Shown: one piece after another, positions 1 to 64,000 of the stretch
Layout: each line of letters begins with the position of its first letter
How positions within the stretch are numbered: position 1 is the stretch's first letter
NCBI RefSeq assembly: GCF_022429625.1
Contig: NZ_CP092483.1
Location: forward strand, 1,550,001-1,614,000
Direction of reading: 5' to 3'
Origin: Devosia lacusdianchii
Lineage (GTDB): Bacteria; Pseudomonadota; Alphaproteobacteria; Rhizobiales; Devosiaceae
Length of the DNA stretch: 64,000 bases
The notes under the pieces: model-generated
The model's input: only the letters and a program-made list of their open reading frames with translations
What the model was told of the DNA's origin: nothing
Databases searched by the model: none
Program-made: the position numbers and the translations under genes

Positions 1-84
1 TTTTTTACATTTTTTCTGCGCGAAGCTTGGCAGCTGCCCGTCGAGCATGTTCTCTCTGCCCCTGTTTGAAAGAGGATTGCCGCT

Positions 85-405
85 ATGACCGACCCGCTGC
101 CAGCCGTCACCGCGCCGCAAAGTCGTGCTGGCCGTGCCCTTATCGGCTGGTCTGTCGCGGCACTGGCCGAAGCCACCAACATGCCGCAGTCAGAAATCGA
201 GCAGTTCGAGGCGGAAACGCTGCGGCCCGATAGCGATTGCCATCGCGCCATCCGCACGGCGCTGGAAGCCAACGGCGTGCTCTTCCTGCCCGAACAGGGT
301 GGGGAGGGCGTCGGCGTGCGTCTCAAGTTTCCGCGTCAGACGGTCAAGCGCATTCAGACTTGGGAAGGGGAGGGCGGCGCCACCGGCGAAGACGATATCG
401 TCTAG
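85..405 (+). CDS. small XRE-like helix-turn-helix protein
   Basis: A 106-aa protein whose residues 12-45 resemble an XRE-type helix-turn-helix (ARALIGWSVAALAEATNMPQ followed by EIEQFE). This is the pattern seen in many small rhizobial regulators that continue with an ALEANGVLFL-type strand and a GVGVRLK segment. It probably binds DNA or acts as an accessory to a regulator; no target is visible. The ATG is preceded by an AGAGG ribosome-binding site about 8 bases upstream. Its stop codon overlaps the 3' end of murQ by 4 bp in convergent orientation. The HTH assignment rests on pattern resemblance only. Confidence 0.7.
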   Translation: MTDPLPAVTAPQSRAGRALIGWSVAALAEATNMPQSEIEQFEAETLRPDSDCHRAIRTALEANGVLFLPEQGGEGVGVRLKFPRQTVKRIQTWEGEGGATGEDDIV

Positions 406-1298
406 CGCCCCAGCGCGCTCAGCACGGGCCGCAGCTTGCCATCATTCTCGGCCAGCAGCCTCCGCGCGGCGTCAACGCCATCCGCTCCGGCGGCAAGCAC
501 TATTGCCACCTTGACTGCGCCGTGCGCCTGTTCCAGCGCCGCGGCGGCTTTCTGGTCATCCACAGCTCCGACCGCCATGACGATCCCCTTGGCGCGACCG
601 CGTAGCTTCATATTGTCGGCGATCAGATTGACCATGAAGCCGTCATGCACATGTCCCAGATGGATCGCCATCATGGTCGACAGCATGTTGAGCGCGATCT
701 TCTGCGCTGTTCCCGCACCCATACGGGTCGAGCCGGCGATCACCTCGGGTGGCGTCGCGAGGCACACCGCGACATCAACTTTGTCGAACAAGGGCGCGCC
801 GTGATTGTTGGAAAGGCCCACCGTGCTCGCTCCTGCCGCGCGCGCTGCCTCAACAGCCGCCATGGGGTAGGGCGTGTAGCCGCTTGCGGTGAGCGCGATG
901 ACGCAATCGCCGGGGCCAACGCCCGCCGCCGCGATTTCCGCGCGCGCCGCGTCGGCGTCATCCTCGGGACCGCCCTCCATGTCGGTAAGCGCCGCGACCC
1001 CGCCGGCCAGCAGCACCTTGATGCGATCGCGTGCAATGCCATAGGTGCCTGGTATTTCGAGCGCGTCGGCCAGCGCCATCAAGCCTGAGCTACCGGCCGC
1101 GGCGTAGATCAGCCGATGGCCGCCCGCGATGCTCTTGGCCGCCAGTTCTGCCGCCGCCGCGATTTGCGGCACCGCGTGTTCCACAGCTTCGGCGGCTTCT
1201 ACCTGGGCCCGGGCGAGAATCGACAAAGCCTCATTGGCCGGCAAGGTGTCGAAGCCCGCCGCGTGGACATGTGTCATCTCGGTTTGCGTTGCACTCAT
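402..1298 (-). CDS. murQ: N-acetylmuramic acid 6-phosphate etherase
   Basis: Cleaves the lactyl ether of MurNAc-6-phosphate to give GlcNAc-6-phosphate and D-lactate in cytoplasmic peptidoglycan recycling. From the ATG at 1298 it has 298 aa, the usual family length, with a SIS fold. Visible signatures are RLIYAAAGSSG (62-72), the EIPGTYG segment with Glu81, the MEGGPEDD segment with Glu108, and EVIAGSTRMGAGTAQK followed by NMLSTMMAIHLG. An in-frame upstream start at 1340 is possible, but it would run through a repeated 20-bp operator-like site, so 1298 is preferred. It is divergent from the GntR/SIS/nagA operon, whose NagA would use its product. Confidence 0.93.
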   Translation of the reverse strand: MSATQTEMTHVHAAGFDTLPANEALSILARAQVEAAEAVEHAVPQIAAAAELAAKSIAGGHRLIYAAAGSSGLMALADALEIPGTYGIARDRIKVLLAGGVAALTDMEGGPEDDADAARAEIAAAGVGPGDCVIALTASGYTPYPMAAVEAARAAGASTVGLSNNHGAPLFDKVDVAVCLATPPEVIAGSTRMGAGTAQKIALNMLSTMMAIHLGHVHDGFMVNLIADNMKLRGRAKGIVMAVGAVDDQKAAAALEQAHGAVKVAIVLAAGADGVDAARRLLAENDGKLRPVLSALGR

Positions 1299-1319
1299 GC
1301 CAATACTCCAGTCATGGTA

Positions 1320-1339
1320 ATGATGCCAAAAAAATACCA
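1320..1339 (-). promoter_or_regulatory. putative GntR/NagR operator, murQ side
   Basis: Read on the minus strand this is TGGTATTTTTTTGGCATCAT. It agrees at 18 of 20 positions with the plus-strand site at 1456-1475. It contains a TGGTAT hexamer and a TGGCAT hexamer 11 bp apart (one helical turn). It lies 22 bp upstream of the murQ ATG, where a repressor could block transcription. Related HutC-subfamily regulators of GlcNAc genes recognise TGGTAT-containing sites; binding here is inferred. Confidence 0.55.
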
Positions 1340-1455
1340 CTTGTCTAGCCGGGCCAAGAAAGCCGTCCGCTCAGCATCGAGAGTTCTGCCAAAAAGCTCA
1401 GGAATCCCAGTCTGATACCCCTGTCGTGCATAATTTCACATTAGGGCTTGGTGAA

Positions 1456-1475
1456 TGGTATTTTATTGGTATCAT
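1456..1475 (+). promoter_or_regulatory. putative GntR/NagR operator, gntR-nagA side
   Basis: TGGTATTTTATTGGTATCAT, made of two TGGTAT hexamers 11 bp apart, the partner of the site at 1320-1339. Each copy is oriented toward the gene it would control, which suggests one regulator co-represses murQ and the gntR-SIS-nagA operon. Confidence 0.55.
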
Positions 1476-1618
1476 GTTGGTCGCGGGGGAAGGGTTGGAG
1501 AAATCGCGGATTTTTAGTGATATGCATCGCGGATCGGGGCTAGGGCGAAGCAAATGAGTAGGCTTTTCGAAAGGCTCCGCAGCAACCAGCCTACGCATGC
1601 GCAGCCGGGGGTAGAAGA

Positions 1619-2407
1619 GTGACCGACCTCTCCAACAGTTTTTTTGCCGATGGTCCGGTAGTGCTGCCGTCCGGCGGCCCGCTTTACCTGCAGCTCAAGC
1701 GCTGGATCGAGGACGCCATCCACAGGGGCGAGATCAACCCCGGCGACGCCCTGCCGTCCGAACGCGATCTTGCCACCAAGGTCGATGTCTCCCGCGTCAC
1801 CGTTCGCAAGGCGGTGCTGCAATTGGTCAAGGACGGGGTGCTCGTGCAGCGCCACGGTTCGGGCACCTTCGTGGCCCCGTTGACCCAGCGCGTCGAACAA
1901 TCGCTGTCCCAACTCACATCCTTTACCGAAGATATGGCACGCCGCGGCATGGCGGTGCGCGCTGAATGGCTCGATCGCGGCCTTTATCTGCCGTCGCCTG
2001 AAGAAACCGTCATTCTGGGCCTGTCATCGGGCGATCAGGTGGCGCGCATTTCGCGCCTGCGCCTCACCGGCGAAACGCCGCTCGCTATCGAGCGCGCCAG
2101 CCTTTCGGCTCGGGTCTTGCCCGATCCCAAGGCGATCGCCGACTCGCTCTACAAGCACCTCGATAAATCAGGCAATCGCCCGATCCGCGCCATTCAGCGC
2201 ATAAGGGCGGCCAATCTCGACGAACAGGACGCCTTCCTGCTGCAAGTCCCGGTCGGATCGGCAGGCCTCAATATCGAGCGCACGTCCTATCTCGCCTCGG
2301 GGCGCGTCATCGAATTCACCCGCTCCATCTATCGGGGCGATACCTATGACTTTGTCGCCGAACTCAGGATCGGCGACTCTCCTTCCACTGGAGGCACCAA
2401 GACGTGA
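1619..2407 (+). CDS. GntR/HutC-family transcriptional regulator (NagR-like)
   Basis: 262-aa regulator with an N-terminal winged helix-turn-helix (about residues 20-85, including the GDALPSERDLA and VSRVTVRKAVLQLVKDGVL signatures) and a C-terminal UTRA effector domain typical of the HutC subfamily. It starts with GTG at 1619. It is the first gene of an operon, overlapping the next gene by 4 bp (GTGA). Its position with a GlcN-6-P deaminase, nagA and a divergent murQ suggests that it senses an amino-sugar phosphate such as GlcN-6-P or GlcNAc-6-P and represses both transcription units; that is inference from context. Confidence 0.88.
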   Translation: MTDLSNSFFADGPVVLPSGGPLYLQLKRWIEDAIHRGEINPGDALPSERDLATKVDVSRVTVRKAVLQLVKDGVLVQRHGSGTFVAPLTQRVEQSLSQLTSFTEDMARRGMAVRAEWLDRGLYLPSPEETVILGLSSGDQVARISRLRLTGETPLAIERASLSARVLPDPKAIADSLYKHLDKSGNRPIRAIQRIRAANLDEQDAFLLQVPVGSAGLNIERTSYLASGRVIEFTRSIYRGDTYDFVAELRIGDSPSTGGTKT

Positions 2408-3432
2408 CGAACCAGACCTATATGCGGCAAGAAGTCGAGGCTATTCCCAGCGTCGTCGCCACCTTCCTCGACAAAAGTGGCCCCGTACTCGATGCGGCCG
2501 CTGCCGCTTTGCGTGACCGCGATCCGCTGCTGGTTGCCACTGTCGCCCGCGGTTCGTCCGATCACGCCTGCTCCTACCTTAAATACGCTATCGAGTTGAC
2601 CCTGGGCGTACCCGTCGCGTCCATCGGCCCATCGGTTGCATCCATCTACGGCAAGGATCTCAAGCTGCCGGGCAGCGCGGCCATCGCTATCTCGCAGTCG
2701 GGAAAATCGCCTGACATCGTCGGCATGGCCCAGTCGGTGCGCCGCTCCGGCGCGATCACCATCGCCATCACCAACACCGCCGACTCCCCGCTGGCCGCGG
2801 CGTCCGACTTCACCATCGACCTGCATGCCGGCATCGAGAAGAGCGTTGCGGCCACCAAGACGTTCGTGACCTCTGTCGTGGCCGGCCTCTCGCTGATCGC
2901 CCGCTGGAGTGGCGACCAGTCCCTCAGCACCGCCATCAGCGATCTTCCCAACTCGCTCGCTAAGGCCGTCGCATGCGACTGGTCCGAAATGATCGGCGCG
3001 CTCGATGGCCAGAACGCCCTCTACGTGCTCGGTCGAGGCCCCGGCTTCGCCATCGCCAATGAAGCGGCGTTGAAATTCAAGGAAACCTGCAACATCCAGG
3101 CCGAGTCCTATAGCGCTGCCGAGGTGATGCACGGCCCGGTCGCCATCGTAACTCCGGGCTATCCCGTGCTGGGGCTCGCGGCCCGCGACGCTGCCGAAGC
3201 CTCCGTGGCCGATATGGCGCACAAGCTGGCCGGGCAGGGCGCTCTCGCCTTCCTCACCAGCGATCGTCCTGGCGCTGCCAGGGCCTTGCCATTCGCGGCG
3301 ACCGGCCATTCGGTCACCGATCCGCTGGCGCTGATCGTCTCCTTCTATGGCTTTGTCGAAGCGCTGTCCCGCCATCGCGGCTTCAACCCCGATGTGCCCC
3401 CAGCTCTCAAGAAGGTCACCGAAACGGTATGA
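2404..3432 (+). CDS. SIS-domain glucosamine-6-phosphate deaminase (NagB-II type)
   Basis: 342-aa protein with two SIS domains and no glutaminase domain, so it is the isomerase half of GlmS standing alone. Motifs are VARGSSDHACSYLKY, AISQSGKSPD and ESYSAAEVMHGP, typical of the NagB-II/AgaS group that converts GlcN-6-phosphate to fructose-6-phosphate plus ammonia. GTG start, overlapping the regulator stop by 4 bp; its own stop overlaps the nagA start by 4 bp (ATGA), indicating translational coupling. It would complete the route MurNAc-6-P to GlcNAc-6-P to GlcN-6-P to Fru-6-P. A related sugar-phosphate isomerase role cannot be excluded. Confidence 0.85.
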   Translation: MTNQTYMRQEVEAIPSVVATFLDKSGPVLDAAAAALRDRDPLLVATVARGSSDHACSYLKYAIELTLGVPVASIGPSVASIYGKDLKLPGSAAIAISQSGKSPDIVGMAQSVRRSGAITIAITNTADSPLAAASDFTIDLHAGIEKSVAATKTFVTSVVAGLSLIARWSGDQSLSTAISDLPNSLAKAVACDWSEMIGALDGQNALYVLGRGPGFAIANEAALKFKETCNIQAESYSAAEVMHGPVAIVTPGYPVLGLAARDAAEASVADMAHKLAGQGALAFLTSDRPGAARALPFAATGHSVTDPLALIVSFYGFVEALSRHRGFNPDVPPALKKVTETV

Positions 3433-4589
3433 GTGATCTCGTCGCCATTTCGGGTGCCCGCATCTTCGACGGGCACGACTGGCATGACGATGCCGCGCTG
3501 CTGGTCGAGTTCGGCCATGTCGCCGGCATCGTTCCGTCGAACGCGGTTCCAGCGAATGCTGAAACCGTCCATCTTGATGGCGGCATGGTCGTGCCCGGCT
3601 TCATCGATCTGCAAGTCAATGGCGGCGCCGGCATCCTGTTCAACAATGAGCCGACCGTCGAAGCGATCCGCGCCATCTGCGCCGTGCACGCCCAGTTCGG
3701 CACCACGGCACTGCTGCCGACGCTGATCACCGACACGGTCGAGGTCAACATCGCCGCCATCGCCGCCGGCAAGGCCGCGACCGAGCAAGCGGTGCCCGGC
3801 TTCATCGGCCTCCACCTCGAAGGCCCCCACCTGTCGCTGGCGCGCAAGGGGACGCATGATCCGGCACTGATCCGCCCGATGGACGACAGCGACCTCGCGC
3901 GTCTCATCGCCGCCCGCGCCGATCTGCCCAACCTGCTCTGCACCGTGGCCGCAGAAACCGTGACACCGCAACAGATCGCGGCTCTTTCGGGCGCCGGGAT
4001 CACCGTCAGCATCGGCCACTCCGATGCCGGCACCGACACCACGCGCGCCGCCTTCGCATCGGGCGCCACCATGGCCACGCACCTGTTCAACGCCATGAGC
4101 CAGATCGGCAACCGCGAACCCGGCGTGGTCGGATCGGTGCTCACCACCGAGGGTGTCTTTGCCGGCCTCATCGCCGATGGCATCCATGTCCACCCGGCCT
4201 CGATCGAAATCGCCCTGCGCGCCAAGCAGGGCCCGGGCCGCATTTTCCTTGTGACTGACGCGATGTCGCAGACGGGTACGGATATCCAGACGCTGACGCT
4301 CAACGGCCGCACCATCACCCGCGCCGATGGCGCCCTGCGCCTGGCTGATGGCACGCTGGCCGGCGCCGATCTCGATATGATTGATGCCGTCGAGTTCATG
4401 CATACGACGATCGGCCTAAGCCTCGACGAGGCCGTCCGCATGGCCTCGCTCTATCCGGCCGAGGCGATGGGCATCCAGGCCGAATACGGCCACCTCGGCG
4501 CTGGAGCCTTTGCAAGCTTCGTGCATTTGTCCGATGAACGGCAGGTGCGGTCCACCTGGATCAACGGCAACAGGGCGTTTCAAGCTTAG
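3429..4589 (+). CDS. nagA: N-acetylglucosamine-6-phosphate deacetylase
   Basis: 386-aa amidohydrolase that removes acetate from GlcNAc-6-phosphate to give GlcN-6-phosphate. Seen in order: PGFIDLQVNGGAG near residue 60 (the family's DxQxNG metal-site strand), GLHLEGPHL carrying the metal-binding Glu, IGHSDAG, THLFNAMS, GLIADGIHVH and the catalytic-Asp motif LVTDAMSQTG. Length is normal. It is the third gene of a tightly overlapping operon behind the NagB-II deaminase. No GlcNAc kinase or transporter is present nearby, so the substrate may come mainly from MurQ or from transport encoded elsewhere. Confidence 0.95.
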   Translation: MSDLVAISGARIFDGHDWHDDAALLVEFGHVAGIVPSNAVPANAETVHLDGGMVVPGFIDLQVNGGAGILFNNEPTVEAIRAICAVHAQFGTTALLPTLITDTVEVNIAAIAAGKAATEQAVPGFIGLHLEGPHLSLARKGTHDPALIRPMDDSDLARLIAARADLPNLLCTVAAETVTPQQIAALSGAGITVSIGHSDAGTDTTRAAFASGATMATHLFNAMSQIGNREPGVVGSVLTTEGVFAGLIADGIHVHPASIEIALRAKQGPGRIFLVTDAMSQTGTDIQTLTLNGRTITRADGALRLADGTLAGADLDMIDAVEFMHTTIGLSLDEAVRMASLYPAEAMGIQAEYGHLGAGAFASFVHLSDERQVRSTWINGNRAFQA

Positions 4590-4614
4590 CCGCCCCAACA
4601 GCGGAGTTTGAGCG

Positions 4615-5238
4615 ATGAAGATTGGCGTTCTCGGCACCGGCGAAGTCGGTCAGGCTCTTGCGCGCAAGCTGGCTTCCGACGGCCATGACGTGCTGATGGG
4701 CGCTCGGTCCGCGACCAACGAAAAGGCTCAAGCCTTTGCTAGGGACACCGGCAATAAGGCGGGCGCTTTTGCCGATGCGATCCGGCATGGCGAGTGGCTT
4801 TTCGTCTGCGTGGACGGCGCCCATACCATCGAAACCCTTCGTTCTGCCGGGCCGGACGCGCTTGATGGCAAGATCGTCATCGACATCTCCAATCTGCCGG
4901 TCCCCGATCCCAGCGACAAGGGCTCGCTGGGCCTGACGGTTCAGCGCACCTTTCCAAACGCGCGCGTGGTCAAGACGCTCAACTGTGTCTCGGCCGAGCT
5001 TATGACCGATCCCGCCCGCCTGCCGGGCAATCACACGGTTTTCGTATCGAGCGACGACGCCGAAGCCAAGGCGGCCGTGGTCGACCTGCTCGCCGGTTTC
5101 GGCTGGAAATCCATCGTCGACCTCGGCGGCATTGCTTCTGCCCGCGGCCCCGAGCACTTCGTCGCGCTCTGGGTAGAGATCTATGGCGCGCTGGGCATCA
5201 CCGACTTCAACTTCGCCTTCCTGCGCGGCCAGGGCTGA
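4615..5238 (+). CDS. NADPH-dependent F420-reductase-family dinucleotide-binding protein
   Basis: 207-aa Rossmann protein beginning MKIGVLGTGEVGQALARKL, with a GxGxVG nucleotide loop and a second strand ending VLMGARS that suits NADP(H) binding. The family is named for F420:NADP oxidoreductases, but in Proteobacteria most members have no assigned substrate and F420 is not expected. It lies 25 bp after nagA with a GGAG-type ribosome-binding site and may be the last gene of that operon. The specific reaction is unknown. Confidence 0.75.
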   Translation: MKIGVLGTGEVGQALARKLASDGHDVLMGARSATNEKAQAFARDTGNKAGAFADAIRHGEWLFVCVDGAHTIETLRSAGPDALDGKIVIDISNLPVPDPSDKGSLGLTVQRTFPNARVVKTLNCVSAELMTDPARLPGNHTVFVSSDDAEAKAAVVDLLAGFGWKSIVDLGGIASARGPEHFVALWVEIYGALGITDFNFAFLRGQG

Positions 5239-5239
5239 A

Positions 5240-5983
5240 TTAGCCGCGCGCGATATAGGGCATGGTCGTCGCCATCACCGTCATGAACTGCACGTTGGCT
5301 GATAGCGGCAAGCCGGCCATATAGAGCAAGGCCTCCACCACATGCGCAACATCGAAAGTCGGTTCCGGCATAATCGTGCCATTGGCCTGCAGCGAGCCGC
5401 TATTCATGTGGCTGGTCATGTCGGTAGCGGCATTGCCGATATCGATCTGCCCGCAGGCGATGTTAAAGGCCCGGCCGTCAAGCGAGATCGCCTTGGTCAA
5501 TCCGGTAATGCCATGCTTTGACGTCGTGTATGACGCGGCACCGGGCCGGGGCACATAGGCCGAGATCGAACCATTGTTGATGATCCGCCCGCCCTGCGGG
5601 CTCTGATCGCGCATGGCACGGAACGCCTCGCGCGCCACATAGAACGCGCCATTGAGGTTGGTATTGATCATTTCCTGCCAGGTCAGGACATCGAGATCAC
5701 CAAACGACGTCGCCGGCGCAAACCGCCCGGCGTTGTTGAAGACGACATCGACGCGGCCATACCGCTCCTTCACGCCGGTGAAGAAATGCGCCACCGCCGT
5801 TGGGTCCGTCACGTCGCATTCGCCCCAGTAACCGCGCGTTTCGGCTGCCACGGCCTGCAACGCATCGGCGCGACGGCCACAGATCGCCACCTCATAGCCC
5901 GCCGCGGCGAAACCCAGCGCCGCCGACTTGCCGATCCCCGAGCTCCCGCCGGTGATTACGGCCACCTTACCCTTGTTCGCCAT
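5240..5983 (-). CDS. short-chain dehydrogenase/reductase
   Basis: 247-aa classical SDR from the ATG at 5983, chosen because a strong GGAGGA ribosome-binding site lies just upstream; an in-frame start 25 codons earlier has no such site. Visible are the cofactor loop [10 protein letters not shown], the NNAG motif, and the catalytic Ser...YTTSK set ([20 protein letters not shown], then KHG). It reduces or oxidises an unidentified carbonyl or alcohol with NAD(P). Convergent with the preceding dinucleotide-binding gene, with 1 bp between their ends. Confidence 0.88.
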
Positions 5984-6433
5984 GCTTCCTCCAATTGTGG
6001 CGCCCCTGTTCGGACTGCCACCCTGATTCCCGATTCCGTCCACATTGCCACCACTCAAGCGCTCCGTGTGTGTCCCGGCCTTTTAGCGGGAAAACGGCCT
6101 GGCAGACGCTTTCCTGAAGCGCCAAACTGCCACTAAACCCTTCAAAAGCTGCGGAATTTAACGCTTCATTTAGCCGGGTTAACAGGTGGTTTCCATCTGT
6201 GTGCTGAATCTGCAACATCCGGTTCGCAACCATATTGCCTGCCCGGCAAAACGGCTTTTGCGCGATTGCGTCATTTTCCGTCATGCGTAGAGTGGGTCTT
6301 GCGAATCCATGCATGGGATCGTTTGTCGGTCGCAGCGCGACGGCAACACACTGCACCACGAATAGTGTGGTCGCGTTACGACAAACCTGCTGGGCAACCG
6401 GCACCAAGAATGACTGACTTTGGAGGTCAACTA
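5984..6433. promoter_or_regulatory. SDR / porin divergent intergenic region
   Basis: 450 bp with no convincing gene. It holds the SDR ribosome-binding site at its left end and, at its right end, a perfect GGAGG ribosome-binding site at 6422-6426 for the porin. The long leader is typical of a strongly expressed porin, but I could not assign a promoter or a regulatory RNA with confidence. Confidence 0.45.
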
Positions 6434-7867
6434 ATGAAACTCAAGAGCCTTATCCTCGGTTCTGTTGCTGCTGCCGGTCTCTCGACCGCTGGCTTCGCTG
6501 CCGATCTGGGCGTCCTCACCTCGCTGGACGTCTGCGACGAGCTGGGCCTGTCGGGCCTGACCATTTCGTCCGACACCAACTGCCTGCAGATCTCGGGCGG
6601 CGTCTCCTACGAATTCAACTGGGGCGATTTCCGCACCGAAGCCACCGTCGCTCGCACTCACGACAGCAACCGCGCTGTCTCGATCGGCAATGCTCCGACC
6701 GACTGGAACAGCAAGGTTGAAGCCTGGCTCAAGTTTGTTGGCACCGCTTCGTCGGACTTTGGTCCTGCCAAGGCTGTGATCAAGCTCAAGTCGATCGAAT
6801 TCACCCGCGTTAACCGTGGCGAACTCGACGCCGTTGCTGGTGTGGACACTGTTGTCGACAACGATGGCGAACGCGATGGCGTCTACATCGATGAGGCTTA
6901 CGTCTCGATCGGCGACTCGACCGTCATCATGGCTGGTAAGAAGGGTTCGATCGCGAACCTGGGCGACGACGAGCCCTTCAACTATCTCGGCCTGTTCGGC
7001 TCCGACGGTATCGACGGCAAGGGCGTTGGCATCGACGGTGACACCACCTATCTCGGCGGCCATGTCATCCAGGTCGTTTCTGATCTCGGCAACGGCGTTA
7101 GCGTCGGTGTTGGTCTCGAAAACCTGAACGGTAGCAGCGACCCGCTGCCGCTGTCGGCCGCAAATGCTCCCTTCACCCACGGCACGCTCGTTGGCGTTGT
7201 TAGCTACGCTGGCGAAAACCTCACCGCTCACCTGACTGGCGCTGCCTTCGGCATCCTCGACGGTACGGTTGAATCTTGGGCTGTGCATGCTGGTGCGACC
7301 GGCACGTTCGACGCCTTCAAGGTTCGTGGCGCTATCGCTTACTGGGATAACGTGAAGTTCAACGGCCAGACCGCTCTTGGCCGCAAGGGCATTGCTGCTG
7401 GCGTGTTCGGCGAGCAGGACCTCCTGAACGCCCTGGTCAGCGTCGAAGGCACCTTCGATTTGTTCAAGATCGCCCTGTCGGGTGAAGTTGCCAGCGTCTC
7501 TGGCGCTGTTAGCTACACCGACTTTGGTGTTGGTGGCTCGATCGGTGTGACCGTCACTGAAGGCGTGTCGATCAACCTCGGCGCTCGCTACTTCCAGGAC
7601 GGCCTCGCTGTCGACGCTTCGGACGACACCTTCCAGGTTTCGGCTCAGCTCGTTGCTGCCGTCACCGAGACCCTCAAGGTCACCGGCGAAATCGGCGGTT
7701 ACTTCGGCGATGCGGTCACCACCGCAACTGCCGGCGACAACATCTACTACGGCAACGTTGGTCTCGATTGGGCTCCTGGCGGCGGTTTCACCTCGTCCGT
7801 CAAGGGCGAAGTCAACAGCGAAAGCGCCTACAAGGTTACCTTCAAGGCTGCCAAGTCGTTCGAGTAA
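6434..7867 (+). CDS. alphaproteobacterial outer-membrane porin
   Basis: 477-aa precursor with signal peptide MKLKSLILGSVAAAGLSTAG cleaved near FAA, followed by the VCDELGLSGLTISSDTNCLQ segment, which resembles the conserved N-terminus and Cys pair of Brucella/Rhizobium Omp2-type porins. The rest is Gly- and Asp-rich alternating beta strand. It forms diffusion channels in the outer membrane. The ATG at 6434 is chosen over an upstream in-frame start because of the signal peptide and a GGAGG site. Codons are strongly biased (GCT, GTT, CTC, AAG), unlike neighbours, fitting high expression. It ends at a strong terminator. The mature C-terminus ends in SFE rather than in a terminal Phe. Confidence 0.88.
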   Translation: MKLKSLILGSVAAAGLSTAGFAADLGVLTSLDVCDELGLSGLTISSDTNCLQISGGVSYEFNWGDFRTEATVARTHDSNRAVSIGNAPTDWNSKVEAWLKFVGTASSDFGPAKAVIKLKSIEFTRVNRGELDAVAGVDTVVDNDGERDGVYIDEAYVSIGDSTVIMAGKKGSIANLGDDEPFNYLGLFGSDGIDGKGVGIDGDTTYLGGHVIQVVSDLGNGVSVGVGLENLNGSSDPLPLSAANAPFTHGTLVGVVSYAGENLTAHLTGAAFGILDGTVESWAVHAGATGTFDAFKVRGAIAYWDNVKFNGQTALGRKGIAAGVFGEQDLLNALVSVEGTFDLFKIALSGEVASVSGAVSYTDFGVGGSIGVTVTEGVSINLGARYFQDGLAVDASDDTFQVSAQLVAAVTETLKVTGEIGGYFGDAVTTATAGDNIYYGNVGLDWAPGGGFTSSVKGEVNSESAYKVTFKAAKSFE

Positions 7868-7890
7868 TCCTCGGATCGTACTGCAATACG

Positions 7891-7925
7891 GAAAGGCCCG
7901 GCTCACGCCGGGCCTTTCTGATTTT
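7891..7925 (+). terminator. rho-independent terminator of the porin
   Basis: Perfect 12-bp stem GAAAGGCCCGGC / GCCGGGCCTTTC with a TCAC loop (7891-7918), 23 bp after the porin stop and followed by a T-containing stretch. Confidence 0.9.
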
Positions 7926-8093
7926 GAGGACGCGGAACTGTGATTCGTCGCGATTCATCTGCACGCATGAAAATCGGGCGGCGACGGCCCGATTGATGCT
8001 TTAAAAACAACGGTTTACGGCTTCCATTTTCGTTTCCACACATCGCGAAATGCACTAGCGTTGGCCCAATTGCGGCATGGCATTGGGACGAGA

Positions 8094-11000
8094 ATGATCA
8101 GGGACCTCCTCAAGTGGGTCGCGCCGGGACTGGCAACTGTCCTGGGCGGCACGGCATTGTTGCTGACCATGACTTCGGCGAATGTCGCCAGTGATGTTGG
8201 CGCTCAGGGCGCGTCTGCAATGCAGGGTGCCGGTTACGACTGGGCAGAATTGACTGTCGATGCCCGGGACGTGATCCTGTCGGGAACCACCACTGATCAG
8301 GAAATGGCCGATGCCGCCGTTTCTCGGCTGGCCAACCTGTCGGGCGTGCGAACAATTACGACGGACATCACGCTCGCCCCACTTTCTCGGCCATATTTGT
8401 TCGAGGCCCGGATTGACGACGGCGTCGTCAGCATAGCGGGCGGCGTACCCGATGAGCGTACGCGCCAATTGCTATTGTCTCGTGCCGGTCTCGAAGAGGG
8501 TGGGCTGGAGCTGCGCTCTGGCATGCCCGAACGTCGAACTTGGCTGGCGGGGGCGCAATATGCGGTCGACCAGCTGAGCCATTTCGATCAGGGTCAGGTG
8601 ACCCTGTCCGATCTCACGCTCGAATTGACCGGTCGGGCCAAAAGTGAGCGCGATTTCCGCGATCTGCTCATCATCATGCGGGCAGGGGCCCCCAGTGGCG
8701 TGGCGCTCGGCTCCGTCGATATCCGCCCCGCTCTGGTTTCGCCCTACGAATGGAGCGCTTCGTCCGATGGCGCCCGGATCAGCGTCGAGGGCTTTGTGCC
8801 CGACGAAGCGCTGATCGAGCGATTGCGCAGCGCTGATGTTGCCGGCCTGCCGGTCGCCACCGGGCTGGCATTGGGTTCCGGCGAACCAGCCGGATTTGCC
8901 GAGCTTTCCCAAAAGCTTATCGAGCAACTCTCAAAACTTGAATACGGAGCGGCCACGATCACCGACGGCCAGAGTTCGCTCACCGGAGCGCCTCCAACTG
9001 CCGAAATCGCCGATGACATCGTGGCCCAACTTGAGTCTTCGGGCTCGATTGTCGTACTCGATCCGCCACGCATCTCAGACTATTGGACCAGCGCCACCCG
9101 CCAGCCGGGCGGATTGACGATTTTCGACGGCTACGCCCCCGACGAAGCGACGCGTGAGGCACTGGGTCAGCGAGCAGGGGCTGATATCTCCTGGCTCAAG
9201 CTCGGACGCGGGGCCCCGGAACGTTACCAGTCCGCCATGGATTTCGGGCTCGCTGCACTCGAGCGCATGAGCGAAGGTCGCTTCGCTTTGCGCGACAATG
9301 TGCTGACGCTCAGCGGCGTTGCGCGTTCGGGCGCGGACTACGAGGCCCTCGTCGCTGAGATGGCAGCGAGCGCGCCCCAAGGCCTTGTGCTGGTGCGCGC
9401 CGAGATATCGGCGCCCCGCGCTGCGCAATACAATTGGACCGCGACCAAGGATACGGCCGGCGTCATTTCGCTCTCCGGCATGGTCCCGAGCCCAACGGTC
9501 GAGGCAACACTGCTCGCGGCGGCGGGGCCGTCGGCCAGCGAGAACTTGACCTATGCGTCGGGTGAACCGAGCAATTTCGTGGCTGCAGCGCAGACTGGGA
9601 TCGGCCTGCTGCAATGGCTGAGCGACGGCAAGGTGGTCTATGACGGCACGGGTTGGACTGTGACGGGCAACGCCAAGTCGGCGATCGACAAGGGCGCGAT
9701 CGACGCCGATTTCGTCACCCGCCAGCTCGCTGCGGCGGGCTGGTCCATGGCCGTCGCTGAACCAATTCCCGCAATTCCGCAAGTGTCGCCATACATCTGG
9801 TCCGTCAGCAAGACAGCCGATGGAGCTATAGTCCTGAACGGTCATGCCCCGACCGCTGGCTTTCAGCGCTTCGCCGCAATCCATGCCGGCGATAAGGTTA
9901 CGGACAGAACCAGCCTGGGCGCCGGGGCGCCGGAAGGCTTCATCGCCGCGGCGACCGCGGCACTCGATGCCGTACTGGCCCTCGAAGCCGGCTCGGCCCG
10001 GTTCGATGGCACAAGCTGGTCGATTTCCGGCGCGGCGCCCTCAATGGAAGCGCGCGGCGCCACCCTGGCCGCGCTGGCCAGCACCACCGACAGCTCCAGC
10101 TGGTCCATCGCCGTCGAAGCGCCCGAGCCGGTGCCGGCAGCCACGACGCCTTATGTCTGGTCCGCCACCAAGTCAGCCGACGGCCAGGTCACCCTGACGG
10201 GCCTGGTTCCGGCGGCGGCATTACAGCGCTTCCTGGCCGTGCGAGCCGGGGAGGGCGCGATCGATGAAACCGCAGTCGATCCGACTGCGCCGGAGAACTT
10301 CGCCACCGACGTTCTCGCGGCCATCGATGCGCTCGCCGGTGTCACCGAGGGCGCTGCCCGGTTCGACGGCAGCCAATGGAGCCTCGAGGGCAAGCTGCGC
10401 GACGCCGATAGCGCTGCCACGATCGATACCGCCCTGGCCGCCGCGACGACGCCAGCCGACGCCTGGCTGCTGACATTGATCACCCCGCCACCTGCGCCAG
10501 GGGCCGCCGTAGTCACCGAACAGCCGGCTGAGCCGCCCGCGCTCGAACCCGCGTCCATCGATCCGGCTTACGCCTTCTCGGCCAGCCGCTTGCCCGATGG
10601 CACGGTGATTCTCAGCGGGCAGGTTCCCGCCGATCCGGCGATGCGCTATCTCGGCGCCATCACCAATGGTGACACCGCCGCTGTGAGCATTGCGCAGGGC
10701 GCACCAGAGAACTTCCTGCCGAGTGCCGAAGCCGGTCTGCGGGCGCTGATGCAGTTGACCGAAGGCCAGCTCGATTTCGCATCGGGCGCCTGGAGCCTCA
10801 AGGGTATTGCCGCCGACGAGGCCGTTCGCGACGCGGTGGTTGCGGCCGTGGCGGCGAATCCCGAAGGCAATAGCTGGAGCCTCACCGTCGACGTGCCGCC
10901 ACCCGCGCCGGAGCCAGCCGTGGCCGCCGTCGCGACGACCGCCGCCCCGCCATCCGAGCCGGTCGCCGCCGTGGATATTGCGGCATGCCAGGCGCCATTG

Positions 11001-11351
11001 GCGGACTTCTCGGCCCGCAACGCCATCCTGTTCCAGTCTGGCCGCGCCATCATCGCCGCCGAGTCCGATCCGGCTTTGGCCGAGCTGGCCACCGATCTGT
11101 CGGCCTGTCCGGATGCCGTCGTGCATATCGAGGGCCACACCGATGCCGATGGCGACGAGCAGCTGAATCTGGCGCTTTCGGTGGCACGCGCCGAGGCCGT
11201 CGTCGAGGCGTTGGTGCAACGCGGCGTGACGCCGGCCCGGCTCTATGCCGTCGGCTACGGCGAGTCCAGGCCCATCGCCGATAACGAAAGCGCAGAAGGA
11301 AAGCGGCTGAACCGGCGCATCGTGGTGACGGTGACGGGCGAGCATTACTGA
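8094..11351 (+). CDS. large OmpA-family protein with seven degenerate BON-like repeats
   Basis: 1085-aa envelope protein. An N-terminal hydrophobic segment (residues 8-28, APGLATVLGGTALLLTM) is a membrane anchor or signal. A first BON-like strand-helix unit follows, then seven units of 112-138 aa, each opening with a line such as SPYEWSASSDGARISVEGFV or TPYVWSATKSADGQVTLTGL at about residues 97, 215, 327, 443, 565, 685 and 823. Pro/Ala-rich linkers lead into a C-terminal OmpA domain (about 964-1085, with HIEGHTDADGDEQLN, LSVARA and NRRI) that binds peptidoglycan. The ATG at 8094 has a GGACGAG site. The repeat pattern suggests a long periplasmic spacer or scaffold. It is followed closely by a 37-aa membrane ORF and a membrane HHH protein. 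Confidence 0.85.
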   Translation: MIRDLLKWVAPGLATVLGGTALLLTMTSANVASDVGAQGASAMQGAGYDWAELTVDARDVILSGTTTDQEMADAAVSRLANLSGVRTITTDITLAPLSRPYLFEARIDDGVVSIAGGVPDERTRQLLLSRAGLEEGGLELRSGMPERRTWLAGAQYAVDQLSHFDQGQVTLSDLTLELTGRAKSERDFRDLLIIMRAGAPSGVALGSVDIRPALVSPYEWSASSDGARISVEGFVPDEALIERLRSADVAGLPVATGLALGSGEPAGFAELSQKLIEQLSKLEYGAATITDGQSSLTGAPPTAEIADDIVAQLESSGSIVVLDPPRISDYWTSATRQPGGLTIFDGYAPDEATREALGQRAGADISWLKLGRGAPERYQSAMDFGLAALERMSEGRFALRDNVLTLSGVARSGADYEALVAEMAASAPQGLVLVRAEISAPRAAQYNWTATKDTAGVISLSGMVPSPTVEATLLAAAGPSASENLTYASGEPSNFVAAAQTGIGLLQWLSDGKVVYDGTGWTVTGNAKSAIDKGAIDADFVTRQLAAAGWSMAVAEPIPAIPQVSPYIWSVSKTADGAIVLNGHAPTAGFQRFAAIHAGDKVTDRTSLGAGAPEGFIAAATAALDAVLALEAGSARFDGTSWSISGAAPSMEARGATLAALASTTDSSSWSIAVEAPEPVPAATTPYVWSATKSADGQVTLTGLVPAAALQRFLAVRAGEGAIDETAVDPTAPENFATDVLAAIDALAGVTEGAARFDGSQWSLEGKLRDADSAATIDTALAAATTPADAWLLTLITPPPAPGAAVVTEQPAEPPALEPASIDPAYAFSASRLPDGTVILSGQVPADPAMRYLGAITNGDTAAVSIAQGAPENFLPSAEAGLRALMQLTEGQLDFASGAWSLKGIAADEAVRDAVVAAVAANPEGNSWSLTVDVPPPAPEPAVAAVATTAAPPSEPVAAVDIAACQAPLADFSARNAILFQSGRAIIAAESDPALAELATDLSACPDAVVHIEGHTDADGDEQLNLALSVARAEAVVEALVQRGVTPARLYAVGYGESRPIADNESAEGKRLNRRIVVTVTGEHY

Positions 11352-11383
11352 CCGGCGCTAAACGGGGGGAGGGGGCGTTGGTG

Positions 11384-11497
11384 ATGAGCTGGAATGGGGT
11401 GGTCTTTTTGCTGGGCTACTACTGGCCCTACCTGGCCGGTGTCGGCGTGATTGGCCTCATCGTTGGCTGGCGCAGCTTTGCGCCGCCAAAGGCCTGA
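11384..11497 (+). CDS. 37-aa single-pass membrane protein
   Basis: Short ORF: MSWNGVVFLLGYYWPYLAGV continues GVIGLIVGWRSFAPPKA. It has one hydrophobic segment spanning residues 5-29 and a basic C-terminal tail. A GGGGGAGGGGG stretch 7-17 bases upstream can serve as ribosome-binding site. It sits 32 bp after the OmpA-repeat gene and its stop is 10 bp before the GTG of the HHH protein, so the three look like one operon. No family is recognised. Support is the strong ribosome-binding site, the coherent TM segment and the tight fit between two genes. Confidence 0.6.
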   Translation: MSWNGVVFLLGYYWPYLAGVGVIGLIVGWRSFAPPKA

Positions 11498-11507
11498 GGA
11501 CCTGGGC

Positions 11508-12026
11508 GTGACCAACCTGGCGCATATCTGCGAAACGGCCGTACTGGTACTGGTGGCCTATCTGGCCGGCTGCGTGCTCGGCTATGTCGCGCACCGTGTT
11601 CTGCATGCGGCGCGCGGTACCCGCAACGTTCCGGCCACACTGGTCACAGCCGCTCCCGCCACAACGGCCCCGCCGGCGCGTCCGCGGTCGCCCGCGGCAC
11701 GGTTGGCCGCAACCGCATCCGCCGATGAGCCTGCTCCATTGCCGGCCGTCGCTTCGGCAAAGCCAGTATCTAAGCCGGTCGAGCCCAAACCGGCGGCGCT
11801 GGCCGCGCCGCTTGGCGGGCAGGCCGATAATCTCAAGCAAATCAAGGGCATTGGCCCCAAGATCGAGACATCGCTCAATGCCATGGGCGTCTATCACCTC
11901 GACCAGATTGCCCGCTGGACCAGGGCCAATGCCGATTGGGTCGATGGCCAATTGGCTTTCAAGGGCCGCATCCGGCGCGAGCGCTGGGTCGAGCAGGCCA
12001 TCGAGCTGAGCAAAGTGAAGGCTTGA
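11508..12026 (+). CDS. membrane-anchored helix-hairpin-helix protein
   Basis: 172-aa protein from the GTG at 11508 (GAGGA site 8 bases upstream). Residues 8-28 form a TM helix (AVLVLVAYLAGCVLGYVAH), followed by about 70 residues rich in Ala, Pro and Thr. The C-terminal domain carries the helix-hairpin-helix LKQIKGIGPKIETSLNAMGV and the segment YHLDQIARWT, then a basic tail. The same C-terminal domain is found on alphaproteobacterial proteins annotated as flap-endonuclease-like and on some NuoE extensions; no catalytic residues are visible, so a nuclease role is not supported. It is the last gene of the OmpA-repeat unit. Confidence 0.8.
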   Translation: MTNLAHICETAVLVLVAYLAGCVLGYVAHRVLHAARGTRNVPATLVTAAPATTAPPARPRSPAARLAATASADEPAPLPAVASAKPVSKPVEPKPAALAAPLGGQADNLKQIKGIGPKIETSLNAMGVYHLDQIARWTRANADWVDGQLAFKGRIRRERWVEQAIELSKVKA

Positions 12027-12074
12027 TATCTCGCCGGGGTGGCCGGCGATGGACGAAGTCGTTCTTCCGGCCGG

Positions 12075-12150
12075 GTCATTCCCGCGAAAGCGGGAACCTA
12101 CCTTTTGATGCATGGAAGCAAACAGGGCTTCCCGCTTTCGCCGGAATGAC
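12075..12150. repeat. palindromic intergenic repeat, family A copy 1
   Basis: Starts GTCATTCCCGCGAAAGCGGG and ends in the complementary CCCGCTTTCGCCGGAATGAC, with a short centre. The outer arms pair, and each arm holds its own small hairpin. Same layout as the copies at 18715-18805, 45046-45104 and 62161-62259. Confidence 0.85.
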
Positions 12151-12212
12151 CCGGCGGGTTGGATGCTGGTGAGGTTCATCGAACGCGACGTGCTTTAGAC
12201 CCACACCAGCCC

Positions 12213-13151
12213 CTACGCCGCTTTGCCGAGCAACCTGGTGCTGGTGCCGATCACGAATTCTGCCACCGCTTCGATTTCCTCGCGCTGGTCAAACAGTGCA
12301 GGCGAGCCTTGCCCGGCAATTGTCAGCGCCGTCGCGTCGGGTCGGCGTCGCACCATTTCATCGAAGGTTTCGCGCCGAAGCTGGTCGGTCAGTTGCGTCC
12401 GCAGCAGCATCAGCGGCGCGCAGGTCAGCGCATCGAACAGCGGCCATTGCGGGGTCAGCACATCGTCGAAATTGATGCTCGCCAGGGCTGCGATCAGGCG
12501 CTGATCGTAAAGTGGCCGGGCGCGGCCTCGTTTGTCGAGATAGTGGCTGCGCCCCATCAGCGCCGCGAGCCGGTCATCGGGCAGGCCCGGATAATTGCCG
12601 GCGAGAATTTGGCGGAAGCCCGCATTGGTCACCTTGGCGCCGCGCAGACCCTCCACATGCTGCAGATTATTGCGCAGCCGCACGATGCCGCGGGAATCCG
12701 TCACCGGGCCCGAATCCAGCAATACGGTTCCTGCAATCAGCAGCGGATGCGCCGTGGCCAATGCCATCGCCACCTGTCCGCCATGCCCCTGTCCGAGAAT
12801 GATGGCGCGGCTGATGCCGAGCGCCGCCAATATCGAGGCGACGTCCCGTGCATCCGCCAATGAGCTGTAGTCCTCGGCCCGCAAGCGATCGTCGGCCCGT
12901 CCCCGACCGGGCAGATCGAGCAGCACCACCGGCCATTCCCCGCCGCCCATGCGTCGAAAATAGTCGGCGAAGGCAGTGAAGTCGCTCATATTGCGCTGAT
13001 AGCCGGGAATGCAGACCACCGGCAGTCGCGCCTGCGACAATCGCCCGGCCACGTGCACGGCTGCGCGCAACCCTGCCGCCAGCGTGACCTGGGTAATTGG
13101 TAGGCCGGCGAAGGCGGCGTGGTCTGGGGGGCTGGTTCTGCTGCGGGCCAT
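12213..13151 (-). CDS. alpha/beta-fold hydrolase with altered nucleophile elbow
   Basis: 312-aa alpha/beta-hydrolase from the ATG at 13151. It has the oxyanion-side motif VVCIPGYQRN, a LLDLPGRGRAD segment, and the expected elbow after ILAALGISRAIIL. The elbow reads GQGHGG, placing Gly where the family has the nucleophilic Ser (GxSxG). The gene is otherwise intact, so it may be a non-catalytic relative or use another residue. The substrate is unknown. Its 5' end faces away from the transglycosylase gene 41 bp upstream on the same strand, so the two may be co-transcribed. Confidence 0.78.
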   Translation of the reverse strand: MARSRTSPPDHAAFAGLPITQVTLAAGLRAAVHVAGRLSQARLPVVCIPGYQRNMSDFTAFADYFRRMGGGEWPVVLLDLPGRGRADDRLRAEDYSSLADARDVASILAALGISRAIILGQGHGGQVAMALATAHPLLIAGTVLLDSGPVTDSRGIVRLRNNLQHVEGLRGAKVTNAGFRQILAGNYPGLPDDRLAALMGRSHYLDKRGRARPLYDQRLIAALASINFDDVLTPQWPLFDALTCAPLMLLRTQLTDQLRRETFDEMVRRRPDATALTIAGQGSPALFDQREEIEAVAEFVIGTSTRLLGKAA

Positions 13152-13192
13152 GCGTGCATTTTGAGGCAGCGGCGCCGCCGCCTCAAGCGATT

Positions 13193-15214
13193 CTACTCGA
13201 TCGTGCGCAGGGCCTGCATCAACGTCAGCCGGCTGTCGCCTAATCGCTCCCGATAGACCAGATAATTGCCCAGCACGCGTTTCACATAGGTCCGGGTTTC
13301 CTGGAACGGGATCAGCTCCACCCAGATCACCGGATCGACATTGTCGGCGCGCGGGTCTCCATAGGCCCTGAGCCACTTGTCGGCATTGCCCGGGCCGGCA
13401 TTGTAGGCTGCCGCCGCGAGCACCAGCGAGCCGTCATAGCGATCGAGCTGCTTGGCAAGGTAGGTCGAGCCCAGCAGGGCGTTATAGGCGGCGTCGCTCA
13501 CCAGCCGATTGGGCGAATAGTCGACGCCCACTTGCCGCGCCACATCCTTGGCCGTGCCCGGCATCAATTGCATGATGCCGCGCGCACCCGCCACCGATAC
13601 GGCATCGATCTGGAACATCGATTCCTGCCGGGCTACGGCATAGACGGCCGCGCGATCGGCGGCCAATTGGGCATTGACCGGAACACCATCCTTGGGGAAG
13701 CTGAACAGGTCCAGCGGCGTACCGCGTTGGTCGGCCGTGTTGGCAATGGCGATGGCAAGGTGATGCGCGCCGATCTCCTGCGCCAGCCGCGCCGCCAGCA
13801 GCAGGTCGCCGCCATTTGTCAGGCCACTGCCAAAATGGCTTAGCAACGGCGCTGCCATAGTCCCCTGGCCATTGGCAGCCAGCAGCCTGATTGCCTGCAC
13901 CACCTGATTGCTGTCGAACAGGGTCTTGCTCTGCGTTCCGTCGGGCAGGGGGCGGATATTGACGCTGTCCTGGCCCAATTCCGCCCGCGCCAATTGCCCG
14001 TAATAGACCGTGCCATAGCGCGCCGCCGTCTCGAATGCCGCTCGTGCCGCGGGCTCATCCCCCAGCTTGCGATTGGCGCGCGCTAGCCAATAATTGGCCT
14101 GGCTGACGCTATCGGGCAGCGTCGCATAAGGTAGCATTGCCGTGAACTGGGCCTTGGCCGACGCCGCGTCATCAAGAAACGACAGCGCGATCCAGCCGGC
14201 GTGGAAATGCGCCTCCACCATGCGGCCGTCAGGCCCATTGCGGTAGCCGGCGGCGGCTTGGAAGGCGAGGGCGGGTTGGCCGGCATCGAGCAGCTTGCGC
14301 ACCAGGGTGCGCCGCTCATACCACCACTCAGCGGCGTCAGGCAGCTCGTCAGGTGCCTTGTTCAGCCAATCAACCGCGCTCTGCCATAGCTCGAACTGCC
14401 GGGCCCGCTGCGCACGAGAGAAGATGAAGACCGGATTGGCCTGCATGCTCGGATCGACGCTGTCGAGCTTGGCCTTGGCGTCGGCATCATTGCGCGACAC
14501 CGCGGCGCGCGCCACCACCAGCGATGCCTGTGCCTCGGTCAGGAACGGGATCAGCCGCTCGCTGCCACGGGCGCGGTCATGCATCATCAGGTGGATGGCG
14601 CGCTGCCAATGCGTGTCGCAATCGAGCAGCGTGCCCAATTTGGCGAGCACGGTCTTTTCTTGCGCCTCGGTCAGGAAGTTCTCGATCCACAGGCTGCGCG
14701 CCAGCTCAGTCGCCCGCGCATCATTGCCAGCCGCGACGTACGCCGCAGCCAGCATGATCTGGCCATCAACCGTGCTCGGCGTGGTGTCGCCCAACAGGCT
14801 CACGACAACAGTCGGCTCCGGCTCGGCTTCGGCAAGCGCCTGTTCGATCCGTGTCTGGTAGAGGCTGGCGGGCGCGAATTCCGGCGCATCCGCAGCGAAG
14901 CGCTGCACGGTCTGGTAGTCGATCTTGCCGCCATTGAAGTAGATGGCCGCCCACTGGATGGTTCGCCGCTCCACCGCATTTCCAAGCCCGCGAGCGGCCG
15001 CATAGGCCGCGACCGGGTCGCCGCCGACAAGGGTGGCCAGCGCGGCGCGAAACGGCGCCGAGCCCTCTTCACCGGTACCAGCCAACGCCACGTCCGGCTG
15101 CACCGAGCCGGTCGTTGTCATATCGACGGTGTCATTGGCCGGCGCAAACGAGAAGGGGGCAAAGCTAGCCAGTCCCAAAACCGCTGCGACGAAACCTGCC
15201 CGTAAGCGCTTCAT
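13193..15214 (-). CDS. soluble-type lytic murein transglycosylase
   Basis: 673-aa Slt70-like enzyme. It has a signal peptide (about residues 1-24, MKRLRAGFVAAVLGLASFAP), a long alpha-helical superhelix with TPR-like units, and a C-terminal SLT domain. The SLT domain shows ARQESMFQIDAVS with the catalytic Glu near residue 531, then AGARGIMQLMPGTAK and AAYNAGPGNADKW. It cleaves the MurNAc-GlcNAc bond to give 1,6-anhydromuropeptides in the periplasm, a source of the turnover products that MurQ and NagA handle. Divergent from dapA across 249 bp. Confidence 0.93.
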   Translation of the reverse strand: MKRLRAGFVAAVLGLASFAPFSFAPANDTVDMTTTGSVQPDVALAGTGEEGSAPFRAALATLVGGDPVAAYAAARGLGNAVERRTIQWAAIYFNGGKIDYQTVQRFAADAPEFAPASLYQTRIEQALAEAEPEPTVVVSLLGDTTPSTVDGQIMLAAAYVAAGNDARATELARSLWIENFLTEAQEKTVLAKLGTLLDCDTHWQRAIHLMMHDRARGSERLIPFLTEAQASLVVARAAVSRNDADAKAKLDSVDPSMQANPVFIFSRAQRARQFELWQSAVDWLNKAPDELPDAAEWWYERRTLVRKLLDAGQPALAFQAAAGYRNGPDGRMVEAHFHAGWIALSFLDDAASAKAQFTAMLPYATLPDSVSQANYWLARANRKLGDEPAARAAFETAARYGTVYYGQLARAELGQDSVNIRPLPDGTQSKTLFDSNQVVQAIRLLAANGQGTMAAPLLSHFGSGLTNGGDLLLAARLAQEIGAHHLAIAIANTADQRGTPLDLFSFPKDGVPVNAQLAADRAAVYAVARQESMFQIDAVSVAGARGIMQLMPGTAKDVARQVGVDYSPNRLVSDAAYNALLGSTYLAKQLDRYDGSLVLAAAAYNAGPGNADKWLRAYGDPRADNVDPVIWVELIPFQETRTYVKRVLGNYLVYRERLGDSRLTLMQALRTIE

Positions 15215-15463
15215 CTGCCGTCCTGCTGGTATACAAGTCGTAGATCCGGCAAGGAGCCCCCACCTTGCGGTTAACCTATCGTTATCCCGGTCGGGTAAAC
15301 ATCTGGTTGCCGCTGGTGATCCGTGCCGGCCGTGGCAGCAACAAAGCGTTGTGGTGCTGCCCGATAGAAACTATGGTGCGGCCCGTTATTCGGCCTGCCA
15401 ATCCGGCTATGCCATCCCGCCACGGCTGAACTGTGGCAACCTAACCTGAGGAAAATCCGACAA

Positions 15464-16339
15464 ATGCTGCGAGGATCGATTACGGCGCTCATCACTCCCA
15501 TGCTCAATGGGAACGTGGATGAGAAAGCCTTCGCCAGCTTTGTCGACTGGCAGATCGCCGAGGGCACGCACGGTCTGGTGCCGGTCGGCACCACGGGCGA
15601 AAGCCCCACTGTCAGCCACGAAGAGCATCGTCGCGTCGTCGAAATCTGCGTCGAAGTCGCCAACAAGCGCGTGCCTGTCATCGCCGGCGCGGGCTCGAAC
15701 TCGACTGCCGAAGCGGTGTCGCTCGCCAAGTTCGCCGAGGAAACCGGTGCTGATGCCGTGCTTTCCGTCGTGCCCTACTACAACAAGCCCAGCCAGGAAG
15801 GGCTGTTCCAGCACTTCTCGGCTGTCGCCAAGGCCGTCGGTATTCCGGTCATCCTCTACAGCGTGCCCGGCCGCACCATTGCCGATCTGACCGTCGATAC
15901 CATCGCGCGTCTGCACGAGGCTCACGCCAACATTATCGGCGTCAAGGACGCAACGGCTGATCTTGGCCGGGCCAGCCTGCAGCGAGCCAAGCTCGGCACC
16001 GACTTCATCCTGCTTTCGGGTGAAGACATCACCGCTCTCGGTTTCAATGCCCATGGCGGCAATGGCTGCATTTCGGTCACCGCCAACATCGCTCCGCGCC
16101 TCTGCTCACAGATGCAGGAGCTTTCCCTGGCCGGTGACTTCAAGGGCGCACTCGCCATCCAGGACAAGCTGGTGCATCTGCACAAGAACGTCTTCATCGA
16201 GCCCAGCCCGGCCCCCGTGAAATACGGCGCCAGCCGCCTCAACCTCTGTGCCAACGAACTGCGCCTGCCGCTCGTGCCGGCCACCAGAGCCGCCGAGGAC
16301 GCGATGGACTTTGCAATGCGCCATGCAGGTCTTATCTAG
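15464..16339 (+). CDS. dapA: 4-hydroxy-tetrahydrodipicolinate synthase
   Basis: 291-aa TIM-barrel aldolase that condenses pyruvate with aspartate semialdehyde in lysine and diaminopimelate synthesis. The Thr pair of GTTGES (43-44), Tyr132 in LYSVPGRT and the Schiff-base Lys161 in GVKDAT are all present, at the positions of the E. coli enzyme. A GAGG site precedes the ATG. It is followed after 5 bp by smpB, a conserved rhizobial arrangement. Confidence 0.97.
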
Positions 16340-16344
16340 AGCGC

Positions 16345-16842
16345 ATGGCCCAGAAGAACGACAAATCCAGGAACGGTGTGATCAGCCACGGTCTCGTGGC
16401 TGAAAACCGTCGTGCACGCTACGATTACGAGATCGGCGAGACGCTAGAGGCCGGCCTCGTGCTGACGGGCACCGAGGTCAAGTCGCTCCGCCTCGGCAAA
16501 GCGCAGATCACCGAGTCCTATGCCTCGCCCGAAAAAGGCGAGTTATGGCTGATCAACGCCCACATTCCCGAGTATCTCCAGGCCAACCGCTTCAACCACG
16601 AAGAAAAGCGGCCGCGGAAGCTGCTCGTCTCGCGCAAGCAACTGGCTCACCTCGACCAGGAAGTATCCCGCGCCGGCAACACCATCGTGCCGCTAAAACT
16701 GTTCTTCAACGACCAGGGCCGTGCCAAGGTGCTGATCGGCCTCGGCAAGGGCAAGAAGAACTACGACAAGCGCGAAACCGAGCGTAATCGCGACTGGAAC
16801 CGCGACAAATCCCGCATCATGAAAGAGGGTGGGCGCGGCTAG
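16345..16842 (+). CDS. smpB: SsrA-binding protein SmpB
   Basis: 165-aa partner of tmRNA in trans-translation. Characteristic segments are [42 protein letters not shown] and the basic C-terminal tail [11 protein letters not shown] that inserts into the ribosome. Length is normal. Only 5 bp separate it from dapA, so the two are probably co-transcribed. The ssrA gene itself was not seen in this window. The 3' end overlaps the next, convergent gene by 4 bp. Confidence 0.97.
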
Positions 16843-17387
16843 CTCGCGCACCGCGCCAGGATATCGGCCGTACCGGGCTTCTGGATCACCAGAATATCCG
16901 GCGAGGGCCGGGATACGCTCACCGTGCCGTTGAGCCCGCTTAGCAGGGCGTTGAGCGCCGTAGCGTCCGCATTGTCGACGTCGATCCCCAGCCACTTGGC
17001 CGCGACCTGCGGGTCGGTATAACTACCGAATTCACTGCCGGCGCGAGCGGTGTAGATCGTCGTGCTCACCGGCTTTCCCTCGGCATTGACACGGCTGGCC
17101 TCGAACGAAAATCCGTCGCGAACCGCGATCTGGGTCAGCGACTTCTCGCAGGCCATGGCGAAAAGATCAGGATCGTCACCGGTCGGCTGCAACGCGCCGA
17201 TCGGGAACCAGTCGCCCGCCAGACCATCCAGCAATTGCCGGCGATAATCCGCCGGATCGGCGTTTGTGCCACCCAGCGTCGCGACCACGTCTGCATACTG
17301 GTCAAATACCGTTGCGTCCTGGGCCATGGCCGGCATGGCGCCAAGCAGCAGGCTGGCAACGGTCAAATTGAGTAAGGCGATCCGCAT
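16839..17387 (-). CDS. exported hypothetical protein
   Basis: 182-aa protein with a clear signal peptide ([20 protein letters not shown], cleavage near AMAQ) and a predicted mature periplasmic domain of about 160 residues. Two Cys (in AMACEKS and near the end in ARCAS) could form a disulfide. No family is recognised. It is convergent with smpB (4-bp overlap) and is followed upstream by the NYN-domain gene on the same strand after 58 bp. Confidence 0.7.
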
Positions 17388-17445
17388 GTGGCTAAAACTC
17401 CGCTTTCGCGAAAGCTAGCAGGGCGGCACTCCGGCGACCAGCGTA

Positions 17446-18015
17446 CTAGGTCTCTTCGGTAGTCGGCGCCGCCACCGGCCTTGTGCTGGGCGGACGGCCG
17501 ACGGTCTTGGCCAGGTCGGCGACGTCGATGAAGAAATCCGCCTGCCGCCGCAGGTCGTCCGAGATCATCGGCGTCGAGGTGGTCAGCGTCGATACCACCG
17601 TCACACGCTTGCCCTTGCGCTGCAGCGAGGCCACCAGCGCGGTGAAATCGCCGTCGCCGGAAAACAGCACCATGTGATCATAGTAGGGGGCCAGCTCCAG
17701 TGCATCGACGCAGAGCTCGATATCCATATTGCCCTTCACCTTCCGCCGCCCGGCGGCATCAGTGAATTCCTTGGCCGGCTTGGTCACAACGGTGAAGCCG
17801 TTATAGTCGAGCCAGTCGATCAGGGGACGGATGGATGAGTATTCCTGGTCCTCGACCAGCGCCGTATAATAATTGGCCCGCAGCAGATAGGCCCGGGCGT
17901 TGAAATCGGCCAGTAACTTCCGATAGTCGATGTCGACGCCTATGGCCTTCGATGTTGCGTAGAGATTGGCGCCGTCAATGAAGAGGACGATCTTTTCGCG
18001 AGGGTCGATGGGCAT
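17446..18015 (-). CDS. NYN-domain (LabA/DUF88) protein
   Basis: 189-aa member of the PIN-like NYN family, which includes putative ribonucleases. It shows the first acidic motif IVLFIDGANLY (about 8-18), DIELCVDAL in the middle, and the FSGDGDFTALV motif with two Asp, followed by GKRVTVV. These four acidic positions form the metal site of the family. It commonly lies between smpB and rpoZ in Hyphomicrobiales, as here. A role in RNA turnover is plausible but not shown. Confidence 0.88.
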   Translation of the reverse strand: MPIDPREKIVLFIDGANLYATSKAIGVDIDYRKLLADFNARAYLLRANYYTALVEDQEYSSIRPLIDWLDYNGFTVVTKPAKEFTDAAGRRKVKGNMDIELCVDALELAPYYDHMVLFSGDGDFTALVASLQRKGKRVTVVSTLTTSTPMISDDLRRQADFFIDVADLAKTVGRPPSTRPVAAPTTEET

Positions 18016-18263
18016 ACCAAACTCCCGATTGGCGGCGACCCGCCGGAATACATGGCGCTGTCTTGCAGCAGAAATTGCGGCGATTAAGTTCCGCAGCTAA
18101 CATTAAATTAATTTCGCTACTCGCATGTTTTCGCGCCACTGGCAAGCCTGGGTCCCGCAAAGTCGTTCTGGCAACTCTGCCGGGAGCAGGGGCACGCAAA
18201 CCTTGTGCCATCCCCGTGCCTCGTGTATGGGAGGCGTTCATTCCATAAGTTTTGGAGACGTCT

Positions 18264-18632
18264 GTGGCACGCGTCACCGTTGAAGACTGCATCGAAAAGA
18301 TCGAAAACCGCTTCGATCTCGTTCTCATGGCCGCGCATCGTGCGCGCATGATTTCGTCGGGCTCCCAGATCACTGTCTCACGCGATAACGACAAGAATCC
18401 CGTTGTGGCGCTTCGCGAAATCGGCGACGGCGCCATCTCGCCCGATGACCTGCGTGAGGATCTGATCCACTCGCTGCAGAAATATGTCGAAGTCGACGAG
18501 CCCGAGAGCCATGCGGCTCCATTGATCGAAAGCGCCGGCGACGACGATTCGATCAATTTCGATACCATCAGCGAAGAAGAACTGCTGCGCGGTATCGAAA
18601 GCCTGGCCCCACCGGAACGCCGCGACGACTGA
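18264..18632 (+). CDS. rpoZ: DNA-directed RNA polymerase omega subunit
   Basis: 122-aa omega subunit. The GTG at 18264 gives [20 protein letters not shown], the standard N-terminus of rhizobial RpoZ, with GGAG at 18254-18257; the in-frame ATG at 18252 lies before that site and is rejected. ARMISSG follows, then an acidic C-terminal tail. It stabilises assembly of beta-prime in RNA polymerase. It is upstream of rsh, a pairing conserved in many bacteria, but a terminator stands between them here. Confidence 0.95.
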
Positions 18633-18654
18633 TTTTGCTCGTTGGCGAGTATTC

Positions 18655-18690
18655 AGCACCCTCGGCGCGAGCCGGGGGTGCTTTGTTTTG
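18655..18690 (+). terminator. rho-independent terminator after rpoZ
   Basis: Stem AGCACCCTCGGC / GCCGGGGGTGCT (one mismatch) with a GCGA loop, followed by TTGTTTTG, 22 bp after the rpoZ stop. Confidence 0.85.
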
Positions 18691-18714
18691 GGATGGTGCC
18701 CGCACTTATGCGAT

Positions 18715-18805
18715 GTCATTCCGGCGAAGGCCGGAATCCTAGCTCTCCATCGCACGCAGCTCGCGGATGAAGGCAGACCTGGATCCCGGCCTTCGCCGGG
18801 ATGAC
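18715..18805. repeat. palindromic intergenic repeat, family A copy 2
   Basis: GTCATTCCGGCGAAGGCCGG at one end and CCCGGCCTTCGCCGGGATGA then C at the other, with unrelated sequence between. The arms pair with each other and fold internally. It lies between the rpoZ terminator and rsh. Confidence 0.85.
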
Positions 18806-18927
18806 ACCGCGATTGACAACCTCGCCACCCTTCCCATCGCCGCCCAACTCAGATACTCCCCCACCACCCTTCCCATTTTCTTTCAAAGCGCTAAGCTCCA
18901 ATCTTCGAGCGAGCGGCGACACCTCCC

Positions 18928-21213
18928 ATGATGCGTCAGTATGAGCTTGTCGAACGCGTTCAGGCCTATAACCCGAACGTCGACGAGCAGTTGTTGAACA
19001 AGGCCTATGTGTACGCCATGCAGAAGCATGGCTCGCAGAAGCGTGCCTCCGGCGACCCCTATTTCAATCATCCGCTCGAGGTCGCCGCCATCCTGACCGA
19101 GCTCAAGCTCGACGACGCCTCGATTGCCGTGGGCCTGCTGCACGACACGATCGAAGACACCGACGCCACCCGCGCCGAAATCGACCAGCTCTTTGGCTCT
19201 GAAATCGGCGCCATCGTCGATGGCCTGACCAAGATCGAGCGCCTCAACCTAGTCTCGCGCGAGGAGGCCCAGGCCGAAAACCTGCGCAAGCTGCTGCTGG
19301 CCATCAGCCAGGACGTGCGCGTGCTGCTGGTCAAGCTGGCCGACCGCCTGCACAACATGCGTACCCTGCAATACATGCCGCCCGAAAAGCGGACGCGCAT
19401 CGCGCAGGAGACCATGGATATCTATGCCCCGCTCGCCGGCCGCATGGGTATGCAGGACATGCGCAACGAGCTGGAAGACATCTCCTTCAAGATCCTCCAG
19501 CCCGATCACTATGAGGCGATCACCGCGCGGCTCGACGAGTTGCAGACCGAGTATCGCGAGACCATTTCCACCGTCTCCCGCGAGCTCACCGAGCGCCTCG
19601 CCGCCGAGGGCATCACCGCCCGCGTCAAGGCGCGCGTGAAGTCGCCGTTCTCGATCTTCAACAAGATCGAGCGCAAGTCGATCGCGCTGGAGCAACTCTC
19701 CGATATGATCGGCTTCCGCGTCATCGTGGGCTCGATCGAGGAATGCTACCGCACGGTCGGCGTCGTCCACACCAAATGGAAGGTCGTGCCCGGGCGCTTC
19801 AAAGACTATATTTCGGTCCCCAAGCACAACGACTACCAGTCCATCCACACCACCATTGTCGGTCCCGGCCGCCAGCGCGCGGAACTGCAGATTCGCACCG
19901 AGGAGATGGACCGTATCGCCGAGTTCGGCATCGCCGCGCACGCCCTCTACAAGGACGGCGCCTCGGCCGATCTCAGCCGCATCGAGAATGAATCGCAGGC
20001 CTATGGCTCGCTGCGCTCCACCATCGCGCATCTGACCGCCGGCAATTCAACCGAAGATTTCCTCGAATACACCAAGCTGGAACTGTTCCAGGATCAGGTC
20101 TTCTGCTTCACCCCGCGCGGACGGCTAATTGCCCTGCCGCGCGGCGCTACGCCCATCGACTTCGCCTATGCGCTTCATACCGACATCGGCGACACCACCG
20201 TTGGCGCCAAGATCAACGGCGCCATCCTGCCGCTGGTGACGCAGCTTCGCTCAGGCGATGAAGTCGAGATTATCCGCGACCAGAACCACCTGCCGCCGCT
20301 CAACTGGCTCGGCATTGCCGCGACCGGGAAGGCCCGCGCCGCTATTCGCCGTTCGGTCCGCCATGCCGCCACCCAGCGGGCTCTGGCCCTGGGCGAACAT
20401 GTGCTCAACATGCTGCTCGAGCGCGAAGGCGTCATGCTCGATGACAGCGAGGCCAAGGCTCTCGCCGAAGCGCTCAACGCCAATAGTCGCCGCGACCTGC
20501 TGATTGCTGTTGGCGAGGGCAAGGTCGGCTCGGAGCCTCTGGCCGTCGAGCTTGCCAAGCTCAAGGGCCTGCGCAAGCGCCGCCGCAAGCTCGACCTGCC
20601 GGTTGCCGACACGGCCGACGGCTGGTTCGCCCTGCGCGCCACCGATCTGTTCCGCTTCCGCGTCCCCGGCGGCCAGCGCTCTGGCCCGCGCGCCAAGGCG
20701 GCCCTAGCGAAACTCGATTTCCACATGCCGGTGACGGTATCGGGGGAGGGGGTCGTTCCCGGCGATCGCCTCGTGGGCATTTTGCAACCCGATAGCCCCA
20801 TGCTGGTCTATCCGATCCATTCCGACGCGCTAACCGACATGCACGACAGCGATGTGGCATGGGTCGACGTGCGCTGGAACATCAGCACCGCCGATGACAG
20901 GCTCTACGCCACCGTCATCACCATGGAGAGCGTCAACAAGCCCGGTTCGCTGGCCCAGATTTCCTCGGCCATCGCCGCCTGCGACGCCAACATCAACAAT
21001 CTGGTGATGCGGATGATTTCGCCCGACTTTCACCAGATGATCTTCGAAATCGAAGTGCGCGACCTTGCGCAACTGACCGATGTTCTGGCAACGCTCAAGC
21101 GCAGTCCTGGCCTTTCGGCCGTGCAACGCGCCGGCATCCGCGAAGCGAGCATGATCTCGACGCTGGAATGGGATGGCAAGGTAGATAAGAGGTTTGCCGA
21201 TGACGAAAGATGA
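18928..21213 (+). CDS. rsh: bifunctional (p)ppGpp synthetase/hydrolase
   Basis: 761-aa RelA/SpoT homologue, the single long RSH usual in Alphaproteobacteria. Order: HD hydrolase domain (KASG-type segment, then LLHDTIEDT near residue 72), synthetase domain ([20 protein letters not shown] near 290), TGS domain ([20 protein letters not shown] near 395) and C-terminal ACT domain (about 680-755). The RFKD motif marks the bifunctional class. It makes and degrades (p)ppGpp in the stringent response. The ATG at 18928 starts [11 protein letters not shown], as in rhizobial homologues. It overlaps pyrE by 14 bp. Confidence 0.96.
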
Positions 21214-21790
21214 AGTCCTGAACATTTTCCGCGAATGCGGCGCCATGCTCGAAGGCCATTTCATCCTGTCGTCGGGCCTGCGCTCGCCGGTCTTCCTGCA
21301 GAAGGCAAAGGTGTTTCAATACGCCGCCCAGACCGAAAAGTTGTGCAAGGCCCTGGCCGACAAGATCCGCGCCGAATATCCCGGCGTCACCAAGGTCGTG
21401 TCGCCCGCCATCGGCGGCATCATTCCCGGTTACGAAACCGCCCGCCACCTCGGCCTTCCCTCGCTCTACACCGAACGCGTCGAAGGCAAGTTCGAGCTGC
21501 GCCGCGGCTTCGAGATCGCAGCCGATGACCAGGTCATCATCGTGGAAGACATCGTCTCCACCGGCCTCTCCATCCGCGAATGCGTCGAGGCGCTGCGCGG
21601 CATCGGCGCCAACGTCGTGGCCGCCGCCTGCCTCATCGACCGCTCCGGCGGCGAAGCCGATGTCGGCGTGCCGCTGGTGAGCCTGATCGAATACAAAGTC
21701 CCCGCGTATCCCGCCGACCAGCTCCCGCCAGAACTGGCCGCCCTCCCGGCTGTCAAGCCGGGCAGCCGCGGCATTCAGGGGGTGAAGTAG
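21200..21790 (+). CDS. pyrE: orotate phosphoribosyltransferase
   Basis: 196-aa enzyme joining orotate to PRPP to form OMP in pyrimidine synthesis. It shows [17 protein letters not shown] and the PRPP-binding loop [13 protein letters not shown]. The ATG at 21200 is preferred to a TTG two codons earlier because AGAGG lies 8 bases upstream. It begins inside the last codons of rsh, so the two are translationally linked. An intergenic repeat separates it from acpS. Confidence 0.95.
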
Positions 21791-21819
21791 TGTCTGGCCC
21801 ATTGGCCCGCCCACCGGCC

Positions 21820-21903
21820 GTCACCCTCGGGCTTGACCCGAGGGCTCTGCACTGGCGGGCCGATGGTCAAGTACAGGCACCTCGGGTCAAGCCCGAGGGT
21901 GAC
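21820..21903. repeat. palindromic intergenic repeat, family B copy 1
   Basis: GTCACCCTCGGGCTTGACCC at one end and GGGTCAAGCCCGAGGGTGAC at the other: exact 20-bp complementary arms around a 44-bp centre. Each arm also contains the small hairpin CCTCGGG / CCCGAGG. Related copies are at 50559, 54302 and 63372. Confidence 0.9.
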
Positions 21904-21935
21904 GCCCTGTGCGTGAACAAGGGACGCTGGCATCC

Positions 21936-22364
21936 ATGATCCTCGGCCTCGGCTCCGACCTCATCCAGATTCACCGCATCGAGCAAACCCTCGAAAAATA
22001 CGGCGATCGCTTCACCAACCGCTGCTTTACCGAGATCGAACGCCGCAAGTCCGATCGCCGGGCCCAGCGCGCCGCATCCTACGCCAAGCGCTTTGCCGCC
22101 AAGGAGGCCTGCTCCAAGGCTCTCGGCACCGGCATTTCCTGGGGTGTCTACTGGCGCGACATGGGCGTGGTGAACCTGCCATCGGGCAAGCCGACCATGC
22201 ATCTGACCAATGGCGCGGCAAAAGCGCTGGCCCGCCTTGTTCCGCCCGGCCACGTTCCCCACATCCACCTGACCATTACCGACGATGCCGGGCTCGCTCA
22301 GGCCTTCGTCATCATAGAGGCACTGCCCGCCGACGCCGTTGACCCGGCCGGAACAAAGGCATAA
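21936..22364 (+). CDS. acpS: holo-[acyl-carrier-protein] synthase
   Basis: 142-aa phosphopantetheinyl transferase that loads ACP from CoA. The ATG at 21936 gives [16 protein letters not shown], with the Mg-binding Asp8, and [16 protein letters not shown] carries Glu57. Length is normal for the family. It sits between pyrE and lepB as in other Hyphomicrobiales. The next gene starts 31 bp downstream. Confidence 0.95.
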
Positions 22365-22395
22365 CCGTGCGCTTGCCGCATTTCCGGGGAAATCC

Positions 22396-23214
22396 ATGAG
22401 CCAGCCCGTCGACAAGCCCATCAAGAAGTCCGCGACCAATGAATGGGTTGAGACCATCGTCGTGGTGGTCGAGGCGCTGCTGATCGCTATCGTGCTGCGC
22501 TCGTTTCTCTACCAGCCCTTCTCGATCCCGACGGCTTCGATGCAGCAGACGATGATGATCGGTGACTACTTCGTCGCCAACAAGTTCGTCTGGGGTTACG
22601 GCAAGCACTCCTTCTCGCTCGGCCGCTACGGCGATTTCAGCGCGCTCGATTTCGAGCTGCCGATTTCCAACCGCATCTTTGGCCGCGAACCCAACCGTGG
22701 CGATATCGCCGTGTTCCGCCCGGTGCCGCAGAATATCGAATACATCAAGCGCGTCGTCGGCCTGCCGGGCGACACTATCCAGGTTCGTGAAGGTCGCCTC
22801 TATATCAATGGCACCATGGTCGAGCGCGAAGAGCTCGGCACCGCGCAGGATACCGATAGCGAAGGCCAGACTCGCGAAGTCACCGTCTATCGCGAGACCT
22901 TCCCCGAGGGTACGACCCACATCATCCAGGAAATCTCCGACACTGCGCCGCTCGATAACACCCAGGAATACGTGGTTCCGGCCGGTCACTATTTCATGAT
23001 GGGCGACAACCGCGACCGTTCCGCCGATAGCCGCGTGCTCAGCCAGGTCGGCTATGTCCCGGCGGTCAATCTCATCGCGAAGGCCGAAGCCCGCTTCTTC
23101 TCGATCAAGGACAATATTCCGCCCTGGCAGCTCTGGCAGTGGCCGGCCAACGTCCGCTGGGACCGCATGTTCCAAGGCGTGTCCACCGACAAGCCCTACG
23201 ACACCACGCCGTGA
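22396..23214 (+). CDS. lepB: signal peptidase I
   Basis: 272-aa inner-membrane protease that removes signal peptides. One N-terminal TM helix (about residues 19-39, ETIVVVVEALLIAIVLRSFL) is followed by the catalytic Ser48 in IPTASM and the general-base Lys118 in YIKRVVGLPGD, then the GDNRDRSADSR box. The ATG at 22396 is chosen because an earlier in-frame start overlaps acpS without a ribosome-binding site. Its stop overlaps the rnc GTG (GTGA). Confidence 0.96.
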   Translation: MSQPVDKPIKKSATNEWVETIVVVVEALLIAIVLRSFLYQPFSIPTASMQQTMMIGDYFVANKFVWGYGKHSFSLGRYGDFSALDFELPISNRIFGREPNRGDIAVFRPVPQNIEYIKRVVGLPGDTIQVREGRLYINGTMVEREELGTAQDTDSEGQTREVTVYRETFPEGTTHIIQEISDTAPLDNTQEYVVPAGHYFMMGDNRDRSADSRVLSQVGYVPAVNLIAKAEARFFSIKDNIPPWQLWQWPANVRWDRMFQGVSTDKPYDTTP

Positions 23215-23915
23215 GCCGAGGCGCGCGTAACCACGACAAGCTCCAGTTCCGGTTAGGCTACAAGTTTGCCGATCCGGACCTGCTTGATCGCGCGCTCACC
23301 CATTCCAGCTTTGTCTCGCCCGCCAAGCGCATCGAGCGCTCATACCAGCGTCTCGAATTTCTCGGCGATCGCGTGCTCGGCCTCGTCGTGGCCGACATGC
23401 TCTATCGTCGCTATCCCAAGGCCAACGAGGGCGAATTGAGCCGCACGCTCAATACCCTCGTGCGCAAGGAAACCTGCGCCATCATCGCCCGCACCCTCGA
23501 TCTGGGCGGCGAACTCAATCTCGGTGACAGCGAAGCCCGCACCGGCGGGGCCGAGAAGGAAGCCATTCTCGGCGACGTCACCGAAGCTGTCATCGGCGCC
23601 ATTTATTGCGATGGCGGCCTTGGCAAGGCCTATGAATTCGTCGAGCGCATGTTCGAAGAATTCCTCGCCGACGGGCAGGCCAACAAAGCTGACGCCAAGA
23701 CCACGCTCCAGGAATGGGCCCAGGCCCGCGGCCTCGAGCCCCCCACCTATACCCAGACCGAGCGCACCGGCCCCGACCACGCGCCCGAATTCACCATCTC
23801 CGTCACCCTGGGCGATTTCGAACCGCTGAGCGCCACCGGACCTTCCAAGAAGATCGCCGAACACAAGGCCGCCGAGCTGTTCCTGATTTCCCAGAAGGTG
23901 TGGCCGAAAACCTGA
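23211..23915 (+). CDS. rnc: ribonuclease III
   Basis: 234-aa double-strand-specific endoribonuclease that matures rRNA and processes mRNA. It starts at a GTG overlapping the lepB stop. The signature RLEFLGDRVLGLV contains Glu49 and Asp53; GDVTEAVIGAIYCDGG supplies the second acidic pair. A double-stranded RNA-binding domain occupies about residues 163-232 (KTTLQEWAQ ... AEHKAAELFL). Followed after 13 bp by era. Confidence 0.96.
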   Translation: MSRGARNHDKLQFRLGYKFADPDLLDRALTHSSFVSPAKRIERSYQRLEFLGDRVLGLVVADMLYRRYPKANEGELSRTLNTLVRKETCAIIARTLDLGGELNLGDSEARTGGAEKEAILGDVTEAVIGAIYCDGGLGKAYEFVERMFEEFLADGQANKADAKTTLQEWAQARGLEPPTYTQTERTGPDHAPEFTISVTLGDFEPLSATGPSKKIAEHKAAELFLISQKVWPKT

Positions 23916-23928
23916 TAGGCTTGCCTCA

Positions 23929-24852
23929 ATGAACACACCATCCGAACTGGCCGATACCTCCTGCGGCTTTATTGCTCTCGTCGGCGCGCCGAACGCCGGC
24001 AAGTCGACGCTGCTCAATTCGCTCGTCGGCACCAAGGTCTCCATCGTCACCCACAAGGCACAGACCACCCGCAGCCAGGTCCGCGGCGTGGTGACATTGG
24101 ACAAAGCCCAGCTGGTCTTCATCGACACGCCCGGCATCTTCGCGCCTAAGCGCCGGCTCGACCGCGCCATGGTCGATAGCGCCTGGGGCGGGGCAGGGGA
24201 TGCCGACCTCGTCGCCCTCATCGTTGATGTTGATCGCGGCCTGACGCCAGAACTCGAAAAGCTGATCGAGGGCCTCGACAACATCAATCACCCGCGCATC
24301 CTGATCCTCAACAAGATCGACACGATCAAGAACGAGGAATTGCTCAAGCTCTCCGAAGCCATCAACGCCAAACTGCGCTTCGAAGCCACCTTCATGATTT
24401 CGGCCCTCAAGGGCTACGGCGTCAGCGATTTTATGGATTGGTGCATCAAGCACATTCCGCCCGGCCCCTGGCACTTCCCAGAGGATCACCTCACCGATCT
24501 CACCATGGCCATCACCGCCGCCGAGATCACCCGCGAAAAGCTGTTCCTGCGCGTCCACGACGAGATTCCGTACAATTCCACGGTCGAAACCGAGAGCTTC
24601 AAGATCCAGAAGGACGGCTCCTACAAGATCGACCAGGTGATCTACCTCTCGCGCGAAAGCCACAAGAAGATCGTGCTGGGCGCCGGCGGCCAGACCATCA
24701 AGGCCATCGGCGCCGAGAGCCGCAAGGAATTGATGGCCATGTACGAGGTGCCCATCCACCTCTTCCTGTTCGTCAAGGTCCGCGAAAAATGGGGCGACGA
24801 CCCGGAACGCTACCGCGAAATGGGGCTAGAATACCCGCACGGTAAGGGCTAA
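23929..24852 (+). CDS. era: GTPase Era
   Basis: 307-aa GTPase that assists 30S subunit assembly through 16S rRNA binding. G1 is GAPNAGKST (about 19-27), G3 is DTPG, G4 is NKID, and a C-terminal KH domain contains KKIVLGAGGQTIKAIGAESR. It is the last gene of the lepB-rnc-era run. In many relatives recO follows directly; here a monooxygenase/MarR pair intervenes. Confidence 0.97.
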   Translation: MNTPSELADTSCGFIALVGAPNAGKSTLLNSLVGTKVSIVTHKAQTTRSQVRGVVTLDKAQLVFIDTPGIFAPKRRLDRAMVDSAWGGAGDADLVALIVDVDRGLTPELEKLIEGLDNINHPRILILNKIDTIKNEELLKLSEAINAKLRFEATFMISALKGYGVSDFMDWCIKHIPPGPWHFPEDHLTDLTMAITAAEITREKLFLRVHDEIPYNSTVETESFKIQKDGSYKIDQVIYLSRESHKKIVLGAGGQTIKAIGAESRKELMAMYEVPIHLFLFVKVREKWGDDPERYREMGLEYPHGKG

Positions 24853-25119
24853 GGCGATGGCCGAGTGTCATTTCCAAATGCAATCAAAAAGCATGCACCA
24901 GAGCTTGTAATCCTCGCGCTTTGTGCGGCGTTCTAATTGGCGTGATGTTGCCGGGCCCTCCCAGCCGATACGCAGTTGCAATGCTCGTTTTGATAACGGT
25001 CGGGCCGATGATATCGGCCGTACGGATAGCGCGGACTCTTTTGGGAAGGGCTGAGGCGGTACCCTCCTTCAGAACCTCCTTGGACGTGGCTTTCGCCGCA
25101 AGGGCATAGGCGGCGTCCC

Positions 25120-25458
25120 TCAACTTGCAGCAATGTAGTTTGACATATTGGCTTCGACGCCCAGCGTCTTGAGAAACGCCTCCGGATCGAAGCCACTGCC
25201 TCGCCGCTTCTCCATCATGGCCGCTTTCGCCTTGGCGAAGGCCTGTTCGTGTTCCCATTCGACCACTGTCACCACATTGAAGCGGTCGGAGCCGGAATGC
25301 CGTTCCAGAATCAGGTTCTGTAGGCAGCCGGTCTGTTCATCGAGAAAGTCCTTGGTTTCCTGTACCTTGGCCATGAACTCCGTGTGCGCCGCCTGCGGCA
25401 CGGCGAAGCTGTCGATGCGAAAAACGGAAGAATTTGGCTGTTGCGTAGAGGTGGTCAT
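25120..25458 (-). CDS. antibiotic-biosynthesis-monooxygenase (ABM) fold protein
   Basis: 112-aa protein of the dimeric alpha-beta barrel ABM type. It has an N-terminal strand FRIDSFAVPQAAHTEFMAKV, a helix, then GCLQNLILERHS and NVVTVVEWEHEQAFAKAKAA, the usual strand-helix order. Such proteins oxidise quinol-like or haem substrates, or act as small stress enzymes; the substrate is unknown. Divergent from a MarR regulator across 88 bp that contain a perfect palindrome, so it is probably that regulator's target. Confidence 0.75.
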   Translation of the reverse strand: MTTSTQQPNSSVFRIDSFAVPQAAHTEFMAKVQETKDFLDEQTGCLQNLILERHSGSDRFNVVTVVEWEHEQAFAKAKAAMMEKRRGSGFDPEAFLKTLGVEANMSNYIAAS

Positions 25459-25508
25459 GTCTGGTCTCCATAGAGCGGGGATATCGAATTGCCTTCAGTC
25501 GCGCTGAA

Positions 25509-25545
25509 TTGACAGCATGATGTCAACATGGAGTTATGATGTCAA
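25509..25545. promoter_or_regulatory. putative MarR operator between ABM gene and marR
   Basis: Perfect inverted repeat TTGACA-N6-TGTCAA (25509-25526), plus a second ATGATGTCAA at 25536-25545 that repeats 25517-25526 and ends just before the MarR start codon. The arrangement fits autorepression and control of the divergent gene; TTGACA may also serve as a -35 box. Confidence 0.6.
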
Positions 25546-25546
25546 T

Positions 25547-26017
25547 ATGAGTTCGACTGACGCAAAAGCTGCCCGTGCCCTCAGCGCCCTGTTTCTCGAC
25601 ATTTTCCGCGCCAATGCGCGTTTGGTGTCGGCAGGCGATCAACTTGTTGCCCCGCTCGGCCTCACCAGCGCGCGCTGGCAGGTTCTGGGCGCTGTGGCCA
25701 TGGCGGCCGTGCCTCAACCGGTAGCCCATATCGCGCGCGATCTGGGCACGGCGCGGCAGGGCGTGCAGCGTCTGGTCAACGAGTTGCTGGAATCCGGCTT
25801 CGTGCAATTGGAAGACAATCCCCACCATCGCCGGGCCAAGCTGGTCTGCATGACGGACCAGGGCAGGGACGCCTTCCGCGCCATTCACAAGCTGCAAACG
25901 CCGTGGGTGGAGACACTGGTGCAGGGCATGGACACCGGCGAAATAGCCGTTGCCGCCCAAATCCTTCAAACCTTGCGCACGCGCCTAGAGCAGACCAGCA
26001 GCGAGCCAGCCGACTGA
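25547..26017 (+). CDS. MarR-family transcriptional regulator
   Basis: 156-aa winged-helix regulator. The recognition region is about residues 62-95 (VAHIARDLGTARQGVQRLVN, then ELLESGFVQLEDNPHHRRAK forming the beta wing). The start at 25547 is chosen over one 10 codons upstream, which would run through the operator-like repeats. It probably controls the divergent ABM gene and itself in response to a small aromatic or oxidised ligand. Its TGA overlaps the recO ATG (TGATG), so recO translation is linked to it. Confidence 0.85.
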   Translation: MSSTDAKAARALSALFLDIFRANARLVSAGDQLVAPLGLTSARWQVLGAVAMAAVPQPVAHIARDLGTARQGVQRLVNELLESGFVQLEDNPHHRRAKLVCMTDQGRDAFRAIHKLQTPWVETLVQGMDTGEIAVAAQILQTLRTRLEQTSSEPAD

Positions 26018-26724
26018 TGGAATGGACCGGTGAAGCCCTTCTGATCGGTGTTCGCCGCCACGGCGAGACGTCAGTCATCGCCGAGGCCATGGTGGCCGGC
26101 CGTGGCCGGCATCTCGGCCTCGTGCGCGGCGGCCGCACGCGCCGGCTCGCGGCCGTGCTCCAGCCCGGCAACACCATCCAGCTCACCTGGCGTGCCCGTC
26201 TCGAAGATCAGCTCGGCATGTTCACTGTCGAACTGCTGCAAGCCCGTGCTGCCGCCCTGATCGAGGATCGCACCCGGCTCTATCTCAGCCAGCTCGTCTG
26301 CGAGCATTTGCGCCTGCTTCCCGAACGCGACCCGCATGATCGCCTCCTCGCCATGGCTCTGCGCCTCGTTGACAATCCGCCCGATGGCGCCGAGCTCGCC
26401 CGCTTCGAACTCGCCGTGCTCGACGACCTGGGCTACGGCCTCGATCTCGCTTCCTGCGCCGCCACCGGCACCACCATCGACCTGACCCACGTCTCCCCCA
26501 AGACCGGTCGTGCCGTGTCCCGAACCGCGGCCCAGCCCTATCTCGATCGCCTGCTGCCGCTGCCCAGCTTCCTGACCACGCGCGGCAATGCCGGGCCGGA
26601 TGATATTGCCGATGCGCTGCGGTTGACCGGGCATTTCCTCGACGCGCAGGTGTGGGGGCCGCGCGACATCGCGACCTCCCCAACCCGCCAGAGCCTGATC
26701 GATATTCTCAGCCGCAAGGACTAG
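26017..26724 (+). CDS. recO: DNA repair protein RecO
   Basis: 235-aa recombination mediator that helps load RecA at gaps together with RecR. An N-terminal OB fold starts MEWTGEALLIGVRRHGETSV, followed by GLVRGGRTRRLAAVLQPGN and a helical C-terminal domain. It starts within the MarR stop codon, so it depends on that gene for translation; in relatives it usually follows era. Convergent with the oxidoreductase gene, overlapping by 4 bp. Confidence 0.93.
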   Translation: MEWTGEALLIGVRRHGETSVIAEAMVAGRGRHLGLVRGGRTRRLAAVLQPGNTIQLTWRARLEDQLGMFTVELLQARAAALIEDRTRLYLSQLVCEHLRLLPERDPHDRLLAMALRLVDNPPDGAELARFELAVLDDLGYGLDLASCAATGTTIDLTHVSPKTGRAVSRTAAQPYLDRLLPLPSFLTTRGNAGPDDIADALRLTGHFLDAQVWGPRDIATSPTRQSLIDILSRKD

Positions 26725-27329
26725 GCGGCGTCCGCCGCTTTCGCTGCACCAAACAAGCTCCGGCCAATGGCTTGTACTCGCTCCAACTGCGCATCCCAGG
26801 TCGCGCCTGACGGCATCAGCAGCTCTGACGTCGCCACCGGCGCTCCGCAATAGTTGAAAATGCCATGATCGATCTGGGTCTTCATGGCGCCGAAATAGCC
26901 GTGCCGGGCATAGGTCCGAGCGTCGGCGCCGGCCAGCGCCACCAGATGCACCGGCAGATGGCCCAGCCTCTTGATCAGCTTGCCGTCCGAGGTCTCGGCA
27001 TAGGCCCAACCATTGGCGAAGACCCGGTCGATCCACCCCTTGAGCACGCCGGGCATCGACCACCAATAGACCGGATAGACCAGCACCAGCGCATCGGCGC
27101 GGTCGATCCGCGCCTGTTCCCGTGCCACGTCGGCGGGTGGGGTGGCAACTTCCATGTGAACGGAAATATCGGCCGCAGTGAATCGCGGGTCGAAGCCCTC
27201 CGCGCTCAGATCGGCGATCTCGAAGGTGTTTGTCCTGTCCGCTTCGACAATACCGGCAGCTATCCGCGCCGCCAAAGCATGGGTCAACGATGCGCGGTCG
27301 GGATGCGCGAAGACGATAAGTGCGTGCAT
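26721..27329 (-). CDS. NAD(P)H-dependent flavodoxin-fold oxidoreductase
   Basis: 202-aa protein of the NQO1/KefF/MdaB type that binds FMN or FAD and reduces quinones. It begins MHALIVFAHPDRASLTHALA, the phosphate-binding strand and loop of the fold. ALVLVYPVYWWSMPGVLKGW is the conserved flavin-contact segment. Divergent from a TetR regulator over 69 bp with a palindrome, so it is likely induced by the quinone or electrophile that the regulator senses. Confidence 0.88.
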   Translation of the reverse strand: MHALIVFAHPDRASLTHALAARIAAGIVEADRTNTFEIADLSAEGFDPRFTAADISVHMEVATPPADVAREQARIDRADALVLVYPVYWWSMPGVLKGWIDRVFANGWAYAETSDGKLIKRLGHLPVHLVALAGADARTYARHGYFGAMKTQIDHGIFNYCGAPVATSELLMPSGATWDAQLERVQAIGRSLFGAAKAADAA

Positions 27330-27360
27330 GATGTTGGCTCCTTGCTAGCCAGCCGGATAA

Positions 27361-27397
27361 GTTATATACTATTAGTAGGCTACTTTTGGTACATAAC
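27361..27397. promoter_or_regulatory. putative TetR operator
   Basis: AT-rich stretch in a GC-rich background. It contains the perfect palindrome TACTA-T-TAGTA (27367-27377), and outer arms GTTATATAC (27361) and GTACATAAC (27389-27397) that are complementary at 8 of 9 positions. It fills most of the 69-bp gap between the divergent oxidoreductase and TetR genes. Confidence 0.5.
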
Positions 27398-27398
27398 G

Positions 27399-28037
27399 AT
27401 GTCAAGCAGCGACAATGTTCTTCGGGGCGGGCCTCCGCGTCAGCGCCTCTCACGCGAGGATCGCTATGCTCAGCTGGTGCGCACCGCCTGGCAGGTGATC
27501 GGCGAAGAGGGCACTGACGCGCTTACGCTCGGTCGGCTGGCCGAACGGTCGGCGGTCAGCAAGCCAGTGGTTTACGACCATTTTCCCACCCGTCCGGCAC
27601 TGCTGGCCGCGCTTTATCAGGATTTCGACCAGCGCCAGGCCATCATCATGGACGCTGCGATTGCCGCCAGCGAACCGACGCTCGCCGGGCGGGCTTTGGT
27701 CATTGCTGCGTCCTACATCGAATGCGTGCGCGAGCAGGGGCGCGAGATACCGGGCATTATCGCCGCCCTGGCGGGCTCGCCTGAACTCGCCTCTATCAAG
27801 CGCGAATACCAGGCCAGCTTCATCGAAAAGTGTCGCGCCGATTTGGTACCATTCACTGGCGGCCGGCCTATCGGCGCACCGGCGCTCTGGGCCATGCTCG
27901 GCGCCGCCGAGGCCCTGTCGGAAGCGGCTGTCAACGGCGATATCTCTATCGAACAGGCAAGGGACGAGCTGTTCGACACCATCATCGGCCTGGTTGAGCG
28001 AAGCGCCGGGAACAAACCGACCACCGTCGAACGCTAA
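27399..28037 (+). CDS. TetR-family transcriptional regulator
   Basis: 212-aa regulator with an N-terminal HTH (about residues 22-68, including VIGEEGTDALTLGRLAERSA and VSKPVVYDHFPTRPALLAAL) and an all-helical ligand domain. The ATG at 27399 is selected because the protein begins normally there and the long upstream extension would be the antisense of the neighbouring oxidoreductase. It probably represses that divergent gene and itself. Confidence 0.88.
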   Translation: MSSSDNVLRGGPPRQRLSREDRYAQLVRTAWQVIGEEGTDALTLGRLAERSAVSKPVVYDHFPTRPALLAALYQDFDQRQAIIMDAAIAASEPTLAGRALVIAASYIECVREQGREIPGIIAALAGSPELASIKREYQASFIEKCRADLVPFTGGRPIGAPALWAMLGAAEALSEAAVNGDISIEQARDELFDTIIGLVERSAGNKPTTVER

Positions 28038-28342
28038 GTCCCCATCGGCATCCGCTGCTACTCCCTCCCAGCCTCCCGGTGCCGCGCAGCTCCGAGCACC
28101 GGCCGGCCGGACGAGCCTTCCCGGTCCCCGAGGCGACGATCGTCTCACTAAAATTTACTTATGGGGCGAGAACCGCTTCGGGGTCCGCTCGCTGCCATCT
28201 TGGCATGCGCCTATGATTGGCAACCGCATCACAGGCGGTGTGTCTTCACGCCTATAACCCGTGCAAAACCCAGTGTTTCCGCACAAATCTGGTCCTGCCC
28301 GCTATAGTGATTTCCTGATTCGTTCTCCCGGAATGCCTGCCG
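28038..28342. other. intergenic region upstream of parC
   Basis: 305 bp with no supported gene. A possible -10 box TATAGT lies at 28302-28307, about 35 bp before the parC ATG, without a good -35 at the right spacing. I see no repeat or structured RNA that I can name. Confidence 0.4.
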
Positions 28343-30613
<2,271 letters not shown>

Positions 30614-30623
30614 AACTCGGTCT

Positions 30624-30770
30624 ACCCCTCTCCCCTCGGGGGAGAGGGACGGCCTGACGCGTTCAGCGGAAGGCCAGGGTGAGGGGTACTGCGTCATCCC
30701 ATGCCAGACACGAAGAAAGAGACCCCTCATCCGCCCTTCGGGCACCTTCTCCCACAAGGGGAGAAGGGAA
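30624..30770. repeat. intergenic repeat, family C copy 1
   Basis: Begins with the hairpin CCCTCTCCCCTCGGGGGAGA and ends with CACCTTCTCCC...GGGGAGAAGGG. The central part (GTGAGGGGT..CTGCG.CATCCCATGCCAGAC) is nearly the same as in 54735-54875. It lies between parC and the Dabb gene. Confidence 0.8.
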
Positions 30771-30781
30771 AGGAGCCGCCA

Positions 30782-31093
30782 ATGATCCGCCACTGCGTCT
30801 TCTTCAGGTTCCGCTCCGGCGTCAGCAAGGACGAGCGCGCCGAAATCTATGCCGGCCTCAACGCCCTGGTCGGGCAGATCGACGGCCTGCTCAGCGCCAC
30901 CTTCGGCCCCAACACTTCGCCCGAAGGCCTGGGGCAGGGCTTCGATGACGGCTTCATCATGGACCTCGCCGACGAAGCCGCCCGCGACCGCTACCTCGAC
31001 GACCCAGCCCATAAAGCCGCCGGCGCTCGGCTCGTCGCCGCGCTGGAAGGTGGTGCGGAAGGACTTCTGGTGTTCGATATGAAGCTGGATTAG
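30782..31093 (+). CDS. Dabb (stress-responsive A/B barrel) domain protein
   Basis: 103-aa single-domain protein beginning MIRHCVFFRFRSGVSKDER, the typical first strand and helix of the Dabb family, with LLSATFGPNTSPEGLGQGFD and YLDDPAHKA in the expected places. The start at 30782 is used; the upstream in-frame extension falls in repeat DNA. GGAAAGGAG precedes it. Members form dimeric ferredoxin-like barrels and are mostly of unknown function. Confidence 0.85.
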   Translation: MIRHCVFFRFRSGVSKDERAEIYAGLNALVGQIDGLLSATFGPNTSPEGLGQGFDDGFIMDLADEAARDRYLDDPAHKAAGARLVAALEGGAEGLLVFDMKLD

Positions 31094-31148
31094 AGCCCAG
31101 GCGCGCCATTCCACCGCTCGTCACCCTCGCGGATCGAGCATCGGTCCT

Positions 31149-32138
31149 TCACTCCACCGAAAACGTAAACACCACCGGCAGATGGTCACTCGCCGTCGGT
31201 CGCCCCGCATGCAGCTCATGCACCACGATGCCGCCTCGCGTCATCACATGGTCCAGCGGCAGGAACGGGATCGTCTCGCGCCAGGCTCTCAGGTAGTACC
31301 AGCTCATCGGATAGGTCAGCAGGTTCATCGTCTGCCGGACCAGCCCGGTCCGAGCCACGAAATCCCGCAGCGAATACGACCACGGGGTCGAATTGAAATC
31401 CCCGGCGAGGATCACCGGCCCCTCGATGCTGTCGACCAGCGCGGAAAGTGCGCTGAGCTGGTCGCGCTGCCGCTGCACGGGAATCGGCCAATCGATATGC
31501 GTCGTTACCACCGAGAACGGCTTACCGTTCGGCGACTGGAACGTCGCCAGGATGTGTGCCGTCCGTGTCGTGCCATAGGCATTGTTCGGGCACGCTCCAT
31601 CCTGCACCTGCTCGAATGGCAAGCGCGAATAGAGCCCCAGATTGGCGCGCTTGCCGCCCCGGCAGCGCACGAAAAACGGATACTCCGCCAGCAGCAGCGG
31701 ATGCAATTCCGTCGCCTGCTCGCCGAAATACTCCTGGAACACGATGATATCGGGCTGCTCGGCCAGAATCGCCGCCTCGACCTTCTCCATCTCGTAATTC
31801 ATGCCAAAAAGGTTGTGCGTCATCATTGTGACGGTGCCGGTATCCGGCGCGGCGGGCCGCTGCTGCATGGAACCCACGAATTCGGGCACCATCACATTGG
31901 CAGACGCGGCAACGCCGACCAGGGCATAGATCATCGCAAAACTGCGCCGGCGTCCGCGCAGCGCAATCGCCATAATGGCCAGACCGATCAGCGTGCCCGG
32001 CAACAGGAAAATCTGCGCATGATTGAGCAGGTCGAGTTCGGGCACGGCAAAGCCGAACAGCGCCAGCATCGACAGTGTCGCGACGCCCAGAGCGCCAAGC
32101 ACCAGCCCAAGCCGGACCAGCTTCAACAGAAATGACAT
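31149..32138 (-). CDS. membrane-anchored endonuclease/exonuclease/phosphatase (EEP) protein
   Basis: 329-aa protein with three N-terminal TM helices (about residues 5-31, 40-60 and 66-85), then an EEP domain. The catalytic motifs are MMTHNLFG (Asn), IIVFQEYF (Glu), TTHIDWP, ILAGDFNSTPWS (Asp-Asn) and the final SDHLPVVF (Asp-His). The domain would face the periplasm. Family members cleave phosphodiesters of nucleic acids, lipids or phosphoinositols; the substrate is not predicted. Confidence 0.88.
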   Translation of the reverse strand: MSFLLKLVRLGLVLGALGVATLSMLALFGFAVPELDLLNHAQIFLLPGTLIGLAIMAIALRGRRRSFAMIYALVGVAASANVMVPEFVGSMQQRPAAPDTGTVTMMTHNLFGMNYEMEKVEAAILAEQPDIIVFQEYFGEQATELHPLLLAEYPFFVRCRGGKRANLGLYSRLPFEQVQDGACPNNAYGTTRTAHILATFQSPNGKPFSVVTTHIDWPIPVQRQRDQLSALSALVDSIEGPVILAGDFNSTPWSYSLRDFVARTGLVRQTMNLLTYPMSWYYLRAWRETIPFLPLDHVMTRGGIVVHELHAGRPTASDHLPVVFTFSVE

Positions 32139-32233
32139 GAGAATAATCCGGGCGGCGGGAACGACGATGCGATCTCACCGACACTTATGGCCCAATGATG
32201 GCGCCGGCAAACCGAAAACCTGCGCGGACCGGA

Positions 32234-32962
32234 TCAGTCCAGCAGGCACCAGCCCAGCGTACCGCGCTGCACCTGCAATGGGCGGAACTGTGCCTTGTAG
32301 GCCATCTTCGGGGAATCCTTCACCCAGTAACCCAGATACACGTAGTTGAGCCCGGCCGAGCGAACTTGTGCGATATGGTCGAGGATGAGGAAGGTGCCCA
32401 GGCTTCGCTGCGCCATGTCGGGGTCGTAGAACGAGTACACCATCGACAGACCGTCGGGCATCACGTCGGTCAGCGCCACCGCGACAAGCCGCTGCTCCGG
32501 ATCGTCCCGCAGGCGATACTCCACCAGCACCGATTGCACCGGCGTATCCTCGACCATGTACTCATAGTCGACGAAGCTCATCTGGTTCATGCCGCCACCG
32601 GCATGCCGGGATTCGAGGTAGCGCTTGAACAGGTCGTATTGTTCGCTCGTCGCGGTGGTCGGGCGCACGGCGACAACCAGGTCGTCATTCTTGCCCTGCA
32701 CGCGGCGATAACGCCCCGATGGCTCGAATTCCCGCGCCACGATGCGCACCGACTGGCAGGCATTGCAGCCCTCGCAGGCGGGGCGATAAATGAGATTCTG
32801 GCTGCGGCGGAAACCGTTTTCGCTCAGCAGATGGTGCAGACTCGACGCTCGCCGCCCGGTCAGGTGGGTAAAGAGCTTCCGCTCCTGCTTTCCCGGTAGG
32901 TACGGGCACGGCATCGCGGCCGTCAGGAAGAGCTGGGTGGTTTCGGGCGTCTGGTCGGTCAT
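32234..32962 (-). CDS. bpt: aspartate/glutamate leucyltransferase (arginyltransferase family)
   Basis: 242-aa N-end-rule enzyme that transfers Leu from Leu-tRNA to proteins with N-terminal Asp or Glu, marking them for ClpS/ClpAP. Visible are MPCPYLPGKQERKLFTHLTG, the Cys-rich RPACEGCNACQSVRI, and the C-terminal GLNYVYLGYWVKDSPKMAYK. The ATG at 32962 gives the normal length; an earlier in-frame start 14 codons upstream is less likely. It is clustered with the RDD gene and hemB on the same strand, as in many Hyphomicrobiales. Confidence 0.92.
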   Translation of the reverse strand: MTDQTPETTQLFLTAAMPCPYLPGKQERKLFTHLTGRRASSLHHLLSENGFRRSQNLIYRPACEGCNACQSVRIVAREFEPSGRYRRVQGKNDDLVVAVRPTTATSEQYDLFKRYLESRHAGGGMNQMSFVDYEYMVEDTPVQSVLVEYRLRDDPEQRLVAVALTDVMPDGLSMVYSFYDPDMAQRSLGTFLILDHIAQVRSAGLNYVYLGYWVKDSPKMAYKAQFRPLQVQRGTLGWCLLD

Positions 32963-33021
32963 CGAAGACCCTTGCGAACAATCAGGGGAATGTACTCCCC
33001 CCAATCACCGCGGGCAACGTC

Positions 33022-33540
33022 TCAGTAGGCTTGGCTGGTCCGCGCCGAATGGCTCTGCCAATGGCGCACCATCGGCGAGCGGCGCAGCATCAGGGTGCCG
33101 GTGATCAGGTCGTGGATCATCTGCCGGCGCGGGGTGAACAGCGCGAAGAGGAGTGACAGTGGCCAGGAAATCCAGGTCGTCAGCCAGAACACGCCGGCGT
33201 GGATGAATGCCATCCAGCCATCCAGTGGCTGCCCGCGAGTCGGGGTCAGCACCAGGTCCATGGCCTGCATCCCCAGCGTAGCCCGCTTGGCCGAGCCCAG
33301 CGTCGCGCCATAGTAGAGCACGATCGTGGCCGGGACGACGAAGACCAGCGCCAGCCAGGCCAGCCCGAAGGTCAGGAAGCCTGCAAGCAACCCGACGAAG
33401 GCAAAGGCCAGGACCATCAGCCCCATGACGAACAGGTCGATGAAGAACGCAAGCACCCGCCGGGTCAGCACACCCTCGAACAATTCGGGGGCGGTGGCAG
33501 GGTCGGGCAGGCTGGGGCGAATGGTCTCGGTCTGGCTCAT
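33022..33540 (-). CDS. RDD-family membrane protein
   Basis: 172-aa inner-membrane protein. The RDD-type motif is seen in TRRVLAFFIDLFVMGLMVLA, followed by three or four TM helices and the TLGMQAMDLVL segment typical of the family. The ATG at 33540 is preferred to one 16 codons upstream. RDD proteins have been linked to transport or to membrane assembly of partners, without a general function. It lies between bpt and hemB. Confidence 0.9.
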   Translation of the reverse strand: MSQTETIRPSLPDPATAPELFEGVLTRRVLAFFIDLFVMGLMVLAFAFVGLLAGFLTFGLAWLALVFVVPATIVLYYGATLGSAKRATLGMQAMDLVLTPTRGQPLDGWMAFIHAGVFWLTTWISWPLSLLFALFTPRRQMIHDLITGTLMLRRSPMVRHWQSHSARTSQAY

Positions 33541-33599
33541 GACCGAAACATTGTAATGGATGGGGCGCGGTGCAAGAGGGTAGGGCACACAAAAGTGAC

Positions 33600-34613
33600 C
33601 TACCGGCCCAGCTCCCGGGCCACCTCCAGCGCAAAATAGGTCAGAACGCCATTGGCCCCGGCGCGCTTGAAGGCGTGAAGGCTTTCCAGGATTGCCCCTT
33701 TGCGATCGATCGCACCGGCCGCCGCCGCCATCTCGATCATCGCGAACTCGCCGCTCACCTGGTAGGCGTAGATGGGAATGTTGAAATTGTCCCGCGCCCG
33801 CCGCACGATATCGAGATAGGGCAGGCCGGGCTTGACCATCACGCTGTCAGCGCCTTCCTCGATGTCTTGCGCGATTTCGCGCATGGCTTCGTCGGAATTG
33901 GCATAGTCCATCTGGTAAGTCCGCTTGTCGCCCTTGAGCCGGCTGCCCGACCCCACGGCCTCGCGGAATGGCCCGTAATAGTAGGACGCATACTTGGCCG
34001 CATAGGCCATGATCTGCACCTGCTCGTGCACCTCACCATCCAGCGCCTCGCGAATGGCGCCGACCCGGCCATCCATCATATCCGACGGCGCGATAATATC
34101 GGCGCCGGCCTTGGCCTGCACCAGCGCCGAGCGGATCATCGCCGCGATGGTCTCGTCGTTGAGGATTTCCCCGTCGCGCACCAGCCCATCCTGGCCGTCG
34201 GAGGAATACTCATCCAGCGCCACATCGGCGATCAGCCCGATTTCCGGCACCGCGCTCTTGATCGCGCTCAGCGCGCGGCACATCAGATTGTCCGGATTGT
34301 AAGCCTCCGCACCATTCTCGCTGCGCAGGTAGTCCGGCGTATTGGGGAACAGCGCCAGCGCCGGTATCCCCGCATCCCGCGCTGCCCGCGCAGCTTCGAC
34401 GCACAGATCGACACTGAGCCGGTCGACACCCGGCATGGTGCGGATCTGCGTCTTCTCATTGTGGCCGTCGATCACGAACAGCGGCCAGATCAGGTCCGAT
34501 GGAGTCAGCACGGTCTCGCGTACCATGGCCCGGCTCCATGCCGTCCGTCGCGTCCGGCGCAGCCGCCGCCCGCCGAGAAAATCCATGTCATGCTTCTGCC
34601 AATCGTCGGACAT
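33600..34613 (-). CDS. hemB: delta-aminolevulinic acid dehydratase (porphobilinogen synthase)
   Basis: 337-aa TIM-barrel enzyme condensing two 5-aminolevulinates to porphobilinogen in haem synthesis. Seen are GRRLRRTRRTAWSRAMVRET, LIWPLFVIDG, GADIIAPSDMMDGRVGAIR, YYGPFREAVGS and the Schiff-base Lys motif MVKPGLPYLD. The ATG at 34613 has an AGGAGA site; the in-frame start 23 codons upstream does not. Divergent from a small membrane-protein gene 95 bp away. Confidence 0.96.
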   Translation of the reverse strand: MSDDWQKHDMDFLGGRRLRRTRRTAWSRAMVRETVLTPSDLIWPLFVIDGHNEKTQIRTMPGVDRLSVDLCVEAARAARDAGIPALALFPNTPDYLRSENGAEAYNPDNLMCRALSAIKSAVPEIGLIADVALDEYSSDGQDGLVRDGEILNDETIAAMIRSALVQAKAGADIIAPSDMMDGRVGAIREALDGEVHEQVQIMAYAAKYASYYYGPFREAVGSGSRLKGDKRTYQMDYANSDEAMREIAQDIEEGADSVMVKPGLPYLDIVRRARDNFNIPIYAYQVSGEFAMIEMAAAAGAIDRKGAILESLHAFKRAGANGVLTYFALEVARELGR

Positions 34614-34708
34614 TGCCGTCTCCTGTCTTGGCCGGTTCAATATCAGGGCCAAACCGCCCGTCCAAGCTCCGGCTTGTCGCATCCGCCATGGAGGGCTAGA
34701 AAACCGCC

Positions 34709-35098
34709 ATGGATTTCAATGCCCAGTCGATCAGTATCTACATTCGTGTCGTCGCCATCATTAGCTTGCTGTTGGGCCTCAACGATGCGGCGCGCCTGCT
34801 TGGCGTCAATCTCGGCCCCGTCAGCCCCATCGCGACCATGGGTATGACCGGCTTCGTCTACCTGGCCATCTTCGCGCTCGCCCGACTGTTTGCCGCTGTC
34901 GGCCTGTGGATCAAGGCCAGCTGGGGCGCCGTACTGCTCGTGGGCGCCACTGGCGTCGAGCTTTTGCTCTACCTGCTGGGCAATACCGATGTGCGCATGT
35001 CGGCCTTCGGCTTCGCCGTCCGGCTCGTGCTGCTGGTCTCCATCCTCATCATCTTCATACTAAGCATCCGCTCGAGCCGCGCCCGCGCCGCCGATTAG
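34709..35098 (+). CDS. four-TM membrane protein of unknown function
   Basis: 129-aa protein with four predicted TM segments (about residues 12-32, 44-65, 70-90 and 99-120), opening MDFNAQSISIYIRVVAIISL. A protein of this kind is a frequent neighbour of hemB in Hyphomicrobiales, and I recall it as a DUF-type family (possibly DUF6163), but I cannot confirm the name. Divergent from hemB; its stop overlaps the XRE regulator by 4 bp in convergent orientation. Confidence 0.75.
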   Translation: MDFNAQSISIYIRVVAIISLLLGLNDAARLLGVNLGPVSPIATMGMTGFVYLAIFALARLFAAVGLWIKASWGAVLLVGATGVELLLYLLGNTDVRMSAFGFAVRLVLLVSILIIFILSIRSSRARAAD

Positions 35099-35826
35099 GC
35101 CGGATGGAACTGCTCGATCGTGATCTCCTCCGCCAATGCATCCTGCGGCGCGCCGAAGCTGGTGACCGTGGTGAACCAGCGCGTCGTTTGCCCGCCCATG
35201 CTGAACTCAAGCGGCAGCAGCACCGCGCCACGCCAATGGCTGCGCACCGTCGATAGCTCCGAGGCGCCCGGCTGCGCCATAGCCCGGCGCAACACCGCGC
35301 CCATCGCCGATTGCGGCCCATGGCGCCGCACGCCTTCGCGCATGCGATGCAGCAGGTACTCGGCCACATCCACCCAATTGAGGATCGAATCCCGCACCGG
35401 ACCGGGCTGGTAGACGTAATCCACCAGGTTGATGGTTCCCAAATCCTCCGGCTGCGCCCCCACCATCGCCATGGCTGCCGGGCTGGCATCGAGAATGTTG
35501 AACGCCATGTCGAGCACCAGGGCAGGGTAGGGCTCATGCGCCTTCAGCAGCAGCGCCGCCGCCCGCCGCACTTCGGCCATCTGCTCGCTGTGCCAGTCAC
35601 TGTCGCCGAACTGCGGTGCAAAGCCCGCCGCGCCCAGCATGGCGTTGCGTTCGCGCAGGGGCAGGTCCAGCGCTTCGGCCAGCCGCAACACCATTTCCGC
35701 GCTCGGCTTGGCCCGCTCGGATTCGATGAACGACAGGTGCCGTGTCGATACGTCGGCACTCAGCGCCAAGTCGAGCTGGCTCATTCCGCGCAGCCCGCGC
35801 CATTCCCTCAACATCGTACTGAACAT
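35095..35826 (-). CDS. XRE-family regulator with MmyB-like sensor domain
   Basis: 243-aa protein. The N-terminal XRE helix-turn-helix (about residues 3-60) reads LREWRGLRGMSQLDLALSAD, then VSTRHLSFIESERAKPSAEM. The C-terminal PAS-like MmyB domain contains AHEPYPALVLDMAFNILDAS and DWVDVAEYLL-like elements. The ATG at 35826 has a GGAGA site. Such regulators often control an adjacent divergent gene in response to a small, perhaps lipid, ligand; here that would be the 4-TM protein at 35955. Confidence 0.86.
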   Translation of the reverse strand: MFSTMLREWRGLRGMSQLDLALSADVSTRHLSFIESERAKPSAEMVLRLAEALDLPLRERNAMLGAAGFAPQFGDSDWHSEQMAEVRRAAALLLKAHEPYPALVLDMAFNILDASPAAMAMVGAQPEDLGTINLVDYVYQPGPVRDSILNWVDVAEYLLHRMREGVRRHGPQSAMGAVLRRAMAQPGASELSTVRSHWRGAVLLPLEFSMGGQTTRWFTTVTSFGAPQDALAEEITIEQFHPA

Positions 35827-35875
35827 GATGATCTCCGATTTCGTCCAATCATGTACCTGACCGGTCGCGCATTCC

Positions 35876-35892
35876 ATTACCTACCACGTAAT
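35876..35892. promoter_or_regulatory. candidate operator of the XRE/MmyB regulator
   Basis: ATTAC-N7-GTAAT inverted repeat in the 128-bp gap between the regulator and the divergent 4-TM gene. Short arms, so only a weak prediction. Confidence 0.35.
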
Positions 35893-35954
35893 TGAGACCA
35901 TGACGTCGTGGCGGCAATCTGGGGCCATCAACAACCCGACCACGGAGAAACGCC

Positions 35955-36362
35955 ATGACGACCCAGGTTCAAACCCTTCCCCGCCTCCACCCGCGTGCCG
36001 TCTACTGGCTCGATGCGGCTGTCTCGTTTGCCATGGGTGTGGCGGTCGCGGCCATGGCCGGCCCGCTGACTGCGCTGGCCGGCTGGCCGATGCCCACCAC
36101 CTTCCTGCTGCTGGTCGGCCTAATCCTCATTCCCTGGTCCGCCTACAACCTGTGGACGGCCCGCGCCGCCAGCGTCGGCGGCGCAGCCTTCGCCGTACAT
36201 CTTGTCGTGGACGTCGGTTGGGTGGTGGGCAGCGTCGCGCTGCTGCTCGCTTATGCCGATACCATCACGCCACTGGGCTTCGCCCTGATTGCAGCGCAGG
36301 CTGTCGCGGTTGCGGGCGTTGGTGTGATCAAGCTGATCGGCGCCCGCGCCTTGCTCGCATGA
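35955..36362 (+). CDS. four-TM membrane protein
   Basis: 135-aa protein with four hydrophobic segments (about residues 22-42, 46-66, 77-99 and 105-128) and few charges. It begins MTTQVQTLPRLHPRAVYWLD, with GGAG in front of the ATG. No family is recognised. It is divergent from the XRE/MmyB regulator and is its most likely target. Confidence 0.7.
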   Translation: MTTQVQTLPRLHPRAVYWLDAAVSFAMGVAVAAMAGPLTALAGWPMPTTFLLLVGLILIPWSAYNLWTARAASVGGAAFAVHLVVDVGWVVGSVALLLAYADTITPLGFALIAAQAVAVAGVGVIKLIGARALLA

Positions 36363-36573
36363 CCTGCCGCGGAAGGACGGCCTCGGCCGCCCTTCACACC
36401 CTCGTAAGGTTACAATTTTCTATACCGGTGTAACGAAGAATAAAGCCAAATTCTCATTGCATTCCAGTAAGATGCTTTTAATCACGCTGCTTAGGGCGAT
36501 CTTAGTTGGGGCGCCGTAGTTTGGCCTCATGAGATGCGAAAAATCGCACAGACTGCAAAACAGTGAGGCACAA

Positions 36574-37083
36574 ATGGCAATCAAATCCAACGCAGCCGAG
36601 GCAATGGTCCCGGAACGTCCGCAGAGCCTGAAGCCGCTTTATCTGGAAGCTGTTTCCCGGGTCGAGCGTCTTCACCGCCGCCTGCTTGATCTCATCAAGG
36701 ATGAGTTCGACCGCATGGGGTGGGATGATATCAACCCGGTCCAAGCCCTGCTGATGTTCAACATTGGCGACGCAGAGCTGACCGCCGGCGAGCTCCGCTC
36801 CCGCGGCTACTATCTCGGCTCCAACGTCTCCTACAATCTCAAGAAGCTGGTTGAAACCGGCTACATCTTCCAGGAACGCTCACGTTCCGATCGCCGCTCG
36901 GTCCGCATCAAGCTGACCCCGAAAGGCGAGGAAGTAGCCGAAGTGATCGACGAGCTCTATGACCGCCACCTCAAGTCCATCGACAAGGTCGGCGGGCTGG
37001 GCGACGACGAATTCGACGGCCTCAACAAGGCCCTCGCACGCCTGGAGCGCTTCTGGGTCGATCAGATCCTCTACAAGCTCTAA
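36574..37083 (+). CDS. ldtR: MarR-family regulator LdtR
   Basis: 169-aa winged-helix regulator. Core segments are WDDINPVQALLMFNIGDAEL, TAGELRSRGYYLGSNVSYNL as recognition helices, and the wing RSRSDRRSVRIKLTPKGEEV. Layout and neighbour match LdtR of Liberibacter and Sinorhizobium, which controls an adjacent L,D-transpeptidase gene. The ATG at 36574 has GAGG; the longer form from 36529 has none. It would regulate cell-wall remodelling under osmotic or envelope stress. It ends at its own terminator. Confidence 0.85.
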   Translation: MAIKSNAAEAMVPERPQSLKPLYLEAVSRVERLHRRLLDLIKDEFDRMGWDDINPVQALLMFNIGDAELTAGELRSRGYYLGSNVSYNLKKLVETGYIFQERSRSDRRSVRIKLTPKGEEVAEVIDELYDRHLKSIDKVGGLGDDEFDGLNKALARLERFWVDQILYKL

Positions 37084-37128
37084 GGCCTGCAACACGTATC
37101 TGTTGCCGCCATGCCACACCTCTAAGCA

Positions 37129-37160
37129 AACGCCGGTCCCTGGGGCCGGCGTTCTTATTT
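37129..37160 (+). terminator. terminator after ldtR
   Basis: Stem AACGCCGG / CCGGCGTT enclosing a partly paired TCCCTGGGG, followed by CTTATTT. It separates ldtR from the ldtP promoter. Confidence 0.7.
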
Positions 37161-37193
37161 GTGCCGCAAACCGGGGCGAATGGCCTTGTTACG

Positions 37194-37206
37194 TGGTTTG
37201 AAACCA
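37194..37206. promoter_or_regulatory. candidate LdtR operator upstream of ldtP
   Basis: Perfect palindrome TGGTTT-G-AAACCA, 124 bp before the ldtP start and after the ldtR terminator, the place expected for an activator or repressor of ldtP. Confidence 0.5.
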
Positions 37207-37330
37207 TTTCCCGCGTATTCATGGTTCCCAAAGTCTAAAAGCTTCACACTCGCTTGACCGCGTTGTGAGCTATGGGACGCGATGGTAAAAACCGGCTCTG
37301 CTTCGGCGGTGACATTTTTCGGGTGACTTA

Positions 37331-38605
37331 ATGCGGCTGAATCGACGTTCTCTCCTCCGCTCCATGGCCCTCGCCGGCGCAAGCGCGGCCCTGCCAGCAG
37401 CGGCTCTCGGGCAGGAAGGTGAATCCATCTGGGATATGTTCGCGCGCAATCGCGTGCTCCGTGATGCGGACCAGGGCGGCAATAGTGTCGCCGCCGAGGC
37501 GTTGATCGCCACCAACGAACCCATTCTGTCGTTCGATACCGCCTACAACCTCCAGCTCGCCATTTCGCAGTACGAGCCCTTCGTGGCTGCCGGCGGATGG
37601 GAAGAAGTCCCGCAGGAAGCCTATGGTCTACTGCTCGGCCATTCCAAGCAGGCCGTTATCCAGCTCAAGCGCCGCCTGATTTCGTCCGGCGACATGCCCA
37701 TGGTCGAGAACGTCAACGACTTGTTCGATGCCGATACCGATCGCGGCGTCCGCACCTTCCAGGCGCGTCACGGCCTAGTCCTCAATGGCCAGGTCGACGA
37801 AGCCACCTGGTACGCCATGAACGTGCCGGCCCAGACCCGTCTCAATCAGCTTTATCTCAATGCCCAGCGCGTCCAGACCATGGCCGCCAACCTTAGCCCG
37901 CGCTACGTGGTGGTTAATATTCCGGCCGCCACCATCGAGGCGGTGAATGACGGAATGGTTGAGCAGCGCCATACCGCCGTGGTGGGCCGCGTCGAACGCG
38001 CCACCCCGATTATGGCCAGCAAGATCAGCCAGATCAACTTCAACCCCTACTGGCATGTGCCCAAGTCGCTGGTCCGTCAGGACCTGACCAAGTACATGAT
38101 GGAGAACCCCAACTATCTGACTGAACAGAACATTTTCATCTACGATGGGGCGGGCAACAAGGTCGATCCGCAGTCGATCAACTGGGCCAACATCACCGAT
38201 ACCGAAGTGGGCTATATGTACCGCCAGGAGCCTGGCGCGGCCAACTCGATGGGCCATTGCAAGATCAACTTCTACAACCCCTACGATTGCTACCTGCACG
38301 ACACCCCGACCAAGGCACTGTTCGGCGAGAATGCCCGCTTCCACTCCTCGGGCTGCGTCCGCGTCGACGGCGTCAACCAGTTGGTCAACTGGCTGCTGCG
38401 CGATAATGGTGATTGGGACCAGCAGAAGGTCGATATGACCTTCGAGTCGCTGCAGCGTCTGGATGTGGAATGCCAGGGCCGCGTCCCGATCCACACCACC
38501 TACATCACCGCCTGGGCCAACCGCCAGGGTACCGTCAGCTTCCGCGACGACGTCTATAAGTTTGACGAGCAGGGCAAGGTGACCTTCGAGGAAACCGCCG
38601 CCTGA
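37331..38605 (+). CDS. ldtP: L,D-transpeptidase (YkuD domain)
   Basis: 424-aa periplasmic enzyme that forms 3-3 peptidoglycan cross-links or attaches proteins to the wall. It has a signal peptide with a twin-arginine-like start (MRLNRRSLLRSMALAGASAA), a peptidoglycan-binding-like helical region near residues 120-155 (DRGVRTFQARHGLVLNGQVD), then the YkuD domain with catalytic Cys342 in FHSSGCVRVDG. Adjacent to ldtR, as in Liberibacter. It ends at a strong terminator. Confidence 0.92.
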   Translation: MRLNRRSLLRSMALAGASAALPAAALGQEGESIWDMFARNRVLRDADQGGNSVAAEALIATNEPILSFDTAYNLQLAISQYEPFVAAGGWEEVPQEAYGLLLGHSKQAVIQLKRRLISSGDMPMVENVNDLFDADTDRGVRTFQARHGLVLNGQVDEATWYAMNVPAQTRLNQLYLNAQRVQTMAANLSPRYVVVNIPAATIEAVNDGMVEQRHTAVVGRVERATPIMASKISQINFNPYWHVPKSLVRQDLTKYMMENPNYLTEQNIFIYDGAGNKVDPQSINWANITDTEVGYMYRQEPGAANSMGHCKINFYNPYDCYLHDTPTKALFGENARFHSSGCVRVDGVNQLVNWLLRDNGDWDQQKVDMTFESLQRLDVECQGRVPIHTTYITAWANRQGTVSFRDDVYKFDEQGKVTFEETAA

Positions 38606-38613
38606 TAAGTTCA

Positions 38614-38640
38614 ACGCCCTCCCATCGGAGGGCGTTTTTG
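38614..38640 (+). terminator. rho-independent terminator of ldtP
   Basis: Perfect 9-bp stem ACGCCCTCC / GGAGGGCGT with a four-base loop, followed by TTTTG, 8 bp after the ldtP stop. Confidence 0.92.
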
Positions 38641-38683
38641 TTTGATCCGAGAATCCGTTACTGTTCGCCGAGGAGGGCGCGCC

Positions 38684-38884
38684 ATGGCGGGTGAGGTCTA
38701 TTTCGAATTCGTCCAGGTCGGTCAACAGATGCGCGTCGCCGCCATCGATGCCGATTCCGGCACCGAAGTCGTGGTCATCACGCCGGTCAGCGCCACCAAA
38801 ATCCAGATGCAGCAGATGGCATTGGCCAAGCTCCGTAAGAAGCTTGCCGCCGCGGCACCAGAAACGCCGCTCCGGTTATTCTAG
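38684..38884 (+). CDS. small conserved alphaproteobacterial protein
   Basis: 66-aa protein, MAGEVYFEFVQVGQQMRVAA then IDADSGTEVVVITPVSA and a basic helical tail ending RLF. An AGGAGGG site directly precedes the ATG. I recall similar short proteins across Hyphomicrobiales (possibly DUF6898), but the function is unknown. Beta-strand-rich N-terminus with an amphipathic C-terminal helix. Confidence 0.75.
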   Translation: MAGEVYFEFVQVGQQMRVAAIDADSGTEVVVITPVSATKIQMQQMALAKLRKKLAAAAPETPLRLF

Positions 38885-39046
38885 GCACGAAGTATTGCTG
38901 CTTTGGTCGAACCCGCCATTGCCGAGCGGCGCGGGGGTCCAAAGGACCGCCAAACGGCCTTGCTCTCGTCGGCTCGCCTCAGCCAAATTCCGGCTGCGCT
39001 TCAATGAGTCGGACCTTCGCTCGCAGAGGCGCTCAGGAGCCCGACT

Positions 39047-39361
39047 ATGATCAAGATGAGTGTCTACTATCCGGCCGCTGGCGGCTCGAAATTCGATCAC
39101 GACTACTACCGCACCCGCCACATGCCGCTGCTTCAGGAAAGGCTCGGCGATGCCTGCCTGCGCTACGAGATCGACAAGGGCATTGCGGGCCGCGAACCCG
39201 GCAGCGCACCAGGGTTCGTTGCGGCATGTCACGTTTATTCGCCGAGTGTGGCGATATTCGAGGCCGCGCTGGCTCCCCACCGCGCCGAGATCAGTGCCGA
39301 CGTTGCCAACTATACGGACATCGCTCCGATCGTGCAGATCAGCGAAGTCGTTGAGGGGTAG
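39047..39361 (+). CDS. EthD-domain protein
   Basis: 104-aa dimeric alpha-beta barrel protein. It begins MIKMSVYYPAAGGSKFDHDY and continues YRTRHMPLLQERLG, the EthD hallmark (YRxxHxPL). The family was named from an ether-degradation operon, but most members have no assigned function. CAGGAG precedes the ATG. Convergent with the BA14K gene, separated by a perfect hairpin. Confidence 0.88.
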   Translation: MIKMSVYYPAAGGSKFDHDYYRTRHMPLLQERLGDACLRYEIDKGIAGREPGSAPGFVAACHVYSPSVAIFEAALAPHRAEISADVANYTDIAPIVQISEVVEG

Positions 39362-39377
39362 ACGCTTCGGCGTGTCG

Positions 39378-39404
39378 GCCGGAGCGAAATTACCGCGCTC
39401 CGGC
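39378..39404. terminator. hairpin between convergent genes
   Basis: Perfect 9-bp stem GCCGGAGCG / CGCTCCGGC with a 9-base loop in the 62-bp gap between the EthD and BA14K genes. It lacks a clear T-run on either strand, so its activity as a terminator is uncertain. Confidence 0.5.
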
Positions 39405-39423
39405 AACGCCTTAGCCGCTCCCG

Positions 39424-39861
39424 CTACAGATTGCAGCGGTGCCGATACCCGTCATAGCCGAGGAACGTATCCGTCCGCTCGTCGTAGGAGCGATACCGCG
39501 CGTAGCATGCATCGACATGGCTGCTGCCATACGAGCGCCGGATCACCCGGTCACCGCCGGAATTCGCCAATGCGCTGCCGAGGATGGCACCGAAGGTGAA
39601 GCCGAAAATGCCTGATGCCACCGAGTCGAGACCGCTGCGATTGCGACGATAGAACCGGTCGTAATCACCACTGCTCCAGTTGCCGCCATAATAGCCGCCG
39701 CAGTCATAGTCGTTGGGGTAGCGGTCGCAATAGGTACGGATCACGCGGTCGCGCTCGCTGTAGCCGAACTGGATGACCTGCGCCTGCGCTGGCGCAATGC
39801 TTGAGACGACCAGCAGGCCTGACAGGACTGCCGCCGTGATTCCTGCGAGTTTCTTGTTCAT
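39424..39861 (-). CDS. BA14K-family lectin-like exported protein
   Basis: 145-aa precursor with signal peptide MNKKLAGITAAVLSGLLVVS, cleaved near AQA, and a Tyr/Arg-rich mature part. The BA14K signature is the C-terminal CYARYRSYDERTDTFLGYDG then YRHRCNL. A glycine-rich hydrophobic segment ([14 protein letters not shown]) sits in the middle. Brucella BA14K is an immunoreactive, haemagglutinin-like envelope protein. The start at 39861 is fixed by the signal peptide and a GGAGAG site. Confidence 0.88.
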   Translation of the reverse strand: MNKKLAGITAAVLSGLLVVSSIAPAQAQVIQFGYSERDRVIRTYCDRYPNDYDCGGYYGGNWSSGDYDRFYRRNRSGLDSVASGIFGFTFGAILGSALANSGGDRVIRRSYGSSHVDACYARYRSYDERTDTFLGYDGYRHRCNL

Positions 39862-40201
39862 TTCTGTCTCTCCAATGCCGCCCGCGGCCGGAAGAAAGAG
39901 CCGGTCTGTTGTGCTTAATGCGCAGGGCAGGGCACTGGTTGCGTCCCTTTGTCCCTTCCCATCTCGCTCCTTCTGCGGCATAACTCTGCCGTTCGCGCGA
40001 CTGGCGAGAAGAGATGGGGAACCATCGGGGAACGCGAACCTTGAAGAGCCGCTCGCCTGGGCATCCATCCGCAATTCGGGGAGCCCCCATGAGTCCAATT
40101 CACTACCCAGCTCACCTATGCCGGCCTTGGAATCGCATGTTGCGACGTGATAAGGCCACATCCACGCCGACCCGTTTCGTTCCTTGCGAGGTAATTGTCC
40201 C
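39862..40201. other. intergenic region between BA14K gene and glyA
   Basis: 340 bp containing the divergent promoters of the BA14K gene and glyA. I see no gene, repeat or recognisable riboswitch; neither strand shows a convincing -35/-10 pair. Confidence 0.4.
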
Positions 40202-41503
40202 ATGAGCGCCGCCACGTCACTCCCGCTCTTTCCGCAATTCTTCTCCAACGCCGTCGGCGACACGGATCCGGAACTGGCCGCGGCCATCCGCAACGAGCTC
40301 GACCGCCAGCAGAACGAGATCGAGCTGATTGCCTCGGAAAACATCGTTTCCCAGGCGGTGCTCGAGGCGCAGGGTTCCGTCCTCACCAACAAATACGCCG
40401 AGGGCTACCCGGGCCGCCGCTACTATGGCGGCTGCCAATTCGTCGACGTGGCCGAAACGCTCGCTATCGAGCGCGCCAAGCAGCTCTTCGGCGTCGAGTT
40501 CGCCAATGTGCAGCCCAATTCGGGGTCGCAGGCCAATCAGGGCGTCTATCAGGCGCTGATTCAGCCCGGCGATACCATCCTCGGCATGTCGCTTGATGCC
40601 GGCGGTCACCTGACCCATGGCGCCAAGCCCAACCAGTCCGGCAAGTGGTTCAACGCCATCCAGTACGGCCTGCGCAAGCAGGACGGCCGCGTCGACATGG
40701 ACCAGGTCCGCCAGCTCGCCCGCGAGCACAAGCCCAAGATGATCGTTGCCGGCTTCTCGGCCTATTCGCGCGTCATGGACTGGGCGGAGTTCCGCGCCAT
40801 TGCCGATGAAGTCGGCGCCATCCTTTTCGTCGACATGGCCCATGTGGCCGGTCTCGTTGCTGGCGGTGTCTACCCCAGCCCGTTCCCGCATGCACATGTC
40901 GCGACCACCACGACCCACAAGACCCTGCGCGGCCCGCGCGGTGGCCTCATCCTCACCAATGACGAGGACATCGCCAAGAAGATCAACTCGGCGATCTTCC
41001 CAGGCATCCAGGGCGGCCCGCTGATGCATGTCATCGCCGCCAAGGCCGTGGCCTTCAAGGAAGCCCTGCAGCCTGAGTTCAAGGCCTATGCCCGTCAGGT
41101 TGTCGCCAATGCGCATATCCTGGCCGAAACCCTGGTCAAGGGCGGCGTCGACATTGTCAGCGGCGGCACCGACAATCACCTGATGCTCGTTGATCTGCGC
41201 CCCAAGGGCCTGACCGGCAAGGCGACCGAAAAGGCGCTCGAACGCGCTCACATCACCTGCAACAAGAACGCCGTGCCCTTCGATCCGGAGAAGCCCGCCA
41301 TCACCTCGGGCGTGCGCCTGGGCACCCCGGCCGGCACCTCGCGCGGCTTCGGCCTGGCCGAGTTCCAGCTCATCGGCGAGCTGATCATCGAAGTGCTCGA
41401 CGGACTCAAGGAAAACGGCGAGGAGAACAACAGCATGGTCGAGGCGCAGGTTCGCGCCAAGGTGAAGACCTTGACCGACCGCTTTCCGATCTACGGCCAG
41501 TAA
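40202..41503 (+). CDS. glyA: serine hydroxymethyltransferase
   Basis: 433-aa PLP enzyme interconverting serine and glycine with tetrahydrofolate, the main source of one-carbon units. Seen are [33 protein letters not shown] and the cofactor Lys240 in [13 protein letters not shown]. The ATG at 40202 gives the usual N-terminus. nrdR starts 8 bp after its stop, so glyA heads a glyA-nrdR-ribD unit. Confidence 0.97.
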
Positions 41504-41511
41504 GGTTCCTC

Positions 41512-41988
41512 ATGCGCTGTCCCTATTGCGGAAATGACGATACGCAGGTCAAGGACAGCCGGCCGACCGAGGATTCCGGCGCCATTCGTCGCCGCCGCGT
41601 CTGTAATGGATGCGGCGGTCGCTTCACCACTTTCGAGCGGGTGCAGCTCCGCGACCTGACCGTCGTCAAGAAGAGCGGCCGCAAGGTCCCCTTCGATCGC
41701 GAAAAGCTCGCCCGCTCCGTCTACACCGCCCTGCGCAAGCGCTCGGTTGAACCCGACCGCATCGAGCGCATGATCTCGGGCATCGTCCGCCAGCTCGAAA
41801 GCCTGGGCGATGTCGAAGTCACCTCCGACCAGATCGGAGAATACGTCATGGACGGCCTAAAAGGCCTCGACGACGTGGCCTTCGTCCGTTTCGCTTCGGT
41901 TTACAAGAACTTCTCGGCGGCCGACGACTTCCGCAATTTCCTGGCCGAGCTGGCCGAGGGGCAGGGCACCCTGCGCGAAGACGATTGA
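41512..41988 (+). CDS. nrdR: transcriptional repressor NrdR
   Basis: 158-aa repressor of ribonucleotide reductase genes. It has an N-terminal zinc ribbon ([20 protein letters not shown] ... [17 protein letters not shown], four Cys) and an ATP-cone domain from about residue 49. Zinc ribbon, spacing and length are standard. It overlaps ribD by 4 bp and follows glyA by 8 bp. Confidence 0.97.
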
Positions 41989-43082
41989 CCACCGCCACCT
42001 CAGAAGACCTGCGCTGGCTTGATGCCGCGGCGCGCTACGCTATGCCCTTCCTCGGCACCACCGCTGACAATCCGACCGTCGCCGCCCTCCTGGTCAATGC
42101 CTCGAACCAATCGCTGATTGCCCGCGCCGTCACCGCGAAAGGCGGTCGCCCCCATGCCGAGGCGCAAGTGCTCGGTGCGGCGGGTTTCGACGCCGCCGGC
42201 AACACGCTCTACCTCACGCTCGAGCCGTGTCACCACTGGAGCCGCACCCCGCCCTGCGTCGATGCCATCGTGCGCTCCGGCGTCATGCGCGTGGTCATCG
42301 GCGCTGCTGATGGCGACCCCCGCCATGCCGGCGAAAGCATCAAGCGCCTCGAATCCGCGGGCGTGGAAGTCGTGCTGGCCAATCACGCGCCCTCGATCGC
42401 GCTGCACGCCGGCCATTCGACGCGCGCGAGCCTCGGCCGTCCGCTGGTGACCGCCTGCCTCATCGTCTCCGCCGATGGCATGATCGGCCGTCGCGACGGG
42501 GGCAGGGCAGATCTCGGCACCGCCGCTGCCCACAATTGGCTCGACACCATGCGGGCCCGTTCCGACGCCATCCTGATCGGCTCCGGCACCGCCCGCAGCG
42601 ACGATCCGCACCTCACCATCCGCCTGCCGGGCCTGCAGTCGCGCACACCGCTGCGCGTCGTCCTCGCCGGCCGCACCGGCATCGATCGCCAGGTGAATCT
42701 GATTGGTGGCTTCTCCGGCTATCGCACTGCAATCATTGCCGAAACCGGTTCAACGATCGACGCGCCGGCCTCGGTCGAAACCATCCGGATTGCCGGCGCC
42801 AAGGATCGTCCCGATCTTGGCAAGGCGCTCACCGCGCTCGGCGATCGCGGCATGCAGAATGTGCTGGTCGAGCCCGGTCCCCGCCTCACGGCGGCGCTGC
42901 TCGAAGCCGACCTCGTCGATCGCTTCGCCCTCATCACCAGCCCGGTCACCATCGGCGACACCGGCATCGCCGCCAGTCCCGATGGCGCTATCGAGCGGGT
43001 GCTTGATGCGGTCGGTCTTGTCCCCGGTGACCAGCAGGCGCTGGGCGAGGACGTGCTCACCCTCTACCGGCGGCCTGCATAG
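41985..43082 (+). CDS. ribD: bifunctional riboflavin biosynthesis deaminase/reductase RibD
   Basis: 365-aa two-domain enzyme for the second and third steps of riboflavin synthesis. The N-terminal deaminase domain has the zinc motif HAEAQ and [13 protein letters not shown]; the C-terminal reductase domain starts near residue 150 ([20 protein letters not shown]). It uses a TTG start inside the nrdR stop (TTGA); no later Met precedes the first conserved strand with a good ribosome-binding site. ribE and ribH, often next in this cluster, are not present before nusB. Confidence 0.93.
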
Positions 43083-43184
43083 CCGCTCTGCCCCTATTGT
43101 ATTGAAGTTCCCGCGCGGGACGACTATGGACTTGGCGCTTGCCGACCGTGGTCACCCGCCCCGGCCCATATTAGAGTGACCACC

Positions 43185-43679
43185 ATGGCTGATGCCCCCA
43201 AACGCGATCCCCAGGCCGACCGACCCGCCAACCAGCGCGGCGCCGCCCGCCTTGCGGCGGTTCAGGCGCTTTATCAGATGGATATCGGCCGCGCGACGCT
43301 CGAGGATACGCTGGCGCAGTTCGGCGCCTTCCACCTCGGCCGAGAGATCGAAGGCGAGCAATACCTGCCTGCCGACGCCGATTTCTTCCGCCAGATCGTC
43401 ACCGGCGTCGCCAAGCACCAGCTTGCCATCGATCCGGCAGTCGATCGCGCTCTCGCCGAAGGCTGGCCAGTCGAGCGCGTCGATGCCACGCTCCGCGCCA
43501 TTCTGCGTGCGGCGGCGTTCGAACTGCTGCGCCGCAAGGACATCCCGCCGCGCGTCGTCATCACAGAATATGTCGATGTCGCCAAGGCGTTCTACGAAGA
43601 CGACGCGTCCGGCCTCGTCAATGCCGCGCTCGACGCTATCGCCCGCGAAGCCGGCTCCGACCTCACCGAAACCAGGTAG
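43185..43679 (+). CDS. nusB: transcription antitermination protein NusB
   Basis: 164-aa all-helical protein that binds boxA RNA with NusE for rRNA antitermination. Seen are RGAARLAAVQALYQMDI at the start, AEGWPVERVDATLRAILRAA and VITEYVDVAKAFYEDDAS, which are highly conserved in NusB. The ATG at 43185 is chosen; a GTG three codons upstream is also possible and neither has a strong ribosome-binding site. Confidence 0.94.
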   Translation: MADAPKRDPQADRPANQRGAARLAAVQALYQMDIGRATLEDTLAQFGAFHLGREIEGEQYLPADADFFRQIVTGVAKHQLAIDPAVDRALAEGWPVERVDATLRAILRAAAFELLRRKDIPPRVVITEYVDVAKAFYEDDASGLVNAALDAIAREAGSDLTETR

Positions 43680-43781
43680 AGTAGGGCGTAGCCCTGGCTC
43701 TCGATTCTCCAGCAAATATCCCTGTTGACGAACCAGTACTGTACCGTCTAGTTTGATTGTGGTTCAAATCTGGGTGTCGTC

Positions 43782-44981
43782 ATGACCGAGTTCCCGTCCC
43801 GCGGCCAATCCGTACGCAATATCGGCCTGCTCTCCGCCGTACAGGCGCTAGGCGGTTCGAACTCGTCCATTGTCATGACCGTCGGCGCGCTGGCTGCGGT
43901 GTCCTTTTCTCCCGATCCGGCCATGGCGACCCTGCCGGTCACGGCCATGATTATCGGCCTGGCGCTGGCCACCACCACGGCGACCCGGCTGATCTACCGC
44001 CTCGGCCGCACCCGTGGCCTTATGCTCGGCTCGGCGCTGGCAATTCCCGCCGCGCTGCTGGCCGCCCTCGGCGTCATCCTCGCCAACTTTTACATCTATT
44101 CGCTGGGCACCTTCCTCGTCGGCGCCTCCGGCGCCTTCGTGCAGCAGGTGCGCTTCGCCGCAGCCGATAGTGTGGCGCCGGACCTAAAGAGTCGCGCCAT
44201 CTCCTGGGTGCTGTTCGGCGGCGTTGCCGCCGGCTTCTTCGGCCCGCAACTCAGCGCCATAACCCGCAACTGGATCCCGGGTTCGGAATACGCCGCCAGC
44301 TTTCTCGCCATCGTGGTGCTGTCGGCACTGTCAGTCGCCGTTCTCTCGCAAACCCGTCTTGCGCCGACAGTGGCCGCAGATGGCCAGGCCGGGCAGGGGC
44401 GGCCGCTGCGTGAACTGCTGCGGCAGCCCGAGATTTTCCTGCCCATGCTGGGCGCCTCGGTCACCTATGCGCTGATGACGCTCATCATGGTTGCCGCGCC
44501 GCTTGCCATGGTCCACTTCTGCGGCCACTCGCCCGATGCCGCCAGCGGCGCCATCCAGTGGCATGTGGTGGCCATGTTTGCCCCCAGCTTCGTCACCGGC
44601 GCCATCATCCGCCGCATTGGCGCGCACCTGGTCACCGCCATCGGCCTGTTGCTGATCATTCTGTGCGCCATCATCGCGCTCAACGGCATCACCGTGGGCC
44701 ATTTCACCGTGACGCTGATCCTGCTCGGCCTGGGCTGGAACTTCGGCTTCATCGGTTCAACCGCCATGCTGACCAGCGCCTACCGTCCCGAAGAGGCCGG
44801 CCGTGTGCAGGCTATCAACGAGCAGGTCGTGTTCGGTTCCACCGCCATTGCCTCGATCGGCTCGGGCCTGCTGCTGCAACTGATCGGCTGGCAGTCGATC
44901 AACATCCTGGCCATCCCGCTCGCTGCCGTGACCATCGTGCTGCTGGCCTGGGGCAGCTTCCGCCGCCCGGCCGTCGCGTAG
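43782..44981 (+). CDS. MFS transporter
   Basis: 399-aa membrane protein with about 12 TM helices. The loop-2/3 signature appears in degenerate form as RLIYRLGRTRGLMLGSAL, and PEEAGRVQAINEQVVFGSTA lies near helix 10. No substrate-specific motif is recognised. A possible TTGACG-type -35 lies near 43723. Monocistronic in appearance, with a palindromic repeat about 65 bp beyond its stop. Confidence 0.85.
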   Translation: MTEFPSRGQSVRNIGLLSAVQALGGSNSSIVMTVGALAAVSFSPDPAMATLPVTAMIIGLALATTTATRLIYRLGRTRGLMLGSALAIPAALLAALGVILANFYIYSLGTFLVGASGAFVQQVRFAAADSVAPDLKSRAISWVLFGGVAAGFFGPQLSAITRNWIPGSEYAASFLAIVVLSALSVAVLSQTRLAPTVAADGQAGQGRPLRELLRQPEIFLPMLGASVTYALMTLIMVAAPLAMVHFCGHSPDAASGAIQWHVVAMFAPSFVTGAIIRRIGAHLVTAIGLLLIILCAIIALNGITVGHFTVTLILLGLGWNFGFIGSTAMLTSAYRPEEAGRVQAINEQVVFGSTAIASIGSGLLLQLIGWQSINILAIPLAAVTIVLLAWGSFRRPAVA

Positions 44982-45045
44982 CACTGGTCCGCGGCGACCT
45001 TACGGTCTTCGCGGCGTCCACCACCACGCGTCCCCCGTCCACGAC

Positions 45046-45104
45046 GTCATTCCCGCGAAAGCGGGAATCCCCCTGCAAGAGATGTCCGCTTTCGCAGGAA
45101 TGAC
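45046..45104. repeat. palindromic intergenic repeat, family A copy 3
   Basis: Short copy: GTCATTCCCGCGAAAGCGGG ... CCGCTTTCGCAGGAATGAC. Same arms as 12075-12150, with a shorter centre. Confidence 0.85.
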
Positions 45105-45123
45105 GCGGTGGGAACTCCGGCAC

Positions 45124-45510
45124 TCAACCCACAGCCGGCGCCCGCTCATCCTGCCACGCCTCTTCCGCCACCGCATCGCCACCCTCCGCGACGACAGCTT
45201 TGACCGCATAGGTCGCCGCATGCGGAGCGTGGGTCGGCACATGCGCCGTCGCCGCGGCATGGCCCGCCGCCCGCGCCGCCTGTCGCGCCGCTTCCGTACC
45301 TGCCTCGCGTGCAGCCGCGTGCGCGGCCAGGGCGAATTGCCGCGCCTCGGTCATCGCCATCTCCCCACGCGCCCAGGCTCGCCCTGCCGCAATGGCCGCC
45401 CGCGGACGGTTATCCCCGCGCTGCGTTGCTTCGAACAAGGGTAAGACCCGCTCCGCGCAATCGGCGGCCCACAGGGCGAGCGTGCGATGCTCCTGGCTGT
45501 TGTTGTGCAA
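45124..45510 (-). CDS. Imm5-like putative immunity protein
   Basis: 128-aa Ala/His-rich helical protein. The segments RTLALWAADCAERVLPLFEA, RAAIAAGRAWARGE and AARAAGHAAATAHVPTHAPH match the pattern of proteins annotated as putative immunity protein (Imm5-like). The TTG at 45510 is chosen because GGAGG lies 7 bases upstream and the protein fits the family from there; the longer frame runs antisense to no known coding signal. No toxin gene is nearby, so it is an orphan, and it starts 20 bp after the bamE terminator. Confidence 0.6.
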   Translation of the reverse strand: MHNNSQEHRTLALWAADCAERVLPLFEATQRGDNRPRAAIAAGRAWARGEMAMTEARQFALAAHAAAREAGTEAARQAARAAGHAAATAHVPTHAPHAATYAVKAVVAEGGDAVAEEAWQDERAPAVG

Positions 45511-45527
45511 AACCTGCCTCCAGAATG

Positions 45528-45556
45528 CAAAAGGCCCCGGTATTCCGGGGCCTTCA
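45528..45556 (-). terminator. rho-independent terminator of bamE
   Basis: Read leftward: AAGGCCCCGG-AATA-CCGGGGCCTT, a perfect 10-bp stem followed by TTGC, 22 bp after the bamE stop. Confidence 0.88.
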
Positions 45557-45575
45557 AAACCGAAAATGCGCAGCC

Positions 45576-46025
45576 TTAGAACGACTGCAAAATCTGGTCG
45601 ATGAACGTACGGTCCTCGCCGAACGACGGCGTGCGGCGCGTTTCGATGGCCACGGTCTTGCCGTCCTGCAGCGTGTATACGGCCTTGTCCGAGACCTTCT
45701 TGTTCTTGTCGAAATACACGGCAAGCACCGTACGCGAGTCGATCATGGTCATGCCGAACGCCGTCTGGCGCACCTTGGTCTCGACATAATACCATGCGGT
45801 CTGGTCGCCGAACGTATTGGTCGACTGCGGCGAACCCAGCACCAGCGTCACCAGGTCCTGGCTCTGGCCGTTGCGAATCTGGGCCTGCGCGCTATCGGAG
45901 ATTTCGTAGCCCTGCGTGCGGGAACTGATCAGCGAGTTGCTGCTCGTGCAGGCGGCCAGCAGCAGCGCCAGCATGGCGGCGGCGGCAAATGGCGCGACTG
46001 AACGCGAAACGGTACGCAGGGGCAT
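45576..46025 (-). CDS. bamE: outer-membrane assembly lipoprotein BamE
   Basis: 149-aa SmpA/OmlA-type lipoprotein, part of the BAM complex that inserts beta-barrel proteins. The lipobox LLAAC places the lipidated Cys at residue 26. A conserved domain follows, with GYEISDSAQAQIRNGQSQDL, VLGSPQST and TAWYYVETKV. The only assembly partner of the porin and OmpA-type proteins seen in this window. It ends at a strong terminator. Confidence 0.93.
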   Translation of the reverse strand: MPLRTVSRSVAPFAAAAMLALLLAACTSSNSLISSRTQGYEISDSAQAQIRNGQSQDLVTLVLGSPQSTNTFGDQTAWYYVETKVRQTAFGMTMIDSRTVLAVYFDKNKKVSDKAVYTLQDGKTVAIETRRTPSFGEDRTFIDQILQSF

Positions 46026-46193
46026 GAATTTGACTTTCCCGATGGCTCTCGACTATAGGCACGACAACAAGGCGGCGGCCTTTGTGGCCGCCGGAATGTG
46101 TAGCTGCCAACTTGTCCGTCTGGCAAGCTGGCAATGGTCCGATGGACCATTTTACCGGCCCGTCAGGCTGACCACGATGTTGAGCGCAACCCC

Positions 46194-46721
46194 ATGATCT
46201 TCAACCTGTTCCGCAAGAATACCGCTACCGAACCGGTTTACGCCGTTTATAGCGCTATTGTGGCGCAATCCCGGCAACCCCGCTTCTATGCCGATTGGCT
46301 GGTTCCGGACACGGTGACCGGCCGTTTCGACATGATCAGCCTGCATATGGCGCTGCTGTTCCGCCGCCTTCGCGCCGAAAGCGGTGCGCGCAAGGATTTC
46401 AGCCAGGCCGTGTTCGACCTCTTCTTCAAGGATATGGATCGCTCCCTCCGTGAGATGGGCGTGGGCGATCTGGGCGTTCCCAAGAAGATCCAGAAGATGG
46501 GCAATATCTTCTTCGGCCTGCTTGCAGCGCTCAACGAGGCCATGGACCGCAATGATTCTGCAGCGCTCGAAGGCGTGCTGTCGCGCAATATCTTCGATGG
46601 AACGACCGGCCCGCACGTGACCGCCTTGGCTCAGTATCTGCTCGCCGAGGACCGGGCCCTTACGGCACAGCCCGCCGAAACCATTACGGGTGGCGCCATC
46701 GACTTCGAGGCAGCCGCGTGA
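46194..46721 (+). CDS. ubiquinol-cytochrome c chaperone family protein
   Basis: 175-aa homologue of mitochondrial Cbp3, which helps assemble the cytochrome bc1 complex. It begins MIFNLFRKN and includes VYSAIVAQSRQPRFYADWLV, the conserved core, then RFDMISLHMALLFRRLR and KKIQKMGNIFFGLLAAL. The ATG at 46194 is preferred over an extended start that overlaps the bamE promoter. Its stop overlaps the YceD GTG by 4 bp. Confidence 0.93.
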   Translation: MIFNLFRKNTATEPVYAVYSAIVAQSRQPRFYADWLVPDTVTGRFDMISLHMALLFRRLRAESGARKDFSQAVFDLFFKDMDRSLREMGVGDLGVPKKIQKMGNIFFGLLAALNEAMDRNDSAALEGVLSRNIFDGTTGPHVTALAQYLLAEDRALTAQPAETITGGAIDFEAAA

Positions 46722-47266
46722 GTTTTTCCGAAGCGCCGCTTTTCGAAGCCATCATCCGTATCGATCGCCTGCCGGCGACCGGTCGCGATCTCAAGGTTTC
46801 GCTCGACGAACCGACCCGCGCTGCCCTGGCAGAATCGCTCAAGCTCACCGCCATCGACAGTTTCGACGCCACCATGACCATCGTCCCGCTGCGCGGCGGC
46901 ATCCGCGCGCAGGGCAGGCTGGTCGCCCGCATCGTCCAGCCTTCCGTCGTAACGTTCGAGCCGGTGACGCAGGACATTGATGAGGCCGTCGATCGGGTTT
47001 TCCTGCCCGAGGCGCACGCGCACAAGCCGACGCCGGGTTCGGAGGTCTTCGTCGACCTTGAGGACGACGATTTCCCCGACCATATCGACGGACCAGAGGT
47101 CGATCTCAGCGCGCTGCTGGTGGAGACGCTGGCCCTGGCCATCGATCCCTATCCGCGCCAGCCGGGTGAAAGCCTCGATTCCTTGGGCCTCAACAAGGAC
47201 GGTGAGGATTCCGGTCCCTTCGCCGGTCTCGCGCGCCTCAAGAAGCCGGGTGATTCAGGCGCCTGA
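46718..47266 (+). CDS. YceD/DUF177-family protein
   Basis: 182-aa cytosolic protein, linked in some bacteria with 23S rRNA or ribosome biogenesis. It shows VTFEPVTQDIDEAVDRVFLP and the acidic stretch VFVDLEDDDFPDHIDGPEVD, typical of DUF177. GTG start overlapping the preceding stop. In many bacteria rpmF and plsX follow; here plsX follows after 145 bp with no rpmF between. Confidence 0.9.
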   Translation: MSFSEAPLFEAIIRIDRLPATGRDLKVSLDEPTRAALAESLKLTAIDSFDATMTIVPLRGGIRAQGRLVARIVQPSVVTFEPVTQDIDEAVDRVFLPEAHAHKPTPGSEVFVDLEDDDFPDHIDGPEVDLSALLVETLALAIDPYPRQPGESLDSLGLNKDGEDSGPFAGLARLKKPGDSGA

Positions 47267-47411
47267 TGGCCACAATCTCTCCTAACCATGATGGCATCTG
47301 CGCGTCGGCGGGTGTCATATGACGCTATTGTCCTCGTGACCGGGGGTTGCACCGACTCCCCGATGAGATATGTTTGCTCGCCCCCTTCTTTGGGGCGCAG
47401 AACGGGCTGAA

Positions 47412-48482
47412 ATGACCGATACAATAACGATATCAGTGGACGCCATGGGGGGCGATAACGCGCCCCGGGCAGTCATCCACGGCGCCCATCTGGCCCTCAA
47501 GGAACGCAAGAACACTCGCTTCATCTTCCATGGCCGCCAGGAGCAGATTGCTCCGCTGCTTGAAGAATTTCCGGCCCTGAAACCGGCTTCGACCGTCCGA
47601 CACTGCGAAGCGGTGATTGCCATGGACGAAAAGCCCAGCCAGGCTTTGCGCAAGGGCAGGGGCACATCCTCGATGTGGATGGCCATCCAGGCCGTCAAAG
47701 ATGGCGAGGCCGATGTCGCCGTCTCGGGCGGCAATACCGGCGCCCTCATGGCCATGGCCACCTTCTGCCTTCGACCCATGGAAGGCATTGCCCGGCCCGG
47801 CATCGCCGCCATCTGGCCGACCCTGCGCAGCGACATCATCGTGCTCGATATGGGCGCCACCATTGGCGCCGACGCCCAGCAGCTTGTCGACTACGCCATT
47901 CTCGGCTCCGCCCTGGCCCGCTGCCTCTTCGACGATGAAGCGCCCACCGTTGGCCTGCTCAATGTCGGCACCGAAGAGGTCAAGGGCCTCGAATCGATCA
48001 AGGAGGCCGGCCGCATCCTCACCGAGGCCAGCGGCTCGGGCTTCACCTATCATGGCTTCGTCGAAGGCGACGACATAGGCAAGGGCACGGTCGACGTCGT
48101 CGTCACCGAGGGCTTTGTCGGCAATATCGCGCTCAAGACTGCCGAAGGCACCGCCCGCCAGGTTGGCTCCTACCTGCGCAGCGCCCTCAAGTCCAATCTG
48201 ATGAGCCGCATCGGCGCGCTGTTCGCCACCTCGGCCCTCAATGCCCTGCGCCGCAAGATGGACCCGCGCACCGTCAATGGCGGCGTATTCATGGGCCTAA
48301 ACGGCATCGTCATCAAATCGCATGGCGGCACCGACGAAATCGGTTACAAGAGCGCTCTCAGCCTGGCCTATGAAATGGCCCGCAGCGACCTGATCGCCAA
48401 GATCGGCGATACCATGAAACGCTTTCCCATCAAGGCGGTAGAAGCCGCCCCTGAATCAGAACCCGAGGCGAAACCGGCGTGA
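47412..48482 (+). CDS. plsX: phosphate acyltransferase PlsX
   Basis: 356-aa enzyme converting acyl-ACP to acyl-phosphate for phospholipid synthesis. It shows the start [43 protein letters not shown] and [12 protein letters not shown]. The ATG at 47412 gives the standard N-terminus; the 14-codon upstream extension lacks conservation. The stop overlaps the fabH GTG by 4 bp, the classical plsX-fabH pair. Confidence 0.96.
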
Positions 48483-49456
48483 CCAAGACGCGTTCAATCA
48501 TCCGCGGTGTCGGCGGTTATCTCCCTGAAAAGGTCCTCACCAACGCCGAACTGGCAACCATGGTCGATACGTCCGACGAGTGGATCCAGCAGCGCGTCGG
48601 CATCAAGGAACGGCACATCGCGGCCGAGGGCCAATTCACGTCCGATCTCGCTGTGGAAGCGGCGAAGAAGGCCATGGCCGCCGCCGGCGTCACCCCTGAT
48701 GACATCGACCTGATCGTTGTCGCCACCACGACTCCTGACTACACCTTCCCCGCCGCCGCGACCCTGGTCCAGATGAAGCTGGGCATGCATCACGGCATGG
48801 CGTTTGACATCCAGGCGGTGTGCTCCGGCTTTGTCTATGGCGTTGTCACGGCCGACAGCTACATCAAGAACGGTCTCGCCAATCGTGCGCTGGTCATCGG
48901 CGCCGAGACCTTCTCGCGCCTGCTCGACTGGACCGACCGCACCACCTGCGTGCTGTTTGGCGACGGCGCCGGCGCCGTGGTCATGGAAAAGGTCGAGCTC
49001 GCCGATGACGCGCCCGAGCAGGGCGTCCTCGCCTCGGCTTTGCGCTCAGATGGCCATCATTGGCAAAAGCTCTATGTCGATGGCGGTCCGTCGACCACCG
49101 GCACCACCGGCCATGTGCACATGCAGGGCCCCGAAGTGTTCCGCCATGCGGTCGGCAAGATCACCGACGTGGTCTACGCGACGCTCGATAAGTCCGGCTA
49201 CACCGTCGATGACCTCGACTGGTTCGTGCCGCACCAGGCCAACAAGCGCATTATCGAAGGCGCCGGCAACAAGCTTGGTCTGCCGCCCGAAAAGGTCGTC
49301 ATGACCGTCGACCTGCACGCCAATACCTCCGCCGCCTCGGTGCCGCTCGCCCTGAGCGCCGCCGTGGCCGATGGCCGCATCAAGCGGGGCGACCTGGTGA
49401 TGCTCGAGGCCATGGGCGGCGGCTTTACCTGGGGCGCCTCGCTTATTCGCTGGTGA
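48479..49456 (+). CDS. fabH: 3-oxoacyl-ACP synthase III
   Basis: 325-aa condensing enzyme that starts fatty-acid synthesis from acetyl-CoA and malonyl-ACP. Catalytic Cys115 (AVCSGF), His252 ([10 protein letters not shown]) and Asn282 (HANTSAAS) form the expected triad. GTG start overlapping plsX. A 263-bp non-coding stretch follows before ihfA. Confidence 0.97.
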
Positions 49457-49495
49457 CGACCTTGTGTCGGAGCAGTAAACAAGTGCTCCAGCGCA

Positions 49496-49524
49496 TTGAC
49501 CTCAACCGTTTCAAGGCGTTAGTC
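49496..49524 (+). promoter_or_regulatory. possible sigma-70 promoter upstream of ihfA
   Basis: TTGACC-N17-TTAGTC, about 195 bp before the ihfA ATG, in the 263-bp gap after fabH. The -35 is good and the -10 is poor, so this is a weak call. Confidence 0.3.
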
Positions 49525-49719
49525 TCCGCCCCGGGTGGAGGACACAGCGTAGAAATCAGCCGCGCGAGGGGATTTGTGACGGTCTGGTATCGCTGATCGA
49601 AGGAAGGATTCCTGCGGTATAGCTCGACCTCTCTGGTCGTGCTGGCGCTAATTTTGATCAGGGCGGACTCGATCGCCCCGGCTTAGGAATTTCGGCCTTT
49701 CGACAACACGGGGGTGCGA

Positions 49720-50031
49720 ATGACGCAAAAGACGGTAACACGGGCTGATCTCGCCGAGGCGGTCTATGGAACGGTTGGCCTATCGAGAACCGAATCGGCC
49801 GAATTGGTCGAACGCGTTCTGGAGCTCATCGGCGACGCGCTGATCGCCGGGGCCAACGTCAAGCTATCCTCATTCGGCTCGTTCCAGGTTCGCTCGAAAA
49901 ACGAGCGTATCGGTCGCAATCCCAAGACTGGCGAGGAGGTTCCCATCCTGCCGCGACAGGTTCTTGTGTTCAAACCGTCCAACGTGTTGAAGTCCAAGAT
50001 CAACAAATCTATGGTTCGTGCTGGAAAATAA
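49720..50031 (+). CDS. ihfA: integration host factor subunit alpha
   Basis: 103-aa DNA-bending protein. It begins [20 protein letters not shown], with [20 protein letters not shown] and [12 protein letters not shown] forming the DNA-wrapping arm. The ATG at 49720 is used; a GTG two codons earlier is an alternative. It is followed by a MerR regulator after 24 bp, a pairing conserved in Alphaproteobacteria. Confidence 0.95.
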
Positions 50032-50055
50032 CGCATCCAGCGAGTCTCAGCCTCC

Positions 50056-50511
50056 GTGGACAAGTCGCCAGACGCCTTCCGGACGATATCAGAAGCAGCC
50101 GAGGAACTGGACCTGCCGCAGCACGTCCTGCGCTTCTGGGAGACCCGATTCTCGACCATCAAGCCGCTGAAGCGCGGCGGCGGCCGGCGCTATTACCGGC
50201 CCGAGGATGTCCTGCTGCTGCGCGGCATCCGCCACCTGCTCTACGATCAGGGTTTCACCATCAAGGGTGTGCAGCGCATCCTCAAGGATCAGGGCAGCCG
50301 CTACGTTATCGCCGTCGGTGAAGGCAAGCCGCTCGAAGATATCCTGCCGATGATTGAGCAGGCTGAAGCCGCCAGCGACGAAGCGGAGATCGAAGAGGCC
50401 GTCATGCTCTCCAGCCCCGGCCTCGACCGTGAATCCCGCGATCGTCTCTCCGACGTTCTCCGCGAACTTCTCGAGTGCAAACGCATCCTCGAACGCGCCC
50501 GTGAGAACTGA
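50056..50511 (+). CDS. MerR-family transcriptional regulator
   Basis: 151-aa protein with a MerR-type winged helix (about residues 9-75: [20 protein letters not shown], then [20 protein letters not shown]) and a coiled-coil tail. GTG start. It has no metal-binding Cys, so it is not a metal sensor of the classic kind. It is the usual downstream neighbour of ihfA in Hyphomicrobiales; its regulon is unknown. Confidence 0.88.
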
Positions 50512-50558
50512 GTCTTCCGTCCATTGTTTGGGCTTTGGCGCTTGTCTTCTCACCGGCC

Positions 50559-50641
50559 GTCACCCTCGGGCTTGACCCGAGGGCCCTGTGCTTCTTAGAC
50601 GCTCGGCAAGTGCAGAGCCCTCGGGTCAAGCCCGACGGGGA
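50559..50641. repeat. palindromic intergenic repeat, family B copy 2
   Basis: GTCACCCTCGGGCTTGACCC ... CCCTCGGGTCAAGCCCGACG. Arms complementary to each other with one or two changes; same unit as 21820-21903. Confidence 0.85.
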
Positions 50642-50666
50642 CTCTGTGGATGGTGAAACGTCCAGT

Positions 50667-52211
50667 CTACTCCGCCATCACCGGCTGCGCCCCACTATCC
50701 GCCGCCGCCTTGCCATGGCTCTCCAGCTTCACATTCTTCATCAGCAGCGCACACACCAGCCCCACGGCAAACAGCGCCGCGCCGGCATAGAACACCATGT
50801 GAAACGCCCCGGCGAACACCTCGATCACTTCCTGTGCTGAGGCTGCGGGCAGGGTGGCAATGGCGCTCGGCGTCATCTCGGTCATCTGCCCCGGCATAGC
50901 CGCCAACGTCTCCGGGCTGATCCCAGTCTGCCCCCGCACCAGCCCGGCGGTGAGAATGCCGCCATTAGCCGCCAGGCCCAGTGATGCCCCGATCATGCGG
51001 GCCAGTGTCAGCGTTCCGGTTGCCGCGCCCACATCCTTGCGTGGCGCCGCCGACTGCACGGCCACCATCAGCGTCTGCATCTGCATGCCGATGCTGAACG
51101 AGAAGAAGAACATCAGCACGCCGATGACCCACAGCGGCGTCGTGGCGTGCACGGTTGCAAAACCCAGCATCACGGCAATGCCGAGCGCCATGGCCGCCAC
51201 CGGAAACGGCTTGTACCGCCCGGTTCGTGCCACGATGTAGCCCGTGCCGATCGACGCAACGAGGGAACCCACCGATGACGGCAGGAACAGCAGCCCGGCC
51301 AATGCAGGCGGCAGGCCGGTCACCGTCTGCAGGAACAGCGCGAAATAGTTGAGCATGCCCAGCGTTGACACACCCGAAATCACCGAAATGGCCAGCGCCA
51401 GCCCGATGGTTGAATTGCTCAACAGGTGCAGCGGCACCATCGGCTCGGTGGCCCGGCGCTCGACCAGCACAAATGCCACCAGCGCCGCGATCACCACCAC
51501 CGGCAGCACATAAACCATCACCCCGCCATAACCGCCGCCCAGCGCTTCCTCGGCCCAGAACACCAGCGCCGTGACCGCGCCGGCCAGCAGCAATCCGCCC
51601 GGATAGTCGATCTTGGGTTGCCGTCCTGTGGCAAAATTCGGCATGGCAAAAGCCAGCACGGCGATGACGATAACGCCGATCGGCAGGTTGATCAGGAAGA
51701 TGTATTCCCACCCGATCGCCTGGCTGATCACCCCACCGGCCACCGGCCCAATCAGCCCTGACAGCGTAAACACCGCCGAGCTATAGCCCTGGTACTTCGC
51801 CCGCTCGCGCGGCTCGAACAGATCGGCCAGAATGCCGAAAGCCGACGTCATCAGCCCACCGCCGCCCAGCCCCTGCAGCACACGAGCGCCAATCAGGCTT
51901 TCCATCGACCACGCCATGCCGCAAACCAGCGAGCCGACCACGAATAGCCCAATCGCCACCATGAACACGCGCTTGCGGCCAAACAGGTCCCCCAGCTTGC
52001 CGTAGAACGGCGTCACTGCTGCCGTCGCCAGCAGGTAGGCCGCACCCACCCAGCCGAACAGCTCCAACTTGCCGAGATCGGCGGCGATGGTCGGTAGCGC
52101 CGTCGCCACGATCTGCATGTCGAGGCTGGCCATGAACATGCCGACCAGTACCGCGATGTAGATCGTCATCTTGCGGCGCTGCGAAATGGGAAGAGTGGTG
52201 GTCTCGGTCAT
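50667..52211 (-). CDS. DHA2-family MFS drug exporter (EmrB/QacA type)
   Basis: 514-aa membrane protein with 14 predicted TM helices. It has the motif FMASLDMQIVATALPTIAAD in helix 1 and the loop GKLGDLFGRKRVFMVAIGLF. Such proteins export drugs, dyes or fatty acids with protons. No EmrA-type partner is adjacent. Divergent from a MarR regulator across 98 bp holding two TGTCAA boxes, so it is probably under that regulator's control. Confidence 0.9.
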   Translation of the reverse strand: MTETTTLPISQRRKMTIYIAVLVGMFMASLDMQIVATALPTIAADLGKLELFGWVGAAYLLATAAVTPFYGKLGDLFGRKRVFMVAIGLFVVGSLVCGMAWSMESLIGARVLQGLGGGGLMTSAFGILADLFEPRERAKYQGYSSAVFTLSGLIGPVAGGVISQAIGWEYIFLINLPIGVIVIAVLAFAMPNFATGRQPKIDYPGGLLLAGAVTALVFWAEEALGGGYGGVMVYVLPVVVIAALVAFVLVERRATEPMVPLHLLSNSTIGLALAISVISGVSTLGMLNYFALFLQTVTGLPPALAGLLFLPSSVGSLVASIGTGYIVARTGRYKPFPVAAMALGIAVMLGFATVHATTPLWVIGVLMFFFSFSIGMQMQTLMVAVQSAAPRKDVGAATGTLTLARMIGASLGLAANGGILTAGLVRGQTGISPETLAAMPGQMTEMTPSAIATLPAASAQEVIEVFAGAFHMVFYAGAALFAVGLVCALLMKNVKLESHGKAAADSGAQPVMAE

Positions 52212-52247
52212 GGCACATTCCTAAAAGAGCGCGCCAAAATGTGCCGA

Positions 52248-52279
52248 TGTCAATTATGTGTCAAGATCATATATTGGAC
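52248..52279. promoter_or_regulatory. putative MarR operator region
   Basis: Two TGTCAA boxes 11 bp apart (52248-52253 and 52259-52264) and a complementary-like TTGGAC at 52274-52279, in an AT-rich stretch between the divergent exporter and marR genes. Confidence 0.45.
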
Positions 52280-52309
52280 TCTGTCCCATAATTTGCTACG
52301 ACCGCTGCC

Positions 52310-52840
52310 ATGACGCACCCCGATGAAAAAAGTCACCTCGCCCACCTCGTTGCCTTGGGCATGTCGCCGGCCTCGGCTGCTGCCACGATCAAGATCGATG
52401 GCGTGATGGCCCATATCCGCCGCTCCATGGCGCGGCGCGAAATGGGGCGTCTGGCGATCAAGGCGCTCGATCTGCCGATCGACGTGGCAGATCTCGATAT
52501 TCTGGTAACCCTGGAGATGGCGCCGGAGGGTGAAGCGACGGTTGGGTACATCGCCGAGCGCCTCAATGTAGATCCCTCGCGCGCTAGCCGCATCGTGGCC
52601 GATGCCGTCGACAAGGGCCTGGTGCGCCGTGTCGCCTCGCAGGCAGACGCCCGCCGTATCGGCCTGGAATTGACCGAAACCGGCCGCTCCCATGCCGAAT
52701 CCGTCCGCCGCTACAAATGGGGCGTGTTCGCCGAAGCCCTCGGCGAATGGCCTGAAGACGACCTCGTCACCTTCGCCCGCCTCTTTGAACGCTTCAGCGG
52801 CTGGGTCGCCGAAGCCAAGGAAAAGGCAGGAAAGGGCTAA
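52310..52840 (+). CDS. MarR-family transcriptional regulator
   Basis: 176-aa winged-helix regulator. Recognition region about residues 80-110 (VGYIAERLNVDPSRASRIVA), wing with VRRVASQADARRIGLELTET. It is divergent from the DHA2 exporter, so it likely represses it and is relieved by exported compounds. An intergenic GC-rich hairpin repeat follows. Confidence 0.86.
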   Translation: MTHPDEKSHLAHLVALGMSPASAAATIKIDGVMAHIRRSMARREMGRLAIKALDLPIDVADLDILVTLEMAPEGEATVGYIAERLNVDPSRASRIVADAVDKGLVRRVASQADARRIGLELTETGRSHAESVRRYKWGVFAEALGEWPEDDLVTFARLFERFSGWVAEAKEKAGKG

Positions 52841-52867
52841 GGGGCTTTTCTCCGACCAAGCCGTCGA

Positions 52868-52907
52868 CACCCTCCCCCTTGCGAGGAGGGATCAAGGGTG
52901 GGGGATG
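52868..52907. repeat. short GC-rich intergenic repeat, family C type
   Basis: ACCCTCCCCCTTGCGAGGAG followed by GGATCAAGGGTGGGGG. Imperfect hairpin of the CCCTCCC/GGGAGGG kind, as at 59206-59303. Confidence 0.55.
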
Positions 52908-52999
52908 ACTGGCCCGAATATCGGGGCTCTTACCGGGCGATTACTGTTGGGATGTCTTAAAGACCTCGTGGCTCGACAAGTTCACCACGCGGGCGGGCG

Positions 53000-54226
53000 C
53001 TAAGCCGCCAACAACCCCTTCAACTTCACCCCAACATCTCCCAGCGCCGCCACATCCGGCCGCGCAGCGCGCCCGATCAGCATCTCCGCCAACCTGATGT
53101 CCTTGGCCACCACATTCCCCACGCCGATCCCGCTTGCCGCCACCAGCCGTCCATCCGCACTGAGGTGAAAAAGAATGCTCGCCCCGTCCCCCAGCTCCCG
53201 CCGCACCACGGTGCTGCCCTCATCGGATAGCCCGGCAATCTGCAGCGTCAGCTCATACTGATCCGACCAGAACCACGGCACGCTCGAAACCGCTTCATTA
53301 GCGCCAAGCATATTCCGTGCTGCCAGACTCCCCTGGTCCTGCGCATTGCGCCAGCTCTCCAGCCGCACCCGCCGCCCGCCATAGATCGCCAGCGGGAACG
53401 AACAGCAATCGCCGGCCGCGAAAATGTTGGCATCACCAGTCCCCAGACACTGGTCGACCGCAATACCGTTATCGACCTCAAGCCCGGCCTCAGCAGCCAG
53501 CGACACGTTCGGCACCGCCCCAATTCCGATCAGCACCAGATCGGCCTCGATCACCCGCCCACTGTTCAGCGTCACCACGGCGCTGTCCGCACCGCTGGTC
53601 ATGGCCGCAATGCCATCGCCAAACACCAGCTCGACTCCGCCCTCCCGATGCCGCGCCTCGATCTGCCGGGCAATCGCCTCCGGTACGCCACGCGACAGCA
53701 GCCGGGGCAGGGCTTCGATCAATGTCACATCAGCGCCCCGCCGCCGGGCCGTCGCCGCCAGTTCCAGCCCGATGAACCCGCCACCCACAATGGCAATGTG
53801 GCTACCCGCATTGAGCGCGTCCCGTATTCGCTGCGCATCCTCCATCGTCCGCAAATAGACAAAGCGCTCGCCATCAACGTCAGGCAGCCGCCGCGGCGAC
53901 GCACCAGTTGCCAGCAACAGCTTGTCATAGGGCAGGGCCGTTCCATTGCCGCCGACCAGACGTTTCGCCCCACGGTCGATCGCCGCAACCTGCAGACCAC
54001 CGCGAAACGCCACGCCGACCTCAGCCAGCCGCTCCGCCGTCGCAATCGTCTTGGCGGCAAACACCTCAGCCAGCATCCCCTCTTTGCTCAGCGGCGGTCG
54101 CTCATAGGGCAGGTGGTTTTCGCCACCCACCAGTGTCACATCGCCGCCAAACCCTTGCTCCCGCAAAGCCATCGCCGCCCGCGCACCGCACTCGCCCGCC
54201 CCGACAATCACAAAATGCTGTGTCAC
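53000..54226 (-). CDS. mocF: ferredoxin reductase (MocF-like)
   Basis: 408-aa flavoprotein of the rhodocoxin/putidaredoxin-reductase group. An FAD-binding GxGxxG lies at residues 9-14 (VIVGAGECGARAAMALREQG), an NAD-binding GGGFIGLELAATARRRG near 150, and a C-terminal FAD contact FAAGDCCSFP. It passes electrons from NAD(P)H to the Rieske ferredoxin encoded upstream. GTG at 54226 with GGAGG. Third gene of a desaturase-Rieske-reductase operon in the order of mocD-mocE-mocF. The symbol is by position and family, not proof of substrate. Confidence 0.82.
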   Translation of the reverse strand: MTQHFVIVGAGECGARAAMALREQGFGGDVTLVGGENHLPYERPPLSKEGMLAEVFAAKTIATAERLAEVGVAFRGGLQVAAIDRGAKRLVGGNGTALPYDKLLLATGASPRRLPDVDGERFVYLRTMEDAQRIRDALNAGSHIAIVGGGFIGLELAATARRRGADVTLIEALPRLLSRGVPEAIARQIEARHREGGVELVFGDGIAAMTSGADSAVVTLNSGRVIEADLVLIGIGAVPNVSLAAEAGLEVDNGIAVDQCLGTGDANIFAAGDCCSFPLAIYGGRRVRLESWRNAQDQGSLAARNMLGANEAVSSVPWFWSDQYELTLQIAGLSDEGSTVVRRELGDGASILFHLSADGRLVAASGIGVGNVVAKDIRLAEMLIGRAARPDVAALGDVGVKLKGLLAA

Positions 54227-54301
54227 ATCGCCTCCACCCACCCGCGCGTTAGGTCCAATCCTGCGAGCCCCGCTGTCGCCACCGCTTCTCGTACACCAAT
54301 C

Positions 54302-54390
54302 GTCACCCTCGGGCTTGCCCCGAGGGCCCTACACTTGCCGCCCGTTTGGCAGTCTCCCCTTACCTCTCCCCCAATGGGAGAGGTGAAGGC
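54302..54390. repeat. composite intergenic repeat (families B and C)
   Basis: A half copy of family B (GTCACCCTCGGGCTTGCCCC GAGGG, 54302-54326) followed by a family C hairpin ACCTCTCCCCCAATGGGAGAGGT (54362-54384), between the mocE-like and mocF-like genes. Confidence 0.65.
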
Positions 54391-54394
54391 CGCT

Positions 54395-54706
54395 TCAAAC
54401 CTCAATAAACACCGCCCCATCCTCGACCTTCACCGGGTAAATCCGCAGGTTCACACATGCCGGCGCGCCCTTGGCCTCGCCCGTCTTGTAGTTGAACCGC
54501 CCATTGTGCTTGGGACACTCGATGATGTCGTCCATCACCAGCCCATCCGCCAGGCTGATCTGCTCGTGCGTGCAGAGCCCATCCGTGGCAAAATACCGGT
54601 CATCCGGGCTGCGATAGATCGCAAACACCTTCCCCGCGTGGTCAAAGCGGATCACATCCTCCTCATCCACATCATCGGCGCCACAAGCCTCAATCCACTC
54701 GGCCAT
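54395..54706 (-). CDS. mocE: Rieske [2Fe-2S] ferredoxin (MocE-like)
   Basis: 103-aa Rieske-type ferredoxin. The cluster ligands are Cys45 and His47 in GLCTHEQ and Cys64 and His67 in ECPKHNG, all in place. It is a soluble electron carrier for a non-haem iron oxygenase, here expected to be the upstream desaturase-type protein. It resembles the ferredoxin of rhizopine catabolism; a partner in other O-demethylations is also possible. Confidence 0.85.
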   Translation of the reverse strand: MAEWIEACGADDVDEEDVIRFDHAGKVFAIYRSPDDRYFATDGLCTHEQISLADGLVMDDIIECPKHNGRFNYKTGEAKGAPACVNLRIYPVKVEDGAVFIEV

Positions 54707-54734
54707 CTATGTTCGTCCCTTAGCTCACAGTCGT

Positions 54735-54875
54735 TGCCCCTCGTCCCTTGTGGGAGAGGGATAGGAAATCCGCGTTCAGCGGGTTTTCGAGGGTGAGGGG
54801 TGCTGCGCCATCCCATGCCAGACGCCCACGAGAACCCTCACCCTTCGGGCACCTTCTCCCCCGGGGAAGAAGGGA
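54735..54875. repeat. intergenic repeat, family C copy 2
   Basis: GCCCCTCGTCCCTTGTGGGA at one end and CACCTTCTCCCCCGGGGAAG AAGGG at the other, sharing the central segment GTGAGGGGT..CTGCG.CATCCCATGCCAGAC with 30624-30770. Confidence 0.8.
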
Positions 54876-54886
54876 ATCAGTGGCGT

Positions 54887-55975
54887 CTACTCCGCCGCCA
54901 CCGCCCCATCGCCATTGTGAAACGCTTCCTTGTACGGCCTGGCCGTCGCCGGCAGCTCGCGCTTCAGAAAGTAGTCCTCGTTCCTCAACTGCCGCAGGAA
55001 CGCCGGCACCATCTCGCGATACCCCGCGATGATCGATCGGTTCGGTGCCGGCAGGTCATGCTTGATCAGCGCGTGCAGTTGCGGCAGGGCGTGGTAGGGC
55101 ACCATGGGGAACATGTGATGCTCCACATGGTAGTTCATGTTCCAGTAGATGAAGCGGCTCACCGGGTTCATCAGCACCGAGCGGCTGTTGAGCCGGTGGT
55201 CGATGACATTGTCCGCCAGCCCGCCATGCTGCAGCAGGCCGCACATGACCATATGCCAGGCGCCATAGAGCCGGGGCAGTCCAACCAGCATCAGCGGCAG
55301 GATCGAGCCCATCCAGATCGACAGTGCAACAACCGCCGCATAGATCGCCACCCAGATACGGGCGACCCGGATTACCTTGTGCCGCTCCATCTCCGGGATA
55401 AAGCTGGCCTCTTCCTTTGTGATGACCCCAGCCGCATTGCGGACCATATCGATGACAGCATAGCCAACATCGAGAATCCCGAAGAAATTGAGCACGACGC
55501 GGAACAGGTCCGGTGGCCGCATCACCGCGATTTCCGGGTCGCGGCCGACAATCACCGTGTCGGTATGGTGTCGCGCATGGCTCCAGCGCCATGTCACCGG
55601 GTTCCGCATGACCATGAAGCACGCGATCTGGTAGACGACGTCGTTCATCCACCGCGTCTTGAACGCCGTGCCATGCCCGCATTCATGCCACCGCGAATCC
55701 GAGGCCGAGCAGTAGAGCACGCCATAGGCCAGGAAAAACGGCACCGCCCACCATGTGCCCCAGAGCACAATACCGCCAACCGCAAACACCAGCATCGCGC
55801 CCAGCCAGATCGCCGTGTCGCGGATAGCCGGACCATCCGAGCGCTGCATCAGTCCCTTCATGGTCTTGCGATCGATGTCGCTGTGGTACCACTCCGCCGC
55901 GGCCAATCCATTAGCCAGGGCGGCTTCCGAGCTTTTGCCGAGCAGGTTGTAGTCGCGTTTCGCAGTTTCGGCCAA
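54887..55975 (-). CDS. mocD: fatty-acid-desaturase-family oxygenase (MocD-like)
   Basis: 362-aa integral-membrane di-iron enzyme with the three histidine boxes HECGH (97-101), HARHH (133-137) and HVEHH (about 290) and about four TM helices. Its closest relatives by operon layout are MocD proteins of rhizobia, which act with a Rieske ferredoxin and a reductase in removal of the O-methyl group of 3-O-methyl-scyllo-inosamine. The start at 55975 is divergent from a LacI regulator over 153 bp. Fatty-acid desaturation remains an alternative, but the partner genes and the inositol neighbours favour an inositol-derivative substrate. Confidence 0.8.
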   Translation of the reverse strand: MAETAKRDYNLLGKSSEAALANGLAAAEWYHSDIDRKTMKGLMQRSDGPAIRDTAIWLGAMLVFAVGGIVLWGTWWAVPFFLAYGVLYCSASDSRWHECGHGTAFKTRWMNDVVYQIACFMVMRNPVTWRWSHARHHTDTVIVGRDPEIAVMRPPDLFRVVLNFFGILDVGYAVIDMVRNAAGVITKEEASFIPEMERHKVIRVARIWVAIYAAVVALSIWMGSILPLMLVGLPRLYGAWHMVMCGLLQHGGLADNVIDHRLNSRSVLMNPVSRFIYWNMNYHVEHHMFPMVPYHALPQLHALIKHDLPAPNRSIIAGYREMVPAFLRQLRNEDYFLKRELPATARPYKEAFHNGDGAVAAE

Positions 55976-56021
55976 TTGCGCCTCTCAAGGGTAACAGTCT
56001 GCTAGCGAACTCGATTGTTCA

Positions 56022-56103
56022 GATGACGTTCATCTTGATGGCAAACTTGCGGTTTTCAGGCAATGCGCGCATGATGGTTTCTATCATTTACATCATTCTG
56101 ATG
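56022..56103. promoter_or_regulatory. putative LacI operator region between mocD-like and lacI-like genes
   Basis: In 153 bp lie three inverted repeats: GATGA-CGT-TCATC (56022-56034), ATGAT-N7-ATCAT (56071-56087) and CATCA-TTC-TGATG (56091-56103). All are built on a GATGA/TCATC-type core, consistent with one regulator controlling both directions. Confidence 0.5.
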
Positions 56104-56128
56104 CGAAAGATGGTGATAGGAAAATGCC

Positions 56129-57160
56129 ATGGCAAACCGCCCGACCATCGCCGATCTCGCGCGCGTCTCCGGCCTGAGCGTGGCCACGGTCGATCGCGTG
56201 CTCAATGGTCGCTTGCCGGTGAAGCCGGAGACGGCGGAGCGGGTGTTTGCGGCGGCGGAGCAGGTTGGCTATCACGGGACAGGGCTTATCCGGCGACGGC
56301 TCGAGCAGAACCTGCCGCATTATCGGCTGGGATTTCTGCTGCAGCGGCCGGATCAGGTGTTCTATCAGGATTTCGGGCGTGGGCTGGAATATGCGGCGAC
56401 CTTGCCGACCCAGTTCCGCGCCAGTTCGACATTGGCGCATTTGCAGTCCCAGACACCCGGCGAGATCGCCGAGCGGCTCAAGGATATGGCGAAGCGAGTC
56501 GATGCCATCGCCATGGTGGCCATCGATCATCCCGCCGTGACGTCGGCCGTTGCCGAGGTCGAAGCTGCCGGAAAGCCGGTATTCTCGCTGCTGTCAGACT
56601 TCGCCGCCGGTGTTCGCCACGGCTATGTAGGCACCAATAACCGCAAGGTCGGGCGCACTGCCGGTTGGTTCATCGCCAAGGCGGCGCCGGCGACGGGCAA
56701 GGTCGCCGTCTTCGTCGGCAGCCATCGCTTTCACGGCCACGAAATGCGCGAGATCGGCTTCCGCTCCTATCTCCGCGAAACCGCCCCCGACCTCTCCATC
56801 ATCGACACCCAGGTCAGCCTGGAGGATGGCGCGCTGGCCCATGAGGCAACGCTGGATCTGCTGCGCCGTCATCCTGATCTGGTTGCCATCTACGTCGCCG
56901 GTGGCGGCACCGAGGGCGTCATCACCGCTCTGCGCGAGGAGGGGATGGCCGGCCGGATCGCGCTGGTTTGCAATGAAATCAATCCCTTCACCCATGCTGC
57001 CCTGGCCGACAACATCGCAACGGCGCTCATCGCGACGCCCATCGCCGCGGTGTCGCAATCGGTCGTTAATCTGATGGCCGCTGCCATCGCGTCGCCAGGC
57101 GCCGAATCGGGCGGACAAACCTTTTTGCCGTTCGATATCTATGTTTCCGAGAACATCTGA
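56129..57160 (+). CDS. LacI-family transcriptional regulator
   Basis: 343-aa regulator. HTH at residues 5-25 (TIADLARVSGLSVATVDRVL NGR), then a periplasmic-binding-protein-like effector domain with HGYVGTNNRKVGRTAGWFIA and GHEMREIGFRSYL. Its position between the oxygenase operon and the ABC/inositol genes suggests it represses both and is induced by the transported compound or an intermediate. Rhizobial moc loci instead use the GntR-type MocR, so the control differs. Confidence 0.9.
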   Translation: MANRPTIADLARVSGLSVATVDRVLNGRLPVKPETAERVFAAAEQVGYHGTGLIRRRLEQNLPHYRLGFLLQRPDQVFYQDFGRGLEYAATLPTQFRASSTLAHLQSQTPGEIAERLKDMAKRVDAIAMVAIDHPAVTSAVAEVEAAGKPVFSLLSDFAAGVRHGYVGTNNRKVGRTAGWFIAKAAPATGKVAVFVGSHRFHGHEMREIGFRSYLRETAPDLSIIDTQVSLEDGALAHEATLDLLRRHPDLVAIYVAGGGTEGVITALREEGMAGRIALVCNEINPFTHAALADNIATALIATPIAAVSQSVVNLMAAAIASPGAESGGQTFLPFDIYVSENI

Positions 57161-57203
57161 TCGGCCCGTTTTGCCGCCCGGTCCAGCCACGTCGACCATT
57201 TTT

Positions 57204-57264
57204 GGAATGAATATTCCGCATTGACAACTTAACAGAACCTGTGTTTCATTTGCTCCATCAAATG
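57204..57264 (+). promoter_or_regulatory. promoter and operator of the mocC-like/ABC operon
   Basis: Promoter TTGACA (57221-57226)-N17-TTTCAT (57244-57249). Two inverted repeats flank it: GGAAT-N4-ATTCC (57204-57217) just upstream and CATTTG-N6-CAAATG (57247-57264) over the -10 and start site. The layout fits repression by the adjacent LacI-type protein. Confidence 0.6.
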
Positions 57265-57310
57265 ACCGGGCAACATCAAGCATGCCCGGCGTCACAGGGA
57301 GTTCCGGATC

Positions 57311-58135
57311 TTGTCGCTAGCGTTCGCGCTCAACCACATGACAGCGCCGCAGCTTTCGCTGGCAGACTTCTTCCGTCTCGCTGCCAGTCTGCATGCGCCA
57401 CGCGTGGAGATCCGCAACGACATTTCGGGCAATGCCATCCTCGACGGCACCTCCGCCAACGAGGTCAAGCGCCTGGCGTCGGAAAATGATGTGTCTATCA
57501 TTTCCATCAACGCGCTGCAGCAATTCAATCATTGGTCCGCCACGCGCGCCGCCGAAGCCGAAACCCTCGCCGCCTACTGCTCCGGAAGCGGTTCCAAGGC
57601 CCTGGTTCTGGTTGCTGACAACTCTGGCCAGGCCTTTGACAGTGCTACGCGAATTGCCAATGCCACCGAGGCGTTGCAAGGACTTGTCCCCATCCTGCGC
57701 AAGTTTGGCATTATCGGCCTCGTCGAGTGTCTGGGCTTCGAGAGCTGCTCGCTCCGTTCCAAGAAGGAAGCCGTGGCCGCGATCGATCGCGCCAATGGCC
57801 GTGATGTGTTGCGGCTCACCCACGACACCTTCCATCATCATCTCGCCGGCGAACCAGACCTGTTCCCCGAACTGACCGGCCTGGTCCATATTTCCGGTGT
57901 CGACGATCCCGCGATTGCTGTGGGCGATATGCGCGACAGCCATCGCGTGCTGGTCGGCCCCAAGGATCGCCTCGACAATGTCGGCCAGATCGCCGCTTTG
58001 CGGGCAGGGGGCTATGCCGGCCCGCTATCGTTCGAGCCCTTTGCAGAGGAATTGCGCCACCTGGCCGATCCGGCCGGGGCTGTGCGGCAGTCCATGACGT
58101 TCATCACCGAATCCCTCAAGGCCCGCGCGGCCTGA
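57311..58135 (+). CDS. mocC: MocC/IolI-like TIM-barrel isomerase
   Basis: 274-aa xylose-isomerase-type TIM barrel. It begins MSLAFALNHMTAPQLSLADF, then VEIRNDISGNAI, HWSATRAAEAETLAAY, and ends with VHISGVDDPAI and LSFEPFAEE, a pattern I associate with MocC and with 2-keto-myo-inositol isomerases. Metal-binding residues are suggested by LVECLGFE (Glu) and LTHDTFHH (Asp, His). TTG start at 57311. First gene of the transport operon. The exact isomerisation is not known. Confidence 0.75.
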   Translation: MSLAFALNHMTAPQLSLADFFRLAASLHAPRVEIRNDISGNAILDGTSANEVKRLASENDVSIISINALQQFNHWSATRAAEAETLAAYCSGSGSKALVLVADNSGQAFDSATRIANATEALQGLVPILRKFGIIGLVECLGFESCSLRSKKEAVAAIDRANGRDVLRLTHDTFHHHLAGEPDLFPELTGLVHISGVDDPAIAVGDMRDSHRVLVGPKDRLDNVGQIAALRAGGYAGPLSFEPFAEELRHLADPAGAVRQSMTFITESLKARAA

Positions 58136-58216
58136 GGCTCAAAGAATTCCCGGACAAGGGAACATCCGGACAAATGGGGCGCAACCGGACGCCCGCTCTG
58201 TGGAGGAGAAAACGAA

Positions 58217-59170
58217 ATGAAGAAGATCGCGCTGGCCGCTCTGGCCACCACCATGCTCACATCAGGCTTCGTCGGTGCTGCCCAGGCCGAAACCGTCGGC
58301 GTCACCATGGCCGCCTTCGACGACAACTTCCTGACCGTGCTGCGCAACGGCATGGGCGACTACGCCGCGACGCTGGATGGCGTGGAGCTGCAGGTGGAGG
58401 ACGCGCAGAACGACGTGTCCAAGCAGATGAGCCAGATCCAGAACTTCATCGCTTCGGGCGTCGACGCCATCATCGTCAACGCGGTGGATACCGATTCGAC
58501 CGCCCCGATGTCCCAGCTTGCTGCGGAGGCCGGCATCCCGCTGGTTTATGTGAACCGCCAGCCGGTCAACCTCGATACCCTGCCGGAAAGCCAGGCCTTC
58601 GTGGCCTCTAACGAAGTCGATTCCGGCACACTCGAAACCAAGGAAGTCTGCCGCCTGCTGACCGAGGCCGGCAAGACCGAAGCCAACATCGTCGTGCTGA
58701 TGGGCGAACTCTCCAACCAGGCCGCCCGCCAGCGCACCCAGGACGTGCATGACGTGATCGCCACGCCGGAATGCTCCTTCATGAAGATCGTCGAGGAGCA
58801 GACTGGCAATTGGTCGCGCCAGCAGGGTGCCGATCTTGTTACCAACTGGCTGTCCGCCGGCATCGCCTTTGACGCTGTCGTCGCTAACAATGACGAAATG
58901 GCCATCGGCGCCATCCAGGCACTCAAGGCGGCTGGTGTCGCCATGGATGCCGTGATTGTCGGCGGTGTCGACGCTACCGCCGACGCCCTGGCCGCCATGG
59001 AAGCTGGCGATCTCGACGTGACCGTGTTCCAGAATGCTGCCGCGCAGGGCTCCGGGGCTCTCGATGCGGCCCTGGCGCTGTCGCGCGGCGAGGCCGTGGA
59101 ACGCGAAGTCTGGATCCCCTTCGAACTGGTGACCCCGGCGAATTTGGCTGACTATCAGGCGAAGAACTAA
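58217..59170 (+). CDS. sugar ABC transporter substrate-binding protein (inositol/MocB-like)
   Basis: 317-aa periplasmic-binding protein of the ribose/inositol group. Signal peptide about residues 1-24 (MKKIALAALATTMLTSGFVG, cleaved after AQA). Seen are VTMAAFDDNFLTVLRNGMGD, DAIIVNAVDTDS and VANNDEMAIGAIQALKAAGV, the ligand-pocket segments of the family. GGAGGAG in front of the ATG. It delivers the ligand to the ATPase and permease encoded downstream; inositol or an inositol derivative is inferred from context. Confidence 0.88.
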   Translation: MKKIALAALATTMLTSGFVGAAQAETVGVTMAAFDDNFLTVLRNGMGDYAATLDGVELQVEDAQNDVSKQMSQIQNFIASGVDAIIVNAVDTDSTAPMSQLAAEAGIPLVYVNRQPVNLDTLPESQAFVASNEVDSGTLETKEVCRLLTEAGKTEANIVVLMGELSNQAARQRTQDVHDVIATPECSFMKIVEEQTGNWSRQQGADLVTNWLSAGIAFDAVVANNDEMAIGAIQALKAAGVAMDAVIVGGVDATADALAAMEAGDLDVTVFQNAAAQGSGALDAALALSRGEAVEREVWIPFELVTPANLADYQAKN

Positions 59171-59205
59171 GGGTAGAGGCAGTCTCTCCCGGCCCACGGA
59201 ACAGG

Positions 59206-59303
59206 CTTCCCTCCCCCTCGTGGGGAGGGAGTGAGGGTGGGGGGAGTCGCACGCTCCGCGCTCTCGGCCCCACCCACCCTGGCCCTCCCATTAAGGGGAG
59301 GGA
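59206..59303. repeat. GC-rich intergenic repeat, family C copy 3
   Basis: CTTCCCTCCCCCTCGTGGGG AGGGAGTGAGGG at one end and CCACCCTGGCCCTCCCATTA AGGGGAGGG at the other, arms pairing with each other. Lies between the binding-protein and ATPase genes. Confidence 0.75.
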
Positions 59304-59345
59304 ATTCCACCGAGTGCCCGGTCTGGCCCTGCCCACAACAGTCTT

Positions 59346-59371
59346 GGATGCGCCCGTAAATCGGCGCATCC
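59346..59371 (+). other. stem-loop between binding protein and ATPase genes
   Basis: Perfect 9-bp stem GGATGCGCC / GGCGCATCC with an 8-base loop and no following T-run. Such hairpins often stabilise the upstream binding-protein message or reduce downstream expression. Confidence 0.5.
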
Positions 59372-59412
59372 TCCACGCAACACGCCCGGAACGGGCATGG
59401 GAGGCCTGAGCG

Positions 59413-60951
59413 ATGGTCAGTCCGCAGACGATGCGAGCGGTCCGCGAAAGCGGTGCCGTGCCCAACGCGCCCTTTCTTCTGGAAATCGCGCACGCCCGCA
59501 AGGAATTCCCCGGCGTTGTGGCGCTGGATGACGTCTCCTTGCAGCTCAAGCGCGGCACCGTGCATGCGCTGATGGGCGAGAATGGCGCCGGCAAATCGAC
59601 GCTGATGAAGATCATCGCCGGCATCTATGTGCCCGATAGCGGCACGGTAACGCTGCGCGGCGTTGATATCCAACTCAAGTCGCCGCTCGATGCGCTCGAG
59701 AACGGCATCGCCATGATCCATCAGGAACTCAACCTGATGCCCTATATGACGGTGGCCGAAAACATCTGGATCCGCCGCGAGCCGCTGAACCGCCTCGGCT
59801 TCGTTAACCACGGTGAACTCAACCGGCGCACTGCCGAACTTTTTGCCCGGCTCAATATCGATATCGAACCGGACGTACAGGTGTCGACCTTGAGCGTCGC
59901 TAACCGGCAGATGGTCGAGATCGCCAAGGCCGTGTCCTATGAGAGCGACGTGCTCATCATGGACGAACCGACCTCGGCGCTGACCGAAACCGAGGTCGCC
60001 CACCTCTTCCGCATCATCCGTGACCTGCGTGAGCAGGGCAAAGGCATCGTCTACATCACCCACAAGATGAGCGAGCTGTTCGAGATTGCCGACGAGGTGT
60101 CGGTGTTCCGCGATGGTCGCTATATCGGCACCCACGCCTCATCGGACGTCACCCGCGACGACATTATCCGCATGATGGTGGGTCGCGAAATCACCCAGAT
60201 GTTCCCGAAGGAAGAAGTGCCGATCGGCGAAGTCGTGCTGTCGGTCAAGGATCTGGGCCTCAACGGGGTCTTCTCCGATATTTCATTCGACGTCCGTGCC
60301 GGCGAAATTCTGGGCATTGCCGGCCTCGTGGGCTCGGGGCGCTCCAATGTCGCCGAAACCATCTTCGGCGTGACGCCAGCCTCGACCGGGACCATTTCGA
60401 TCAGGGGCGAGAAGGTCGACATCTCGTCGCCAACAGTGGCCATCCAGCATGGCATGGCCTTCATCACCGAGGACCGCAAGGAAACCGGCTGCCTGCTGAT
60501 GCTCGACATCCAGGAGAACATGCAGCTCGCGGTTTTGCAGGACAGCTACACCCGCATGGGCTTCGTGACCCAGCAAGCACTGAGCGCCGTCTGCGAGGAC
60601 ATGAGCGCCAAGCTGCGAGTCAAGACCCCCAACCTCGGGGAGCGGGTGGAGAACTTGTCGGGCGGCAACCAGCAAAAGGTACTGATCGGTCGCTGGCTGC
60701 TGACCAACCCGAAGATTCTCATCCTCGACGAGCCGACGCGCGGCATCGACGTCGGCGCCAAGGCGGAAATCCACCGGCTCGTGACGCAACTGGCGCGCCA
60801 GGGCGTCGCGGTTATCATGATCTCGTCCGAACTGCCCGAAGTGCTTGGCATGAGCGACCGCATCATGGTGATGCACCACGGACGAGCTACGGGCTTTCTG
60901 GACCGCGCCGAAGCGGACCAGGTCAAGATCATGGAGCTGGCGGCGCGATGA
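59413..60951 (+). CDS. sugar ABC transporter, double ATP-binding subunit
   Basis: 512-aa protein with two nucleotide-binding domains of the RbsA/MglA type. Domain 1 has Walker [10 protein letters not shown] (about 56-64) and Walker B LIMDEPTS; domain 2 has a degenerate Walker [10 protein letters not shown], the signature [15 protein letters not shown] and [18 protein letters not shown]. This asymmetry is normal for the family. It powers uptake with the binding protein and permease on either side. Confidence 0.92.
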
Positions 60952-60980
60952 GGGCCTTTGACCAGATTACTTCATCCATC

Positions 60981-61060
60981 GTCACCACCCGGCTTGTCCG
61001 GGTGGTCCACGCCACCGCATCAGTCGAGTCTTGGATTGCCCGGACAAGCCGGGCAATGAC
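60981..61060. repeat. palindromic intergenic repeat, A/B-like variant
   Basis: GTCACCACCCGGCTTGTCCG GGTGG ... GCCCGGACAAGCCGGGCAAT GAC, with complementary outer arms and an internal hairpin in each. Third sequence variant of the same architecture. Confidence 0.75.
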
Positions 61061-61114
61061 GGCCGAACGAAATAGAACAGCAAGCGCAATTTTCGCCGCC
61101 AGGAGGACCTGAGC

Positions 61115-62131
61115 ATGACCACCACATCCGAAAGCCTAGCGCCCGCACGGGCGCGCCGGCGCAAGCTGCCGACCGAGCTCTCCATTCTGCTGGTGCTGGC
61201 CGGCATTGCCCTGACCTTCGAGGCGCTGGGCTGGATCTTCATCGGCCAGTCCTTCCTGATGAACCAGCAACGGCTGACCATCATGATCCTGCAGGTGTCG
61301 GTGGTCGGCATTATCGCCGTGGGGGTGACGCAGGTCATCATCACCGGTGGTATCGACCTGAGTTCCGGCTCGGTGGTGGGCATGACCGCCATGATTGCGG
61401 CCAGCTTCGCGCAAAGCGCCGACTGGGCCCGGCCGGTCTATCCGGCGCTGGTCAGCCTGCCGGTCTTCATTCCGCTGCTCATCGGCCTCGCTATCGGTAC
61501 GCTGGCCGGCATCATCAACGGCTCGCTGATTTCCTACACCAAGATTCCGCCCTTCATTGCCACCTTGGGCATGATGGTGTCGGCGCGCGGTGTAGCCAAG
61601 TGGTATACCAAGGGCCAGCCCGTTTCGGGCCTGACGCCGGAGTTCAACTTCATCGGCTTCGGCATCTGGCCGGTCATCATCTTCCTCGGGGTGGCGCTGA
61701 TCTTCCACATCGCCTTGCGCTACACCCGCTATGGCAAGTTCACCTATGCCATCGGCGCCAATCCGCAGGCGGCTCGCGTCTCCGGCATCAATATCGAAAA
61801 GCACCTGATCAAGGTCTATGCCATTGCCGGCATGCTGGCGGGGCTGGCGGGCCTGGTCACCGCTGCTCGCGCCCAGACCGCGCAGGCCGGCATGGGTGTG
61901 ATGTATGAGCTTGACGCCATTGCCGCGGCCGTTATCGGCGGCACCTCGCTGGCCGGCGGGCAGGGGCGCATCACCGGCACGGTGATCGGCACCATTATCC
62001 TGGGGACGATGACCTCGGGCTTCACGTTCCTCCGCATCGACGCGTACTATCAGGAGATCATCAAGGGCATGATCATCGTCGCCGCCGTGGTGGCCGACCA
62101 GTATCGCCAGCGGAAGCGGAAGAAGGCTTAG
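61115..62131 (+). CDS. sugar ABC transporter permease
   Basis: 338-aa membrane protein of the RbsC/XylH family with eight or more TM helices. Seen are IITGGIDLSSGSVVGMTAMI and GTLAGIINGSLISYTKIPPF, the conserved cytoplasmic loop YAIGANPQAARVSGINIEKH, and GGTSLAGGQGRITGTVIGT. AGGAGG precedes the ATG. Third subunit of the transporter. Confidence 0.93.
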   Translation: MTTTSESLAPARARRRKLPTELSILLVLAGIALTFEALGWIFIGQSFLMNQQRLTIMILQVSVVGIIAVGVTQVIITGGIDLSSGSVVGMTAMIAASFAQSADWARPVYPALVSLPVFIPLLIGLAIGTLAGIINGSLISYTKIPPFIATLGMMVSARGVAKWYTKGQPVSGLTPEFNFIGFGIWPVIIFLGVALIFHIALRYTRYGKFTYAIGANPQAARVSGINIEKHLIKVYAIAGMLAGLAGLVTAARAQTAQAGMGVMYELDAIAAAVIGGTSLAGGQGRITGTVIGTIILGTMTSGFTFLRIDAYYQEIIKGMIIVAAVVADQYRQRKRKKA

Positions 62132-62160
62132 TTCTGCCGCGTTCCATCCTCACCCACGGC

Positions 62161-62259
62161 GTCACCCCGGCCTTGAGCCGGGGTCCATCCTGAGATGGAC
62201 CAGCGGGGCGGCGGGCGTTGAAATACCCCAGGATGGATACCGGCCTGCGCCGGTATGAC
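62161..62259. repeat. palindromic intergenic repeat, family A copy 4
   Basis: GTCACCCCGGCCTTGAGCCG GGGTCCATCC ... GGATGGATACCGGCCTGCGC CGGTATGAC. The outer arms pair over about 28 bp with a few changes. Lies before the dehydrogenase gene. Confidence 0.8.
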
Positions 62260-62315
62260 ATCAAGTTTGTTGCATAACCGCGCCACCTCCCGGCGCGCCT
62301 ACCCGGAGACTACAA

Positions 62316-63353
62316 ATGACCGTTCGTTTCGGCCTGCTCGGCGCTGGCCGCATCGGCAAGGTGCATGCCAAGGCAATCACCTCCAACCCCAAGGCCAAGC
62401 TGGTCGCCGTTGCCGACGCTTTCGAGAAGGCGGCAACCGACCTGTCCGGCCAGTATGGCTGCGAAATCCGCACCATCGACCAGATACTCAAAGCTTCGGA
62501 CATCGATGCGGTGGTGATCTGCACGCCGACCGATACCCATGCCGACCTGATCGAGCAGTTCACCAAGGCCGGCAAAGCCATCTTCTGTGAGAAGCCGATC
62601 GATCTCGACGTCGAGCGTGTCAAGGCCTGCCTCAAGGTCGTCGACGCTGCTGGCGGCACGCTGATGGTGGGCTTCAACCGCCGCTTCGACCCGCACTTCC
62701 AGGCCGTCAAGGACGTCATCGCCAAGGGCGAAATCGGCGCCGTCGAGATGGTGACCATCATCTCGCGCGATCCCGGCGCCCCGCCGGTCGACTATATCAA
62801 GCGCTCGGGCGGCATCTTCCGCGACATGACGATCCACGATTTCGACATGGCCCGCTGGCTGCTCGGCGAAGAGGTCGAAACCGTGACGGCGCAGGCATCG
62901 GTGCTGGTCGACAAGGCCATCGGCGAAGCCGGCGACTATGACAGCGTCTCGGTGATGCTCTCGACCGCGTCAGGCAAGCACGCCACCATCTCCAACTCGC
63001 GCCGCGCCACCTATGGCTACGATCAGCGCATCGAAGTGCACGGCTCCAAGGGCGCCGTCTCGGCCGAAAACCAGCGCCCGGTCTCGATCGAAGTCGCCAA
63101 CGCCTCCGGCTACACCCGCCCGCCGCTGCACGACTTCTTCATGACCCGCTATCTCGAGGCATATGCCCGCGAAATCAGTACCTTCATCGACGCCGTTGAA
63201 TCAAAATCTCCGGCCGCGCCGAGTGGGCTGGATGGGTTGATTGCATTGGCGCTGGCCGATGCGGCGGTGAAGTCGGTGAAGGAGGGCCGGGCGGTGAAGG
63301 TGAGCGAAGTCACCGGCGCGCTGGCGGATAAGAGCGTGTTCCAGGGGCGGTAA
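62316..63353 (+). CDS. iolG: inositol 2-dehydrogenase (IolG/MocA family)
   Basis: 345-aa Gfo/Idh/MocA-family oxidoreductase. Rossmann motif GAGRIGKVHAKAI (9-21); the catalytic Lys93 in CEKPI; Asp170 and His174 in FRDMTIHDFDM. Members oxidise myo-inositol, scyllo-inositol or scyllo-inosamine to the 2-keto form with NAD. In rhizobia MocA of the same family acts on the rhizopine product. It ends the ABC operon region and is convergent with iolB. Confidence 0.88.
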   Translation: MTVRFGLLGAGRIGKVHAKAITSNPKAKLVAVADAFEKAATDLSGQYGCEIRTIDQILKASDIDAVVICTPTDTHADLIEQFTKAGKAIFCEKPIDLDVERVKACLKVVDAAGGTLMVGFNRRFDPHFQAVKDVIAKGEIGAVEMVTIISRDPGAPPVDYIKRSGGIFRDMTIHDFDMARWLLGEEVETVTAQASVLVDKAIGEAGDYDSVSVMLSTASGKHATISNSRRATYGYDQRIEVHGSKGAVSAENQRPVSIEVANASGYTRPPLHDFFMTRYLEAYAREISTFIDAVESKSPAAPSGLDGLIALALADAAVKSVKEGRAVKVSEVTGALADKSVFQGR

Positions 63354-63371
63354 ACGCTTCCCAAATTCGAT

Positions 63372-63452
63372 CATCACCCTCGGGCTTGACCCGAGGGTCT
63401 CTCCTCGCCTGTGCCGTGCTGAAATTGGCCCTCGGATCAAGTCCGAGGGAAA
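63372..63452. repeat. palindromic intergenic repeat, family B copy 4
   Basis: TCACCCTCGGGCTTGACCCG AGGG ... CCCTCGGATCAAGTCCGAGG G, arms complementary with several changes. Between iolG and iolB, which are convergent. Confidence 0.8.
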
Positions 63453-63484
63453 CGCCGGTGGGTGGGGAAACGTCAGGGCCAGCC

Positions 63485-64000
63485 CTACTTCAACAGCCAC
63501 TCATGCTCGGCCGCATTGTGGAATTTCCACACCCGCTTCGGGCCAGCCATGACGTTGAGATAGTACAAATCATACCCCGCCGTCGTCGCCACCGGGTGAT
63601 AACCCCGCGGCACCAGCGTCACGTCGCCATCTTCCACCGCCATCGCCTCGTCCAGGCTCCGGTCGTCGGTATAGACGCGCTGGAACGCAAAACCCTGAGG
63701 CGGGTTCATCCGGTGATAGTAGGTCTCTTCGAGAAAGCTCTCGTGCGGCAGGTTGTCCTGGTCATGCTTGTGCGGCGGGTAGGACGAGGTATTGCCCTGC
63801 GGGGTGATCACCTCGACCACCAGCAGCGAGTTGGCCGAGGCGTCGTCCTCCGGCATGATATTGTAGACGTGTCGTACATTGGCACCCTTGCCGCGGGTGA
63901 TGCGCGGATGGGTACCCGGCGGAATGACCTTGGCGGTGTAACTGCCGCCCCCCGGCGCCGCGCAGACCGCCAGCTCCACCGCCGTGGTCGCGTCGGCGAC
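63485..64000 (-). CDS. iolB: 5-deoxy-glucuronate isomerase, partial at the window edge
   Basis: C-terminal 171 residues of a cupin enzyme that converts 5-deoxy-glucuronate in inositol catabolism; the 5' end is outside the window, and the frame is open through the last base. Seen are GKGANVRHVYNIMPEDDASA, the metal motifs YPPHKHDQDNLPHESFLEET and VPRGYHPVATTAGYDLYYLN, and the end AAEHEWLLK, all typical of IolB. Family length is about 265-270 aa. It is probably the last gene of an iol operon lying to the right. Confidence 0.92.
   Translation of the reverse strand, partial: VADATTAVELAVCAAPGGGSYTAKVIPPGTHPRITRGKGANVRHVYNIMPEDDASANSLLVVEVITPQGNTSSYPPHKHDQDNLPHESFLEETYYHRMNPPQGFAFQRVYTDDRSLDEAMAVEDGDVTLVPRGYHPVATTAGYDLYYLNVMAGPKRVWKFHNAAEHEWLLK

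Follow-up and report, generated by a model that had tools for sequence, protein, structure and literature searches.

The locus described here, in Devosia lacusdianchii, probably serves to import an O-methylinositol of plant origin as a carbon source, with D-pinitol (3-O-methyl-D-chiro-inositol) the leading candidate, with demethylation followed by the action of IolG, an IolI-like isomerase and the iol pathway; this reading is drawn from gene content and sequence comparison. By its gene order the locus is a copy of a widespread LacI-type arrangement; with rhizopine MocR and good moc-boxes missing, it is probably distinct from the moc system of rhizopine use. It lies in a stretch of 64,000 nucleotides (the window; positions 1,550,001–1,614,000 of contig NZ_CP092483.1, assembly GCF_022429625.1), and the coordinates below are window positions. 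Genes of the MocD, MocE and MocF types face a LacI regulator gene, and beyond the latter lie the genes for a TIM-barrel isomerase, an ABC transporter of inositol type and IolG. The mocD-mocE-mocF order divergent from the LacI gene is thus as given in a preliminary description of this DNA; of the gene series placed there after the regulator, the isomerase, transporter and IolG stand, while iolB is on the opposite strand as part of a convergent operon. The mocD-like gene (54887..55975, minus strand, predicted start codon TTG) encodes a membrane di-iron oxygenase and predicted O-demethylase (PF00487, 132.9 bits) with the His boxes HECGH, HARHH and HVEHH, and it is the sole match in its own genome at E up to 0.001. 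It is accompanied on the same strand by genes for a mocE-like Rieske [2Fe-2S] ferredoxin (54395..54706; TIGR02377 MocE_fam_FeS, 179.1 bits, cut-off 136.15; PF00355) and, third in the order, a mocF-like FAD/NADH ferredoxin reductase (53000..54241; PF07992 (Pyr_redox_2), 236.1 bits; PF14759 (Reductase_C), 68.2 bits), for which the best NCBIfam models (HcaD and AndAa) stay below cut-off.

The LacI/GalR regulator (56129..57160, plus strand; PF00356 and PF13407) belongs, by its alignment with the FixV proteins of nifA loci, to the FixV family. It is identical to the FixV of one compared locus (L156) at 48% of 229 ligand-domain positions and at 68% of the first 50; the figure of 74% for 54 hand-picked 'pocket motif' positions is a weak comparison, because the segments were chosen by eye and from recall. 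Between the regulator gene and mocD, and common to both, lies a conserved palindrome of the TGATAGA-TCTATCA type, the predicted binding site of the regulator, represented in the window by the operator TGATAGAAACCATCA (56072..56086, minus strand). A site of this type is present in 81 of 81 LacI-mocD intergenic regions, the same regions (some of them duplicates, L036 and L049 being one record) from which the scoring matrix was derived. Four loci outside the matrix-building set (L073, L097, L171 and L172) were also positive, and the matrix scan found the operator type absent from the MocR loci L038, L092 and L099 and from the distant loci L173–L176. Across the 4.36 Mb genome, the pattern TGATAGAWWCYATCA, written after the window site had been seen, has a single match at zero mismatches, namely the TGATAGAAACCATCA site. 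The gap between the LacI and TIM-barrel genes in the window is without the second LacI operator set known from the corresponding gaps in Rhizobium.

The TIM-barrel protein (57311..58135, plus strand; PF01261) is predicted to be IolI-like rather than IolE-like. Its best match is the IolI-like structure 4hgx/2q02 (123.7 bits), and comparison with the IolE encoded in this genome gives 24.6 bits; the earlier label 'MocC-like' is not confirmed by these scores, which come from IolE and structural entries rather than from a named MocC. No NCBIfam model matched it. It shares the PF01261 family and invariant candidate metal ligands with the IolI/STM4435-like inosose isomerases, the candidate metal-binding residues E139, D172, H175, H176, H193 and E242 being invariant across 18 aligned rows; however, it is distant from Bacillus subtilis IolI (1i60, only 28.7 bits), and its isomerase activity is predicted. 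The transporter genes follow on the plus strand, encoding a periplasmic sugar/inositol-binding protein (58217..59170), an ATPase (59413..60951; PF00005 in two stretches) and a permease (61115..62131; PF02653). Glucose- and ribose-binding proteins are among the top structural matches of the binding protein, at nearly equal Z. The inositol 2-dehydrogenase gene iolG (62316..63353, plus strand; TIGR04380, 432.8 bits, cut-off 355) comes next, its product falling below the myo/D-chiro-inositol model NF052679 (156.5 of 540). The minus-strand iolB gene (63485..64000, running 273 bases beyond the window; TIGR04378, 321.6 bits, cut-off 205) is the last of a convergent iolC-D-E-B operon directly to the right; the preliminary description had pointed to this region as the place to look for iolCDE, and IolE, IolD and IolC-DUF2090 pass their models there. 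With two IolA-type genes (TIGR01722) elsewhere in the genome, IolG, IolB, IolE, IolD, IolC and IolA are all over their model cut-offs. An RpiR-type regulator follows the iol operon, part of its gene falling within the sequence examined.

The inositol-regulon motif GGAA-N6-TTCC, experimentally tested in Caulobacter according to passages of PMC2597717, occurs as GGAATGAATATTCC (57204..57217, no strand assigned) 5' of the isomerase, transporter and iolG genes and again upstream of iolC (contig position 1619765); three further matches lie elsewhere in the window. The isomerase-transporter-IolG genes of Devosia carry this motif and are therefore expected to be under the control of the general inositol regulator. 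The alphaproteobacterial myo-inositol module, as outlined in the same passages (idhA, ibpA-iatA-iatP, iolCDEBA and IolR; PMC2597717), likewise has a transporter and IolG operon, an iol operon and GGAA-N6-TTCC, and in Mesorhizobium loti idhA also sits within the transporter operon. Compared with that module, the Devosia locus adds the O-demethylase and the LacI regulator.

MocD relatives were found on 583 contig stretches and in 283 plasmid records, and gene context was examined for approximately 90. Among the 80 closest named relatives kept, the LacI form, divergent from mocD, is present in 76 and the MocR form in two; the idea that the LacI form is a local departure from moc does not hold among the relatives examined, in which LacI prevails and MocR is rare. 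Rhizobium grahamii, a relative of Rhizobium mesoamericanum, carries the LacI form. In the 71 LacI-type loci with at least 9 kb on the relevant side, the TIM barrel comes after the regulator in 58 cases, a binding protein in 24 and IolG in 17, and mocF is followed by a PanB-like gene in 49 and by PurU in 14; the best PanB match in the D. lacusdianchii genome is only 35% identical and is sited elsewhere. Of 297 genomes of the order, 42 have MocD (E up to 1e-60), 26 have the TIM barrel (E up to 1e-40) and 18 have both (Fisher p 9e-12); the two genes are adjacent by coordinates in 10 of these 18. Within the genus, the TIM barrel is present in all eight genomes whose MocD is at least 78% identical; three genomes carry it without MocD, and in one the two genes are 2.2 Mb apart. 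On a Burkholderia cenocepacia plasmid (52% identity), mocDEF still faces a LacI, here more distantly related, together with a xylose-isomerase gene, the TIM barrel and iolG. No TIM barrel lies beside mocDEF in the Sinorhizobium meliloti pSymB locus or in some loci of Mesorhizobium, L100, L109 and L119 among them. The mocD loci of Acidiphilium and Jiella are rich in Gfo/Idh genes.

In the proposed pathway, the ABC transporter would import the O-methylinositol, and electrons would pass from NADH through MocF and MocE to the di-iron oxygenase MocD, which, by analogy with its family, would hydroxylate the O-methyl carbon, releasing formaldehyde and free inositol. IolG would oxidise the freed inositol and, if this is D-chiro-inositol, the IolI-like TIM barrel would convert the 1-keto product to 2-keto-myo-inositol. 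The FixV-family LacI would bind the operators seen between its gene and mocD, and in many relatives PanB-like and PurU proteins, whose genes come after mocF, might remove the formaldehyde through folate chemistry. Independent support from expression comes from passages of PMC5789663: in R. mesoamericanum, mocDEF homologues (1.5–2.1-fold) and iol genes are up with exudate of Mimosa, whose most concentrated listed compound is pinitol (145 µM), although the authors read these mocDEF genes as rhizopine homologues. The exudate is a mixture and the induction of mocDEF small, which counts against the proposed reading, as do the score of IolG under NF052679, the glucose- and ribose-binding matches of the binding protein, the genus genomes with a TIM barrel but no MocD, the 2.2 Mb separation of the TIM barrel from MocD, the missing second operator set in the LacI-TIM gap and the distant loci L173–L176 without the operator. 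Furthermore, the TIM barrel is absent beside some mocDEF sets, and pinitol therefore cannot explain every member of the family.

Such TIM-less members would need just IolG once demethylation has occurred, and ononitol is the main form made by peas, according to passages of PMC8730688; both points favour a myo-type O-methylinositol (ononitol, sequoyitol or bornesitol) as the main substrate in place of pinitol, with the TIM barrel performing another isomerisation. This we consider rather unlikely, as the isomerase, superfluous for a myo-inositol product, is kept in 58 of the 71 LacI-type loci. It is more doubtful still that the substrate of MocDEF is some other methylated sugar or polyol carried by the inositol transporter, such as a methyl-hexose or an inosamine with an N-methyl or O-methyl group. 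The substrate does not follow from the class of enzyme, and the TIM-less and Gfo/Idh-rich loci suggest varied substrates within the family, but the neighbours in Devosia are inositol genes with a common inositol motif.

A rhizopine (3-O-methyl-scyllo-inosamine) catabolic locus with its regulator swapped is improbable, and this substrate, an option in the preliminary description, is weakened. The rhizopine locus mocCABRDEF (S. meliloti L5-30 and Rhizobium leguminosarum) has in common with the Devosia locus the mocD-mocE-mocF order, an inositol-type binding protein, a dehydrogenase and a downstream iol pathway; the window MocD is 79% identical to that of a rhizopine-MocR locus in Phyllobacterium, and the binding protein of the L038 MocR locus has 75–83% identity to its counterparts in a dozen loci of the LacI type. 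The rhizopine-binding model NF052284 fails for the window protein (38.3 of 420 bits) and also for that of L038 (43.6). However, Devosia has a FixV-family LacI with TGATAGA-type operators in place of MocR and moc-boxes, and an IolI-like isomerase. The rhizopine MocR model NF052281, which gives 765.1 bits for the L038 MocR, is over cut-off in none of the 37 genus genomes searched (287.2 of 650 bits at best in the genome itself), in agreement with the earlier observation that MocR is absent. The best moc-box match (AAAGYGGYTCT) upstream of mocD in the window has three mismatches, compared with zero, two and one in L038, L092 and L099, a loose test because 16 of the 81 LacI-type intergenic regions reach two mismatches. 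In addition, common strains carry LacI-type loci, whereas rhizopines are called rare in nature in a passage of PMC6668481. In the MocD tree the three MocR-type proteins (L038, L092 and L099) nest at two places inside LacI-type rows, and rhizopine use thus looks derived; these rows, labelled 'none' since their MocR gene shares the strand of mocD, were assigned from neighbourhoods and MocR model score, and most rows of the tree come from the 80 loci nearest in kinship to the window, with distant contexts undersampled and the 56–62% MocD clade covered in part. On the evidence of MocR model, moc-box and tree, the rhizopine reading was set aside, and the earlier proposal of a LacI-controlled O-methyl-cyclitol locus distinct from moc finds support in the genomic context. 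Least credible by far is a membrane lipid desaturase or hydroxylase sited here by accident: the broad PF00487 domain is the only such model that matches, the best NCBIfam desaturase model (DesB) reaches 33.6 of 500 bits, and mocD has a dedicated Rieske ferredoxin and reductase and a neighbourhood conserved across classes. Clustering with true desaturases, named earlier as a possible refutation, is addressed in part by these model scores, the tree having no characterised desaturase among its rows.

FixV, the activator of nifA2 in Mesorhizobium, switches on nitrogen fixation in the root nodules of Lotus. Clusters of fixV, mocDEF and a TIM barrel (Msi119 homologue) in rhizobia were published in 2013 (PMC3538637), whose authors inferred an inositol derivative; a regulator of the FixV family, a TIM barrel and mocDEF in divergent orientation are common to the Devosia locus, although that work, unlike the present reading, kept the rhizopine label for mocDEF. 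New here are the version from Devosia, which includes a transporter, IolG and the iol operon, as well as the operators, the tree, the PanB/PurU link and the pinitol hypothesis. At the fixV-nifA loci the 15-base operator has no site at two mismatches (best matrix score 8.1). A 16-base palindrome form, first met in the LacI-TIM gaps of Rhizobium, was then located after fixV, its score there equalled by 0.15% of shuffles and by six of 434 background segments of Mesorhizobium loci (real sites included); it is a lead rather than a blind test because the pattern was altered after looking, and the five fixV-nifA stretches amount to about one observation because their promoters are near-identical. Relative to nifA2 (with the start codon chosen to fit the published 558-bp gap) the palindrome occupies −553 to −538, just outside the 536 bp sufficient in published deletions, which counts against its being the FixV operator; the interval from the 536-bp end (Fix+) to the 426-bp end (Fix−) contains only a weaker repeat (−531 to −507). 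We tentatively suggest that the regulator family might have arisen to sense plant O-methylinositols for catabolism, that FixV might be a captured copy still sensing one of them, that pinitol or ononitol moved by Lotus into the symbiosome might be the signal for Mesorhizobium to produce NifA2 and begin nitrogen fixation, that the nifA2 promoter might be an old IolI-like isomerase promoter in which nifA2 has replaced the isomerase gene, and that the rhizopine demethylase might be a second, later offshoot of this module.

Pinitol and ononitol are widespread in legumes, according to passages of PMC8730688, and no description of bacterial genes for their demethylation was found in the open-licence PMC literature. 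The locus supplies candidate genes for this step and calls into question the usual 'rhizopine' reading of mocDEF, and it offers a concrete hypothesis for the FixV signal that may lie behind the nitrogen-fixation switch in Mesorhizobium.

The mocD-, mocE- and mocF-like genes of Devosia lacusdianchii (4.36-Mb genome in one contig, with the window at bases 1,550,001-1,614,000) run on the minus strand from 55975 down to 53000, divergent from the genes for a LacI regulator, a TIM-barrel isomerase, a binding protein, an ATPase, a permease and iolG on the opposite strand (56129-63353). The iolB gene (convergent end at 63485) belongs to an operon extending beyond the window, and the search for iolCDE to the right, as proposed in the preliminary description, located iolE, iolD and an iolC-DUF2090 fusion, each over its NCBIfam model threshold, followed by an RpiR-type regulator visible in part. 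Since iolG, iolB-E-D-C and two IolA-type dehydrogenase genes (over cut-off, elsewhere in the genome) are present, the inositol pathway is encoded in full. The locus is a real, conserved catabolic module, the substrate of which we infer.

MocD relatives were found in at least 583 stretches from genomes of named species, and among the best 80 of these a LacI gene is divergent from mocD in 76, MocR in two, and neither is in view in two. Sequence of at least 9 kb on the LacI side is available for 71 LacI-type loci, of which 58 have the TIM barrel after the LacI gene, 24 a binding protein and 17 IolG. Among 297 genomes surveyed from the order, 42 encode MocD and 26 the TIM barrel; both are found in 18 (p 9e-12), and in 10 of these 18 they adjoin. 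Within the genus (37 genomes), MocD of at least 78% identity was identified in eight, all of which carry the TIM barrel; three carry the TIM barrel without such a MocD, and in one genome (G029) the two are not adjacent but separated by 2.2 Mb. Two further genomes, lacking the TIM barrel, possess a MocD of 56-57% identity; in loci L015 and L016 such a MocD lies beside its own MocE and MocF, a set that probably serves another substrate. At 52% identity, mocDEF on a Burkholderia cenocepacia plasmid is faced by a xylose-isomerase gene, the TIM barrel, iolG and a LacI gene of more distant kinship. On an Acidiphilium plasmid (L174:6523-7869), an IS1380 transposase lies between mocD and LacI. The binding-protein gene of locus L042 appears as two separate matches (61% and 94%), which suggests a duplication or frame break.

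MocR is the regulator of rhizopine catabolism. No MocR over cut-off was detected in the D. lacusdianchii genome or in any of the 37 genus genomes (the search covered 61 genomes, and the single one with such a MocR belongs to another genus), and the best moc-box match in the window intergenic region has three mismatches; a rhizopine locus is therefore unlikely, and the earlier suggestion of a pathway differing from the described moc system is supported by context. The moc-box test alone is loose, as 16 of 81 LacI-type intergenic regions reach two mismatches. The Phyllobacterium locus L038 encodes a MocR passing NF052281 (765 bits, cut-off 650), and the best moc-boxes upstream of mocD have zero, two and one mismatches in L038, L092 and L099, respectively. 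In a MocD tree of 71 rows, the three MocR-type proteins occupy two positions within the clade containing the LacI-type proteins (99/98): L038 is placed next to S. meliloti pSymB (95/87), and L092 and L099 lie next to Devosia nitrariae with modest support (89/73, within a 96/93 group). Given this nesting at two places, the simplest reading is that LacI-type loci were the source of mocDEF in rhizopine loci, with perhaps two separate recruitments.

The best structure matches of the TIM barrel (57311..58135, plus strand) are 4hgx and 2q02 (123.7 bits), titled 'xylose isomerase domain containing protein' and 'putative cytoplasmic protein', which we take to be Salmonella STM4435 and, to judge from its gene order, the iol-island gene iolI2. 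A passage of PMC10783015 describes iolI2 as uncharacterised. The next match is B. subtilis IolI (28.7 bits), the score against IolE of the same genome being 24.6 bits, and none of the candidate metal ligands varies across 18 aligned rows. IolI converts 1-keto-D-chiro-inositol to 2-keto-myo-inositol. Pinitol would be demethylated, then acted upon by IolG and isomerised by an IolI-type enzyme to 2-keto-myo-inositol; it is the leading candidate substrate because the IolI reaction is the step that it needs after demethylation and IolG. The one-carbon unit freed could be disposed of by PanB-like and PurU proteins, whose genes follow mocF in 49 and 14 of 71 LacI-type loci, respectively (absences may include contig ends). 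The PanB-like protein, frequent after mocF (L037, L117 and many other loci), scores under the panB cut-off (106.9 and 114.4 versus 207.55) and may be a distinct enzyme consuming formaldehyde or methylene-folate; PurU of L117 exceeds its cut-off (326.1 versus 285.95). The best PanB match of D. lacusdianchii is just 35% identical and located elsewhere. In R. grahamii, presumably a relative of R. mesoamericanum, LacI, mocDEF, PanB-like, PurU and TIM-barrel genes are grouped together. Sections of PMC5789663 report that root exudate of Mimosa raises expression of the R. mesoamericanum mocDEF homologues 1.53-2.11-fold and also induces iol genes; pinitol has the highest concentration among the compounds listed for this exudate.

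A TGATAGA-A/T-TCTATCA-type palindrome is present in all 81 LacI-mocD intergenic regions (minimum score 16.2, using a matrix built from these same sites), the top score in the window background (319 segments) being 12.8. Loci outside the matrix (L073, L097, L171, L172) score 22-27, the three MocR loci only 2-7 and the distant loci L173-L176 below 4. Where two sites occur, their spacing is 41-42 bp in 37 of 39 loci, equal to four helical turns. The putative operator at 56072-56086 is the sole exact match in the D. lacusdianchii genome. A 16-base operator form lies in the first 60 bases of 42 of 68 distinct LacI-TIM gaps (shuffles 0.15%), starting 1-7 bases past the LacI stop codon in 36 of the 42. 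The Devosia gap lacks this form and instead carries GGAATGAATATTCC at 57204, a GGAA-N6-TTCC motif, and GGAATGTTCATTCC sits upstream of iolC; parts of PMC2597717 describe GGAA-N6-TTCC as the motif marking the inositol regulon in Caulobacter and its relatives. On this motif evidence, demethylase and LacI on the one hand, and isomerase, transporter and dehydrogenase on the other, appear to be under two regulators in Devosia. In L161 (1409) and L162 (1198), a near-perfect operator, TGATAGAATCCATCA, lies approximately 2.4 kb before LacI, upstream of an adjoining ORF.

According to portions of PMC3538637, the LacI-family FixV of M. loti is required for nifA2 expression, its homologues adjoin mocDEF and precede the Msi119 TIM barrel, and msi119 fragments lie between fixV and nifA2; an inositol derivative was suggested as inducer, and nifA2 was proposed to have come under FixV along with a downstream promoter. 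Five Mesorhizobium stretches (L155-L158, L170) have a sigma-54 activator gene after a fixV homologue; the NifA model is passed by both activators examined (L156 and L170). Between the two genes lies a TIM remnant, detected with tblastn in L155 and L157 (42%) and by eye in L156, L158 and L170; no Pfam domain was found in the L156 piece. The L156 row comes after a dicarboxylate-symporter gene (PF00375). In a second Mesorhizobium arrangement (L151-L154, L161-L163, L165) a FixV-like LacI precedes the TIM barrel, adjoined in L151 by DctA- and NodD-like genes (by eye). Immediately 3' of fixV lies TGATAAAATACTATCA, a TGAT-type palindrome at the position of the LacI-TIM operator, and the nifA promoter is 78% identical to the L151 LacI-TIM promoter across 54 bases (a stretch picked by eye). 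The 536-bp fragment upstream of nifA2 described as giving Fix+ (PMC3538637, in part) begins just past this palindrome, and the required element may therefore be the next repeat. Passages of PMC8730688 state that pinitol is transferred into the Lotus symbiosome and call bacteroid uptake unclear. A bold inference is that FixV may sense pinitol or ononitol, and the locus carries a testable link to nitrogen-fixation control.
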